From Salvator merianae (taxonomy: Eukaryota > Chordata > Lepidosauria > Squamata > Teiidae): a stretch of 64,000 nucleotides of DNA. Below the pieces are notes generated by a model. It made no database searches. It saw nothing but the letters and a program-made list of their open reading frames with translations, and was not told where the DNA came from. Both the position numbers and the translations under genes were made by a program. Shown in pieces: positions 1 through 64,000 of the stretch. Position 1 is the first letter of the stretch; each line of letters starts with the position of its first letter. The stretch covers positions 44,029,024 through 44,093,023 of the forward strand of contig QVOM02000116.1 in NCBI GenBank assembly GCA_003586115.2, given 5' to 3'.

Positions 1-2204
1 AAACAGAGACAAGGCCCCAGCCATAACTGGGAACCAGTTGGTGGAAGATTTAATTTTGCTTTCCATTTGGCTGTCCAAACAGAAATCATAGGCCTTTAAT
101 GCTCACTTGGAAATAATTCAACTCCTTTAACACAGTTTGCTAATTTATAGTGCACTCCCACTAGGCCTCTTTTAGAGGTGTGTAACGTAGTGAAAGCATT
201 GGAGAAAGCTGGTAGTGGCAAACGAATAGGTTAATTAGTTCTCTGATCAACATTCTATAGCAACCAGCTAAGGTTCTTGCAAAGAATAAAAACATAATCA
301 TTATAATGAGCAGATGTTATTTTAAAAGTAATTCTCTACAACGGCAGTGGTTGCATGCTCTCCATGGATATTTCAAATAGTGTCAGCATTTTCTTTGTGC
401 AGATTCTCAACTGCTAACGTGCTATTGGAGGACACCCCATGCAGGATGAAAAAATTTGCAACCCAGTGGGTGGGACTGAGTTATTTTTATGAAAACTGTG
501 GGGAGGGGTAGAAGACATTCAGCACTAATAACAGCATGGGTTGGTCTTTCTATATAGAGATGACAACTCTCTGTGAGGATTCTAGAGAAGAATAAAAAAG
601 GTCTTGTATTATACCACTGCTATCTTTGAAGCACCTTTGGCAGCCCTGGTGCCCTTTAGGTATTTTGGATTACAAATCCCCTTTTTTCTAGGAATGGAAA
701 AACAATCTCAACAATTGTTTGAGTTCTCTATTACAGATTTCTTTATATTTGCTTCTGGTTCTGCATCAAATCAGGCCTCCCCCTCTTCCTATGTTATACA
801 GAAAGGAATATGACGATGTGTCCATTAACCCATAAGCCTTCCTTATACATGCAGCCACCATAAGACGTTTCACTTGTAAGAGATATCTACCTGTTTTTCA
901 CTAAATAAGCAGATTATCAGAGGAGGCTGCAGCATAGAAAATAACAGTGGGATCTAATGGGAATTCAATATACAACCTTTTATTTTCCAACATGTTAATA
1001 AAACAAATAAAGCTTGTATAAGAAGGAATAAGTGTAGTTTGCACCCAATTCAAATACGTAGTTTTGCATATACAGGTGTCCCTTATATAACATCACAGTT
1101 TTGCTCTCACCAGCCACCATGTAGCACCAAACCATATTATGCAAGTAATTGTGTCTTACAAAAAAATGGGGTTTGTAGAACCTCAAACACCCAGTCTATC
1201 AATGTAACTGCATAATTTATATGTGGATGTTGCCTAATGTTGAGAAACTCCATAATTTGTCAAGCAGAATCCATGCTGAGAGAAGATCGATCTGTGGGCC
1301 TTTTTTCACTTACCTCCAGGACAATTCCAGGTTGCTGGTCCAGACCTGCCTCCAACAATCTCCCAATTGCAGCTAGTGATGGGCTGGGCATCCAACATCA
1401 GGACGTCTCACCAGGAATGGAAGAGGCCGGCATGTCATTTGCATTGCTACCACTGTTCGGCAGGAACAGGACTGACCCAGTGCTCAGCATGTGAATGGCC
1501 CATCCATTCCTGTTGTTAACTGGTTTGGGATTGTCTATTTATCCCATTTCAAGAAGGTAAGTGCAAATTCAGCCCATAGCACCTCATGACTCCAGTTAAG
1601 TGGTCCAGGACTGAATTTCCAAGAACCATAAAGGTCTTGTTCACATTTACATTTTTGCCTGATTTAAGTTTTAGCATTATACATACCCTATTTAGCACAG
1701 AACACCGTGTCTGTTAATCTGATTGCTATTGGTAAATGTTACTAAGTTGCTCTAAGACTTGGAATTTTGGGTTAGGCAGACGCATCCTGTTTATGCTGTG
1801 TCTGAAGCTTGTTCCACTTTAACAGCTCCTATGACCTACTTTTAACAGTTTTTGGCTTTGCTACATAAAATGCTACTTACTGTAACTAGAGCTCAAAATC
1901 CAAGATGGAGCAGATGGCAAAATGGAGTACGGCCTACCAATTATCACTATACTGTTAAAGTATCACAATGTCTTCCATGTCCAGCATCATGAGATGTGTC
2001 AATCATCTTTACTTCCTCCCAGTCATCAGGGGTTGATAGACAACATGGTTCATAACCCTTACTCTGGTGAAGGTTGAAAGAAACTGAAGTTTATACCATA
2101 GGGTGGAGAGCAGATTGGCTCTTTTTCCTTAGGAGCAAGCTCCCACTCATGGAAGAAATTAGATTGGCCTGAGTTTTTGTTTGCTTTGAAATAACAAGTG
2201 GCAA
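1..2204. other. Unassigned AT-rich non-coding DNA
   Basis: I see no gene here. Short frames of 60-115 codons lack any recognisable domain and are what chance would give. The first 400 bases are AT-rich and free of obvious repeats, with homeobox-style TAAT/ATTA cores, so part may be conserved non-coding DNA. The stretch around 1.9 kb and 2.1 kb may be old repeat. Confidence 0.5.
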
Positions 2205-2620
2205 GACCATGAAGAGCACTGTGCATTTTGTGGAGGCCGGAGCTATGAGAAGCGTCTGCAGATGCTCCTGATTACTACTAGCTGTGGAAAACAAAATTGT
2301 TGTCCACAGCTGGACTGGAAGCACCTGGACTGCCTCTGGTATGCAGCATTCGCACCCACTTCCAGGTGTGAATGCTGTAGGCCACAGCATGGTTGTGGCT
2401 GTGCAGTTGTGTGCTGCCTCCCCAGTTGCCATGAAAGCTGTGAGACATTTCTGTGGCTGCTGTCATGGTGGGGCAGTTGGCATTCACACTGCGAGTGTTG
2501 GAAGCCTGGCTCTGGGTTGTTCCAGCCCTCACGGTGTGGATGGCCATTGCATGGTGGGGACGGTTCCAACTTGGAATGGCCAGATTTGATCATTCCAAGG
2601 TGGAAAGTGCGAAAAGGCCC
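2205..2620 (+). mobile_element. MITE family D, copy D1 (5'-truncated)
   Basis: Non-autonomous DNA-transposon remnant. It shares its interior with copies near 10.75, 31.8, 33.5, 59.3 and 61.3 kb: an inverted pair around AGCTGTGG.../...CCACAGCTGG, then a CTCACGGTGTGGATGGCCAT-like block. It ends GGAAAGTGCGAAAAGGCCC, the family's right-hand terminal repeat. The left end is degraded, so the start is approximate. Open frames on both strands are a by-product of its GC-rich palindromic interior, not genes. The superfamily is inferred as PIF/Harbinger-like from the TAA duplication around copy D5. Confidence 0.6.
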
Positions 2621-2853
2621 AAAAACTCTTCTTTATTTAATATTGATAACATACAGTAAACTGCTTTGGGATTTTTTTTAAAAAAAATGAAGAAGCAGTG
2701 TAGAAATTTTGTACGTAAAACAACAATAGAATTGCACAGCTAATAAAGGAACTTATATGTAACATTCTAACCTTATCACACTACATTTGGTATGCTTATA
2801 ATGTTAGAATGATATATTCATATGAACCAAATGCTTTCCTACCTTTTCACAAT

Positions 2854-3033
2854 GGCCCTTTCTGCACTTGGCCTTATTACGGATTATATCCCAGAATAGG
2901 GACCTGCCATCCACATGCCAGTGCAAACTATAAAAAGTCTTGCCCAAGGCCTACCGTAGTCTGCACTAGCATGCAGATGGCAGGTCTCTATTTTGAGATA
3001 TAATCTGGAATAAATCCACGTGCAGAAAGGCCC
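2854..3033. mobile_element. Palindromic MITE family A, copy A1
   Basis: A 180-bp element whose two halves are inverted repeats of each other. It starts GGCCCTTTCTGCACTTGGCC and ends with the complement TGCAGAAAGGCCC. The inner arms carry CCCAGAATAGGGACCTGCC and its complement. It is flanked on both sides by AAT, a 3-bp repeat read as the target-site duplication. At least eight more copies lie in the window. It has no coding capacity and would have depended on a transposase in trans. The 3-bp duplication and GGCC end fit PIF/Harbinger better than hAT, but no autonomous relative is present to confirm this. Confidence 0.8.
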
Positions 3034-3297
3034 AATGTTGCTTCTGAGTCACTAGTGTCTTGAAATAAAGACTCCTCCTTCCTTTGTGTTGCCTGTGAGT
3101 CATGGTAGCTTTTGAGTTTCATTTGTTTTTCACTTGGTTTTTCACTCAGTCCTTCAACTGCCTCTTTATGATAACTATTAAGGACTTCTATAAACTTCAG
3201 TTACTGCCTGAGTTACAAGTGGGGATGGGATGGAAATTCAATGGATGTTTAAATTCAGTTGAATTTTGTAAAAAAATAAAAATAAACAGATGTCCAG

Positions 3298-3524
3298 TTC
3301 ATTATTTATTTACTTTATTTGCATTTTATCCCGCCATATACCCAAAGATCTCAGGGCAGTTACAACAATAAAAAACCCAGATCCTAAAATAATAACAGTT
3401 CCTGAAAGTGTGTGTGGGGGGGGTACCACTGAAAAGTTCCTGTCCCAGATACCCACCCCTCTAGCTGCTGAAAGTGATGATACAATGAAGAAGATTTCAT
3501 CTGCAGAGTTTAAGCCCTCCTAAG
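3298..3524 (-). mobile_element. LINE 3' end (L2-like), minus strand
   Basis: Reads as the 3' tail of the same LINE type as at 26.75-27.5 kb. The plus strand shows a TTTATTTGCATTTTATCCC start, then a CTCAGGGCAGTTACAACAAT block and a CCCACCCCTCTAGCTGCTGA block that parallels the 27.0 kb copy. It is 5'-truncated, as is usual for LINE insertions. No reverse transcriptase sequence remains. Confidence 0.65.
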
Positions 3525-3840
3525 TCCAAACTTTGGATTCTGTCTGTAGTGGGAGGGGGAGCAAAAGTATAATATTACAAACTGAGTTTGAATGTAATTT
3601 CAGTATGCAGCTGGACACTGTTGAGTAAAGAGCACTCTGCAGTATCAGCAGATGGTGTAGGAACAGGTGTTTGCCGGTTCCAAATGGTGCCACTGTTGCT
3701 ATTGTATATAGACTGCATTTTGTATGCTACAATATACAATTTTGCTTAAGACTATCAAGGTGGGTTGAGACGCACTGTTTGGCTCAAAGTTGGCTATCAC
3801 AGCCAAGTGGGGATTTGAACCCTGATCTGACAGATCATAG

Positions 3841-4008
3841 GGAGCAGCTGTAGCTCAGCAGTAGAGCAATTGCTTGAAAAGCAGATGCTTGCAGTTTCAA
3901 CCTCTGGCATCTCCCCAGAAGAAAGCAATTGCAAATCATTTCTGCATCTTTGCCAAGAAAACTGCATGGATGTAGTGGACCCTGATTTAATGGTACCAAA
4001 GAGCAAAA
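3841..4008 (+). mobile_element. tRNA-derived SINE
   Basis: The head carries a Pol III A box (TAGCTCAGCAGTAGAGCA) and a degenerate B box (AGTTTCAACCTC) about 45 bases further on, the spacing seen in tRNA-derived SINEs. The body continues through a TTTGCCAAGAAAACTGCATGG block, which is also present (inverted) in the SINE at 44.3 kb. It is probably a squamate tRNA-SINE. A functional tRNA is excluded because the arms do not pair and the body runs on for more than 100 bases. Confidence 0.7.
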
Positions 4009-5744
4009 ATTCCCAGGTCTAAGACAACACTTTAATCATTGCAACATACTGGTTCACAGGAAGCTATAATGACTTTATTCTGGACAAAGCCTTTATTAAT
4101 TCTTTTGTTTTATATCCATTGGCAGATAAATAGTTGAAGTGTGCTTTTTTGTGGGTTTCCTCCACCCAGCGCATACTTATTATAATCATTACTCTTTCCC
4201 CTAGCTTGAAATGCATGTCAGACTTCTCTCTTGTTTTCAAGTGCTTTCTCTGCAAATCTACTAACAGTTACAAATTGCTGATGATTTCCTGAGTGGATTG
4301 GGAGACGTTAGATAAAACTGTTAACATATTGCACTGTCTCATTTCATTGCCACAGTAAGGAGTGAGACACTTTGCTCAGCTTTCACAAAGCTGTATTTAC
4401 CTTTTGCTACATTTGCATTTATTCTTTTTTTTCCAGGGGAGGGGATTCCTAATTGGAAAAGTTGGAGATCTCTTTCAATTTAACTAGGATAATTGGAATG
4501 GCTAAAGAGTGAAAATCTCTTTTAATTTAAATAACATTTAATAAGATTGCCTAGAATATATCCTTGTTGATTGAGTTTCCTAGGAAACCTTAAGCATGTT
4601 GACTGTCATCTTACAGCTTTTCTTGACACATGAAAAGCTTGATAGAGGAATATCAACAGTTTTTTTTTTTAAAGTAAATCTTCAATGAAAGTCAACCAGT
4701 CAAAATAGATTTTATAGTATTTCACTGCTTCCCATGGCTGTATTATGATGTTTTCCCTCATTTATTATTTTAAGCCACACAAAGAGCAACCAAAAATCTC
4801 ACAAATACACACTCTTTGTTTATACACTAAGTGCATTGCTGGCAGGTAGCTTCTTCCCGTATCCCTTATCCCCATCTCTGTTTTTGTACAAAACTACATC
4901 ACAGAAATAAAGGTAGTTACTTTACAGGTAGTGAAAACTTTCTTCTACTTGGCACATTGCCCACAGATTGGGGGAAAGTAGACTAAAACTCTGTCAGTCA
5001 CCAAAACTGGGATTCAGGGCACCGAGAAATAGCCTCAGCATGTGGCAAGACCTAAATAATCTTGGCTGATCTCAACAGTCCAAGGGTGTGATTGAACAAG
5101 GCTTTTTTCAGTCTCCCCTCTTAGAAAATGTGCCCCTTCGGTAGCCATTAAAAAAAAAAGGCATCCAAACACTAAAACAAATAAGCTTTCCACATGTTGC
5201 TCTTCCTTTGCCTCTAAGTCTGACAATGCCATCTTAACAGCCAGTGCTCACCACTGATTGGCCAGCTGCCTGCCTGAATTTCTGGGGCCAATTGGTCACA
5301 CACCAGCAGCATTTATTCCCATGCTGCCATTGGCTAGACCTCCCTCCTCTGTGCTTATGAAGCTACTTGCTGGTGTGGAACATCAGCAAATTCAGAAAGG
5401 CCCTAAAATTACCTAACTATGCCCACATTAAAACACAAGTTAATTTCTGTGACTTGGTGGCAAATGGAGAGTGTCAGAAAAAGCAAACAAACAGGTTGTC
5501 CAGCCAGATCATTCTGACTTGAATATATGCTATAAAAATAGCCTCTTTTACGCTAGGATATATTAATATTTTGCATCACAGCGCTAAAATCAAAGGATGC
5601 TTCTTTATGGCATTGAATAATTTTGTGATGTCATTTTTATACACCTTTCACAATGATGCATTGTAAAACACTCACAATTCAGAATGAGTTACAAAATTTC
5701 ACATTCAAATGTTAGAGTCAAATTTCGCATTTAATTATTCAATA
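4009..5744. other. Unassigned non-coding DNA with AT-rich block
   Basis: No gene is seen. Bases 4260-4560 are AT-rich and repeat-free (for example a TTTGCATTTATTC octamer-like stretch) and may be a conserved non-coding element. Bases 5255-5335 hold three ATTGG/CCAAT motifs within 80 bases. The rest gives no recognisable signal. Confidence 0.45.
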
Positions 5745-5860
5745 TCTATCTATTTACTGAATTTATATAGCCCTCTTGAAAACTGAAGTCTCGTCTTCTC
5801 TAGCACACAGACACATACAACATAAAACACAACCAATAAAACTAAAACAGTAAAATAAAA
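5745..5860 (-). mobile_element. Possible LINE tail, minus strand
   Basis: TCTATCTATTTACTGAATTTATATAGCCC followed by a run of ACA/AACA-rich sequence resembles the TTTATTTATTTRTATCCCGCC-type tails of the L2-like copies at 3.3, 26.8, 35.3 and 43.1 kb. The similarity covers only about 100 bases and is loose, so this call is weak. Confidence 0.3.
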
Positions 5861-6924
5861 CCAATTAAAACTATTGGTGGCTTCCAAGATATCATGTGTA
5901 GACTTCATTGCTTTATTTTTGGTTTTGGAAAAAAATATTCTATCAGTAACTGTGAAGTAGCATAAATGTTCTATATGGCACACCCTTGTGCATCTGCACA
6001 AAACACTTGCACTTCACTAATAGATTACCTCACAACAGACTGATCCTTTGACAGTACCACAGTCTGTTAATAAGGGGTTTGAACAACAATAGAAAGACAT
6101 TGATTTTACAGTTAGGATTTCTATCACTCACTCACCTCACTGCCTCTGCATTTGAAAGGAACTTTTTTGCTTTTCCTAAGAACATTCTTGATGGGTTTGT
6201 ACAGCTGCCAAAAAAGATATGAGAGACCCTTATTTTATATGCAAACTTTTACCTAAACATTGTATACAGGGGAGATCATATTTCAAAATATGCATATAGC
6301 TGTCTTTAGAACAAATGACCTCTACAAAAATCTACTGTGTAGGTAGACTAATGTGCTTCTGGCCAACCTACCTTTCACAATGTCACTTCCTCCATAACCT
6401 CTTCTCTTTACAGTTCACACTGAATAACAAAAATGTATTACATTGTCAGAATTGCTTGTGACCATTGCTGTCTCCATGGAATCCTTCATTGTGTATCCTA
6501 GATCTACCTCAGAGATTTATTGTAGCACAGTGAATTGTTATACCCACTCTCGGAGCCTTTCCTCCCTTGCCACAAGTATGGAACAGGTCTATGGGTCTCC
6601 CTTCTACATATTGGTGTGGGATAAAGAAGGCCCCACCCCCTCCAAGTATTCTCCATCCACACACCTGCTGATATGGTCTCTTCTGTACATCCATTAAAGG
6701 TTCAGCACTCCTGCCCATTTTTTTATATATGATAACCCTCCTACAGTTGCTCCCCCAAAATTTATATCTAGAAGTATTTTGCCCCTCTTGCAGATGACAT
6801 ATAACCATAGCATGCAGTATTAATTGCCATTTGTTCTACGAAGATGTCTAATAGCCTTTAAACTGGCTTGCACATGTTCAATCCACATGAGCATTTTTAT
6901 GTCAGTAATCTTCCTTCAATTCAT
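5861..6924. other. Unassigned non-coding DNA
   Basis: I see no gene and no repeat that I can name in this stretch. Its frames are short and lack domains. Confidence 0.5.
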
Positions 6925-7051
6925 AGAGAGATGATAGAGATAGAGATGATAGAGATAGAGACAGAGATACAGATACAGATCGTAGAGATAAGAGATGATA
7001 GAACTGGAGATGATGGAGATGGAGATGGAGATGGAGATGGAGATGGAGATG
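6925..7051 (+). repeat. GATAGA / GAGATG microsatellite
   Basis: A compound simple repeat: degenerate GATAGA and GACAGA units pass into six or more perfect GGAGAT units at the right end (7013-7050). It makes an artificial open frame of Glu/Met on one strand and Ser/Pro on the other; neither is a gene. Confidence 0.92.
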
Positions 7052-7431
7052 AATTTCCCCAAATCTTCATACTTTCCTCCAGCAACAGCTGGCAAAATGT
7101 GTTGGGCAGTGGAGAGATGGCATACGGATTACAATCGTATTTGGTGCCATAAAGTCCACTATGTGTATGAGCACTGCCCTTCTTTTCTACTGCCTTACCA
7201 TCTGCATTTTGCCTGTCTTCACTGTGCTCCTCACAGGGCAGATGTCTCATGTCCCTGAAACATGGAGATAGAGAGATTCCATGTGTTTCATAATACAGAA
7301 GAGCTTATTTTCCTGTTCCAAATGGAAATGTCCCACAATCTTAAGCTATAATCTTACAAGTTATGGTTAAATGAAAACCCTTTGACCCCGTCTGTTCTCT
7401 TCTTTGTACAATATGGTCTTCTAGCTATGTG

Positions 7432-7512
7432 TTAGACACTAACTCCCATGAGCTTCAGTGAGCATGACCAATGTCAGGAATGATGAAAGGTGTTGTCTCA
7501 CAATATCAAGCA
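7432..7512. repeat. Interspersed 80-bp inverted repeat, copy 1
   Basis: Contains ACTAACTCCCATGAGCTTCA and then GGAATGATGAAAGGTGTTGT, the two halves of an ACTCCCATCA.../...TGATGGGAGT palindrome that recurs at 10.0 and 29.1 kb. I recall such ACTCCCATCA palindromes as common in lizard genomes but cannot place the family. Confidence 0.5.
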
Positions 7513-7519
7513 GGTTCTA

Positions 7520-8056
7520 GGCCCCTTCTGCACTCACTGTAATATTGGAACACATCCCACTCTGAGGTCCTGCCATCTACATGCTACTGTGCAATTCAGC
7601 AGGCCCCACTCCTTCTTGTCACACTTAGCCTGCATTGGACAAAGCTCTATTCCAGGATAAGGTGCCAAAATGGTACTTGATCCTGGTCCTGCTCTAGACT
7701 TCTTTATAGAGGTCCACAACCTTGGCAGGATCCATATTCCAGGCTATGAAGGATGTGCAGGCAGCATATCCCTGTAGGCTGGAATACTGTGGGAGACTCT
7801 TTCTGGTGGCACCCCAGGAAGCACCACTAGAACTGGTGCTGCAAGTGCAGTGCCTCAAAAACACCAAAGGCTTGGCGCTGCCTCTGAGGGCTTCTCAGCG
7901 GCAGTGGCCAGGACTGAAGTGGAGCAAACTGTCTGAATGCAAGCAACCCTATCCTGCTCCAATGGCATCCCATCCCAGTGTGGGACAGGTTGCTAAACCC
8001 AAGATAGGGTGTCTTGCCCTGTCCTGAGATGAAGGGAGTAAGTGTAGAAAGGGTCC
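7520..8056 (+). mobile_element. MITE family E, copy E1
   Basis: A non-autonomous DNA transposon of about 537 bp. It begins GGCCCCTTCTGCACTCACTG and ends with the near-complement AGTGTAGAAAGGGTCC. The interior matches the copy at 46.9-47.4 kb in order: CAGCAGGCCCCACTCC, the CACACTT...ATTGGACAAAGC block, and the GGGACAGG block near the right end. The outer 20 bases resemble family A, so A and E probably used one transposase. The frames inside are not genes. Confidence 0.7.
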
Positions 8057-8129
8057 TGATCCAATCTCAGAAAGGCACATGCAACACAGAATTCTTCTCC
8101 TCACCCCGTCTTCATCTAAACAAACTTAT

Positions 8130-8760
8130 TGGGAATTCTCTTAGTGTCCACTGACAAATACTGCTGCTGCAGAAGATCATTTCCTGCAATCAATCATAGG
8201 CCCTTTCATGAACCCCCCTTTGCCATCTATTAAGTGCTAAACAAATGGGCTATGGCAGGTAAATGCATGTTTAAGGAGCTAATACAAGTCATTCAAAGCC
8301 AGATAACAAATTAGTGCCATGTCCTCCTATTTTGTGTACATTAGAAACAGGATAATAACTTTGCTCGGCAAAGAAACAGGGTTAGTAGGGAAGCTGCAGA
8401 GGCCAAAGGGGTAAATGCATCAGAATGCATGCTAAATACATTTCTAATGACAGCCGAGCCAAGCATTTTCATTTGTCTTTAAGGCGATTTATAGGACACA
8501 CCAATCTTTTTCTGAGTGCATATTGCCACTGATGGAGCTTTTCTAAAGATTAAAAGGAAAATTAAATTAAAGAATGACATTTTTGGGAAAGACATTTAAT
8601 TATTTCCACATTATTGTGCCTCTGGAGATCGATTTTTAGCTGTTCCTCTCTTTGCATGATGCTTTCAGATGAGACACTCCATTGTTACAAACTTCATCTT
8701 CGCTTTGTTGCTGGCACCCAAGATGTCAAAGTAAGGCAAAGATTTATTTCCAGTTCTATG
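8130..8760. promoter_or_regulatory. Candidate conserved non-coding element block
   Basis: About 630 bases without any repeat I can recognise. It is AT-rich, with dense TAAT/ATTA, ATGCAT and TTTAAT motifs and a long stretch around AAATTAAATTAAAGAATGAC. The style resembles deeply conserved developmental enhancers in vertebrate gene deserts. This is judged by appearance only; no cross-species alignment was possible. No open frame is present. Confidence 0.4.
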
Positions 8761-9191
8761 TTAGACCATTAAACTCCATAATTCTATCTCTGGCAGAATG
8801 TGGTTCATTAGAAAGCAGTCCTGCAGTACAAATTAACTAGCTGCCCCCGTGTGGTATCTCAGTTGACACGACTGCATGTTTTAGGGTGGATATAGCCAGC
8901 ACATGCGCAATTCTAGAGGAAATACATTACTGAACTAATACTGAAGTTCAGGTGACTATCTGGACAAGCAAGCCTTTTATTAATGATAACAAAAGAGTGT
9001 GTGAGTACAGACAGATCCCCAAAATATTCTGATCAAAAATATTAGGAGGAGGTAATCAAGTTCTTCTCCACTATGTCAGAACTGAGCTTCGGTTGAGAAG
9101 ACTTGCCTCCAGCAGCCATCAGTTGTAACCACACAGGATATTATGACAGCATCTACACAGTCCCTGGGGACCACTCCAAGAAGAAAGGTGC

Positions 9192-9478
9192 AGGAACTCT
9201 TTTTGTGTGTTCAATTCAAACTGAACCAAACAGGGGTTGGTTCAGTTCAAACCTGAACTTTTTTCTTCAAACAGCAGGGTGTTTGGTTTGATTTGAACAC
9301 TTCAAGCACCTTCAAACCTTGATCAAATATGGTGTGTTTGCTGGCTTCATTAGAACACCCTTTTGTGTGGTTCGAATTCAAACTCTGTTTTCAAACAGGT
9401 CGAGTGTCTGGTTTGAACTCAAGCTTTTTGAACACCCCTGTTCAATTCGAACGTGGATCACTTTAGCACATCTCTAAT
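9192..9478 (-). mobile_element. MITE family K, copy K1
   Basis: A repeat rich in TTCAAAC/GTTTGAA and TTCGAAC motifs. It ends GCACATCTCTAAT, the complement of the ATTAGAGATGTGC that opens the copy at 49.2 kb. TAGAGATGTGC ends are typical of a hAT-type MITE common in squamates; that assignment is from memory. The left boundary is approximate. Confidence 0.55.
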
Positions 9479-10007
9479 GCCTGGAATGGGCAATCCTCAT
9501 TTCAACACACAGCACGTGATGTATGACTTCCTGGAGAACACAGAGACTGCATGAATCTTGTGCCTGGCTCACCCCCAGGTGCATAAACTGGGCCTGGGAG
9601 CACTGCAGTGGGAGATCCCACATAACCAGGTTAAATCTCCACTCCTACCACAGCTAAGCAGACAAACAGTGACTAAATAGTCATCCAAGCCCTGTTCTGC
9701 AGCCATTTCTGGAGGCTCATGAAATGTCCCTAGCCTGCAGCTTTTATTTCTTAGCTTCCAAGCTAGGACAGGACAAACTGACCATCATGCACATGACAGG
9801 CAGTGTAGTCCATGTCATCAGCTATGTTCCTGGCCAGAATGCTTTTCTCAGGCCAGGAGAAATCTCTGTAACATGTGCTACTGTCACCCATGTGGATCTT
9901 AGCAAAGAGAAAAACCCACAGCTACACAAGCATCTATTACTCCTGTGAATTGCACTCATGGTACTAGGACACAAGAGTTTTGGTCAATGATGAGGAGCCG
10001 CTGTCTC
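9479..10007. other. Unassigned non-coding DNA
   Basis: I see no gene here. One frame of 74 codons in this stretch has no recognisable domain. No repeat was identified. Confidence 0.5.
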
Positions 10008-10090
10008 AGTGTTTCCAATTCCCATCAGCTCCAGCCCATATGACAAGTGGTCAGGAATGATGGGAGTTTAGACTGACAACATAGCTTCCC
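10008..10090. repeat. Interspersed 80-bp inverted repeat, copy 2
   Basis: AATTCCCATCAGCTCCAGCC followed by GGAATGATGGGAGTTTAGAC: the same two-armed palindrome as at 7.4 and 29.1 kb. Confidence 0.55.
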
Positions 10091-10124
10091 CATCCCTGCC
10101 CAAATTTTTGCAACATTGCATTAC

Positions 10125-10500
10125 AGACTGGTAATGTTTTGAATATCTGCAGCTGACCATGATTTTTGATAGGAGTGAGATTTTGGGGAATGGGATGGAT
10201 TTCTGGAACATTCAGATTTCCATTTGTGAACAGTGTAGGAATGAGGGAGCATGGGATTCTTGGCGTGAGTGGTAGAGGTTTGCATACAATGCCTAATTCT
10301 GAGTTCTGTTCTCAGATGGAACAAAAATCAAAATCCACTAGGATGTTCCAAGTGCTCCATTGGAACATCCAGATGTTTCATGGAACACTCAGATTCCTCT
10401 TCCTATGTGGTGTCATGTGGAAACACAAGTGGGAACACAAGAACTTCCCAGTCCCCAGACAGAATTTTCTCTTTATCATGAAGAGACAGTGACTACCTGA
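10125..10500. mobile_element. Repeat family G, long copy
   Basis: Shares about 105 bases (GTGAACAGTGTAGGAATGAG to CTGTTCTCAGATGGAACAAA) with a segment in the middle of MITE A3 (12.97-13.07 kb). The part after it has GGATGTTCC and GGAACATCC in inverted orientation around 10342-10371. It is probably a MITE of unknown class; its ends are not resolved. Confidence 0.45.
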
Positions 10501-10750
10501 TACAGCAGTTCCCAAGTCCTAAAAACTTGCACAAAAATGTCCATAGCAGAACATGACACAGATGGCAAAGTATCTTGGAAAAGCAACCCTCTTTGTTTAC
10601 ATTTTTAGTTCTTATGCTCTGAGGTGCCTTGTTTCAGGGTTGTTTTCAAGTCAGGGTTACTGTACTGGTGTGACACCTTCAACATCTTTCCCTCTGGGTG
10701 AAACAGCTGTGGTGCCAACTCTTAATTCAGCTCACAACAGCATCACATGG

Positions 10751-11147
10751 GGTCTGCTTGCACTTTTCACTAGTGAAGTGTGTCCACACTTTGCAGAGGC
10801 CGAAGTGATTGGAAGTGGGTTACAGCCACTCCCAATCACTTCTAGTTGTGGAGCACAAAATTGTGCTTCATAGCTGGACTAAGGGCAGCTGGACTGCTCC
10901 TGGTATGCAGCTTTTTCAGATGCAAACACTGCACAGCATGACTGTGGCTGTGTCTGCAGTCACATGGTGTATCCCTAGCTGCTATGGCAGTAGCTGGATA
11001 TTTTCCTGGCCACTATTGTGGCAGGTGTCCAGCCACAATAGTTCCAGCCCTCACAGCCACAATGTTCCAGCCCTCACAGTGCAAATGGCTGCCACACCGC
11101 AAATGTTCATTTGCAAACATTCCAACATGGAAAGTGCAAAAGCACCC
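10751..11147 (+). mobile_element. MITE family D, copy D2
   Basis: Starts GGTCTGCTTGCACTTTTCAC and ends AAAGTGCAAAAGCACCC, degenerate terminal inverted repeats of family D. The interior shows the paired ATTGGAAGTG/CACTTCTAG arms, AGCTGGAC and repeated CCAGCCCTCACAG blocks. A frame of 174-175 codons crosses it, the longest in the window, but it runs through the repeat and lacks any domain, so it is not called as a gene. Confidence 0.65.
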
Positions 11148-12119
11148 TTGGTATCTAGAATGGAACCAGAGGCCACATCTCCACTTACCATCAGAGGTGC
11201 CCTTCATCATCCTAAGAAGACACCTGCTGCCTTGGTGTCTCCATTTAAGGTGGCAGCTGGTGCTTGGCAACGATTTTGCCACCCCCTGTACCAGCACGAT
11301 AACTGTCCTAGGCACCCTGACTGCAGGGCATGATTTCACACCCTGCATGGAGGCACCGAATATGGAGTACACCTTTTTCTGTGGCAGATCAGAACTCTTC
11401 CACAATCCACCCAGAAAGGAATCACTGTCCAACACGAAGTGGAGATGCATCCAGAATCCCTTTCTCCTACATTTTCACACCCCTCCTTCACCTACCATGA
11501 TGTCCCTGTAAACTGTAAAGGTCACAGCTTGGTCTTCACACAAATGCCTATCTAGGATTTTGGTAGATTTAAAAACGTCCTTTAAATTTACCTTATAACC
11601 AATTTCTTTTCTGTGTTGGGAAGCAAGTACCTGACATCCAAGTTTCCCACCCACCACAACTGAGAATCCCTTGAGAGCACCTTTGATTTTCAAGGATTTT
11701 TAATCCTTGCATGGCTTTAAAAACCAGGTATTTTATTTTCCCAATTTTATTCCCTCAAACAGTCCACCAGTACATTGATTGATGATTAGTATTCCCTTAC
11801 CATTCTTAGAATTTTTCCTTGATGACAGATTCTTGTTAGTCTGTTTGATGGGCCACGTAGATTCCAGTATCAGCACTCAGTGACCTCTATAATAGTCCTT
11901 TTCCACATTTTTTTGATACCTTGTCTAAGCAGGAATATTCTGCAGGAGTCAAAGCAAGGATGGCATTTAAAAAAAAAAAAAAGATTCATTCATTTATTTG
12001 CCTTTACTGCACTGGATATTCTATAACATTCATACCATCTCTCAACCTGAAAGAACAGCCCTATCTCATTGAGCAACTCGTCACCACAACTAATGAGGCT
12101 GCATGTTTTAGTGGTTAAT
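11148..12119. other. Unassigned non-coding DNA
   Basis: No supported gene. A 72-codon minus frame at 11475-11693 has a GGKLG-type stretch that first suggested a ribosomal-protein pseudogene, but the match does not extend. An 11-base A run lies at about 11970. Confidence 0.45.
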
Positions 12120-12470
12120 TTAATTCCAGGAGTTAACATAATTTATGTGTCAGTTGCGGCACTCTCAGCTTCTGCATTCACACAAAATCATCTCAGTTTG
12201 TAAATCTCTTTCTATTCCCAGACTCTAAGTAGTCAATAAACAAAGATTCTAAGATGATGCCTCAATAATAACCTCATCTAATTTGCCGCAAATCCACCAA
12301 GTCCTATGTGTCAAATGCCCTCCAGATGACTCACAGCTTGTGTTATACATGCAAAAGACCTTCTGGCTTACTGTAGCTAATAAATAAGGTTGCAGATATC
12401 TGCAGTTAAGCACAGATTGAAATCTCATAAAGTATTTGGAGAATTAGCACTTCCCTGTTCAGTGGTGTAA
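12120..12470. promoter_or_regulatory. Candidate conserved non-coding element
   Basis: Repeat-free AT-rich sequence with GTTAACATAATTTATG, AATAAACAAAG and TAAATAAGG motifs. It is proposed on sequence style only. Confidence 0.3.
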
Positions 12471-12570
12471 TAGGGGGGCACTTTGAAACTGATGGCATGC
12501 CTGGTTTGGACATTACTTCCCTGCAAAGAGTCTGCAGAAATGGTAGAATGTAGGCTTTCACAGCTGGTTT

Positions 12571-12810
12571 CAATCTCATTTGTAGTAGTTTTTGGGCTGT
12601 TGTGCTGAGTTCTATAGTTCTTCTAAGAACCTAAGCTTTTGGACATAGCTACGATGTCCATCTTCAGAGGATCTGACTTCTTCAGTTGTTTTTGACTCTT
12701 CCAGAAGTCAGATCCTCTGAGGATGAACATCGTAGCTATGTCTGAAAGCTTAGGTTCTCAGAAGAACTATAGACCATGGCACAACAGCCCAAAAACTACA
12801 AGTGAGACTA
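12571..12810. mobile_element. Palindromic PLE terminus with fossil hammerhead ribozyme
   Basis: A 240-bp inverted repeat with arms of about 110 bases on an axis near 12692. The right arm, with the central CAGTTGTTTTTGACTCTTCC, matches the end of the PLE copy at 40.0-40.14 kb. So the right arm is a plus-strand 3' terminal piece and the left arm an inverted partial copy, a known habit of Penelope-like elements. The right arm holds CTGAGGA (12717-12723), a decayed stem II around loop CGTAGCT, GAAA (12744-12747), GCTT and AGG, in the order of a minimal hammerhead core. On the minus strand, the left arm keeps CTGAAGA and a perfect 6-bp stem II but has lost the G of GAAA. Neither can be assumed active. 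Confidence 0.72.
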
Positions 12811-12888
12811 CATAAAGTTTGTCCATTCAGTTCAGAGTAGGCAGTTTTCTCTGAGGGCCAAGCAGTTGAGTTGAGGCAAAGTATGACT

Positions 12889-13147
12889 GAGGCTCTTTCT
12901 ACACTGGGCTTTATTCTGGGATATATCCCATAATAGGGGCCTGCCATCCTCATGCTAGTGCAGATTATTTGTGTGAACTGTCTAGGAATGAGAAAGCTTG
13001 GAGTGCTTGGGTGAATGGTAGCGGTCTGCACAGAATGCCTAATCCTGACTTTTGTTCTCAAGTGGAATAAAAATCTGCATTAGCATGCAGACAGCAGGCC
13101 CCTATTCTAGGATATATCCTGGAACAAGACCCAGTGCAAAAAGGGCC
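12889..13147. mobile_element. MITE A3, split by an insertion
   Basis: Family A arms lie at both ends: CTTTCTACACTGGGCTTTAT at left, and TGGAACAAGACCCAGTGCAA with the final AAAGGGCC at right. The centre, about 12968-13075, is not family A; it is the roughly 105-bp block shared with repeat G at 10.2-10.3 kb. The simplest reading is that G inserted in the loop of the palindrome. Alternatively the G block could be an internal part of a longer ancestor. Confidence 0.65.
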
Positions 13148-13409
13148 TCAGTCCCCAGCAGTGGCCCACCAAGTGGGACTGCAGGATAGTGAGGTAGGGT
13201 GATTACAAGCCCCACTTTCATCTTACATTTAATCACTGCTGCCCTGCAGGCCTAATCTGCTGCCTGCGACTGATTACTGCTCTACTCTGCACGGCTATTC
13301 TCCAGAATTTTTTTTAAAGAATAGTTTTAACTTCTTAAACTCAGCACTTTACCCTTAGATTTTCACAATTTAAGCTGGAGGGTGAGCATTAGAACTAGCT
13401 TTGAGTACA

Positions 13410-13633
13410 AGCTATGTTCGCACCTAAATTTTAATCCATCTTCAGTCCATCTTCAGGGTGAGAGACCATATCAGCAAAGTGATAAGACATTTTCTTTCAG
13501 CATTATCTAACTCTGAAGATCTACCTTTGGGATAAATAACGTGGAAAGAAAAAGCCTAATCATTTTGCTGATGTATCCTCTCAACCTGAAGATGGACTGA
13601 AGCTGGATTAAAACTTAAGTGTGAATGCAGACT
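13410..13633. mobile_element. Palindromic MITE family L
   Basis: Terminal inverted repeats of about 50 bases: ATCCATCTTCAGTCCATCTT at left, answered by CCTGAAGATGGACTGAAGC at right. The outer parts (GCTATGTTCGCACCTAAATT and AACTTAAGTGTGAATGCAGA) also pair. A second inner pair (CATATCAGCAAAGTGATAAG and CATTTTGCTGATGTATCC) extends the foldback. This is the only copy in the window and its class is unknown. Confidence 0.65.
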
Positions 13634-16600
13634 ATTTAGCCACCGCTTTATCCTGCTTTTTAAGGGATCATTATCACTGTATTCCTCTAGAATAAAAATT
13701 GATGATTGCATCAAGCTAGGAAAGAGAAACACTGTCTTCTTAGGTAAAAGCAGGATGCTTTGCCTATTATGTGTTCAATGCTGGAAACCTAATGGGAGTC
13801 AGTCAAAGGCACCCTGCAATTAAAATCTGAAAATCACCTCTGTGAATTTCACTCTTACTTCCTCCCTCCCCGCACCTTCCACAGTTGGAGGCAGTCTTAC
13901 AATGCTGCATCAGAGCCTTTTTAATCATTTTATTCTGATTGGCTGGTGGTCTTTAATTCAAGCCTGCAGAGCATGGATACTCGAAGTCTCCTTGAGAAAT
14001 CTGTTGATTAAAGAGCAGTTGCTTGGAGGCTGTTGATTTCAGAATTTGATTTGACATCTAGAGAGAAGGAACTTTGGCATGTGTGCACACAGCATGTTGA
14101 TTATCAGATGATAACACCAATAGTGGTCTTTAGGAATATCAAATATCCTTCCAATATCTGTTCAATATTTCTGGAATCCCAGCCTTTGTCACAGTGGTTA
14201 AATTAAAATAAGATTTATTTCTGAGGTGAGCATTTTGCTCTCTAGAACCATTTGCACTTAAGATGGCTAACTGATGATGTCCTCTTTTACAGAATTGTGT
14301 CCCCTATTATAGAGTGTTCCATTCTTGGGAATGATCCTCCTTCCAACAGGCCTCTCATTCCAGGCCCTATTTAAAGATGGTGAACTAAAACAAAGGAAAA
14401 ATGCAGAAGTCTTAAGTTGCCCAGTCACATTCACACTTCTTCTGTACCAGTCCATCCCCATTCTGATCTGGGTGTGCTTGTTATAGTGGTATTGCATATT
14501 TAAAAGTTCTGCATTTTGTCCATCTGGCTGAAAAGAAAGAACGCATGCTTCTCTTTGTTCTGAATGTTTCTGAGACAGCGTCCAGAAAAAGCCCCAGTTG
14601 GGGTAGGGAGTGTGTAGCAGTGAGCCCCTGCCAGGGTGCGGACAGGAGGCCTGAGACCAAATGGACAACATTCCAAAATGGCCCTCTGCAGAAACCTTCT
14701 CCAGGTGGAACACTTCCAGCTGAAGTCTAATTTCCTAGCTGGGACACTATCCAGAGACCTGATGCTCTCCCAGATGTTGGGCCAGATACTAGATACAAGA
14801 TACGCCCGAGTTTGCGGCCAGCGTTGGGGAGATGCGATAGAAACATGTGTCCCCTTGCTGACTCCACCAAAATGGGCCAGCCTCAGAACAATTTGGCATG
14901 GGAGATGGCCACATCTGAACCAGGGAGATTGATTGCCCTGCCCCCTCCCTGGGTGAACCAGAATCTCCCATTTTAGCCCATTTTATGCTGCAACATTATT
15001 CTGGTGAACAATGAGCTCCATTTTGACCACACCTAGAAGAGAACTTATACGCCTGATCTCAGACAGGCAAATAACTACAAAATCCTGTAAAATGACAACT
15101 CAGTGAATTCATTTTAATTTCTATCAAAATGTATGAATCAGTGTCATAAGCATCCAGCTTTGTTAGGCAAGAGCCAATAAACCAGTGTTTCATGAATCAC
15201 TTACTCCTGGTTATCTCTATCAGCCACCCTGGTCTATCAGCCTTCCTGTCCCTTACCCCAATCACGTACTTATCTTGAGACAGTAACTGAGCTTGGATAA
15301 TCGTCCAATGAGTTAAATATTCCAAGATGGCCAAGAGTGCCTAACATAGGCAAAACTGCAAGGTACCTTAAAGTGACAGTGGGATCACTCTGGTGGTGCA
15401 TTGGTCTCACATCTGTGAGGTCTAAGAGTGCTTCTTGGCATAGGACATGCATGATCCTGTGTCCTTAGTGTTTCACTTAGTGAACCACTGAAGAGAACTC
15501 TTGACAGTGCTCCTCCAGAGATTTACTTGGGTCATGACGTATGAACCCGCTTGATCCAGTGTTTTTCTGAGAACACAGGAAAAGGGCTGATTTCTGTGAT
15601 CCCTTCCTATGTTCTCTGAAGAAGACACTAGGTGTAAACAAGTTTTCTAGTTCAGTGTTCCCCTTGCCCAGAGCAGTTGCACGTGTGCAAACAGCACTTT
15701 GCTGCTGCTGCGAGTGACATCTTGCCAAACAAAGATCGTTCAAGGAGTGATCCTCATTTACAGGGCAGATTCCACTGTTGTGCAGAATTATGGATTCACT
15801 TAGATCTGATCCTTTGCCAGGGGAACAAAGTACATGATATGCAAGATATGTGTCTTTGTACCCATGAATGCAAAGAATCCTACTTTTTTAAACAATAAAA
15901 GAAAACAATGTGCTGAAAATAAATGATTGAAGGAAAAAATCAAAGCATAAATGAGAGATATTTCCTACTTGTGCTTTAAGAGGGCTCTTCTGAGAAGAGC
16001 TCTCTTATGAAAGCAGCACCTATATCAGAATAACACAGCTGTACCACTCAGTTGACTTCTATAGGCTGAAGTGCTATCTTAGTAATGACAGCTTTAGGAA
16101 ACTGCAGCATCTGAACAGCATCTGAAAAGAGTTAAGACTCTTTTCCAATGTCAGGCTTGGGGTCAGAAGCAGAATTAGCCCCACATATCCAAATAATGTC
16201 TTCCTGTTCAAAGCCATTGTTTTTACTGTCTAGTGGGACTCCTATAAGATTTTCTCCTCTCAGTAGGAGAAAATGGGTTTCTTCTAGAAATAATTATGTA
16301 AGAAGAACCCTGCTGTATTAGCCTGAGGACCTATCTAGTTCTGAATTTCTGGAAAACTCATAATCATGGCATGGAAGAAATCTCTCTCTCTCAATCTCTC
16401 TCTACCTCTGTGTCTCACTCTTATTTGTGACAAATGATCCCTAGTGGCACACTGCTCTGAATCCAGCCCAAAACACTCCTTGATGACACAGTTGCTTGTG
16501 TCTTTACCCACCGATTTTCAAGCCCAGTGGTCATTACCACATCACCACTTCAGCAAATCATACATAGGATGGTGCTCAGTTAGGATGCAGATGACATATA

Positions 16601-16658
16601 AATGCAAATGTGCTCTGTTTCCATACAGTGCCGCTGCATTTGATCAATTGGGCTGTCC
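13634..16658. other. Unassigned non-coding DNA
   Basis: About 3 kb without a gene or a repeat family I can name. Frames up to 148 codons (14267-14713, minus) have no domain. A short (TC)n run lies at 16380-16405. Parts of 14.6-15.0 kb are more GC-rich than the surroundings and may be old transposon sequence. Confidence 0.45.
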
Positions 16659-16708
16659 AATCTAACTCCATTCAGTGGAATAAGTAAGTGATGTCTGGAT
16701 GCAGCCTT
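16659..16708 (-). mobile_element. MITE family J, solo arm (J3)
   Basis: GTGGAATAAGTAAGTGATGT followed by CTGGATGCAGCC matches the right arm of family J at 20.34 and 25.03 kb. The partner arm is missing. Confidence 0.5.
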
Positions 16709-17019
16709 ACTAGCCAGAGCTCAGGAGTGTTAGCCTCCCAAGAACTTCTCAAGAGCTATATGTGCTCCTTCCATTCTGTAGAGCAACTGCACTAGCTAAG
16801 CAGAGGAACTGCTCAGCCTGTGAATGGAAGTATATTATTTCAGACCCAAGGAGCTCCTGTTCCTATTTTGGGTTGAGCTGCAATAGATTGTTTGTACCTT
16901 AAACAGTATAGTAAAGTCAGGCACTAAGAAAGCCAGATTTACTGGATGCCATTACTATGTGCATTACAATACATTTCACACTGCCTAACTATCTTCAGGA
17001 ACTGAACAGTCTTAAGGAT

Positions 17020-17345
17020 TTAAAGAAGGTTTCTTTTTTCCATAGAACACGAAATACCTGCTGTATGTAATGGAGCCACTAACTCCTCGTCTATTGAATT
17101 AATTAAACTTTATGTTCATTTCTTAATCTCCTTAGTTGCCCTCGGTCTCTGCAGATTTAATCCTCTTTCAACCTTTCTATATTTAGTTTTCTGAAGATGG
17201 GTGAAACCTAATTGTGGGGGCTGGAAGAATAAGATTGTTTTCTCGCTCCATTATTGGATTCATTTTGCATGCATGCCAGCTCCTTTTTTGCTTTCTCAGT
17301 TGTGAAGAACAGACTCAAAACCTCCTCAGTAACTAATGATAAGAT
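17020..17345. promoter_or_regulatory. Candidate conserved non-coding element
   Basis: Repeat-free sequence with ATTGAATTAATTAAACTTTA and a run of T-rich motifs. It is similar in style to the blocks at 8.1-8.8 and 60.0 kb. No alignment was available. Confidence 0.3.
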
Positions 17346-17371
17346 AGTACAAAGATTTCCACGTTTATGTG

Positions 17372-17940
17372 GCTACTTACATGGCAAATTGGCCATAGTT
17401 TGACTTCCCCACACCCAGGTTTCTTTTCAAAAGTGACGGGGAACAACTTGAGATACAGTGCATGTCAAATAGGTTCATGTGAGACTCTTCAGGAACATCC
17501 ACATGGCCTACACGGACTATGTCAGGTATGGACTGATTCTGGGGAATTTGCACACAATGCATCCCACAGGAGGCATGGCGTCCCAAGGAATGTGCTCTCT
17601 GCATGGCCCCTGGCCTGCTCCCAGCTGTGAAGACCATGACTAGGAGTGCTCCAGCAGGAGACCACTTTAAAGTGGTCCCTTGCACAGGCCAAGGTTTGTC
17701 CTGAATCCTACCACCCTACTGTGCAGACACATAGTAGCAGCCAGATTGGCCTGTGCCCCATTCCACAGCCAGGCATCATCAGCCTCCAGAAGATGAGCCA
17801 TTTTCAGGGCTATTTCCAGGGTCCACAAGGCTGGGGAACCTTTGTTCCCCAGCCTTGAAGCTAGGCCATGACAGGCCAGCCATAGTTCAAATGGCTACCA
17901 GCACACTACACACCACTAGACAAATAGCAAGTATTTGCTG
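17372..17940. mobile_element. Probable non-autonomous DNA transposon with hairpins
   Basis: More GC-rich than its flanks and holding two strong inverted repeats. The first is a perfect 18-bp palindrome GACCACTTTAAAGTGGTC at 17660-17677. The second is a 14-bp stem (CAAGGCTGGGGAAC) with a 4-base loop at 17826-17857. I found no second copy in the window and did not resolve the ends, so the mobile-element call is an inference. Confidence 0.4.
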
Positions 17941-18017
17941 AAACCTGATACAGCTTAAATAGGGATCACATTCAACCACTTGCCATGTACATAGTGATCT
18001 GACTACTTACACCTCTA

Positions 18018-18205
18018 TGCTTAAGAACATAAGAGGAGCCTTGGATCAGGCCACACAGTGGCCCACTAATTGTTTCTGGGCATTCTCAAGCAGAATAAAA
18101 GGCAAACCGTTCCCCTGCTCTCAACTACCTGCAAATGGGTTTTACAGACATCCTGCCTTTCCTTCCAACCTGGAGGCAGTACCTAAGGATCCATTCTGCT
18201 TATGA
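18018..18205 (-). mobile_element. CR1 LINE 3' end, minus strand
   Basis: The plus strand opens AAGAACATAAGAGGAGCC, the complement of the CTCCTCTTATGTTCTTATG CR1 terminus seen at 56.1 kb. It then parallels that copy for about 180 bases, including TTCTCAAGCAGAATAAAAGG, the CATTTGCAG block and the CCTGGAGGCAGT block. It is 5'-truncated, with no coding part left. Confidence 0.82.
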
Positions 18206-20228
18206 ACTGTGAATGAAAAACACCACTACATTGATTACTTTAAGAATTTTAAACAACCCTTATTAGTTTCCCCCTCCTGATTTCTCAATTTCTTCTAACC
18301 TTTCTAAAGATTTATTTGTCTCCCAAAATTCATTTCAGAGCTCCATGTAGATAGAATGACAACAGAGAATTTAACATAGTGGTGTTTCTGAAAACCTGTG
18401 CTATTCTTTTCCAACTTTGAGTAGATGTCTTTTATACTGTGATAACAGGAGAGGGGAAAAGGTATGTAAAGGAAAAAATAGCATAAAGTGCATATAGCTG
18501 TATAGTACCTAACATGCAGTACAAGAAGCAATATTGCACGAAGCAGTCTATATAAGGTTGCATTTGAACATAATTTGGAAATCGTACAGCATTCTGATTC
18601 TGGCTTGACTGCTTTGGCCTCCTCTATGTTTCTAGTGTAATTTAAAAACATCTTGCCCCTAAAAGTAGGCTGTGGATCCCAATTTAATTCAATGCTTATT
18701 TTAACCTTTTCAAAACATGCCTCTGGCAGCTTCTGTACAAGGGCACTGACAGTGCTCTAGAAGAAACTGCTCTACGAATAACCTTTATTAGTCACCTTGT
18801 TGACTGCAGCAGAGGCGGCATGTTATTCCCATGACTGCTGGTGGTAGAGCTGTGAGTGAGGGGACCATGAAATGGGGAATCCTTTTCCCCTGGTTCAGTG
18901 TTTCCACCCAGGGGCTTCTTGGATGAGCACAGGAAGTGACTGAGGAAGGCAGCCATTTTTCTGTGCTCTAAGAGGAACAATGCCAGACCAGTTAAGTCTG
19001 GATGCTGCAACTTAGGTTCAAACAATGGGCAAGCATTCTCAGAGTCCCTAGAGATTGACAGTTAAAGTGCTCAATGGAGTGATAAGGATATAGTGAGAGC
19101 ACCTAGGCCCAGGATCATCTGGATCCTGTGTCATAAGGGAACTCTTTGGCCACACAGATGTGCAACTGGTGCACCTATGGAGCAATCCCACAGTGACCTA
19201 AAGGTTCCATGCAGATCCTACCTCTCACTATGGTCTTCCAGATTTCTAAATCAAGCAAGTTCCTCACTCAGGTGCCCCCCTCCCGGGTCTTTTTAGTTGT
19301 CACCCCCTAACCATTGAATGATTTTGAAATAAAAGTTTGCCTGCTGCCAACATTGAAGGCTCACAGACAGCAGCAGTTGGAGAACACTTCTAAAGTAGCA
19401 ACATGGGAAGAGGCCCTTTCTGGAAGTTGGAATAATCTCTTTGATCTCTCCAAGCAGCATTCAGATCCACTACAGATTGAAAAGTGCTTCAGAATGATTG
19501 ATCACAGTGAGACTTATTGGAGGGGCCTCTCTCTTCTTCCACTGCCATTGCAGTTCCAATCTATAGACCACCATTGATACCAGGCTAAGTACTTGTTCAA
19601 AATTCTTTGGTAGCTGAAACAGAATTGCAAGCCCAGCTCAGAAACAGCACCCTAGGCAGTGGACCAAAATAAGATTCAGAGTGATTAAAGACAAGGTTCT
19701 AGTTAAAGCTTTATACCTTCTTCACTATCCTGCCAGTTCATCTATGCAAGTCACAGTTGCAGGGTTAAATTCACCCAAGTAATGTTGGCATGAGAGGCAA
19801 TAAACCTTTAGGCAACTCATCTTGGAAGTAAAAATGGAACAGTGCTATTACAGAAATTAGTTAGCCATTTGCTCCACTGTCATGATACCCCAGTTTTGCT
19901 CCCTAACGTGATTGTTTTGTTCTGCCTAATGATAGGGCTTGTCTTAGTTGAGTTGCCTGAGGCATTCATAGGACAAAAGGAGAAGCAGGTGGTTGGGTTC
20001 TGCTGTAAGCTTGTTTCTGACCAGTTGCTGAGAAATGGATGCAATCTTGGCAACTGACAGTCATCTTGACATACAACGCTTACACACTCATGCGTACCGA
20101 TCATAATATACAGTGTTATAGACCAATACTATGCAAATTAATTCTTCAGATGCAACATACATCTGTTCAGAGTAGCAGATCATACATGTATTTCAGAGCC
20201 AAAAAAAAGGTCTGCACTCTCCAAATTA
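18206..20228. other. Unassigned non-coding DNA
   Basis: No gene is seen. Frames reach 115 codons (18304-18651, minus) without domains. An 87-codon plus frame at 19314-19577 has a WEEALSGSWNNLFDL stretch that hints at an old retroelement but is not diagnostic. Confidence 0.45.
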
Positions 20229-20229
20229 A

Positions 20230-20335
20230 GCCCTTTCTTCGCTGAGCTTTATGAGGGATTGTGCACCAGCATGCAGATGACAGGTTCCTATTCCAGGATA
20301 TAATCCAGAACAAGGCCCAGTATAGAAAGGACCTT
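20230..20335 (-). mobile_element. MITE family A, copy A4 (internal deletion)
   Basis: Ends CCCTTTCTTCGCTGAGC and AGGCCCAGTATAGAAAGGACC. The inner part keeps only one full arm (CACCAGCATGCAGATGACAG...TTCCAGGATATAATCC), so most of the left arm is lost. Confidence 0.7.
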
Positions 20336-20336
20336 A

Positions 20337-20473
20337 GATTGCATCCAGACATTGCTTATTCCACTATGTGGGGATATTCCAGTACGGATATCCCAGAACA
20401 AAGCACTCACATTAGTGTTTTATTCTAGAATATCCAAAAACAGTGGAAAAAGTAAGTGACATCTGAATGCAGC
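20337..20473. mobile_element. Palindromic MITE family J, copy J1
   Basis: Arms: GCATCCAGACATTGCTTATT CCACTATG at left and the complement of AGTGACATCTGAATGCAGC at right. The inner GATATTCCAG/TCTAGAATATCC also pairs. It lies directly next to A4. The same element is at 25.03 kb. Confidence 0.7.
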
Positions 20474-20559
20474 TCAAGCCAAATGGCAACCTTTGTGACT
20501 TGTGAACATTTCTGCTTGTTCACAATTTCTGAGAAATTTCCTCAAGTTATATGTAGGAT

Positions 20560-21110
20560 TTCAGCTTTTCACCCTAGTTTTCTTTTGATCACTATGATGT
20601 AGATTCAGCAATATTTATATTTTATGTACATTTTTAATTAATTTGGAATATATATATATATTAATTATTGATTCAGGAATGAAAATGTGGATATTTTAAA
20701 ATGTTTATTTTCACAGATTTGTTGAAGCATGTGCTAAGAATATATATTTATTGTATTTAGTGCACTTCTTATGTTGCCTTTTCCTGGGGTGACCCTTTCC
20801 ATTAATGGATGAGGAAAGGAAGAGGGAATTTTAGACCGTCCCTTCTGCAAAGCTAAATGCTTTGCTCTTTCTGTGTCAGTCGTATTCTTATTCCCTTTAT
20901 TAGTTTTCAAGCACTAAGCCATTTGATCAATCTTTCATGGAGGATGGTGATGTCAACAATGAGAGGTCAGAGAATTAATATAATGAAATCTTTATAAATT
21001 TGTACTTTAAAGGCTTTGACCTTTCCGTCACTCATTATTTCTTGCAGTTGCTGTTTTCGGCTCTTTGGTTTATTCCCAACAGATGGAGAGGAATTTTTCT
21101 CCTATTAAGT
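20560..21110. promoter_or_regulatory. Candidate conserved non-coding element
   Basis: AT-rich, repeat-free block with ATATATATATTAATTATTGA, TTTATTTTCACAGATTTG and ACTTTAAAGGCTTTGACC motifs. It contains a short (TA)n at 20647-20662. It is proposed on style only. Confidence 0.33.
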
Positions 21111-23025
21111 GAAGTGATGGATAGATGCCAATTGGCAACAGTTCAGTCCTAAACTTTGATTGCCTGTAGCTGACCCATCTGTATTATAGACCTTTTTTCA
21201 TTCTCCCTTTTCTTCTTTCCCACAATTCTAGCATGGAAAGAAAACAAGCCAAATTGGGAAATGCAAAATGCCAAGCAAATCTGCAGTAGGAACCAATTAA
21301 TAGGCAGAACTCCAAACTATATATATTTGTAATCCAGCTCCCATTATGCTCATTCAGGATGGTCAAAAATTCAGGAATGATTCTGAGGATCGCTTGCAGT
21401 CACTCACTGCCAATATGATCAATAATCAGGGATGATAAGAATTGTCAAACAATCACCAGAAGTTTGAATAAGCCTTCCTCATGTGTCTCAGGTTGGAAGG
21501 GCCAAGCTTCTTTGAAAGTCTCACTTTGATTTTAGCAAATCTCATCCAGGGCAGACCAAAATGGAGTCTAGTAAGCTCAAAGAGTGGCCTCCAATCAGAG
21601 ATTTCCTCCTCTTTCACTATTCTTCCAGGAATTCTCCACAAGCTTCTGCTGATCACAGCATTTACTGAATTGTGGCACCCCTTTCTTCACCTGACTGTAA
21701 CTAATTCTTAATTTTAACAAACCAGGTTTTAAGAACAAAAAATGAAAGCTTCTGGTCTTCACATCTCCATATTAGGTAAAGAAAGAGAAGAGGGAATGTG
21801 TGAACCCAAGGTTTGTCCAGGGTTTTGTCTGACCTAAACTGTGGTTTTGCTAAAACAGCTAGTGTATGGTCCTATTGTTACTAGCAAAGGGGATCTTGGT
21901 ACATTCATCTGCAGTTTGGGCCTGCAATCAAACTAGAGCCAGTCTTTAAGGCTGCATATGCACCTGGTGATAAGCATAGTCTCACAGTGTTAAGCACTTG
22001 GATTTCCACAGAGGGCACAGGTACATACAATGCCAAGGCCCCTAAAGAGGTCATCAGGTTGCTGTCTCAGACAATGATTTTGCTAAACTCTGATAGCACC
22101 CCAATACCTGACCTCCACCTGACATGTTCACAGTTATACCCAAAGTCAGCCTACTCCACACAGAAGCCTGCAGATACTTCAGATCTAATACCCCATCAGA
22201 ACCAGCAAGTACAGCTAAAAGACAGTCATTGTTAAATCAGATAGTATCTGCCTTCTCCTGTCTGTATTTATGAACTAGGATGTGTGTGCGGAGTTGAGAG
22301 AGGTGTTTATAAACTAGGCTGTGTGTGCATCCACATGGGCAAATAAGGAATGTGTCCAGGATTTGGCATGCAAACAGGTCCACCTGCCAACAGTCTACAG
22401 CCACCCAGGAGTCATGGAATTCATCACTAAAGGTGCCCTAACTAAAGAGCAGGAGAAACGATTCTGGAGGCAGATTGCAATCCAGTCTGCCACCTTGCAG
22501 AACGACAGCAGGTGGAGGGGCCAAATGAACTCGATGATTTCCACCCCTGCCAGTATCCCATCAGACTGAAAATGGCAGAAGAACTTTTTCATTCTGCATC
22601 TGCAAGGATTGTGGAGGCCAGGAGACACCTGCTATGTGGCTGGCTTCCCTCCTGCTTCTGAAGCAGTTTCTGTCCCTCAGACAGCCTGTTTTGCATCCAT
22701 CACAATGCAGCTGAGTTTTTTTAAAATGAGCTTTTGCTGCAGCATCTTTTGAAGTGCTTTTGGGAGAGGTAACTCCAAAATCCATTTGTCTTCTCTTTGT
22801 ACAAAACACCTTTGTCATTTTGAGGAAATGCTCTCTCTCTCTCTTTGTGACTCTTTTTTCTTAAGTCCCTCTTTTTTTTGATCTTGACACAAAATCCTGG
22901 CACATACCAACAAACCCTAGCGCTCCAAAATGATTTTATACCTACAAAAGAGCAGCTAGGCCATCAACAGGATACATGTTTTTTTTTTCCTCTTCTATTT
23001 GCATTTAACAGAATGTAGGATCACT
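21111..23025. other. Unassigned non-coding DNA
   Basis: No gene is seen. The block at 21.95-22.7 kb is somewhat more GC-rich with short frames on both strands (up to 85 codons) and may be an old transposon. A short CT run lies at about 22832-22845. Confidence 0.45.
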
Positions 23026-23083
23026 GGAAGGAAGGAAGGAAGGAAGGAAGGAAGGAAGGAAGGAAGGAAGGAAGGAAGGAAGG
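23026..23083 (+). repeat. (GGAA)n microsatellite
   Basis: About 14 perfect tetranucleotide units without interruption. GGAA repeats can bind ETS-family factors when near genes, but nothing here ties it to a gene. Confidence 0.97.
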
Positions 23084-23839
23084 CTACTTAAGTTATCCTC
23101 TGTATTATATAAATTGCATGTCGAATTTTCAGGGGTTTGTTTGTTTCAGCTGTTACTTTTTAATACATCTCTTTGTAAATGATTTTTAATTCCTTTAGGA
23201 AAGACAATTAATTCATTCATTAACATTGCTGGGCTGCAACTGTCAGTAGCTCCACCAGCAGGGTGAATAGTCAAGCTCAGAGAAAGTATTTTCAGGCTTT
23301 GAGGGTCCTGAGCTTTGGGGTAAATGGCACATTCTCCATGTGCTTACATGGATGGTTTTACTGTCACCAGCAGCAATCCATGAGGAAGCACCCATCTTTT
23401 ACCATACGTTTCCCTGGTTGTTTAGGGGTTAAAAAAAAAACATTAATGGCTATAAGTGACAAATGCATCTCCAATCATTTTAAACAGCAGTGCTTAGATT
23501 TTATTCTTATGCCACAAGCCTAAAAAAGAGCAGTATATTAGACCTTCATTTCTGGATGAGGTTTTTTTTTTTTTAAACTCTTCCCCATATATTTTATGCA
23601 ACATATTCTTCTGTACATTCAAAACTAGACTATCAAAATATAATACCAATTTAAACTACAACTAACATTATATGGGTAGTGAAGGATAAGGAATGGGGTG
23701 GTGGTGGTAGAAATGTATGGTAAATTAATCTTTGTGCAGCAAAAGAGCTCCTTAAAATAGATTTTCAGCATGCATAGTAATGAACTATTGCTATCTCTCC
23801 TGAACAGACATCTTTAAATAACTATGTCCAAAGTTGTTT
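23084..23839. other. Unassigned non-coding DNA
   Basis: No gene or named repeat is seen. T runs at about 23562-23574 and an A run at 23431-23440 are present. Confidence 0.45.
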
Positions 23840-24440
23840 CAAATCCTTTCCCTTGAATTTCACTCTCAGCTACGCAAGGCAAAGTGATTCCTTGCTTGTA
23901 GGAGGGTTCCACAAACCCGTCCCTCTTTTTCCTACCCCCTTTTTAATGCAGGGAACTCGTGAATCAGCTATGACTTTTACATGCTTTCCCTTTGACCTTC
24001 CAGAAGATAATCATAACAGCACCAGGCTGCTGAAAATCAATCAGTTTTCATAAAGGCACCAGCTTTCCGATTAATCTCTTCTTATTAATTTGGTGAGTCG
24101 AAAAGACAAGCAGGCAGACAAAAAAAGCTCTTCTCTCCCTCTTCCCCCCTCCCTTGCATTTAGCTGGAAAATATTTCCAATAAACAAACAAAATTTCCAG
24201 TCTGGCAAAATGGAAAATTTACAGCTTTGTCAAAATTAATATCAACAGATGTGTCGGTGGAGGTTGGAACTGCAAAAGATTATAAGAGGCCTGTACTTAT
24301 AATTGCCTCTTCAATTCATCTACTGCTCTATCACTCAAGAGTGCCACAGCTGCATTAACAACTCCAATCACAATCTAATCTTAGATCAAATTCCCATCTT
24401 CAATATATCCTTTAATAAAGCTTCCATTCCCCATCTTTTA
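23840..24440. promoter_or_regulatory. Candidate conserved non-coding element block
   Basis: Repeat-free sequence dense in homeobox and forkhead-like cores: CCGATTAATCTCTTCTTATT, AATAAACAAACAAAATTTCC and GTCAAAATTAATATCAACAG. This is one of the clearest enhancer-like stretches in the window. No alignment was possible. Confidence 0.4.
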
Positions 24441-25029
24441 TCCTTAATTATTGCATCCTGTTCCTGTCTCCCCTGACAACCAAATTAAAAGGTACATACT
24501 CCTCTATATATTAACGAAAGTGTGCAATGGCCTGTGTGTATATATGCATGCACAAATCAGATACATTGCATCTATCTATCAAATAGCGCTAGCAGTTTTG
24601 CAAAGTCTACACCATTGTAATCTTTTTCCTCCACCCCACCCCACCCATGGTCTGTGCTCTGGAAGATAAGAAACACAAATTTAAAAACGTGTATTGATTG
24701 CTCTTTTCTCTCTTTCCCTCTATGTCCTTAACTGTTAATACTGAAAAGTTCCAGGCTTGGTTAAGAAATAACCATTTACAAGAAAATCAATTAGCATAAG
24801 GTACCACTCATACTGGAGTTTGTTATGTGAGTGGCCTATGGGAGATTGTACTTATACGGTTGCAGCAGCGACTTGTAGAGCAGAACTTGTGGGTTGATAA
24901 GGAGGATGAGAGTCCAGTTGAAGCCTCACCTTTCATCTCTCCAAGCACATTTTCACTCACGGAAGGTAGTTCACCCCTCCCTGCTTGCTGTTCTTTCCTC
25001 TATGTGACTTACAGTGGATTCTTGACAGA
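24441..25029. other. Unassigned non-coding DNA
   Basis: No gene is seen. Short frames lack domains, and no repeat was recognised. Confidence 0.45.
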
Positions 25030-25146
25030 GGCTGCATCCAGACATCACTTACTTATTTCGCTGCATTTGGATATTCCGGAATATTCATGTTTTATTCTGG
25101 AATATCCAAACATAGTGGAATAAGTAAGCAGCATCTGGATGTCACC
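25030..25146. mobile_element. Palindromic MITE family J, copy J2
   Basis: A 117-bp foldback: GGCTGCATCCAGACATCACT at left, and TAAGCAGCATCTGGATGTCA at right. The inner arms GGATATTCCGGAATATTC and TTCTGGAATATCC pair. It is a close relative of J1, with a shorter loop. Confidence 0.72.
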
Positions 25147-25461
25147 CATGTTGATATGGAGGAGCAACAGATCCAAACACAAAAGGCACAATATCTCTGC
25201 TTGCAGCCTATTCTAATTACAAAAGTCTTTAAATAATGTTTATTCAAAAGGAATGTGCAGACATTAACAGCACTGGATCAGTGTAGTCTTTTCTGCCTCT
25301 GTCCCTGCAAACTCCCTTGAAAGGCTGGATTCAGCCAGCATCCACAGAAGCAAACACAGGAGGGCCTTGGTCAGTTGACTGAGGCTCTGTTCTTTCTCTC
25401 TCTGCTCCCCAAAATGTGTCATAAGCCAAGTTCCCTAGCTGGGCGTTTAAGAGGGGACCGG

Positions 25462-25690
25462 ATACCTAAAAGTATATAAAATCATGCATAGTATGGAAAA
25501 GGTGGATAGAGAAAAAATATTTTCTCTATCACACAGCAGTAGGACCAGGGGGCACTCTATGAAGCTGATGGGCAGGAGAGTTAGGACCAAGAAGAGGAAG
25601 CATTTTTTACCCAGAGGGTCATGGAATTTAATACCAGAAGAGGTGGTGATAGCAATCAGCTGTCCCATGGGACAGTGCTGTGTACTACAT
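25462..25690 (+). mobile_element. CR1 LINE fragment
   Basis: A plus-strand segment that parallels 55.69-55.88 kb: TTCTCTATCACACAGCAGTA, GGCACTCTATGAAGCTGATG, GGAGAGTTAGGACC and GGAATTTAATACCAGAAGAG. It is part of the CR1 3' region, and the terminal repeat is missing here. Confidence 0.75.
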
Positions 25691-26459
25691 ACCACCCTAG
25701 GAATATGTACCTGAAAAAAACAGTTTCCCCCCCATATTTTAGCAGTGCTACAATATCATTATTCATACTTGGGCGGGGTAGGGGGTGCAGATAAACATAT
25801 TCAGCTATTCTAAACATGTTTGATTCTTCTCAAAGCATACAAATAAATAATCTGTGGTTATAATTTATGGTTGTTATAGGCTTTCTCTTCCTGCTTTGTT
25901 GGACAGAATGCGACAGCATCTTCCTTCTCTGCATTGCTCCACTAAGAGAAGCTACATCACACAGTTTTGGCATATCATGTGGTCACTGTAGACCCCTGTT
26001 AAGGCAAGAAAGATGGGACATCCTGGTTTTATTTACTAACCTTCAACTTTAATGCTCTGCCTGTTTACCGAAGAAGCCCCTCAAGGCAGCTTATGAACAA
26101 CAGAAAGAATTTATAATAAACTGTCATGAAAACAAGGCCTAAAATCCCCCAAACAGGTAATGGGAGCAATAAACCACTCAAGTGATAGCCATTCCAGCTT
26201 GCCTATGGACCAATCTTGCACTGAAAACCCGTTGATTTTGCTATATAAACTTTTGATACAAGGATGCAAACGAAATAGTGCTGAGGAGAACATTCTATGG
26301 AAAGAAAAGCCATAGACCCGATCACTGTCAGTGGAGGAGGACTTCCAGACAAGGGCCTCTGGTTAAAAACTCAACAATGGTACTATTGAAAGAACATAAA
26401 TTCTTGTAGCATTAAAATAACAGCTGCAAGAACCCATATGAAGCAACCAAATAAAAATA
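25691..26459. other. Unassigned non-coding DNA
   Basis: I see no gene and no repeat family that I can name in this stretch. Confidence 0.45.
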
Positions 26460-26730
26460 AATGTGTCATTCAATTTCCCCTCCTCAAGAGCTGCAAGGTC
26501 CTTTCTCCTTCTTTTATTGACACATTTGTTTTTCTCATCTCTAGCACGAAGCCGTTTTCATTTGTTATCTGTGCCTATAGAATTCGGAACCTCGGGCACT
26601 TACAATATTGATTAGTTTACCAAGTGGATGGCATTATGGATAGAACTGGCTCTGTAGACAAAGCAGCAAGAAAATGAAAATCCATCACATTGTGTAACCC
26701 CCTGTTTTCTGAAGCTTTTTACTCTTCATT
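26460..26730. promoter_or_regulatory. Candidate conserved non-coding element
   Basis: Repeat-free block containing TTTTATTGACACATTTG, TTTCATTTGTTATCTGTGCC and ATATTGATTAGTTTACC. The call rests on style only. Confidence 0.3.
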
Positions 26731-26750
26731 GCTAAAGGATTCTCATATTT

Positions 26751-27500
26751 AAGTTTATTTATTTGCATTTTTATCCCACCCTATACCCAAAAGTCTCAGT
26801 GTGGGTTATAGCAATAAAGAACAAGATGTGAAATGAACACACTAAAAGCAATGACAGGGTCTGAAAGTGGGGAGGGGAAACTGTTTCCTTAGCCAAAGGG
26901 CAGGGTGAATAGGTGCTTCTTTACTGCTCTGATGAACATATAAAGTGAAGGTCCCTGGTGCACCTCAGAGGGCAGATTATTCCATAGTCTGGGGACCACC
27001 ACTGGAAAGGCTCTATCCCAGGTGCCCACCCCTTTTGCTACTGGAGGTAGTGGTACAACCAGGAGGGCCTTTCCTGCAGATCCTAAGGCAGGGCAGGTCA
27101 ATATGGGAGACGGTGTTCCTTTAGATATTTTAGACCCAAGCCATTAGGGGCCTTATAGGTTAAGGTTAATACCTTGAACTGGGCTCAGTAGTGAATTGGC
27201 AGACATTGCAGCTCCTTTAAGACCAGCATGATGTGCATCTGGCCAGTCGTTCTGGTCAGCAATGTAGCTGCTGCATTCTGCACCAGCTGCAGCTTCTGAG
27301 TCATCTTCAAAGACAGCTCATTACAATAGTCCAGTCTGGAAGTTACCAGAGCATGGACTATTGTAGCTAAATCATCTCAGTCCAGAAGGGGGCCATGGCT
27401 GGCAAGCCAACTGGAGCTGAAACTAGATGGTCTTGGCCACCACTTCCACCTGAGCTTCAAGATGATGAAGAAGGTATTTAAACCAATACATCGTTTTGCC
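26751..27500 (-). mobile_element. L2-type LINE, reverse transcriptase C-terminus and 3' end
   Basis: On the minus strand, degenerate coding sequence reads in order SRLDYCNELSL, KLQLVQNAAATLLTRTT, VLKELQCLPIHY and FKVLTLTYKAPNGLGLKYL. After frame changes and stops it continues VVPRLWNNLPSEVHQGPS and a VKKHLFTLPFG end at 26889. That order (SRLDYCN, LQLVQNAAARLL, LPV, FKVL.L.YKAL, PRLWNSLP, LKTHLF) is the hallmark of the L2/CR1-clade reverse transcriptase C-terminus. Downstream (lower coordinates) is a 3' UTR with a TTTATTTGCATTTTTATCCC-complement tail. In-frame stops and at least one frameshift show a dead copy. L2 is preferred over CR1 because the 3' end lacks the TTCTTATG repeat. Confidence 0.85.
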
Positions 27501-28740
27501 ATGTGCCTTTAATAGATGCTGCAGAATCCTTGGGAATTTCATAACTTTACGGTGGACCCCAGTTGGTGTTTCCCCACTAATGCAAGTTTTCATTGAAGAA
27601 AAGGAGAAGCATTATCTTTGAATTTCACCTTGAAGCATAATAGAAAATTGGAAAGCCAAAATAGCTATGAAAGGGGAGAAATTTCCAAAATTTCCATTCC
27701 GTCCAAATACTATTTTTAGGTGCCTTCTGCCAGCAAAAAGATGTCAATTGCATTCAGCACATGATTTATGGAGTACATCAAGAACAAATGTGCATATTTG
27801 TCCATACAGAGTGAGGGCAATGCTTTCTCCCTTCACTATGAATTGGCTATATATCATCATAGACATCCAGTAGCGTTGTTGCAAAACAAGGCACAGTGAG
27901 TATATTCAAAATCTGATGGACACTCAGCATTTTGAATTTTGAGCATTTGAGGGCTTTGTCCATCCCCAAGAATAGAAAATGCCAACCTTCTGAATCACTC
28001 TTATATGGTGTCCCACATAATTTTGTGGCACTGTGATGATATCAACTATAACTTGCAGAATGGACTTGGTGGAATAGTGAGAGGGAGGGAGAATCCTGCT
28101 GATTTCCACAAACAGTGTTTTGGTCCACTGTGTATCAAAATGTAGGGGGATCTAAGCCAAGGCTCTGATCAGCACCTCCTTTATCTCCCTCAAGTTTGCC
28201 GATTCTGTCTCATGTTGCTCTATTGGTTATCACTGCATCTTTTCACACAAGTCAACATGGACCCTTCCATTGCACAAAATAAGATTGAATGTGTATATGG
28301 CTGTACAACAGACTCCTAACAATGACAAGGGCTAAATAAATAAGAACATGCAGCTCCATATATTTTCATTTACTCAGAGAGGACAATGCCTGTTACTTAC
28401 CATCCTCCTGACCTATGAATGAGGCACCATCCACATGGGTGCCTAATGCATCCCTCTGGGCACCCAGAGTTCTGAGAATCCAGACATTCTCGCTCCCTTC
28501 TAGCCCTTGAGCCTCTCCAACCACATATCATAGCACCCATACCCATAAATCCATTTCAAGTAACTCCAAGGCCACTTCTGTCAGGGAGATTGACTTCCTC
28601 CTCCTGCATGGATGCATGGAAGGGAAAGGAGGTGACACAGTGGATGAGGATCCCACCTGGAATCACTTCAGGGAGGACCAAGGAAAGTTGAATTCTAGCA
28701 CCACTTTTAGCACTCCAAAGGGAGCACTGGAGGGAGCAGT
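27501..28740. other. Unassigned non-coding DNA
   Basis: No gene is seen. The sequence mixes AT-rich and average stretches without a repeat family I can name. Confidence 0.45.
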
Positions 28741-28816
28741 CATGGCAGGGTGCACAGCATACGCTCACCACCTGGGGTCATGGCAAGGTGCACAGCATAC
28801 GTCCACCACTTTGGTT
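28741..28816 (+). repeat. 38-bp tandem duplication
   Basis: Two adjacent copies (28741-28778 and 28779-28816) of a unit beginning CATGGCAGGGTGCACAGCAT. They differ at a handful of positions. The junction is direct, with no spacer. Confidence 0.85.
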
Positions 28817-29077
28817 GCTCTCACAATGGTTCCTAAGTTCCTGCCCCAAGTCAACCTCCAATTCAACCTCAGAAAGGTTTTTGGGGCAGACAAATAAAGT
28901 ACACCTTCTGCTTAAAATGTAGCTCATCTTTTATTTTGGACATTGCACTCGTATTGCTTTCATCTTCAGTAAACCTAGGAATCTCTGCATGTGATGTCCA
29001 ACTCCACTATGAAAGTTCACTGTGGGATTTTGGAGCAGTCCTTGCCTAACCTACCTCACAGGCATCCATGATGAAGC
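28817..29077. other. Unassigned non-coding DNA
   Basis: No gene or named repeat is seen. Confidence 0.45.
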
Positions 29078-29160
29078 TGTTAGACTACAGTTTCCATCAT
29101 CCTAGACTTTTGGTCCTATTGTCTGATGGGAGTTGTTGAACAATATCTTGGAGGTGGAGA
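29078..29160. repeat. Interspersed 80-bp inverted repeat, copy 3
   Basis: ACTACAGTTTCCATCATCCT followed by TGATGGGAGTTGTTGAACAA: a third copy of the palindrome at 7.4 and 10.0 kb. Confidence 0.55.
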
Positions 29161-29595
29161 TATACAAGCATACAGAGTAATAATTATTCTGAAGGATATT
29201 CCAAAGGTTATGGATTCTTCATTCCTGAATTTGCTTGCTGAGGGGGAAAGGAAGGGCACATAAATGATGTCTTCTTCTATTTTTAGACATCATTATTGAG
29301 CATGAGGTTATATTGGCCCCTTTCTGCAATGATATGATTTATCTGAAATGATATAAGTTTCATCCAAGATGCTGATAAGGAAAGGCTTCAGAAAAAACCT
29401 TCCCATTTACACAGAATTTGGCTGACAAGAGAAGCAAAATACAAAGAATTTGATGAATCTTTACTGTATTTTCTAGAGTTGTTATTTTTTTAAAAAAAAA
29501 TTATATATAGGTAGATTGTAGGTCCCCTTTACAGTCAGTAATTATCACTTAAATGATGAAGTCATGATGACGATAATGATGATGATAACTTCTAA
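29161..29595. other. Unassigned AT-rich DNA
   Basis: No gene is seen. It contains a TTTTTTTAAAAAAAAATTATATATAG run at about 29488 and a (GATGAT)-like short run at 29553-29586. Confidence 0.45.
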
Positions 29596-30105
29596 GAGTC
29601 TTTCTGCACTTACCTTTATTATATACTAGGAGCCCTCATGATCCTTGTCGGGGCCTCATTGGTCCACATGTTAGTGTGGATCAGAGAAACCCTGCCCACC
29701 ACTGGTACACACTGTTTGCCAGGACAAAACATAATCCAGATCAAGGAGCCTTGATCTGGATTACCAGTAGTTCTCAACTTTGAGGCATTCTAGCTCGGGC
29801 AAGTCCAGATCATGGAAGTATGCAGAAGTCACGCTTCCATTTTCTGAGCTACCAGGGGGCCCATTTTGTTGGATCCCCAAGGCACACCACTGAAATGGGT
29901 TCCCTGGTGGCTCTGGGGCTAGGAATAAAAGTCCCTAGCCCTTCAGAGTGCCCCGAGTCCACACCCACAGTTTGTGTGAGCTTTGCAGTTGTTTGGGGGC
30001 TGGTCTGGAACAGTTCTTTTCCAGATCATGTCTTGCGATGCTAGAACCTGAAGGCTTAACTGAGCAGATTCAATGGTTCAGATCACAGCCAGATAAGAGG
30101 AGAAC
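29596..30105 (+). mobile_element. MITE family C, copy C1
   Basis: Begins AGAGTCTTTCTGCACTTACC, the family C left end. It shares internal blocks with 50.77 and 55.0 kb: GATCCTTGTCGGGGCCTC, GTAATCTGGATC-type paired arms, CATGGAAGTATGCAGAAGTC and AAATGGGTTCCCTGGTGGCT. The right end is decayed. Confidence 0.65.
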
Positions 30106-30849
30106 ATAATTTGAACATAAAAAAGAAGATGGAATAAGAAAAAGAAAAAGCATTAGGAAAAAAAGAAAGGGAAAGAAGACAATTTGGTGTATGTGTGTAG
30201 AAAGAGAGAGAATTAAGGTAGAATGAATCTTATGTCAGTTTAAAAAAAAGACAAAAAAGAAATTTTATGTATTTTGCTAGAAAACTTCCCGGCATGCATT
30301 TTTTTTATAAGCCAGGGTACTTCAGAAAAGTAATAAATGCCTCATTCATTATTACAATATTGTTAGATAATTATTGCATTTGTAAAGCACCCTGCCCTGG
30401 GAAAATCAATAAGCACCACAGCATTTCTCATTTTACCTTCAGAACAACCAATGAGATGCACTCGGCAAAAATGCACAGATTGTTGTGAGCTTTATAATGG
30501 AGTAAGATTTTGAACTCCACTCTCTGCAACCTGAAGTCCATACTTTAATGGTTCTTTAAATGACAAGACATGTGGATTCTGTCTGTAGGCTGAGCCTTGC
30601 AAATGACCAGATCTGCCATATTTGCACTCCAAAAGCCCTGAAACAGAATTTGGTTTCACTCTGAAGAGGTAGTGACCAAAACCTTCCTCTTCCCCCTCTG
30701 CTTTTCCATCTCAATCTATGGGCTGCCACAGGAAACACCCCTCAATCCATGAGTTGCCACAGGAAGCATCGCTCTAAAAAAGGGCACAATTTGAAACAGC
30801 ACCACCTGGTGGTCCTTTCCTATAAAAACATCTCTAAGTCTGGTGTTCT
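30106..30849. other. Unassigned non-coding DNA
   Basis: No gene is seen. A-rich and GAAA-rich low-complexity sequence lies at 30117-30185. Confidence 0.45.
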
Positions 30850-31330
30850 AGCAATGCTATCCCCAGTGCCTGCCTATTTATTATTTACTTCTCAAGTTAT
30901 AGCTTTTCCTTCTTTTTTCAGAAGCCACATTATGTCTGCACCAAGCAGCTACATTATTGTTTCCAAGGGAAGGAAACATCACATCATTTTTGACATTGCT
31001 AGATATGACCGGTTGCTTTAATTAGCATTTTTAACAGACTGCAATCTGAAACGACAGCAAATCTTCTGTGTGTCCCTGCTTTCTCTTCCCTTCAGTGGTA
31101 AATGCAATTCAGAACCTGCTGTAGAGCTCTTTAAGTTGGAATTAACTAGGCAATATTACCATAAATGGTGCCTGCATAATTTTACAGATATTTGTAAACT
31201 TTAATATATTCGCTTTAACTTGGCTTTCAGATGGAAAGCATGAAAAATCAATTCCCCAAGCAGTACAAATATGAATGAAAGGAAAAGCATAATTTGTGTT
31301 TGATCCTGCTGAGATATATCCAGGAACCAA
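30850..31330. promoter_or_regulatory. Candidate conserved non-coding element block
   Basis: Repeat-free AT-rich block with GCTTTAATTAGCATTTTTAA, GGAATTAACTAGGCAATATT and TTTAATATATTCGCTTTAAC. It resembles a developmental enhancer in style. No alignment was available. Confidence 0.38.
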
Positions 31331-31795
31331 AAAGGAGGTGGATGTTGGGGAAGAAATTGTAATTCACAGAATTTTAAGCAACTTACAAAATGTCTTACTA
31401 CTTAGCATCATTACCATGATTGCATAAAGTAGTAGAAATGGCACTGCTCTGTGATATGTAAATGAACATTCTTCACCCCAAGATTTGGCTTTAGTATAAG
31501 ACCCAAGCAGTGATCCAAAAACAACTTCTCATACCTCACTCTGAAAAAGCTAGCATCCTCTAAAGCAAGCATCATCTATTTTTACGGTATTGAAATGGTT
31601 CCTCAGTTTGTTCACTCATTGTGAGCAATTGTCACGAACACTTTTGAAGTGGCAAAGTGGTCTCATGGCTCAGCAAGCCCACCAGAGAAGCAGTGGGGCA
31701 ATGGCAAACCAAGGAGCTCTCAGGTGACTTCTCGAAGCCCCACAAGAATCCTGCAGCAACTCCCAAGCACAGCCAGATGTTCTGCAAGAGATGAA
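31331..31795. other. Unassigned non-coding DNA
   Basis: No gene or recognised repeat is seen. Confidence 0.45.
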
Positions 31796-32186
31796 GGGCC
31801 TTTTTTTGCATTTTTCACCATGGAATGTTCACCAGCAAACATTCCAAGGTGAAATAGACCTCACAGCATGGAGACCATCCACACTGCAGGGTCTTAGAAC
31901 AGAATGCCGGCAGGATACCAGCATTCATGCTGACCGGCAATGTCGCACAATCATGCAGGTACAGCTGCACTGTGCTGCACAATTGCACAGACACAGGCGC
32001 ATAATTATGCAGGCACATCTGCACTAGGCTACTCAGCTGTGCATTTGCACTCAAAAGCACGTGTTAACACACTATAGCGGGAACAGTCCAGCTGCTCCCA
32101 GTACGTGCTCCCAGCTGTGGAGCATGATTTTGTGGAGGCACTTAAGCATCCCTGATGCTCACTAGCTTCAAGTGCAAACAGGGCCC
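31796..32186 (-). mobile_element. MITE family D, copy D3
   Basis: Terminal inverted repeats GGGCCTTTTTTTGCATTTTT and AGTGCAAACAGGGCCC. Next to the left end is GGAATGTTCACCAGCAAACATTCC, a short inner hairpin. The interior has CCAGCATTCATGCTG and, near the right end, CTGATGCTCACTAGCTTC, the complement of the left end of D5. The flanks are GAA and AAA, so no clean duplication is visible. Confidence 0.65.
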
Positions 32187-32189
32187 AAA

Positions 32190-32500
32190 TCTGTGGATAT
32201 TTCTGCAGTGGTGGACTACTCCAGTGAGGCCAGATCAGCTGGAATGGTCCACATGTCCAAGAACAAGATCACCTACATTTGGACAGCTGTTCCGAGGCAG
32301 CCTATGTCCTCTTTGGAGCTGTCTCCTATGGCTCTAGTGGCCAGGAATGAAAGTTCCTGGACTTGAACCACCAGAGGATCCATTTCAATGAAGCATTTTG
32401 GTGTACTGCCAACATGGGTCGCCCTGCTAAACTCGAACACACAAAGGTGTGTGCCTTCCTCACTTCTCCCTGCTCCAGTTTAGCACTTGCTAGACCACTG
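32190..32500. mobile_element. DNA-transposon remnant related to C4
   Basis: Shares AGCTGGAATGGTCCA, TGGCTCTAGTGGCCAGGAATGAAAGTTC and TTTTGGTGTACTGCC-like blocks with the element at 52.29-52.81 kb (where they read CAATGGCCAGGAATGAAAGT and TTGTGTACCACTAAAATG). The ends are lost between D3 and A5. Confidence 0.5.
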
Positions 32501-32510
32501 ATAGATTAGC

Positions 32511-32595
32511 GGCCTGCCGTAGTCTGCACCAGCATGCAAATGGCAGGCCCCTATTCTTTACATAAACTGGAATAAGGCCCAGTGCAAGAAAGGCC
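32511..32595 (-). mobile_element. MITE family A, solo arm (A5)
   Basis: AGTCTGCACCAGCATGCAAA through GGAATAAGGCCCAGTGCAAG to GAAAGGCCC: the right arm of family A without its partner. Confidence 0.7.
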
Positions 32596-33315
32596 CTAGA
32601 TTCATGCATAAGGGGCACTAAAAACAATAATCTAATTTGAGGAGAAGTTTTAAAAGGCACTTTAAAAATCCATTATAAATGTTAGAAAGTAGCTAATTGT
32701 GATGCCTTACTATCAATTATCAGTATAGTGACATTTATTTAACATCTGTTCTATTTTCTCTTGAAACTGGTGCGTGTTTATCAAAGCCCCCTCCCAAAGG
32801 CTTTCCCACCTTTCCTGGTAAGGTTCCAGAGTAGGGGCAGTCCAGTAAAGCTTCTTTATAAGAATTCTATTTATTCAAATAAATAAATTTGAGTGGAGAC
32901 TGAGGCCATGAGTTCACTACTGAGTGGAGGTGTTGATGATGGGGGAAGTACCATGAAAACAAGGCACCCTCTTTTTATTCCATTTTGGAGAGAGGAAGGA
33001 CTGTGGAATTGTACCTACTCTGGGCTGGCCAGGAAAAACTGCTCTGCAAAGGAAGTTCCTCTGCCAGTAATCATGCCAGAAAAGCACCCATTACCACCAA
33101 CCATGGAGACAGGGTGGCAGGGGGCACTTTCATGGATCCACCAAGGTGTCCCACATTGGTAAATGGAGACAAGGCCTGAGACTCCATTCAGCAAATCAAA
33201 CAAGACAACAGAGGAAGAATTCTTCATTCAACATGTGTTCAGCCTATGAGAGGGAGTTTCAAAGTGGATTGACATTTCACTCAGCAAGCACTCATTTAGA
33301 TTTCTCTACAGGATA
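32596..33315. other. Unassigned non-coding DNA
   Basis: No gene is seen. Overlapping frames around 32.9-33.2 kb (60-90 codons, both strands) lack domains. Confidence 0.45.
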
Positions 33316-33460
33316 GAATTCAAGGATGTAGCGTGTTAGTCTGGATCAGCAAGCAGGGGGTTCTAGTAGCACCTTAGAGCCTAATAGAGAGAAAGTAATA
33401 GGTAGCACAAGCTTTCATAGACTAAGCCTACTTCTGATGCATTTGATGAAGTAGGTTGAT
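33316..33460 (-). mobile_element. PLE-type 3' terminus, left half of an inverted pair
   Basis: Read on the minus strand it gives AAGTAGGCTTAGTCTATGAAAGCTTGTG, then CTCTAAGGTGCTACTAGAACC and finally CAGACTAACACGCTAC. The AGTCT..., GAAAGCTT and GGTGC(T/C)AC...CAGACTAACACGGCTAC series is familiar from the ends of Penelope-like elements in turtles and other reptiles. The GAAA-GCTT segment preceded by an AGTAGGCTTAGTCTAT hairpin is a hammerhead-type core whose CTGATGA box has decayed. Together with 33931-34013 it forms an inverted pair, with D4 between them. Confidence 0.55.
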
Positions 33461-33930
33461 GGCCTGTTCACACCTTACAGCCTAGAACAATATAACAATA
33501 CCATTATAGGCTGTATAAGACCCAGAGGCATGGCAACCATCTGCACAATGAGGGCTGGAACAGCCCTGTACTGGGTCTCTAGCACTCGAAGTGTGGATGA
33601 CAGGCCTGACCATCATGACAGCAGCCGTGGCAACATCCAACTGTTGCCATGGAGATTGGGATGCAGTACACAACTGCACATCTGCAACCGTGCTATGCCT
33701 TGCCATCCCACCCACTCATAGCATTTGCACCCAGAAGAGGGTGTGAACATTGCTGGCTAGGAGGCATCCAGCTGCTCCCAGCCAAGCTGTGGGCAACTTT
33801 TTTGTTGTCCACAGCTAGTAGTGTCCAGGAGCAGTTGTAGACACTCCCAGAATCACAGCAGCAGGGCTGTGGAGACAGGCCTCTCCGGTGAGCATCCAGG
33901 AGCTCACCATCAGACCAGTGCAAACAGGCC
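33461..33930 (-). mobile_element. MITE family D, copy D4, inserted in a PLE end
   Basis: 470 bp between GGCCTGTTCACACCTTACAG and AGTGCAAACAGGCC, which are complementary ends. The interior includes AGCTGTGGGCAAC.../...TTGTCCACAGCTAGTAG arms and CAACATCCAACTGTTGCCATG. Its frames in three phases are not genes. The sequence on either side is one interrupted PLE terminus, so D4 is younger than that PLE insertion. Confidence 0.7.
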
Positions 33931-34013
33931 TTTCATCTACAAAAACTCATGCTACCAACTTCTTTCTGTTAGACTCTAAGGTGCTACTAGACCCTCTTAT
34001 CTACAGATAGAGT
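33931..34013 (+). mobile_element. PLE-type 3' terminus, right half of an inverted pair
   Basis: TTCATCTACAAAAACTCATGC then GTTAGACTCTAAGGTGCTACTAGACCC: the same terminus as 33316-33460 but in the plus direction. With TTGATGAAGTAGGTT just left of D4 it rebuilds a hammerhead-like order in which CTGATGA has become TTGATGA and GAAA has become AAAA. Confidence 0.55.
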
Positions 34014-34188
34014 TGTGTCTACGTTATTATGTTTTAAATAATCATGCTGCCTCTATATACAAATGTATAAAATTGAAACTAGCTAAAGCAAAAAGCACTA
34101 AAAAACCCACACATACAACTCAAAAAAGCACCATGGCACTTTTTGGCATGGCTATTGTTTTCAGTGTGTGCATTTTACATTCTACTTT

Positions 34189-34262
34189 TTTATTGTTGTA
34201 ACCTGCCCTGAGACCTTCAGTTATAGGATAAAAATGCAAATAGTAATAAATAAATAAATGCA
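34189..34262 (+). mobile_element. LINE 3' tail (L2-like), plus strand
   Basis: TTGTAACCTGCCCTGAGACCTTCAG...GGATAAAAATGCAAATA and a final (AATA)n: the complement orientation of the tails at 3.3, 26.8 and 35.3 kb. Only the last 75 bases are present. Confidence 0.7.
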
Positions 34263-35339
34263 AAAATTCAGGCACTAAAGAATGTGAAAAAGTGCTATAT
34301 CTAGCAAGAAGAATGCAAAGTTGGCAACCCCAAAACAGAGGGGAAACCCAGTTTGTATGTGATTGACCTGCTGACAAGGCCTACAATAAATTACCAATTT
34401 TCTGTAGATTTCTCAACCAGGATAAGCAGACGCAGGAGCTTAAACTATTTCCTTGGACTGCATGAATGTTCTAGGTTAGAAAAGGTTGATTAGAGATGGG
34501 ATTAGGGCCACAAGCTACCAACTTCCAAAAAGTTCAAAAGTGTTTCTTAGCTAGTTCTCTCTTACTACATGGAAACACAGCCTTACTCACTGCAGGGAAC
34601 ATAGAATAATGTCCAATGGAAATGCCAGTTAACAAGAGATATATGCCATACATACTAATCAATTAAATACAGCAAACCTGTACACTACAGAGGAACTATT
34701 TATGCACTGTATTCAACGGTGGTAGAGCAACTCTCTTCTTTAACAAAATTGTGAACTTGCAACACAATCAACAACTGTATTGGAATGGAGTACTAAATGG
34801 ACATTAGATAATTGGTACAGGTATTTAATGGAACAATGCAGATTTGATAAAATGTGAAATATAAGATTTAACAGTCAAGGTATGAAATTGCTTTGTAAAA
34901 CAGAGGAAAAATGGAAAGAATTATTGTATTTTTCAATAAGACCTCAAGCACCAGAAGAACTGAGAGAAGAAATAACAAGACTAACTCTTTGGTTCAGCTA
35001 AAATGAAAATGAAAGAGAAAGAAAATGGAAGAAGTAATCTAAAGTTGCCAACCAGTGTGCACAAGGGGTAGTTTGGTAGTGTGGTGGTGGGGTAGTAGTT
35101 ATTGTTTTTTGTTTGTTTTCTTTCCTTTTCAATATATATTCTTTTTTTGGGGGGACACTATTTTTCGTTGTTATAATCTATTATATAAATTTATATATAA
35201 TTTAAAAAATTAAATTAAAAAAAATTGTGAAGTAACCAGTTTACAAAAGGCCTTCAAGTAAAGGATGTGTGGAATTCAGCATTGATTAGGTGCTAATAAA
35301 AATCTAGCTGAGAGCTTAGGGGACCTCTGAAGTCAGATG
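34263..35339. other. Unassigned AT-rich DNA
   Basis: No gene is seen. 34.7-35.0 kb is A-rich (AAAATGGAAAGAA style) and 35.1-35.22 kb is T/A-rich low complexity. A LINE origin for the A-rich part is possible but not supported by any readable domain. Confidence 0.4.
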
Positions 35340-35475
35340 GTTCATTTATTCATTTGCTTGCATTTTTATCCCACCTTATATCTGAAGATCTCAGGGCAGG
35401 TTACAACAATTAAAGAAAATATAAAATAAACAGACTAAAAACAAAACAGTACCTGAAAGAGGGGAGGAGAACATA
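35340..35475 (-). mobile_element. LINE 3' end (L2-like), minus strand
   Basis: CATTTTTATCCCACCTTATA, AGATCTCAGGGCAGGTTACAACAAT, AATAAACAGACTAAAAAC and GTACCTGAAAGAGGGGAGGA follow the same order as 26.75-26.88 kb. Confidence 0.75.
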
Positions 35476-35709
35476 CCATTTTTTGAGCTCATTCTACCTG
35501 CATCATAGCTGTCATCTTGAAAATCAAAAGGATTTATGACCTGGTGATAATTCAAGCTGTGGGATCCATACCTCTTTTGTCATCCAGAACTCTTTCCTTG
35601 TCCAGATCCATAAAATCCCGGTTGGTTGACCATTCTGATATGGCATGACAGGCAACAATCGGAGCCTAATAATATTTCATGATGCGATGCCATTCAGGGC
35701 TCCTACTTG

Positions 35710-35960
35710 TTTAATCTGCTATCAGTCTGAGGCAATAAACAATTCTGAAAAACAGACTGCATCAAGTCTCATTTTATTCAATTTTGTAATTATTACACAG
35801 CATTTGAAATTTGTCTTTTGACAGCAAGCAGTTCCCCTTACAAACAAATTATGCAAGAACAGATGAAAGAAAAGTGTAATTGTTTTGATCTCATTAGGAC
35901 ATTTGCCATTAGTTTGGAGAGCAATTAAAAAAGTAATTGCATCACCCTGAATCCTCTTGC
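35710..35960. promoter_or_regulatory. Candidate conserved non-coding element
   Basis: Repeat-free sequence with TTTTATTCAATTTTGTAATTATTACAC, GTAATTGTTTTGATCTCATT and GAGCAATTAAAAAAGTAATTGC. Dense paired TAATT cores give it a strong enhancer-like look. No alignment was available. Confidence 0.4.
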
Positions 35961-36477
35961 CTTGCAGTCAGAAGGGGGTCATTCCCACTCACCACCAAGC
36001 TTCATCTTTAGTGTTATCATCACTCAAATTCTGCAGTGAGCCATGTGTTAGCCGGTATTCTCCTCAAGGCCATTTAGCAGGCCTCCATGTTTGTAAATGG
36101 CAAAAGTAGAAAAAATGTAACCAAACAGAGAAAAACTCCCAATGTAGAGATTCAAGACCAAAGGGGAGGCAGAAAAAGAATCTCCCAAGACAAACAGTAA
36201 AATCGATAAGTAAATCCACAAATGGGTACTCTATGTGGATACTACAGTTCCAAAAAAATCCATTCAACAATGGAATAGGCACATAAAATAGTTCAATGAC
36301 TAAATATGCAAAAGCTCACAATAAAAATGTCCCTGGTGAATCCTGCAGGCAGACAAGAAAACAATACATGGAATTTTTACCTTGACATCTTCTCCATGAC
36401 AATTTAGTCAAACTATTATATATGCCTATTCTGTTGCTGAATGTATTTTTAGGAACCGTGGGATCCACATACAGGCT
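35961..36477. other. Unassigned non-coding DNA
   Basis: No gene or recognised repeat is seen. Confidence 0.45.
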
Positions 36478-36873
36478 AGGTTCACACTTACTTTTTTGGA
36501 ATGGTCTCCAAAGACCATTCCAGGCTGATGTATAACAGGAACGGTTGGGGCCTTTCTCTTGCTGAGCACCAGAATAGGTCCATTCCTGTCCACCCACTCT
36601 AGCAAGGTGAACAGCAAGCCTTCCTGTTGTGTTCCTGGCCTTGTGTCCAGACGTCAGGCATCCCATCCACCCCTTACCACAACTGGGTGATGGGACATTG
36701 TGTCTGATGTGCAGAAGCAGAGCAAGGCTTGACAGGTTGTGGATCCAGACACAGTGCATAAACACTCCTCCCGAATCATTCTTGACACCGCAGGAATGCT
36801 TATGGACACCATTTAAGCTGTCCATAGCAGGTAAGCCTCAGGAACAACTGCAGCAGATAGTGGTGCAAACAAT
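36478..36873. mobile_element. DNA-transposon remnant, family M
   Basis: Starts GGTTCACACTTACTTTTTTG and is directly followed by a perfect 10-bp stem GGAATGGTCT/AGACCATTCC with a CCAA loop (36498-36521). It ends near TAGTGGTGCAAAC, where MITE A6 begins. Frames of up to 169 codons cross it on the minus strand without domains. The right-end TGCAAAC recalls families D and F. No second full copy was found. Confidence 0.5.
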
Positions 36874-37053
36874 GGCCCTTTCTGCACTTGCACTTACTCA
36901 AGATTATATCTCAGAATAGGGACCTGCCACCTGCATGCTAGTGCACACTATGTTAGACCATAGGCAAGACCTTTCATAGTCTGCACTAGCATGTGCATAG
37001 CAGGTCCCTATTCTGGGATATAATCCACAATAAGGCCAAGTGCAGAAAGGGCC
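36874..37053. mobile_element. Palindromic MITE family A, copy A6
   Basis: 180 bp, starting GGCCCTTTCTGCACTTGCAC and ending GCCAAGTGCAGAAAGGGCC, flanked by AAT on both sides (36871-36873 and 37054-37056). It has the same length and the same 3-base flank as A1, which makes the boundaries firm. Confidence 0.85.
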
Positions 37054-37221
37054 AATGTGTCCCTATGATTCACCTGAAATTGTCTCAGGCAAGTGCAAAA
37101 AGGCCCACAGTATCCATCTGTGAATTTACTTATTGTTTTTGTTATTTGTAAAAGGGAGAAAGAAGTCAGGGATTCCATTTTTGTCTGGTTGCAACTATGG
37201 GCCACAAATTTCAAAATACAA

Positions 37222-37301
37222 TTAAAGTTTGGGATTTAGACAATGAATCATTCTTTGGGGCTTAAAGCTTGGGATTTAGTCAATGAATCACTCTTTGGGA
37301 C
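37222..37301 (+). repeat. 40-bp tandem duplication
   Basis: Two head-to-tail copies of a 40-base unit (37222-37261 and 37262-37301) starting TTAAAGTTTGGGATTTAG. They match at 36 of 40 positions. There is no spacer and no other copy in the window. Confidence 0.9.
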
Positions 37302-38044
37302 TTAAATAGCAAGTGCTTTGAATGCCAGAAGGATGTCTTCCTGGCAAGAACAGTTTGGTAGTGGAACCATTGCTCAGAGAAGCGGTGGCAGGTTCATCTT
37401 TGCTGATGTCTTCAGTTTCAGTCATAAGCTGGGAAGTTTCAGTTGAAGGAATGAGCTCTGGATTACTTGAAATCAGAAAGGAACTGGTCTAACTTCCTAG
37501 AAGACTTATTCAAAAACTACAGTTCCATATAACTTCACAAACTGCTTTACACAGGTTTATCTGAAACATGAAATGATTTGAATCGAACCAACAAATTTCA
37601 GTCTATGCCCATCTCTACTCCATTGTGAGCTCCCTATGGGTTATCTGAACTGAGCAATAGCTGTGATTTTGAATTGCAAGATGTTGTTTTATATTTGAGA
37701 TGCAAAGTATAGTAAAACCAGAACACTGTATGCCATCTTTCATGCTAGTCTTAGGCAGTCCTGCTGTAGTCACCAGTGTCTAAGCCATGGAAACTAAACT
37801 GGACTCATGCAGCAAGTGCCCAGTGTATCATATAAAATCAAACATCAACATTTTCCTTTGAAAGTCTCTAGAACAAAGGAAAACCTTCATCCTATAACTA
37901 GAGGTCATTTAAAACCAGTGGCACCCTGCCAGCATGAAGCTGAACACAAAGACATATATGGAGTACTAAGATCTCCATTTTAACAGACAAGGTGTTTAGC
38001 TCAAAGATAATATCTGCAAGATCAGAGCAGCTAAGTCAATGGCA
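37302..38044. other. Unassigned non-coding DNA
   Basis: No gene is seen. Nothing in the stretch matches the repeat families found elsewhere in the window. Confidence 0.45.
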
Positions 38045-38480
38045 TCCACAGAGGTTTTGATACCTATGCAGCAGTGATTACGGGTCACTCAGTGAGACTG
38101 AATGCTGGAAGAGTCAGAATAGACAAACAATTTTTGGGTTCCCCACCCACACGTTCACAGTGCATAGTAAACCTTTGGAATTCGCCATCACAAGATGTGT
38201 CAACCACCAGCTTGAAAGACTTCAAAAGAATCCAAACCCAGTTCATGATGGACAAGACTATCAGTAGCTAGTAACCCTGGCAGTTGTGTGCCTTCCTCTG
38301 GCATGGGAAGCAGTATACAATTGAAGACCAGTCTCTAGGAGTCTTGTGAGAAGGTAAGGTGAGTATATGTGACCTTCTTGTTGGCTTCCAGGCACAACTG
38401 GTTGCCGCTATGAGAATAGGCTGCTGGACTAGATGGGGCACTGGCCTGATCCAGCATGGTATTTCCTAGGTTTTTACATT
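38045..38480 (+). mobile_element. CR1-like LINE 3' region
   Basis: Shows the CR1 3' series: GTAAACCTTTGGAATTCGCC, a GACTTCAAAAGAATCC block, then GGCTGCTGGACTAGATGGGG and CTGGCCTGATCCAGCATGG near the end. Parts are shared with 42.34-42.58 kb (GGAGTCTTGTGA, CAACT(G/A)GTTGCC). The terminal repeat is eroded to TTTCCTAGGTTTT. Confidence 0.75.
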
Positions 38481-38952
38481 CATGGTAAACTCAAGAGTCA
38501 GTTGTTAACAGATTACACTAGACTTTCAGTATAATACTGAAAAGATGATGGCTGAGACACTGAAAAACCAAAACTGCTATATCAAAAAAATTGTGCTAAA
38601 TTTTAATTCACTGTTCATAAATGACTCTATACAGTGGAAGATCTAATCCAGTTTATGCATATTGATGATAAGTTCCCTTAGCAGCTACTTCTAATTGTCC
38701 AACTACAGTCAGAGTTAGCAGATGTAATATTTTGTGATGACAAGAGAGAATAGCAGGGAGAATCCCCCGTAGCTATGAGAACAATTTTGCTGATCCTGAG
38801 ATGCTAGAGAAGAAAGATGGAAAATAGCATAATAAACAAGGTTCAGCTTGGTTTCTGGAGAAGCAGTGAAAGTGTATTTTTTTTAGAAATTTGTCCTGAC
38901 ATTTAAAAAAAAAAATCCCACCATGGAGATTCATTTACGTACAAGACAGTTT
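38481..38952. other. Unassigned non-coding DNA
   Basis: No gene is seen. T and A runs lie at 38877-38884 and 38905-38914. Confidence 0.4.
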
Positions 38953-39292
38953 CTACAGCCTAAAGCTTAACAGATAGAAACTATCAACAGCAGTTTTGGG
39001 ATGTATGAAGGACTTGACACCAGAAGACCTCACTATCTTCTTGGCAATTATTCTTAGATAACAAGGCCAATCACTTCCTGTTTTTTTCTGGGTCCTATTG
39101 GGGTTAGTGACTCGGTGTATGTCCTCAATGCGATGTCCGTATCCCAAAAGTGCTTCTTCAAGGTGCTCTGTTTCAGCCGCTAGGCACTCTGGTTCTGCAA
39201 TTCTCATCACCCTCTCTATTAGCATACTCTTCTGCACAGGGTGATGGTTGGAGTTGGCATCCAGTTATCTGACTATGTGTCTGTCTGATTTA
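38953..39292 (-). pseudogene. Penelope-like element fragment, end of RT domain and linker
   Basis: The minus strand reads SDRHIVR, a stop, then LDANSNHHPVQKSMLIERV, MRIAEPECLAAETEHLEEAL and GYGHRIEDIHRV. It then runs through a Lys/Thr-rich spacer into WPCYLRIIAKKIVRSSGVKS and HPKTAV. This order (TDR...NSNHHP.QK, a Leu-Glu-rich helix with GY, then the LPY..g...kI...gi...f.P segment) is characteristic of PLEs between the reverse transcriptase and the GIY-YIG nuclease. The in-frame stop at the left end of the frame and the lack of a nuclease show a dead fragment. It points away from the plus-strand fragment that starts within a few bases of 39292. Confidence 0.82.
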
Positions 39293-40141
39293 GGCGAGAG
39301 GAAAGCCTTCCTACCTTATGTCATCAGGTAACAGACCGCATAGGCAAATTGTTACACACAAAGGGGATACACATAGTCTACAAACCAACTACAAAAATTG
39401 GCCAAATGCTGAGATCATCCAAGGACAGACTAAACCCACTTTCTACTCCAGGCATTTACAAATTCCCATGTGAATGTGGTAAAGTTTATGTAGGAATGAT
39501 GACCGGCACTATAGAAAAAAGAATATGTGAACATGAGAGACACGTACATCTCATCCAAACAGACAAGTCCTCAGTAGCAGAACACACATGGTCTGAAGAT
39601 CATAAGATCCTCTTTGAAGAAACAGAAACTATAGACAGAACCAGGGGATTCCATGAATTAGCTACCAGGGAGGCCATTGAAATAAAATGACACCTTCATA
39701 ATTTTAACAAGAGACAAGGACTAGCTCTCAGCCACTGGTGGAAATCCCTCTACAAAAACAGTCAGCAAAAGAGACTAAACTAAACAAACCAGAAACTAAG
39801 GATAAATGCTATGTCTGGTCACCAGGGATAACACTAGTGAATAGTGGTCAGGAAAGTAATAACAACCCACTATGAACACCTATACCTATAAAGACAATGG
39901 TTACAGCCAGAAAAATACACCAGCACCTTGTTATCTAAGAATAACTGCCAAGAAGGTAACATTCCAAATGGCCATCTGTAAGAAGGGTGACAAGATCCAG
40001 CACACCATCAGTTGTTTTTAACTCTTCCAGAAGTCAAATCCTCTGAAGGTGGACATCGTAGCTATGTCCAGAAAGCTTAGTTTCTCAGAAGAACTATGGA
40101 TCACAGCACAACAGACCAAAAACTACTACAAATGAAATCCA
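39293..40141 (+). pseudogene. Penelope-like element, GIY-YIG endonuclease end and 3' terminus
   Basis: The plus strand reads, after a 1-base frame break near 39310, VTDRIGKLLHTKGIHIVYKP, then GIYKFPCECGKVYVGMM (about 39451-39501), the GIY...YVG core of the PLE endonuclease. The PCEC pair and the later AEH...H give the Cys/His set seen in PLE nucleases. RICEH holds the likely catalytic Arg, and TREAIEI the likely Glu. A TGA at 39688-39690 interrupts the frame, and HLHNFNKRQGLALSHWW continues beyond it. The stop fits a CGA-to-TGA CpG decay. After the coding part come about 200 bases and then a terminus (40007-40141) shared with 12.57-12.81 kb. The reverse transcriptase is absent, so the copy is 5'-truncated. 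Confidence 0.88.
40043..40081 (+). ncRNA. Fossil hammerhead ribozyme in PLE terminus
   Basis: In order: CTGAAGG (40043-40049; consensus CTGANGA, last base changed), stem II TGGACAT / ATGTCCA with loop CGTAGCT (a perfect 7-bp stem), GAAA (40071-40074), the self-complementary AGCT, and AGT where other copies have AGG. CCT before CTGANGA and AGG after GCTT would give stem I in tandem or dimeric copies. PLE termini are known to carry minimal hammerheads with very short stem III. One core change suggests that this copy is inactive or weak. Confidence 0.6.
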
Positions 40142-42339
40142 TTGGTAGATGGACATGTGGTAAGTTCATTGTCATGGACAGATATTTTTCTGGTGCAGCC
40201 TGAGTTTATGAGGCAGAGAAAAGAGCACACAAGTGTCAGGTTTGAGCTGCTTATGACATATTTACTTGTTCCATTTCTATCCTTCCTCGGGAGCCCAGGG
40301 AAGCATGCCATAAGGGAATTCGGTGCTTCAGTTTTAATATTTGGGCCATTACAATGAAATGCATCATCATAGCTGTCATCACTGGGGCAGAACTGGTTGC
40401 AGCTACTCATACCAGTAGCTAATGATGAAGAAGATGACATCTGCCTGATGCTGAAGGGCATCTATTGGGAACATAAGATATGCTAGGTCTATACCCAGTG
40501 CTGTCAATCCAGTAGCCCCACTGGCCCCTTCACAGTCACCAGCAGCTATTTCTGCCAGGAGTAGGGAGGGAGGCAGATTTCCCAGAGGGAGCAATGCGCT
40601 GCCCTCGGGCAGGATCTGATGGTGTTGCCAGCAAATGGCAAAAAACAGCCGTAAACAATGTGCAGTCTTCTCCCTTTTTTCCTGTGACTTTCAGCAGCAG
40701 CAGCAGCTGCCCCCACCCAAAAAGAGTTTGGGTACAGCAGGATATATGAGCTTCATAAGTGCTGTTGCCACCAACACCATCACCACTACCACCTCTCAGG
40801 ACTGCATTGAGAAACAAATTACCATAAAAAAAAATCTAATAAAGAGACTGCAGCTGCCATATAACTTCCATCAACAAAAGCAAGACCCATACATTATGCA
40901 TCAATAAAACAGTGGCATAATCCATCCAGCCCCCCAAGCCCAAATAAAAAGAAAAATTATAACTTCAACCCTAGGGGGGTATAAATATCTCCTATTAATC
41001 CTAAACAAAAGTCCCTTTAGCTCAACGTACAGTGACTCAGGCTGCATCTTCAGCAAGCTTTTCCATCCAGTTTCCATAGTCGCTGGGGACTGATATGGGC
41101 TGGCAGTCAAGGTCTAGAGCAGACCTACAAGGAAGGAAGAAGGGAAGAAGCAAAATGGACAGAGCAAAGGCAGGCAAAGCTGTCCACTATCTTCACCAAA
41201 TGAGAAAAACTGCAAAAGAGGAATGTATTAATTTATTAGGGCTTTACAAAGACTTCACCCAGTTGGCCAGGAAAGATGCTTCCAAAGCCTCCTAGCTACG
41301 GTATGAAAATTCTACCACTGTGAAGTTTTGGACCTTGCCCAGTTAACCATCAGACTGGAAATGGCACCAGAACTTTGCAATTTTGGGTACAACCATTAAC
41401 TAGGATGGGCAGAAATCACCACTGGTAATTCACTTCATCATCATCACTCTACGTAGCAAAGAAGGAAATGAATGGAGCTGCAATCCATTCTCGGAGTTCT
41501 TCCTCCAGCCCTACAGCTAGAGTGGCTCTAAGGGAAGATTTCATGCTTCTGGGGTGGCCTATTGTCTGGTTGCAGGCGAGTATATTTATTCACTGAATCC
41601 CTGGGAAGGCCAGATCTGGATGCAACCCAAGTCTGTGGGGTCCTCTGACAGTCTCCAGACTACTGGTGCAGCCTATGTGATGCTGTGGAGCACAAGAACC
41701 CACATATAGGGTCTGCAGAACAGGAGAGAAGGAGCAAGGCTCTGGCTAGAAGCTTCTCTTTCATCTCCCCAAACTATAGTTTCATCAACAGATCAAGGGA
41801 AGAAAGGAAAGATTCCAAAGAGAACCTTGCTCCTTTCTATTATTCTTCAGTCCTGATCCATGGACTCCTATTGACCCTGGCACTAAGGAATGAAGGGAGA
41901 GAGGGAGGGGAGAGGGGACAGGGGAGGACAAGGGAGGAGAAGGACAGATATTTACATATTCCCAGAAGAGGTTAAAATGGCACCAGACCTTGCTACAGGA
42001 AAGGAGTTCTTTTACCCCTTGGATGCAACTTCCTCCTCGGAAGTCACATAAAACTTTTCTAGGGGTCTGGGACTGTTGAATAAAGGGCCATGCCTCTATG
42101 GCCATTCAATGAACCACAGTCAGGCACATCCCTAGTTACAATACTCTCTATTTACAAGTCGAACTAAAAACCACACTTTTTGTTCGCTTATTTATCTTAT
42201 CCAGATTTCAGCTAGGAATCTGCTCACATAAGGCACACTTTCCAACCCTGGATTGTCTTATGGTAGTCTTTCCTAGGCAGGATTGGTTTCCCCAAATGTC
42301 AGTGATGAAGGACGAATAGGCACAGGGCAGCATAAGTGA
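40142..42339. other. Unassigned non-coding DNA
   Basis: No supported gene. Frames up to 111 codons (40126-40461, minus) are without domains. A (CAG)n-like run lies at 40693-40708 and an ACC/CAC-rich stretch at 40768-40797. 41.88-41.95 kb is purine-rich (GGGAGAGAGGGAGGGGAGAG). Confidence 0.45.
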
Positions 42340-42580
42340 CAGGGCCATTGTGGATTACTACTTGTGGTGCCTGAGAGACCTGAGGGAGGCGTATATGGGA
42401 GGCATTGTATCTCCGAGGATCAACTGCTAGGAGTCTTGTGACCTGGACAAGGTGTGTCCTTATATGGTGCTTGAGGGCTTCCATAGACAACTAGTTGCCA
42501 CTGTGAGAAGAAGCTGGTGTATGGTGAACCGAATGGGTCACAGATCTGTTTTAGTAGAGGATTTCTTATGTGCTTGTGTT
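42340..42580 (+). mobile_element. CR1-like LINE 3' region
   Basis: GGCGTATATGGGAGGCATTG, CTAGGAGTCTTGTGACCTGG, CAACTAGTTGCCACTGTGAG and a final GAGGATTTCTTATGTGCTTGTGTTC that looks like a decayed TTCTTATG terminus. It is related to 38.05-38.48 kb. Confidence 0.6.
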
Positions 42581-42861
42581 CTTACCTTCAAGAGAAGGAG
42601 AAATGCCAGAAATGGAAAGCTGAAGTTCAAACAATGGTTTGATCTAATCAGCCAAAAAATCTTTAGCTACAGATGCTGTCATTTCTTTCACTGCAGTTTT
42701 CTCTTTTATAGGATCATTCTGAGCCACTTGGCAAGATTTCCTGATATCTTATCTGAGAAACTAAAATAAAGACAACTTCTTGGCAATCTTTCCACTTCCA
42801 AACAAAGGCAGTTTGGATCAATTGAGCCCAACCACAGAACAAATTCAGCATTTTTATTGAA

Positions 42862-42865
<4 letters not shown>

Positions 42866-42912
<47 letters not shown>
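42866..42912. repeat. (TA)n microsatellite
   Basis: About 23 uninterrupted TA units. Such tracts are self-complementary, prone to cruciform extrusion and often variable in length. Confidence 0.98.
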
Positions 42913-42914
<2 letters not shown>

Positions 42915-43097
42915 CAATTAGTAACCAAGGGTGAATGTCAAAGGTGTGGATCCTTGTCAGATTAGCTGACATTAAGTTTTGTGTGCCTGATCCTACCCTT
43001 CTCTGTCAGCTCAATGGCATTTTGCAAATGTTCAGAAAGAAACTCTCTTACCTCATAAGCATACTGAACTGTTGTTATCCATGGCTGCCAATCACCA

Positions 43098-43640
43098 GCA
43101 CTTATTTATTTATTTGACTTATACCCTGCCAAATTGCCCAAAGGCCTCAGGGCAACTTACAAATTCAAGCATAAACAATAGAATCCAATATATCCAATGA
43201 CAATAAAAAACATTCCTAACACAAACTTTGAAACATGATGTAAAACTCCAGTGAACTAAAAGAACTGTACTCACAAATGAAAAAGCAAGAGTCAGGAGCA
43301 GGAAAAGGCCTATCAGAAAAGCCAGGTTCTCAAAGTTCTCCTAAAGAACATAAGGGATGTTGGTATCCGTATTGACAAAGGGAAGGCATTGCAAAGTTGC
43401 GAAGAACTTACCAAGAAGGCCCTATCCTGCATGCTTAGCAGCAACAGCCCATGGAGAGGGACTCCTTTCGATGTCACATGGCAAGCGGTACCAGCCAATA
43501 TAGCTGGGGCATCAAATGAAAATGTGCAAGGGAACTCCTGGTCTTAGCTGCTACCTGGGCATCCAGGAGCAAAGCTGGGTCTGAGTGAACTGCCAAGCTG
43601 GAAACTTGTTCTTCAGAGGGAGTGTTATACAGTACCTGTT
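43098..43640 (-). mobile_element. LINE 3' end (L2-like), minus strand
   Basis: CACTTATTTATTTATTTGAC TTATACCC, CAAAGGCCTCAGGGCAACTT ACAAATTCAAG give a tail of the same kind as the other L2-like copies. The following 450 bases (AGGCATTGCAAAGTTGCG, CAAGAAGGCCCTATCCTGC) read as LINE-type 3' sequence but are more diverged, so the upper limit is uncertain. Confidence 0.5.
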
Positions 43641-43979
43641 TGCATTTAGAAAATGGAATGTTCCAAGACACTCGCTAGTACGGAGTGTTGCGCCTGCAAA
43701 CAGCTTCAACTGACTTGAAACCTACTGAATCCCACCTGATGCTCAACTGAAGCTGAATAGCTCTGGTCAAGAAAATTGTAGTCTGGAAGTGACTTGCATG
43801 ATCAGGTGCACATCAGGAAAGGTGCACTTGCACCACTTCCTGGTGTGGAATGGTGGCAGGGTGGGAACTGTGAGGCCGCCCAGGTGCCGTCAGACAGTTC
43901 GGATCCAGGTTCGGACTTTGGGGTTTGAACCCTGGCAGCCATTTTGGACACAGGTCCGGACATAGCTCCTCTGGGTTTG

Positions 43980-44147
43980 GACACAGCTACCTAACTAATG
44001 CATTCCCATTCACACTGCTCTCCCTGCTGGTCAGCTCGCAAACTGTTCCATTGCTGACAAGTGCAAATACTCATCACTGTACCTGATCCTGGCCGCCTTG
44101 ATCCCTGCTAATTAGAATGTTATACTGTTGTAAATGTGAAAAGGGCC
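43980..44147 (-). mobile_element. MITE family F, 5' fragment (F3)
   Basis: On the minus strand it starts GGCCCTTTTCACATTTACAA and continues ATTCTAATTAGCAGG, GCTGACCAGCAGGGAGAGCAGTG and GATGGGAAT-type blocks. These follow the first 165 bases of the two complete F copies at 57.9 and 61.9 kb. The remainder is lost. Confidence 0.65.
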
Positions 44148-44289
44148 ACAGTATTTCCACCTTACACTACATCCTCTGCAGTAGCTACTGTGGTATCACC
44201 CCAAACCATGGAATAAAACTTCCTTGATCCAAAATCATTATTGCTGGGTGGGCATCGTGCTCCTGGATGGGCTTTATGGGAATGCAAGC

Positions 44290-44455
44290 ATACACGTTCG
44301 TTGTTTGGGAACAATTATCAGGTTCACCTGATTTGCGATATTCTTGGCAAAGATATGGAAGTGGTTTTCCACTAACATCTTACACAGAGATGATGAGAAA
44401 TAAACCTGTACTCTGCTTTCCAGGCAGCTGTTCTACCACTGAGCAATTGCCATTT
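44290..44455 (-). mobile_element. tRNA-derived SINE, minus strand
   Basis: The minus strand reads TTGCTCAGTGGTAGAACAGC (Pol III A box) and then GCAGAGTACAGGTTTATTTC (a decayed B-box region). The body holds AACCACTTCCATATCTTTGCCAAGAA, which parallels the SINE at 3.84-4.01 kb. It is an old, mutated copy. Confidence 0.6.
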
Positions 44456-46044
44456 CCTCCAAAATATATGAAGGAACCATCTTTGTAGTTCCTGCTTCAT
44501 AGTTGCTGTTTTCCTTTTCACTCTTCTCAACCATTTGATGTACTTTTTTTTATTATGCAGCTTCCATGATCCTTATTGATCATTACTGTAGCTAAGGATA
44601 ATGATAGCTCAGAGAAGGATATTTTCCAAATGCTGACTTTTCTAATGTATTTAACTTCTTTAACTTCAGTTGCCACTTGTTTGCGTTTCTTTCATGTAAA
44701 CTTTCAAAAAGTCTCCATAGTTTTGCCAAGTTCCACTGATTATCATTCATCTCAACCACTGACAATAGTTGTACCAAGAGAGGGATATTTTCACAAACTG
44801 GATTTTGGTTCAAATGTGATTGGCCAATATCAAGGGTAGAGCTCCAATCACTACACTGCCATCTGATGGATATGGTTTTTGCCAACCCTGAATTCTGAAG
44901 GTGATGCCATTACAATGTTTTGAATGATTTATGATTTTGAAACAACAGAGAACTAATGTTGCATCTACATGGGCCCATTTTAGGATCCTCACAGTGACCA
45001 TGGATAAGCCACCATTCAGCTCCAGAAGCTACTGTGAGAACAGTCCAAGGTGAAACCAGAAGAAACAACTCCAACATCACTACCACCACTGGAGTCTCCC
45101 CTCTGGTTGGCTGGGAGGAACCAGTATGAATCGCCCTAGAGATCCTGAAACTGCAGGGCACTTCCCCCCTGTACTTCTGGTCCTGTTCCATTTTTCCAGA
45201 GAAGTTTTATTGTAGGGAACTCACTGCAGCATTCCCTTTGCTATTGTGAGGTCTCAGACATATGCCCAAAGCTCAGTAGCCTCCACAGCAGCTCCTGTGC
45301 CTCCCACCCAATGTGGTAAGCAGTGTGGATATGATCACGCTTTTTCATAAACACTTCTTTTTTTCTTTTCTTTTTAATGTGCATGTGCCAAGAAAAAAAA
45401 AATCTAGGTTCATGTTAACAGGGGGACCTATTTCAGTAACTCTTGTGCACCCCTGTCACCACTGATTGGAGGCATAGCTCTAGCAGGAGTGATTTACCTT
45501 AGCTGCTTTCCACCCTGCATGATTCAGCACCAGACAAATAATGGCCAACTTCCACAGCCATTTCTTATCTGGCAGCTGCTGTGGCAGTACGGAGGCCCTG
45601 AGACCCCGCAAACAGCCATGGCACACTTTGCACACCCAGGCTTAAAGCCGGTGGCCACCACTGGTCAAGGACTACTAGTAACCCAAATAAGGAGCTCAAC
45701 TAATCTGGATTTTACTCCAACCTGTGGGGACAGAGCATACCAGCAGTGAGCAGGGCCTCCCATTTACTGCACTAACATACAAAGGAAGGCCCTTAGTGCA
45801 CTTGCTAGTAAGGAATACCAACAGGTGCTGAAAGGCCCTTAGAGAGAGGGATTTTATGTGAGCCTGACAACCTCTGTTCTTGTCCTCTAACTTCCATCTT
45901 CTAATTCGGTAAGGAGATAACTGTGACCTGGTGCTAATAAAAGAACAACCAGACTTTCTGTTTGCATTCATTAAGATGCTTTGTGGTAATGCCAGATCAC
46001 ACAATGAGGCAAAGGCAGCAGAGGTAAAGTGGTGATCATTTTTT
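44456..46044. other. Unassigned non-coding DNA
   Basis: No gene is seen. Opposed frames at 44.58-45.2 kb (up to 97 codons) have no domain. T and A runs occur at 45356-45376 and 45392-45401. Confidence 0.45.
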
Positions 46045-46120
46045 CATCTTTGATTGTGCTAAATTGCACTTTGATCCACTGTGAATCAAAGTGTACCTTA
46101 GTACAATCAAAGCAAAGATG
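46045..46120. repeat. 76-bp imperfect palindrome
   Basis: CATCTTTGATTGTGCTAAAT at left and its near-complement TACAATCAAAGCAAAGATG at right. A second inner pair, GCACTTTGATCCACTGTG and ATCAAAGTGTAC, lies within. It is probably a tiny MITE or solo foldback; no second copy was noticed. Confidence 0.6.
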
Positions 46121-46371
46121 CAGATTTCCTCTTCAATACACTTCAATGCACAAGTCATAAGTGCCTTGTAATATATTTGTGTATATACTTTTAATAACAG
46201 TCATGTCCAGAATTGACAGCTAAGAAATATCTACAAGTGTAATTTAGGCCTTAGGGAATATATGTTATCTTTTAATTGCATATACCAACATACCCAAAAT
46301 ACACAATAACCTAAAAACTGATAAAGTTAACATTTGTTTTTGCTTCTTGTCTATTAAGCAGTTGCAGCAAT

Positions 46372-46398
46372 TCCACCTCACCTCACCTCACCTCCACA
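46372..46398 (+). repeat. (CACCT)n short tandem repeat
   Basis: Four CACCT units in a row in otherwise average sequence. Confidence 0.85.
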
Positions 46399-46906
46399 TT
46401 TCAAGGCAGTGCAAACAGAAATGTCTTCTAGCGATGTCTGGCAAGTTGTTGGGAACTTTTAGCTTAGGGAATTTCTCCACAAACTAAAGGAAACTTTTGC
46501 AGCCTGAGAAAACAGCTGCAGGACTAGTATGGACCTTATACTCCCTGTTGTTGAGAGCACTGGGATGGGGAATAAAACAAACTGTCAACCGAAAGACCAT
46601 TGGTGGATAGAATTTGTCTCCAGCTTCTAAGATCTTTGCTTTTTTGCAAGGGGCATCTATATAGGGAAAGGTTCTGCGGAAGAGAAGGGGGAGAAAAGAA
46701 GATTGACTGATGTATTCATTGATTTTTTTTTTCTCCAAGAGACATAAGCCTAAGCTTTTCTGTGTTCTTTTGGAGAGCTTCCTAAAGCTAATATGAGAGA
46801 AGACTTTTTAGTGATAGCTCTAGGTCAGCTGGAGGCCAGTCATATCTTCTTGCTTAATAAACCAAACTATCCTAACAGTAATTTAGAACTTACTTCCATA
46901 GACTAA
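46399..46906. other. Unassigned non-coding DNA
   Basis: No gene or recognised repeat is seen. Confidence 0.45.
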
Positions 46907-47433
46907 GGCAGGATCTGCACAGTGCAAAAATGTGCAGCAGAAGGGCTTGCTGTCCACATACTAGTGTGGACTACAGCAGGCCCCACCCTGTCACACTTCA
47001 TCGATATTGGACAAAGCATGGATCAGGCTGGGACATCCAAAATGGCATCCTAACTGACTATAGTTGTAGACCTTGACTTCAAGATCTGCAACCAGTCCAG
47101 GGTCAATATACTGGGCCACAGAAGCATGTAGGCAGCAGGGAACCCTTTGCAGCAGCTGTCCAAAAAGTACTGCTGAAAATGGGTCCAGCCTGAAAATCAC
47201 TAGGCTAGAAAAACTAAAGTCTGGGAGGAAAAGTTCCTGGGCTTCAGAGCCTCAGTACTGATTCCAAGGGTCCTCCAGACACAGTGGCCGAGCTGGAATA
47301 GTACAAGCTGTCCAAATGACAATGGCCATATTCTACTCCATCAGCAACCCATCCAAGCATGTGACAGGTTATTTGTTGTGGGACAGGGCATCCCACCCTG
47401 TCCAGAACATAAAAGGCAAGTGCAAAAAAGGCC
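46907..47433 (+). mobile_element. MITE family E, copy E2
   Basis: About 527 bp, close in length and order of blocks to E1 at 7.5 kb: CAGCAGGCCCCACCCTGTCACACTT, ATTGGACAAAGC, TTCCTGGGCTTCAGAG, GGGACAGGGC and a right end GGCAAGTGCAAAAAAGGCC. The flanks are TAA and TGA, one base apart, which is compatible with a TWA-type duplication that has since mutated. Confidence 0.7.
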
Positions 47434-49236
47434 TGAGAGTCCAGGTTAAAAGTGAGATTTCTTTTGGTAAGAACGAAGACTATCTTGGTGCCTTAAAGAA
47501 GAGTTCTGTGACTGTTGTCCTTTGCTTTTGTCTATATTACACCTTCCTAAATTGTGAAAGCCATTCTCTGCAGTGTGCTGGAAATGGTCTTGTCCACATT
47601 CAGAAACAGAAGACATATAAGAATGAAGAATTCTAAATATATTACCATATTTCCTCTTTATTATTTATTTATTTATTTACGTATTTATTACTTCAAGCCA
47701 TTTATATCCTACCCTTCACACTATGATCCCAAGAAACTGAGATCATTTGGCACTTCAAAATTAAGGAAAAGGGTGGAGTTGTGTAGATTAAAAGAGCTAA
47801 GCATCTTTCCTTTAGGAAAAAATGCAAGAGAGAGAAAATGTCTGAATATCAAATAAATGAAGTTTCTTCTGGAAGAAGTTTCACCTACTACTGAAAAACA
47901 GAGATATTTCTGGATTTGGTTATTAAGATTTCATCTCAAAGTCTAAAAAGGTTTGTGTGTCCGCAGGACCTTTTATATTTTCAGGATCACTGAATCTCAC
48001 TTTCATAATGTTTGTGCTAATTGCTGTATTTCTCACATTTCCTTCACCATTTTGGTGATGGAATAATAGCTGAGTGAGAATGGTAGGTAGGAGAGATCTG
48101 GAATGTTCAATAGTTACTAATAGTTACTAATGATGGTATTACTGGAAGAAACATTTCCATTGTTATTGAGTGAAATGCTTTTAAATGTTAGCAATAAGTA
48201 TTTGCTGTAGTTGACACATATATAGTCAAATATGAAATCAGGATATTCTCCTGGCAAGGATGCTAGGAGGTATTGAACCTGATCGGAGGAGTTGAACCTG
48301 CTGTCACAAAAATCCATGCTCTTCATACTAGCTCAGCCAAGCCAAATAAAGTGGGCAGTGACGGGCTGCATTTACATGTGCATTGGTGTTCACATCCCAC
48401 CTCTAATCCACTTTTTCTTGCCTAGAATGGCCATGAGAAGGGGGAGGGGCAGACTAGCATGTGAACAATCCCATCACAGAACCATCTATAAGCAGCTTCT
48501 AAGACATCTCAGAATTGTGGGTGGGGGGGTTGTTTGTTTTAACTTCATCTGAACACAACCATAACACAGTAGGACGGCATTTAATTCTTAGACTCATGCC
48601 AGCTTGAAGAATGGAGTGGAAAGCAGAGCAGGAGATCAGCCCTGGTTCTGGCTGATTTCAGAGCTGGAAGTACCTGATCTGCCCCAAACATAGTGGATTA
48701 TGGCCTCCTAAATCCCTGCAGCTGTGGAATGAAAGCTTCACAACTGAGTTTTCACTCTGTGCTGCTTTTGCCGCAGACCAGAAATGGCCCCAGAAGTTGG
48801 CCCTTTTTGCTCTACTGCAAAAGTGGAGGTAACACATGAAATACATGTGGATGGGCCTTTTCTGGCTATGTGGATGCAGCATTATACAAGGCATGTCCAT
48901 TTCAGTGCTCCAGGAAAGGAGCAGAAGTTGGCAACGCTCTGTGTAACAGGGTCCAAAGTTATTGGTGCTGTCAAGATGTTCCATCAACACCACCTGAAAC
49001 AATTTGCAGGGTTTTCAATCTGCAGAAGTAGATTTTTTTTCCACCCAAGCTTCCCCTGAAACAAAAGAAAGGTTTCCTTCAACAAGTCCTTACAAGTGAA
49101 GTCATTCACCAGGGCTGTGCCTACTAAACCAGGCATTCCTTCACTCTGAGATTCCAGCTTTTGTTGTCACACTGAACACCATTATAGTGTTAATGCCCTG
49201 ATAAAACAAGGGGTTTCATTCAAACATTAGTCTTTA
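47434..49236. other. Unassigned non-coding DNA, with LINE-tail-like stretch
   Basis: No gene is seen. 47658-47740 has a (TTTA)n run followed by ATCCTACCCTTCACACTATG, weakly like a LINE tail on the minus strand. 48.65-49.0 kb is more GC-rich with opposed frames and may be an old DNA transposon. Confidence 0.4.
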
Positions 49237-49420
49237 TTAGAGATGTGCATGAACTCAGGAACTAAGGTTCAGTTCGACCTAGAACCAGGGTCAAACAGTT
49301 TATGAACAGTTCAAAGTGAACTAAAAAAAAAAGAGAAAAAAAAATTACATTGAAAAAGCCCTATAAAAAGGGCAAGATGCAGTCAGTATCAAACAGTTCA
49401 AACTGTCTAAGACCCAATCC
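49237..49420 (+). mobile_element. MITE family K, copy K2 (left part)
   Basis: Opens TTAGAGATGTGCATGAACTC and is rich in GGTTCAGTTCGACC and AACAGTTCAAAG motifs, as in K1. The right end is not found. Confidence 0.5.
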
Positions 49421-49742
49421 TGCTGTTGCCATGCAAATAGGTGGCAGCTCCATTCTGGAATGAAGCTCGGGAAGATGGTCCAACACCAAGGTCATTTCTA
49501 AGGCCACAGAGAATTTTTCCTAGCCTGCAACTGCTTCAAAAAGAGGCCAGAGGAGTGGCCATCACGCCCAAGTGCTCTGCAGAACCTCATCCCGTTCATG
49601 GCTTGATCAACCAAAAGTACTACCAGAAGTACACCACATCACATCATGTGGAAGTTGCCTTAGATTTGGGAAGAAAATACTAAGAAAGCCATAGCCAAGT
49701 TAAGAAAAAAAAAAAAAGGATTTTAAAAATCTGCAGGATTTG

Positions 49743-49870
49743 TGGCCCATTCTGCGCTGGGCCTTATTCCAAATTATATTGTGGAATAGGAACCTGCTAT
49801 CCACATGCTGGTGCAGAGCACAGCAGGTCCTGCCTGGGGTCTGCTATAGTCTGCACTAGCATGCAGATGA
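49743..49870. mobile_element. MITE family A, copy A7 (right arm truncated)
   Basis: GGCCCATTCTGCGCTGGGCC, CTGCTATCCACATGCTGGTG and AGTCTGCACTAGCATGCAGATG: the left arm and loop of family A, then unrelated sequence. Confidence 0.75.
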
Positions 49871-50399
49871 ACCGCTAAGAACTTTTCAATTTCTCTCCAG
49901 GTCCAAAGCCTGTTCCTGCCCTTTCCAACCTATAATTTCTTATTACAGAACATGACTTGAGAGAAAAGGGTGAAAAGAAAAGACTAAGACAGGAAGCACA
50001 AATATAGGTGTAGTGGTTATATATTTTATTATTTGGGTTACATGGTTCTAATCCTTGATAATAATTTAATTATTTAATTTAATTTAATTATTCCAGTTTT
50101 ATATTAAAAAAAAAAACACACTTTAAATCAAGGGACTGATAGATTTTCGTTCTGAAAACAAGCTCACTGTCTACCATAAGGAAAGGACAAATGACAGCTT
50201 CTGCAATATATGCAGATGTTTATTCAGGCAAATGGTAAAAGCTTTGTTTTGTTGACAGAGCCTCCAGGCATCCAAGTTGTGCCATAAAACAAAAGACAAC
50301 AGATATTTACCACATACACACCCATTTTCTCTGTCACTTCCATTCATCACATCTCCTGCCACATAGCTGCAGCTACTCTGCTTCTTCCTCACAGGTTTG
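49871..50399. other. Unassigned AT-rich DNA
   Basis: No gene is seen. It includes an AATTTAATTATTTAATTTAA low-complexity stretch near 50070. Confidence 0.4.
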
Positions 50400-50720
50400 A
50401 TATTTTTTTTTAAGGCAATATGATTTAAACTACAGCTGCGCAGAGCGGGCAGTCATTCATTATCAAAAAAAGAGGAAACGTATCACCAAGAAGGATAAGA
50501 GTGGATAAACTTGCATAATATCTGCATATGCAAATTTGTATTTGTAGAAGTTGATTTAGAGCTAATTGTTTTAATTAAAAAAAAAAATCCAGCCCATCTC
50601 ATGATTCAGTGCCCACATCCTTTTAAAAAAAAGTCATAACAAGGCAAGACAGGATGCAATTACCCATCAACAATTAGGAAATGTAACCCAAACAGGAAAC
50701 AGAAAACCCTTTCTCGCATG
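50400..50720. promoter_or_regulatory. Candidate conserved non-coding element
   Basis: Repeat-free sequence with CATAATATCTGCATATGCAAATTTG (an octamer ATGCAAAT) and GAGCTAATTGTTTTAATTAA. Style-based call. Confidence 0.35.
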
Positions 50721-50773
50721 ATGCACCATGGGCTTATGGGAGCAGAATTGATGTTTGCCTTAAATCACATTTA

Positions 50774-51274
50774 GGCCTTTCTGCACTTACCTTTGATGAG
50801 GAATAGATGACTCTGTAATCCTCTTCAGGGCCTCTTTTGGGATGGACTAGAGAGGCCCCTCCCTCTGCTAGTACGCTTGATCTGCACCAGACAGAATGCC
50901 GTCCAGAGCAGGAAGATTACCAGTGGACCTCATTAAACAGGTCCACCTAGATACTAGCAGAGGGTAATCTGGATCATGGAGAAATGCATAAAGGTCATGC
51001 TTCCCATGTTCCTGTTTAGCAGGAGACCCCTTTTGATGGAGCACTTTATTCCACGACCAAAATGGGTCCTCCAGGGGCTCCAAGGTCAGGAACCTTTGGT
51101 CCTGGCTGTCAGAGCTTCTGGAGGTGAGCTCCAAAGCTCATGTGAGTTTCAGGGTCAATGTGATGGTTATACCAGAACAGCCATCACAGTGCAGATGACA
51201 ACATTCTGGTCTGTGATTCAAATCTTAATCTGAATCAGCTGATCCAAATCAATCCCTGTAAGTGCAGAAGGTCC
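50774..51274 (+). mobile_element. MITE family C, copy C2 (complete)
   Basis: 501 bp between GGCCTTTCTGCACTTACC and GTAAGTGCAGAAGGTCC, a complementary pair, flanked by TTA on both sides (50771-50773 and 51275-51277). TTA is the classic TWA target duplication of PIF/Harbinger transposons. Internal arms CTGCTAGTACG and CTAGCAGAGGG pair. Its open frames carry no domain. Confidence 0.82.
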
Positions 51275-51279
51275 TTAAA

Positions 51280-51680
51280 TATTGTTTGAAGCATTCTTTT
51301 TTCTCCTGTTCAGCAAGGCAATTCAGGTAAACAGCCTTGCAAAGTGGCTACTTTTGATTGCATCTGGTAATAGTTGTCACAAGTGCCTTCTAAATCCCTT
51401 CTTTTGAGTTTCAGTATCCATCTGAGGCCTCTGAAATACCATTTATTGAATCAATTAGCTGTGGTGAAACAAAGTAGCTTCTAAATAATTCAAAATACCA
51501 AATGCATAGTGCATAATTCCCCTTATAAGCAAGCGAGATTGATTTTGCCTTTGATTATCCTGGCCGCACAGCAATACTTTTGCCAATTAAGGTTAAAAAG
51601 TTAATGTTACAGAAGCAACAACGACAAAATATCACATTAATCAGGAACTTAAAAAGCCATTGGAATTCAGCCTGTTTCAT
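51280..51680. promoter_or_regulatory. Candidate conserved non-coding element block
   Basis: Directly beside C2, repeat-free: TTTATTGAATCAATTAGCTG, TTGCCTTTGATTATCC, GCCAATTAAGGTTAAAAAGTTAATG and CACATTAATCAGGAAC. Dense homeobox-like and TCF-like (CTTTGAT) cores. Style-based call. Confidence 0.42.
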
Positions 51681-52293
51681 ACTGATCAAGCCACTTCCAA
51701 AATGCCAGTTGGTGAAAAGGAGCAGAGGGCCATTTTTGGAGTGCTGATTACCTCTCTGAAATGGTTATGTCTGGTTGTCCTGCTGATGATATATATTACT
51801 CATGAGATTCATCACTGTGAAGGACAGATTTAAAAAAAAAAGAAAAAACACCAGAAGACTCAAAAGGAAATCATACTTTCTGCAGGTATATATTTGGATG
51901 TGTGTGCACGCACATATGTGCATTTGTGTGCACACATATTAGCATTGCTAATATATTGTCTAGTTCCCCCTTCAGTCAAGACTCAAGAGCCATTGCAGCT
52001 GCTTTGCAGTCCTAATGCATCTAGAATTGGGCTCACAAATCTAGGAGAAAAAAGTATATAAAATACATTTCTGCAGGCAAGAATTTTTCACACATAAGCA
52101 CAATGCAGGCCTGCCCACAAACCTGCAAATAATGGTGGAGGCTACACGGTGCAGAGCAGGTGAGTTTCCTACACAATTGCCATGGCACTCATCTGCTCCC
52201 CGCATGTAGAGAGGCAAAACATGTTGGGTGAAGCAGCTATCATGGGCTTCTTTACACGGTTCATTTCTGCTAAACTCCAGTTTGTAAGTCCTA
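51681..52293. other. Unassigned non-coding DNA
   Basis: No gene is seen. A GTGTG/CACAC-rich stretch lies at 51897-51933. Confidence 0.4.
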
Positions 52294-52812
52294 GGGCATT
52301 TCCATATTTCACATGACCTAGACTGCTCCAGCTGGTCCATTCCTACTGGAATGGTTCCCAACTGGAGCAGTCTAGCTGGCCCAGAAAAAGGCAGTGCACA
52401 CTAGGGACAACTGATCCAAGACAGGCCCCACACTGCACTGGAGTTCATGAAAGCTTTGGACACTGTTACGGGGGCTCCAATGGCCAGGAATGAAAGTTCT
52501 TTGCCTCAGAGTCCCCAGGGTCCAATTTTGATGGTACAATTTTGTGTACCACTAAAATGCCATTCTGACTCACAGAGGCATGCATTCTTCCACATTCCTC
52601 CTTTAAGTTAGCTCCCGAGTAGGATTGTAGTAGTCTTATTTTAAAAGGTCTATCACTGCCTCAGTCTGGGCTGTACACTCCATCCAGTGTGGACGGAGCA
52701 TGCTAGCAGAATGCATGACCTCTCTGCTCTATACCACAGTGCAGAACAGAGATGGCCAGAAGGGGTCTAGACCTCACATGATACTGGGTTACCAGTAAGT
52801 GCACAGAGGCCC
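52294..52812 (-). mobile_element. MITE family C relative, copy C4
   Basis: About 519 bp from GGGCATTTCCATATTTCACA to AGTAAGTGCACAGAGGCCC. Read on the minus strand its first 150 bases follow family C (GGCCTCTGTGCACTTACTGG, AGAGAGGTCATGC, CTAGCATGCTCCGTCCACAC). Near the other end is an 11-bp stem GACTGCTCCAG / CTGGAGCAGTC. The flanks are CTA and ATA. Confidence 0.6.
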
Positions 52813-52999
52813 ATAGTTGGGTTGGTAGCAACATTTGGCAAATTTTTACTGCTGCTGAGCAAAATTTAATAACGTAGTAAACAATAAATAATTGTTTGTC
52901 AGTAGCAACTTTGCCTTCATATACATTTGAACTGTAAATTTCTACCCCATGCTATCAGGAAAACTGATTATTCTATAATTTTTAATCCTACAATCTGCT

Positions 53000-53560
53000 A
53001 AATCTAAGACATCATCAGTCTCCTTTGAGAGCAAATCCTCTGCAAATCAGCATTTAAGATACATGGTTTGGCCTTCAAGAAAAAATTAATGTAACGTTTT
53101 CACAGTACAATTTTTTTTGCTATTTCTTAATGCATATTTCAGACCTGCTTGCAAACTAGCTATTCTTTATTTTGAAGATTTTGGTTCCTTTGCTTAACTG
53201 TCAGCTAAAAAATCCATTCTGAGGAAGGGGCTCATTCCTTTTCAAGCTTGGTGTCTCCACAGGGTAATTATTTCTGCAGGGTCACCCCTTTGAAGCCTCT
53301 TGCAATCAAGCATTTAAAAAATCTTTCTATCTTGTTAATTCTTTCAAAACAGATTAACTGTTTCATGGTACTTTCAGGTTTTCTCCACAGAATCACAAGT
53401 ATCTGCCTCTAGATTAAAGATTCAGAGTAAATAAAGAGTTAATGGCTTCTGCATGAGTTAATTGCAGGCTACTTTCTTGAGCTATTCACCTGTAGCAATG
53501 GGGGAAGAGGATACAACTATCTCTTAGACTAATTTTCTATTAATTTTGCAACACATTCTC
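53000..53560. promoter_or_regulatory. Candidate conserved non-coding element block
   Basis: Repeat-free AT-rich block with GGGTAATTATTTCTGCAGGG, TTGCAATCAAGCATTTAAAA and TTAGACTAATTTTCTATTAATT. Style-based call. Confidence 0.33.
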
Positions 53561-54184
53561 ATAATGGGGTAGAAATCTACCCAACCATTGAATAATTTGT
53601 TTTCTGTTTGCACTACCTGGGTGAAAATTAAATGCTTCACAGGGAGGACTTCATGTGGAAATGTGTGCCCAGCTTGGACAGCACATCCTGGTTGGCCCCA
53701 CATTTACACATCATGTCCTTCATCCTTATTTCTGACCAGAGAAGCTTCCAGGCTCTGTGCACTGACCTATTAAGTGCATTTTCTCCTTTAAAAGCACTTT
53801 GTGTGTTTCCATATAATTCCAGTCTTAAATTATCAGCAGGTACTATTTTTAATGCCATAGTGTTACTGTTACTCCATCCATTCACCCTTATGCCCTGGTT
53901 TCCAAACCTGGTCTGTAACACCACCAAGTCCAGTTTAAAGTTTTGATACTGATTCATAAGATCCAGGATGACTTAGACTACGTCTTCACACACCCCAAAA
54001 GTCTGCACATTGGGATTTAGCAATCCTACTACTGGGCCAAGAGGTGGAACATGAATACATCCAGTATTCCCATGCTTCTTTGGAACTGGGCTGAAATTCC
54101 AGGCTATAGAGCTTTTCTGATGTCATACAAATATTTCTTGAGTTTCTTTAATACTACTCCAAATCACTAGTAGAGCTACTGTTT
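53561..54184. other. Unassigned non-coding DNA
   Basis: No gene is seen. Opposed frames of about 105 codons at 53.63-53.96 kb have no domain. Confidence 0.45.
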
Positions 54185-54317
54185 GGCCCTTTCTGCACTG
54201 GGCCTTATTCCAGATTATATCCCAGAATAGGGGCCTGCTTTAGTCTGCACCAGCATCTGGATGGCATGTCCCTATCCCAAGATATAATCCAGAATAAGGT
54301 CCAGTGCAGAAAGGGCC
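54185..54317. mobile_element. Palindromic MITE family A, copy A8 (shortened)
   Basis: GGCCCTTTCTGCACTGGGCC at left and CCAGTGCAGAAAGGGCC at right, 133 bp. The part of the loop seen in A1 and A6 is deleted. The flanks are TTT and TTA. Confidence 0.8.
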
Positions 54318-54404
54318 TTAGTCTGGGCGTTTTTTTTTTCTCTCCCAGAGGCATTCCAAAAGAGTGTTGGGCATGATAAAAATATGAATGACTTCTTTTC
54401 TGAC

Positions 54405-54605
54405 CAGCGGCGGTGCGTGCCTTTAAAAGCGGGTGTTCGCTCCCGCGCCATCGCCGTTCGCGGGGCTACCGAGCCTCCGTAGTGATGCAGCAGGTCGCTG
54501 CGACCTGCTAGGTGACCTGCTGCGTCACTACGGAGGCTTGGTGGCCCCGAGAATGGCGATGGTGCGGGAGCGAACACCCACTTTTAAAGGCACGCACCGC
54601 CGCTG
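54405..54605. mobile_element. hAT-type foldback MITE, GC-rich
   Basis: A 201-bp palindrome with arms of about 95 bases. It starts CAGCGGCGGTGCGTGCC and ends with the exact complement GGCACGCACCGCCGCTG. The arms differ at only about 8 positions, nearly all C/T or G/A, mostly at CpG. The flanks are TTTCTGAC (54397-54404) and TCTCTGAC (54606-54613), an 8-bp target duplication with one change. CAG ends plus 8 bp fit the hAT superfamily. The GC and CpG content stands out from the AT-rich surroundings. Confidence 0.88.
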
Positions 54606-54803
54606 TCTCTGACTATAGATTTTGATGACTATATGCCACTTTTGGAATTAGATAGGATATGCCTTTGAGTTCTTTGGGCCATATCTTCTGTCAGTTATAG
54701 CCTCCTCATGAGCATCTGGCTGTAAGGATATGGAGAGGATACTAGTCTTCATGTCCATATAGGAAATACCATACTCAGTGCCTTTTCACAAGTTAACAGT
54801 GGC

Positions 54804-54895
54804 AGCCCATGGCTTTAAGGGTGGGTGTTCAGAACCCCCAGGAAGGGGACGATCACTGTTTGTGGGGTCTCCAGGCCTCTGTACTGTTGCATTTA
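54804..54895 (+). mobile_element. Diverged half-copy of the 54.4 kb foldback MITE
   Basis: AGTGGCAGCCCATGGCTTTAAGGGTGGGTGTTC, then GTTTGTGGGGTCTCCAGGCCTCTGTA, follow the left arm of the foldback element in order, at much lower identity. It shows an older insertion of the same family 200 bases away. Confidence 0.55.
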
Positions 54896-54949
54896 CTTTC
54901 TAAAAGAAGGGTAAAACTTCCAGGGAAGAGCTAAATTGTTGTCAGAGAG

Positions 54950-55491
54950 TAACCTGTAGTCAGAATAAACAGCTCTATAGTAATCTTCAGGACCTCTCTG
55001 CAGACTAGAGAGCCCCCCCCCCCCCGCTAGTACACTCCATCCACACCAGATGAACATAATTCAGATCAGGAGGCTCCTGGCACAAATTGCTGGTAGTCCT
55101 CGACATGGACTAGTGTGGGTAAGTCTAGATCACGGAGACATGCAGAAGGCACTCTTCTTTTCTTTCTTACCATTTTGGTGGTGCACCAAAGTGCGCTGCT
55201 GAAATGGGTCCTCATTTTGGAAATTCTGTTTCTATTCCTTCAGACTCCTCAAACGTTGACCCCAAAGCTTGTGCGAGCATTGGGGCTAGTGCATGGGCCA
55301 TTAGAGTCATTGGAAGCCAGCTCCAAAGCTCATGTGAGCTTTAGGACTGGTGCAGAAGCAGGGCTGGAACTGCCATCACCATGCAGGCAGCATTGTCCCA
55401 ATCCAATCCGTGCCATGATCTGGATGAGAAGGCATCACTAAGTCCAGAGCCAGTTGATCAGGATCATGGCAAGGTAAGGGCAGAAAGGCCC
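54950..55491 (+). mobile_element. MITE family C, copy C3
   Basis: Left end decayed. The interior shares GGACCTCTCTGCAGACTAGAGAG, CTAGTACACTCCATCC, AGATCACGGAGACATGCAGAAGG, AAATGGGTCC and CCAGCTCCAAAGCTCATGTGAG with C2. The right end is GGTAAGGGCAGAAAGGCCC. A 13-base C run at about 55013-55025 may be a weak point of the assembly. Confidence 0.7.
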
Positions 55492-55666
55492 TGTGGCTCC
55501 ATCAATGTGGACTCTCCCTTGGGGATGTGTGGAGCTGTCATGCAGGAGAGTCAATGGATGTTCTTACCTGGACCTGCCTTTAGCACACAAGGCCTGGAGG
55601 TAGTGCTACTGCTATGCTCTATGTCCACAGCCCAATGTTCTGGCAAAGGGGCTGGTTTGGAGACAA

Positions 55667-56127
55667 ATGGAACATCCACATTTGCCACTGGTAGATGCAT
55701 CCCTGGGTAGAGAGAAATTCTTTTCTTTATCACACAACACTAGGACCAGAAGGCACTCTATGAAGCTGATGGGTAGGAGAGTTAGGACTGACAAGGGGAA
55801 GTACTTTTTCACCCAGAGCATCACCACTCTGTGGAATTTTTTACTGGAAGAGGTGGTGACAGCAGTCAGCCTAGATAGCTTTAAGAAAGGATTGAACAGA
55901 TTCATGGAGGTCAGGTGTATCAATGGCTACTAGAATGGATGCCTGGGTACTGCCTCCAGGTTGCAAAGACAGGCAGGATGTCTGAAAACCATTTGCAGCG
56001 AGTCAAGAGCAGGTGAAGGTTTTGCCTTTTATTCTGCTTGAGAATGCCCAGAAGCAATTGGTGGACCACTGTGTGAGACAGGATGCTGAACTAGATGGGC
56101 TCCTCTTATGTTCTTATGTTCTTATGT
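55667..56127 (+). mobile_element. CR1 LINE 3' end with terminal repeat
   Basis: A 5'-truncated CR1-type element: TATCACACAACACTAGGACC, GGTAGGAGAGTTAGGACTGA, CACTCTGTGGAATTTTTTAC, GCTGAACTAGATGGGCTCC, and three terminal TTCTTATG units (about 56104-56127). The short terminal tandem repeat is diagnostic of CR1. Copies at 18.0 (minus) and 25.5 kb share parts. Confidence 0.88.
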
Positions 56128-57119
56128 AGTTCTGCAAGAATTACCAAGAGGTTACTTCTTTCGGCAGAGAGGAAGGAAATTGTTGTGTGTGCCAAGCCAG
56201 CCTTTGTCCACACTGCCATCTAGCCAACTAGAGGTCAGCCTAGTTGCAATTTGGATGGAACCTTTGAAGAAGAACTCATACTAATCTACCTGATTAAATG
56301 TTTGACCTTTGGATGCACTCATGTCTGCAAAACAAAGCATAGCTTTCTTGCAATAATTCATCAGAAAAATCATCAGAAAGTGGCAAGAAAAAAGGGGAAG
56401 AAATATCTTCAAATATCCCATAGAATTTTATTGGAGGTATTTTTATATACCCCAACCATTCTCCAACCATTTATGGTCATAAACTGATTTTTGCAGGTGA
56501 ATGATCACAAGGGGTCCCCAACAATCTTCTAAATAGACTTGACTATAGAATTTAAAAGGCTGAAGAACAGCCAGCATTTTAAACCATCTGGGGTAGAAAC
56601 ACAGACCCCAAAATAATACTGAGCGTGAAACTAGAAAGATTTAGCCAAGCTATGTTGCACTTAGGAATTCCAGAAAATTCATTAGTGGATGTTCACTCCT
56701 AGCTGCCGCAAGACAATTTCTTAACCATGCTCATCCTGTCAGTTTGACACAATTGCTGCCTTCACTGAGCTCCAAATATTCATGTAAATGTAGATGAATG
56801 ACAAAGAATCACTGTGTTGAAAGCAAATGAGTTATTTAAAAAAATTCCACACCTTGGAAGTTTTTTCCATACCCTGAATTCAATAAATCATGATGGCGAG
56901 TGTGTTTGTGTGTGTGTTGGAGGAATTGTCCACTTGCTAGAACAATCTGAGATGGGTAGCGGTGGTGCAGGGAATAGCTATGAGCCATGATGGAAGCAAT
57001 TATGCCTTCCAGTAACCCCTCTGCCGCCATCACACCTGTTTTCCATCTATCCTTATTAACAAGTCTAATGCACAAGATTAAAAACCAGAGATGCTCAGAA
57101 TCCAAATCCTCATTACCAG
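56128..57119. other. Unassigned non-coding DNA
   Basis: No gene or named repeat is seen. A short GTGTGTTTGTGTGTGTG run lies at 56899-56916. Confidence 0.45.
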
Positions 57120-57720
57120 CTGGTACACACAGATGTCAAATTAGGGATTTCAGGTGGGTTACCTGAACCAGAAACAGACTGCATTTTTTTATTTAAAAAA
57201 AGAAAAACTAGGTCAGGCAGTGAAGATCTTGCATTTAAAATCACATGTGATTTGTTTGGCCAGATTTGAACAAGATGCCAACTTACTTGCATACAGTGCC
57301 AAGTCAGTTGGAAGCAAAGTATATTTGATCAAGGGAGGGAGGGGGACTCCCAGCTCAATTTAGATGCGCTTAGTATGCATCCGCCCTTCCTCCTTGTGCA
57401 AAGCAAGGCAATTACTCTTCCGCTGTCCACGTCACGTACCCTCAATGCAAACAGGTGTCAAATTTGGTATTTGACAGCTCAGGCAGAGACGTGCATTGTC
57501 TTCACAGCTGTGGGGACTGGCACCCATTGTTGTACCAAGAATCCCTGGCAAGCAAAAGATGCAATTTGCATTATTTTGTAATTGCATGGAAATTAATATG
57601 TGGCACTGTCGGTCACGGCTGTAGGCAGAAATTATCATTGGTTGGTATCAGCAGCAGAGATGGCCTTTACTTTCTTCTTTGAACATTTCCATTCCCCAAC
57701 TTGAGTTGAGCAGCTACAGC
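57120..57720. promoter_or_regulatory. Candidate conserved non-coding element block
   Basis: Repeat-free sequence with TTAAAATCACATGTGATTTG (a palindromic stretch) and GGTGTCAAATTTGGTATTTGACAGC (inverted TGTCA/TGACA, like TALE homeodomain sites). It also has TGCAATTTGCATTATTTTGTAATTGCATGG. It is one of the strongest enhancer-like stretches; the call is style-based. Confidence 0.42.
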
Positions 57721-57846
57721 ATGTTAAAATGAAGAAACTAGAATTATGGAGCTCCTGAGACTCTGAGCTGTTTTCTCACAGTGGCATGTCAGAAGCCTTT
57801 TCACCTGGATAGCACTTGCAGGATTGTGGGAAAGGGCCACTCTTAT

Positions 57847-57872
57847 ACACACACGCGCACGCACACACACAT
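57847..57872 (+). repeat. (CA)n short microsatellite
   Basis: An interrupted CA repeat, CACACACGCGCACGCACACACACA. Confidence 0.85.
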
Positions 57873-57926
57873 AACTTTTTTAGCAGGTTCTGTTCTGCTA
57901 TGCAGGCATTTGTTTGTGAAGACTAT

Positions 57927-58507
57927 GGGCATTTTCACACTTACCAGAGGAGAACATTCTAATCAGCAGGCTTCAGGCTGGTGAAGATGAAGTCTGTTGA
58001 GTGCTATACGCACTTGCCAGTTAGGGAAACGACTCCAAGCTGACCAGCAGAGGGAGCAGTGCAGATGGGAATCTGCTAGGCAGGAAGTGAAGTAACGAAT
58101 CATAGAGGCACAGATGAGAAGATAGGTCTAGTAATCCGAACCATAGAGCTACTGCTTCGAAGTTAGAGGGGCTCCTTTCAGAGCTGTCTTTCAAACTGCA
58201 GCCAGGGTGTGAAGCCCAAAGGGCAAACTGGGTTGCAAAGCAGCAGACCATGCCTGCATGGCCACACCAGCCCCTCCCCGCCACCATTTCGAGCCAGGAA
58301 GCAGTGCAAAAGCTACTTCCCCGATCTGCGCTTGATCTCCCAGGTCGGAATCAAGACAGTAAATTACTTGTCCAGCCTTCCCCAGGTTCAGGTATGTATC
58401 AGGTGAGCCTCGGTGAGAATCGGGAATGGCGCGTGTACGCGCGAGTGCGAATCCTCCATTCTAGTGAGCGGCCAAGTACGTTCTGCTTCAGAAGTGCGAA
58501 CAGGCCC
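57927..58507 (+). mobile_element. MITE family F, copy F1 (complete)
   Basis: 581 bp from GGGCATTTTCACACTTACCA to GAAGTGCGAACAGGCCC, flanked by TAT on both sides (57924-57926 and 58508-58510). The interior is GC-rich at right (CCCCGATCTGCGCTTGATCTC) and matches F2 over its whole length without large indels. Opposed frames of up to 91 codons are shared with F2 but interrupted differently, so they are not evidence for a protein. It has no transposase. Confidence 0.85.
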
Positions 58508-58849
58508 TATGAATGCAACATCTGAGATTGCCACAAAACTGTGACCAAATTCCAGTCAAACAGTATCCAGCTGAATGGGGTCAAGACCACTTCAGGACAA
58601 TTTGTATTTTTTGGCAAGTGTGTTCATTCAAAGGGTCTGCCAGTTTGAACTGCGTAGCCTTATTTAGAAACTGAATGTTCCTTGAACTTCTGACCTGTCC
58701 CTATCTAACAGCATGGTCCATGGCAGGAGAAACAAACAAGGCAGTGGACATCTATTTCCAGGGACAGTCAGTGAAAGTATTAGAAGAATCTGAGTATGAT
58801 TTGAGAGTCTTTAATTTCAGATCAGCAAGATGAACCAATAGAGATATCT
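58508..58849. other. Unassigned non-coding DNA
   Basis: No gene or named repeat is seen. Confidence 0.45.
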
Positions 58850-59085
58850 CTGAACTGCTTCATTTTTTAATCCATTCTAATTGAACCAATTGGTTCAACT
58901 GATTTGAACTCAAATCTGAACCACCACGATCCATTCAAGGGGCCCAGTTCAAACTAAAACCTAACCAGGAGGTTCATCTGAACTGTTCAAACCACCTGGT
59001 TCAATCTGAACTGGTTCATGGTCAGCCAGAATTGCCCTTTAAAAAGGGCCTTTTCCCATTCATTTTTAAAACTTTTTTAAAAGCT
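58850..59085. mobile_element. MITE family K, copy K3 (interior)
   Basis: Repeated AACTGGTTCA, GAACCAATTGGTTCAACTG and GTTCAAACCACCTGGTTCAA motifs as in K1 and K2. Ends are not found. It also carries GCCCTTTAAAAAGGGC, a 16-base perfect palindrome (59034-59049). Confidence 0.45.
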
Positions 59086-59115
59086 TCTTCTGACCTGGAA
59101 GAAGGTGCAAACACA

Positions 59116-59295
59116 GGCCCTTTCTGCACTTGGCTTTATTCTGGACTATATCCCAGAATAGGGACCTGCTATCCATAGGCTGGTGCAGATTATAGTAGGC
59201 CCCAGGTGGGGCCCACCATAGTTCATAGTAGCATGCAAATGACAGATCCCTATTTCAAGATATAATCTGGAATAAGGTCAAGTGCAGAAAGGGCC
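59116..59295. mobile_element. Palindromic MITE family A, copy A9 (complete)
   Basis: 180 bp, the third copy of exactly this length. GGCCCTTTCTGCACTTGGCT at left, AAGTGCAGAAAGGGCC at right, flanked by ACA on both sides (59113-59115 and 59296-59298). Confidence 0.85.
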
Positions 59296-59460
59296 ACAGT
59301 TGACTGGGAGTGATCTAGCCGCTCCCAGTCAAACTGTGGACAGCATTTTAGCTGTCCACAACTAGTAACTTCAGGAGCAGCTATAGACACTCCCAGATCC
59401 TGCAGCGGTGGGGCCTTGCAGACACACTTACCCAGTGAGTGTCCACTCACTTACTGCTTA
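59296..59460 (-). mobile_element. MITE family D, partial copy D6
   Basis: Holds the CTGGGAGTGATCTAGCCGCTCCCAGTC hairpin, the paired CTGTGGACAGC/GCTGTCCACA arms and GGAGCAGCTATAGACACTCCC, as in D4. The right end fades at GTGAGTGTCCACTCAC. A9 sits against its left side. Confidence 0.6.
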
Positions 59461-59799
59461 CTAATGATCTCTTCTGCTTTGGCCATAGTTTGGCCAATGT
59501 TCCTGAAGTTTTTATCTCCATTTTGCATTGACTCCACCCATAATCTTTCCTCCTCCCATGTTGCCAACTTACAACTTACATTCTTATACTTTCTCATTCT
59601 CACTTCTGGCATTATTCTCTCATGCTTTACATGTTGCCAATGTATTTAGGAGTGAGGAACTTATTTCTTCCCTCTTTTTTCCCTGCAATTTTCCATCTCT
59701 TGTGACCTTCTATTCTTAACAAGAAAGTAAGAGGGAAATCATTGTTCTTATAAGGCCCCATGTTTTCCAGCCTTTCCTTGCTAGCTCACAGAAATGTGC

Positions 59800-60480
59800 A
59801 GTGGATTTCTCATAATTTATAGAAAAATTAATAATTAAAAAAGCATTTTAAATGCATGTATATGTGTGTGTAGAGAGAGAGAGATTTAAAAGGAAGTGTG
59901 TAAATCAAGTTGTTTGTACAACTTTGTGTTTAAATATGATTTCAAATAACCAGAGTCTTTCCTGGGTGCATTTACCGTCAATAATTCAATAAAATATTTG
60001 TATTTTTAAGAATAAATACACCACCCAATATCCATAAATATTATGTTTGGATTGATTTATTTTAGTATTTATATGCAATAAGTTCTTCAAGCTTCCGGGC
60101 TTTTAATTAATCTGGATTTGGGGCATAAATTCTTTATGCCTTGATTAATATCATGCAGGTTTTATTTAATTAAAGAGACAGACTGGTGAGAGACATTTTA
60201 ATCAAAAATTTCATATGCATACAGTACATCTGTATTTTTTTAATGCAGGCTCAGTGCACATTAAAAAAGATTTATTCGTTCTCAGCTGTTTTCCCATTTG
60301 AATGATGGCATCTTAGCAATTCACGTGAGGAGTTACCTGTACGCTCGTGTTTTGTCTTGTATCACCTCCCTGCAAAGAACTATAAAACAAGTTAGCAATA
60401 TTGAAGGGCAAGGACAAAAATAAAATAAAATATAGGTGCTGATTTTTTTGCATATGTAAGGGTCATTTTAATGGAAACCA
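59800..60480. promoter_or_regulatory. Candidate conserved non-coding element block
   Basis: AT-rich, repeat-free apart from a GTGTGTAGAGAGAGAGAG run at 59865-59883. It contains CCGGGCTTTTAATTAATCTG, GCCTTGATTAATATCATGCAGG and TTTTATTTAATTAAAGAGAC. Strong homeobox-like density. Style-based call. Confidence 0.42.
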
Positions 60481-60898
60481 ATCATGGTGATAAGAAAATA
60501 CCATCAAAGATCCTATTAAGGAACTTTATCCCTCAAGGATGCCAAGAGTTAGCAGAAATATATAGATCCTTTTTACATTCACTTCTGTGGCACCATGGAA
60601 TATTTGTAAATGTTTTTGCTTTGCAAAAGCTTGTGGATGAATAGGAAAGTCTGGATGTCTTTGTATCGTAATGGTAGCACTTGGACAGAGTTACATTATA
60701 AGGAAGATCCAATCAAAGGATGAAAATAAACACTGAAGCACCAGAGAGATAATGTCTGTGAATATTCATAATGCTGTGGAGATCTGGGGTGGGGGAGAAG
60801 GTTCCCCAAACAAGAGCTTTCTGATACTTGAAATGTAGGTATACAAAAGGAATCTACCTTGCTCAGCTGCAAATCTATATGGTTATCAATGGCAAGAA
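60481..60898. other. Unassigned non-coding DNA
   Basis: No gene or named repeat is seen. Confidence 0.45.
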
Positions 60899-61206
60899 TA
60901 AAAAGAAGAAGAAGAAGAAGAAGAACTTGGTTTTTATACCCCGCTTTTCTCAGCCGAAGCTGACTCAAAGCGGCTTACGAGGTTATTTTTCGCCCGAAGG
61001 CTTACATCTGTCTATCTTCCGCATCACACAATGTGATGCTCCCTATTTATCTACTTGCAATTACTTGCTTTCGAACAGCTAGGTTGGCTGGAGCTAGAGG
61101 CCAGTAGAGGGTGCTCATCCCCTCTACACGGCAGACAGGGGCCTTGAACTCCAATCCTCCTATTGAAAGATCAGTGCCTTAGCCACCTGCACCACCATGC
61201 CTCTCT
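60899..61206 (-). mobile_element. Sauria-type tRNA-derived SINE, minus strand
   Basis: On the minus strand the head is GGTGCAGGTGGCTAAGGCAC with GGAGTTCAAGGCC about 40 bases on, a tRNA-like A box and B box. The 3' end is GCCGCTTTGAGTCAGC, GAGAAAAGCGGGGTATAAAA and a (TTC)n tail, as in Sauria SINEs whose tail comes from a Bov-B LINE. The (AAG)n at 60900-60924 on the plus strand is that tail. About 308 bp, near full length. Confidence 0.78.
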
Positions 61207-61331
61207 GTGATCCAAACCAGTGGGTCTGGACCAACAAAATCTGGTGATTCAGATCACAGGTAAGGCATGGTCTGGAACAGCCCTGTCAACATTACTGGTC
61301 TGGTATAGTGGCCAGTGCAGAATTGTTCTAA

Positions 61332-61853
61332 GGGCCTTTTTGCACTTTGAGCTAGTGAGCATCAAGGACACTCGCTAGCAAAGTGTCTCCACACTTAGTG
61401 GAGACCTGCATGACCGGGAGCAGCCTACAGCTGTTCCTGATCGCTGCTAGCTATGGAGCACTAACTTATGCTCCACAGTTGGACCAGGAGCAACTATCCT
61501 CCTCCCAGTCAAGTGCATTCATACTCATTTCCGGGAGTGAATGTACAGCTGCACTGCATGCTGCATGCTGCAGCTGCAGCTGCGTGATCTTGCAATTGAT
61601 GTCTACAGACGGTTGTGCACTTTGCAGCACTGCTGGTCACCACGACAGTGGCCAGACACTTCTCGGCCACTCTCATGGTAAACATCAAGACCAGAATACC
61701 AGCATTTGCACTGTGAATGCTGGTATCCTGCTCATATTCAACTCGATGGTCCCGCAGTATGGATGGTGTCCATGCTGCAAGGTCTATTCCATGTTAGTAT
61801 GGGATAACGATCCCATTCTAACGTGGAAAGTGAAAGATCACCCTAAGATTCCT
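61332..61853 (+). mobile_element. MITE family D, copy D5 (complete)
   Basis: 522 bp from GGGCCTTTTTGCACTTTGAG to GGAAAGTGAAAGATCACCC, flanked by TAA on both sides (61329-61331 and 61854-61856). Internal hairpins include ACCAGCATTTGCACTGTGAATGCTGGT-type arms. A 160-codon frame in it has no domain. The TAA duplication is the key to placing this family with PIF/Harbinger. Confidence 0.82.
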
Positions 61854-61875
61854 GAAACTAAATAGCAGAGTGTAA

Positions 61876-62456
61876 GGGCCTTTTCACACTTGCCAGAGGA
61901 GAATGTTCTAATTAGCAGGCTTCAGGCCAGTGAAATTGGGGTCTGTTGAGTGCTATAGGCACTTCCCAGCCAGGGAAATGACTCCAAGCTGATCAGCAGA
62001 GGGAGTGGTGCAGATGGGAATCCGCTAGACAGGAAATGAGGTCACGAATCATAGAGGCACGGATGCGAAGATAGATCTAGTAATCCAAACCATAGAGCTA
62101 CTGCTTCGAAGGTAGAGGGGCTCCTTTCAGAGCTGTCTTTGAAACGGCAGCCAGGCTCCAAAGCCCAAAGGGCAAACCGGGTTGCGAAACAGCGGACCGC
62201 GCCTGTGCAGCTGTGCCAGCCCCTCCCCGCCACCATTTCGAGCCAGGAAGCAGTGTGAAAGCAACTTCCCCGATCTGCGCTTGATCTCGCAGGTCGGAAT
62301 CAAGACAGCAAATTACTTGTCTAGACTTCCCCAGCTTCAGGTATGTATCAGGCGAGCCTCGGTGAGAATCGGGAGAGACGCGCGGCAGTAGTAATGCGAA
62401 TCCTCCGTTCCAGCGAGCAGCCAAGAATGGTCTACCGTGGAAGTGCAAACAGGCCC
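61876..62456 (+). mobile_element. MITE family F, copy F2 (complete)
   Basis: 581 bp, exactly the length of F1. It runs from GGGCCTTTTCACACTTGCCA to GAAGTGCAAACAGGCCC. It lies only 22 bases after D5 and in the same orientation as F1. The flanks (TAA and AGC) do not match, so either the duplication mutated or the neighbouring bases were altered. Confidence 0.85.
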
Positions 62457-63829
62457 AGCATTTCATAGCAAGCTCTTGGGGCTTCTGATTTGATTTTGAA
62501 ATATTTCTACAGTAAATACAATTATTGGTTATGATGATATAATACTAAAGCCACAACCATTCTCCAAATAAAAAACTGCACAGGGAAATCTTAAAGGAAT
62601 TCATCCTGCAGGATACAAGCAAAAAACTATGATACACAAAGAAAAGAATCTAAAAGTTGCTTTAAGAACTGTTAATGACATGAGAGAAATGTAAAATGAA
62701 TGCAGAATGAATTTTCCCTATGAAGGTACTATCAGAAAAGAGTTCATAAGGAGACTTTTTAAAATGATCAAAGAAGCTTCCAGGATAAGGATTAAAACTG
62801 ATGTTGCTATTTTTCCTATCCTTCAATAGTTGGCTTGACAGGATATTTCTTTGTAAAATTAGAACAAAATCATAACAAAGAAAAATGCATACCTTTGAGT
62901 GCTAAAACGTACTTATTTGATTTCATTGCACCTTTCAACAGCAAAGTGAACAATTGCATAAAATATTTGATTCCAAACCCATGTTTTATTTTATTCAGAA
63001 TTTTATCTGTTATATCAACCACATTCACTATACTAGAGTAAACACAGTAAAAGAGAATACCAGCAATAGCAAATTAATTAGGAAAGGTAATTAAGCTCGA
63101 AGATTAATTTTAGATTTTTAGCTTTAATAAAGGAAATTTTTAGATTTAATAAAGGGTCAGTGTTTAAAAGGTCTGAAGAGCCTATGGAGGGGTTATTTGG
63201 CTGTGCCCATATTAGAGACCTTTTAACTGATCCCTGGAGTGAGCACTCGAGCAGCCAGTGCAAAAGTGAGACTCACAACAGATGTATGCAGACTGCTTTG
63301 CCACAGGTGAAACCTGGCAGGGGAACACAGCTACCAGGAAATTCCCCTTGCAAGAACGAAGTTCCTGACTGGGCCAGTTTTCACAGCACCAGAGGTATGG
63401 CTGGAAATCAGCCATTTTTGGTGGCATAAATAGCAGAACAGGGGGGAATTGGCCCCAGTAAGCTACCTCCTCTTCCATGCATCCCCACAGAGAGAGGCAA
63501 TCACCTAGTGGCCAACATCTAGAGTAGTTTGAAGACGATTAAAGTTAACTCATGGGGAAGCTGTAGCAGCTTTGAAGCTAAGGGATGGGTTTATCTGCAT
63601 GCACAGCCCCAGGGCATCCAGATGTCTGAATGCACAGCTTGGGGGGAGCTAGGTACCCTTTGACAATCTGGATCCCTCCCCAGTTTTTCACTTTTGCAGA
63701 TTAATGACAGACAGCCCTGTACACGAGCATTCCAGAGAACCTATCTGAGTGGAAGGAGAGTCCTAGCATAGATGCATTCTGGGGTACAGATTAGATCTCT
63801 GTACTGGAAAAGTTTCATATTGTGGTCCA
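62457..63829. other. Unassigned non-coding DNA
   Basis: No gene is seen. 62.46-63.1 kb is AT-rich and repeat-free; 63.15-63.8 kb is closer to average composition, with opposed frames of under 90 codons that have no domain. Confidence 0.45.
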
Positions 63830-64000
63830 GTCAATAAATTTGAAAGAAAGGATGCAATATTGGATTTTGTTAATTACTTTATTGCTGCTAATTGTTTGAT
63901 TAAACAGGTGGGTTTGGAGAAGTTAATTAATAGTTCATTATTACAATACAAATTAACTTGGCAGTAGTATGTGTCATATATTTATTGAATAATGAGTACT
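63830..64000. promoter_or_regulatory. Candidate conserved non-coding element at window edge
   Basis: TTTTGTTAATTACTTTATTG, GCTAATTGTTTGATTAAACAGG and GAGAAGTTAATTAATAG give very dense TAAT cores. The block is cut by the window end. Confidence 0.33.

What the first reader, a model, noticed from the sequence alone, without database searches (positions are those of the whole stretch)
12571..12810. Hammerhead ribozyme cores in a palindromic Penelope-like terminus
Three copies of one PLE end (two arms here, one at 40.04 kb) together give a clean minimal hammerhead: CCT, CTGAAGA, stem II TGGACAT/ATGTCCA with loop CGTAGCT, GAAA, the palindromic AGCT, then AGG. Each copy has a different lesion: a decayed stem II in the right arm, one lost G in the left arm, and one core A-to-G change at 40.05 kb. 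This suggests an active ancestor. The right arm keeps the catalytic-core boxes intact. Because the arms are inverted, a transcript from either strand would carry a core.
Basis: partly seen in the sequence, partly recalled or inferred. Interest (0 to 1): 0.82.

Follow-up and report, generated by a model that had tools for sequence, protein, structure and literature searches.

The report
Decayed hammerhead ribozymes in Penelope ends
Three worn-out end fragments of a Penelope-type jumping gene, probably in a lizard-like genome, still show the outline of the small self-cutting RNA (hammerhead) that such elements are already known to carry at the start of their gene, so this is a new example of a known thing.

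Summary
Three copies of one Penelope-like element (PLE) end lie in the window: a head-to-head pair (L, minus, ~12540-12681; R, plus, 12682-12808) and D (plus, to ~40138), which follows PLE endonuclease coding. Together they outline a minimal hammerhead without helix III; no copy is intact and Rfam finds none. Two corrections. Stem II is more likely 6 bp (GGACAT/ATGTCC) followed directly by GAAA, whose CpG decayed to TG in R and CA in L; a Salvator protein with this N-terminus supports that frame, and the ATG starts at core A9. L runs ~30 bp past the given start: it has the optional PLE tail, R and D do not. Four relatives' proteins keep a Glu-Thr register with codons that allow another complementary stem II, indirect evidence of compensation. 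This matches published PLEs, above all Anolis PAc. A transcript of the palindrome folds on itself (-168 kcal/mol), so 'a core on either strand' does not imply a working ribozyme. New member of a known kind; the tail+/tail- pair fits two-strand priming.

The parts
12540..12681 (-). Left arm (L): 5'-truncated PLE end with the optional ~30-bp tail; outer end approximate
   Evidence: blastn to R and D; Salvator P0220 matches 12664-12527 at 80% over 46 aa, beyond the 12573 limit of similarity to D
12630..12670 (-). Hammerhead remnant in L: CCT CTGAAGA T GGACAT CGTAGCT ATGTCC AAAA GC TT AGG; the place of G12 reads A (12640) in this reading
12682..12808 (+). Right arm (R): 5'-truncated PLE end without tail, head-to-head with L; outer end approximate
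   Evidence: blastn; alignment and translation
12714..12754 (+). Hammerhead remnant in R: both catalytic boxes intact (CTGAGGA, GAAA); stem II has one A.C mismatch and one G.U pair
12723..12806 (+). Start of the PLE ORF in R, read without any skipped base (MNIVAMSESLGSQKNYRPWHNSPKTTSE)
   Evidence: matches P0220 in part
12540..12808 (.). Head-to-head palindrome; 240 nt of it (12571-12810) fold as RNA to -168.2 kcal/mol
39307..39774 (+). PLE GIY-YIG endonuclease coding (3' part of element D), one in-frame stop at 39688-39690
   Evidence: P0001-P0006, L001 and P0129 among others match here
39775..40138 (+). 3' region of element D up to its end in the AC-rich stretch (tail-less); end approximate
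40040..40081 (+). Hammerhead remnant in D: A9 reads G (40049), extra A at 40070, stem I AGG reads AGT
39064..39321 (-). PLE linker between RT and endonuclease, inverted directly 5' of the endonuclease part of D; limits approximate
   Evidence: tblastn of L001, P0129, P0140, P0165

Best explanation
These are dead copies of the 3' end (pLTR plus ORF start) of a Penelope/Poseidon-type PLE. In the working element this stretch joined one tandem unit to the next and encoded two things at once: a minimal type I hammerhead without helix III (CCU CUGAAGA U GGACAU-loop-AUGUCC GAAA GC UU | AGG) and the ORF start (SDPLK-MDIVAMSESLG..), with the start codon beginning at core residue A9 and the predicted cut after ORF nt 29. 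Reverse transcription starts inside the RNA in the AC-rich stretch, so insertions end about nt 89 (R, D) or, with the tail, about nt 118 (L). The palindrome most likely arose when cDNAs primed at both target strands were 5'-truncated and joined head to head; all three copies then decayed. Shown here: the copies, the frame, the tail difference and the lesions. Inferred: tandem order in the ancestor, its self-cleavage, a possible need for the element protein or a dimer, and two-strand priming.
For: Copies and identities. D lies downstream of PLE endonuclease coding. Column-shuffle test 0 of 20000. Frame: P0220, a Salvator merianae CELF4 model, has two tandem copies of this N-terminus, and L matches it over 46 aa at 80%. 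Anolis P0129 and P0165 (from its second Met) keep Glu8-Thr9-Ser10 in register and the later SG-ESL motif. Protein-level stem II: 10 box matches among 1269 Met positions in 225 proteins; 4 of 10 allow at least 5 of 6 Watson-Crick pairs against 6.2% of random residue sets, binomial P 0.0023. Those 4 lie at an ORF start (P0129, P0165) or near the C-terminus (P0136, P0199); P0199 keeps PLKM, i.e. codons compatible with CCN CTG AAG ATG, and the window copies read SDPLKM (L), SDPLRM (R), SNPLKV (D) there. [quoted passage not shown] head-to-head inverted pLTRs with a 31-bp tail on one of them (PMC3846280); HHR motifs in all available PLE sequences, usually minimal and lacking helix III (PMC6155905).
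Against: No Rfam hammerhead match. No copy is intact. The three copies show no compensatory change in stem II. With 71-72 nt of context the best fold of neither consensus is the hammerhead (6-bp form -8.9 against -15.5; copies L -10.4 against -16.4, R -0.6 against -15.1, D -1.1 against -12.8). With 58 nt stems I and II form, but two further pairs tie up core G5 and G12. The 6-bp reading leaves an unpaired U between A9 and stem II, unlike the textbook core (recalled). No RT coding was found and no target site duplication. The protein test rests on 4 loci, freely chosen codons and a threshold set after seeing them; P0220, the nearest relative, fails its box (Lys at residue 8 in one copy, the other starts at residue 6); of the six failing box matches two are at residue 1 (P0020, P0036) and one near a C-terminus (P0166); P0136 reads QKM, not LKM. 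For PAc, ribozyme mutants did not affect insertion in vitro and no RNA-seq reads began or ended at the cut site, so the ribozyme's role is open.
Confidence: 0.88

Rival explanations
1. One reading: the ancestor had a 7-bp stem II (TGGACAT/ATGTCCA) then GAAA; L lost a G and R lost an A independently.
For: D reads exactly so, and the 7-bp hammerhead fold is the more stable (-10.8 against -8.9).
Against: This frame hits a stop at codon 29 in D and in blastp matches P0220 only over MDIVA, while the other frame matches over 30 aa at 83%; only the frame without the A was used as a database query. It needs two independent indels at one spot in arms that probably share one template.
Confidence: 0.1
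2. The palindrome arose by self-priming (snap-back) on one template rather than by priming at both target strands.
For: Proposed for head-to-head PLE pairs in Adineta vaga (PMC3846280).
Against: L has the tail and R does not, so the two arms end at different RT start positions; a copy made by snap-back of one strand would need a further explanation for that. The R arm holds 21 bp more 5' sequence than L. Neither point is decisive.
Confidence: 0.35
3. The hammerhead resemblance is accidental; this is only coding sequence for the PLE N-terminus.
For: No Rfam match; the region is coding; no compensation among the three copies.
Against: 0 of 20000 column shuffles match; stem-compatible codons recur in register in divergent proteins; a PLE hammerhead at this place, with cleavage activity, is published for PAc.
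Confidence: 0.04
4. The palindrome is a functional host or element feature today, such as a hairpin small-RNA source or a both-strand ribozyme.
For: Very stable hairpin; weak miRNA-precursor matches far below gathering scores.
Against: All three copies carry different lesions and L lacks G12. Constraint and transcription were not tested.
Confidence: 0.03

Closest known systems
PAc, the Poseidon PLE of Anolis carolinensis and its hammerhead (PMC11167929)
   Same: Hammerhead overlaps the ORF start; [quoted passage not shown] C3 and G8 before the ATG; insertions end in an AC-rich stretch with an optional tail. The endonuclease part is 44-50% identical to Anolis P0129, which may or may not be PAc itself.
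   Different: Another PLE family; only decayed 3' ends here; activity untested; if the cut is counted from the A of the ATG the positions differ by 3.
Minimal type I hammerheads of PLEs (Cervera and De la Pena 2014, not held; reviewed in PMC6155905, passages)
   Same: Helix III missing, place in the terminal repeat.
   Different: Here all three copies are broken; an unpaired U follows A9 in the preferred reading.
Head-to-head inverted pLTRs of Pen2a_Av in Adineta vaga (PMC3846280, passages)
   Same: Inverted pLTRs with a 31-bp tail at the 3' end of one of them; pLTR includes the start of the ORF.
   Different: There the pLTR holds 12 codons (22 with the tail), here about 30 (about 40 with the tail); there it flanks an element with a 9-bp target site duplication, here a solo pair with none found.
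Newt and axolotl type I hammerheads that act as dimers (PMC6155905, PMC7229834, passages)
   Same: Helix III too short for a good monomer; tandem copies could share it through AGCU (inference).
   Different: The arms here are inverted, not tandem, so they cannot form that dimer in one transcript.

Membership tests
Minimal hammerhead ribozyme (type I, PLE kind) | Catalytic boxes CUGANGA and GAAA, U16.1 and H17 (recalled motif) | tested here: inconclusive
   Complete in R; G12 reads A in L; A9 reads G in D. Complete in the inferred consensus.
Minimal hammerhead ribozyme (type I, PLE kind) | Stem I and stem II | tested here: inconclusive
   6-bp stem II and 3+3-bp stem I in the consensus; one mismatch in stem II of R; no compensation among the three copies; compatible codons in 4 relatives' proteins.
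Minimal hammerhead ribozyme (type I, PLE kind) | Match to an Rfam hammerhead covariance model (a detection aid rather than a definition) | tested here: not met
   No hammerhead match. The consensus itself could not be scanned. Whether Rfam detects published PLE hammerheads was not tested.
Minimal hammerhead ribozyme (type I, PLE kind) | Self-cleavage at the predicted site | not testable with these tools
   Needs transcription in vitro.
Penelope-like element (Penelope/Poseidon) | GIY-YIG endonuclease linked to the repeated end | tested here: met
   Endonuclease coding 39307-39774 followed by end D, by similarity to PLE proteins; the Pfam GIY-YIG model itself did not match the window protein.
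Penelope-like element (Penelope/Poseidon) | Telomerase-like reverse transcriptase | tested here: not met
   Six long PLE proteins (P0129, P0140, P0165, P0142, P0200, P0225) match only the linker and endonuclease part, apart from one weak P0140 match at E 0.07 elsewhere. Element D is truncated, so this speaks to this copy, not to the family.
Penelope-like element (Penelope/Poseidon) | pLTR that contains the ORF start, tail, tandem or inverted arrangement | tested here: met
   ORF start by match to P0220; L tail+, R and D tail-; head-to-head pair.
Penelope-like element (Penelope/Poseidon) | Target site duplication | tested here: inconclusive
   None found at the palindrome, or at D with a narrower search, by exact or near-exact matching; published PLE insertions can lack it.

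The most novel reading that the evidence does not exclude
The tail+/tail- head-to-head pair is a fossil of one integration event in which the PLE enzyme primed reverse transcription at both cut target strands, starting at the two different internal RNA sites, and the two truncated cDNAs were joined. This would be a genomic trace of the two-strand priming seen in vitro for PAc. The inverted 5' part of element D could be a second trace of the same kind.
Probability: 0.4. Interest if true: 0.5.

Novelty: new member of a known kind. Interest (0 to 1): 0.3.

Why it matters
The ribozyme itself is a further case of a published class. Two points add something. The ribozyme may leave a readable trace in PLE protein N-termini (Glu-Thr/Ser register and codon-compatible stem II), so PLE hammerheads might be traced through protein databases where DNA models fail. 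Head-to-head pairs with one tail could test how PLEs integrate; PMC11167929 says that steps after priming are yet to be validated.

Tried and rejected
Rfam on the window and on the two regions at E up to 10: only a tRNA-like match at 3844-3915 and sub-threshold matches, several of them miRNA precursors; rejected as explanations of the palindrome, which is simply a long hairpin. More copies: viral contigs by the endonuclease and by a DNA pattern gave none; genome contigs gave one contig, L001, useful as protein reference, without an Rfam match at E up to 5. Pfam and PDB sequence searches of the endonuclease gave nothing useful. A target site duplication was sought and not found. A working ribozyme today was rejected because every copy is damaged and the palindrome pairs with itself. 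Paper searches that led nowhere.

Full report
What was checked. The window is AT-rich with CpG observed/expected 0.16 and holds three copies of one repeat end. L lies on the minus strand, R on the plus strand directly beside it with the 5' ends together, and D at 40 kb. Identities are 88 to 91%. D follows coding for a PLE GIY-YIG endonuclease at 39307-39774. Relatives of that protein were found by protein search (6 proteins with E at most 0.001 among 9 candidates), in one contig of the genome collection and by tblastn with longer PLE proteins.

The hammerhead. The boxes are present, but no copy has a complete motif. The descriptor scan, which requires stem II right after A9, finds 0 motifs with an exact core in the window; with one core mismatch it finds one unrelated place (7299-7345) and none of the three copies, and 25 of 100 shuffles have at least one such match; with two mismatches and stem II of at least 6 bp it finds only L. 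The loose pattern matches only R, and 10 of 100 shuffled windows have at least one such match. Rfam reports no hammerhead at gathering scores or at E up to 10 in either region. The signal lies in the alignment. If each column may take any letter seen in a copy, a descriptor that allows one unpaired base after A9 is met twice on the sense strand and not on the other, and in 20000 column shuffles it is met 0 times. That descriptor was written after seeing the sequence, the shuffles do not keep dinucleotides, and the test says nothing about compensation. The three copies show none.

The reading frame corrects the stem. L reads TCCA-AAA, R TCTG-AAA and D TCCAGAAA. Both arms are one CpG transition from TCCG-AAA. 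That form leaves R open as MNIVAMSESLGSQKNYRPWHNSPKTTSE, whereas the form with the A stops at codon 29 in D. A protein search (106 proteins with E at most 0.001 among 227 candidates) returned P0220, a Salvator merianae CELF4 model whose N-terminus holds two tandem copies: MSESLGSQKNYRTQHNSSKTTTNEIETGHESLHS and MDIVAIFKSLGSQKNYRTQHNSPKTTTNEIETGRESLHS. Against the fetched proteins it matches the frame without the A at 83% over 30 aa, and the other frame only over MDIVA. The query contained the N-terminus in the frame without the A and not the other frame, so the find was directed; the second copy and the tail part were not in the query. The ancestral motif is therefore most likely CCT CTGAAGA T GGACAT CGTAGCT ATGTCC GAAA GC TT | AGG, with the A of the ATG as A9, one unpaired U, a 6-bp stem II, and stem I continuing past a T.T mismatch into AGA/TCT. 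An extra core nucleotide in another hammerhead is known to me only by a title (De la Pena and Flores 2001, seen in a reference list).

Lesions. In L, G12 reads A; G12 is described as the general base (PMC6155905, passages), so L is probably dead. R has both boxes but one mismatch and one G.U in stem II. D has A9 changed to G, one extra base and a weaker stem I. With 71-72 nt of context neither the 7-bp nor the 6-bp consensus, nor any copy, has the hammerhead as its best fold. With 58 nt of the 6-bp form, stems I and II do appear in the best fold, together with two pairs that tie up core G5 and G12. PAc, for comparison, cleaved only when its protein was added; its ribozyme mutants did not change insertion in vitro, and no RNA-seq reads began or ended at the cut site (PMC11167929).

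Protein-level trace of the ribozyme. If the ATG is at A9 and GAAA is Glu8 plus the first base of residue 9, then residues 2, 3, 6 and 7 must allow complementary codons. Of 1269 Met positions in 225 fetched proteins, 10 meet the box pattern. Four of these 10 allow at least 5 of 6 Watson-Crick pairs: P0129 (Anolis, residue 1, 5 of 6), P0165 (residue 2, 6 of 6), P0136 (residue 285 of 331, 5 of 6) and P0199 (residue 262 of 295, 6 of 6). The other six allow at most 3; of these, P0020 and P0036 are at residue 1 and P0166 at residue 277 of 296, so position alone does not separate the groups. P0220 itself fails the box (Lys at residue 8 of its full copy). Random residue sets reach 5 or more in 1239 of 20000 (6.2%), which gives P 0.0023 if the ten are independent; the threshold was set after seeing the values. 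P0136 and P0199 carry the motif in C-terminal stretches, as expected if the frame runs into the next tandem unit. P0199 there reads PLKMEPTEGSETL, and the window copies read SDPLKM (L), SDPLRM (R) and SNPLKV (D). P0136 has QKM instead, a point against. Codons are chosen freely in this test, so it shows compatibility, not the DNA.

The tail. L keeps its match to P0220 through ETSCESLHSTI, out to about 12540, whereas R and D leave the element near ORF nt 89. L thus ends near nt 118. PAc starts reverse transcription in an AC-rich stem loop 111-118 bp into its ORF, and its tail is the stretch between two start sites. In Adineta vaga Pen2a an optional 31-bp tail sits on one of two inverted pLTRs, and head-to-head is the most frequently observed inverted arrangement (PMC3846280, passages); there the pLTR holds fewer codons (12, or 22 with tail) than here (about 30, or 40).

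How it most likely works. In the living element the stretch joins tandem units, the ribozyme can cut the RNA just inside the next ORF start, and the enzyme starts reverse transcription further in. PAc cleaves and extends both target strands in vitro. A head-to-head pair whose two ends stop at different RT start positions is what two-strand priming followed by joining would leave. Snap-back self-priming, proposed for A. vaga, is a serious rival. No target site duplication was found. The pair as RNA folds to -168.2 kcal/mol against a shuffle mean of -58.9 (plus strand), so a transcript of it would pair the core with its antisense.

Novelty. A PLE hammerhead at this place is published for PAc (PMC11167929: the main text section was read), and PLE hammerheads in general are reviewed (PMC6155905, PMC7229834: passages; PMC3846280, passages, does not mention ribozymes). 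The 2014 discovery paper was not held. In the held open-licence library, searches for PLE hammerhead with lizard returned only PMC11167929, with turtle only two unrelated papers, for PLE with twin priming none, and with exonization none. I file this as a new member of a known kind. The host is probably a squamate, judged only from the nearness of P0220; this was not tested further.

Noticed in passing
39064-39321, minus strand, beside 39307-39774, plus strand: The PLE linker preceding the endonuclease is inverted directly 5' of the endonuclease part of element D, as in twin priming.
   Followed up: partly
39034-39066 and 39926-39958: A 33-bp inverted repeat (94%) puts a piece of the element's 3' region next to the inverted linker, as if by a template jump.
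   Followed up: no
P0220 (Salvator merianae CELF4 model, UniRef A0A8D0BBQ1): The predicted protein begins with two tandem copies of this PLE end, a possible exonisation or a gene-model error.
   Followed up: no
3844-3915, plus strand: tRNA-like stretch just above the Rfam gathering score (29.5 against 29), probably a tRNA-derived SINE.
   Followed up: no
about 12918-12950 and 13100-13126: Imperfect inverted repeats around GATATATCC and AATAGGGGCC beside the palindrome, seen by eye, perhaps a small DNA transposon.
   Followed up: no
L001 (JAGLBD010000131.1): A contig filed under a Pseudogulbenkiania genome bin encodes PLE pieces in both orientations, so it is probably eukaryotic contamination.
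   Followed up: partly
P0015, P0194: PLE-like proteins labelled Escherichia coli by the source, probably contamination.
   Followed up: no
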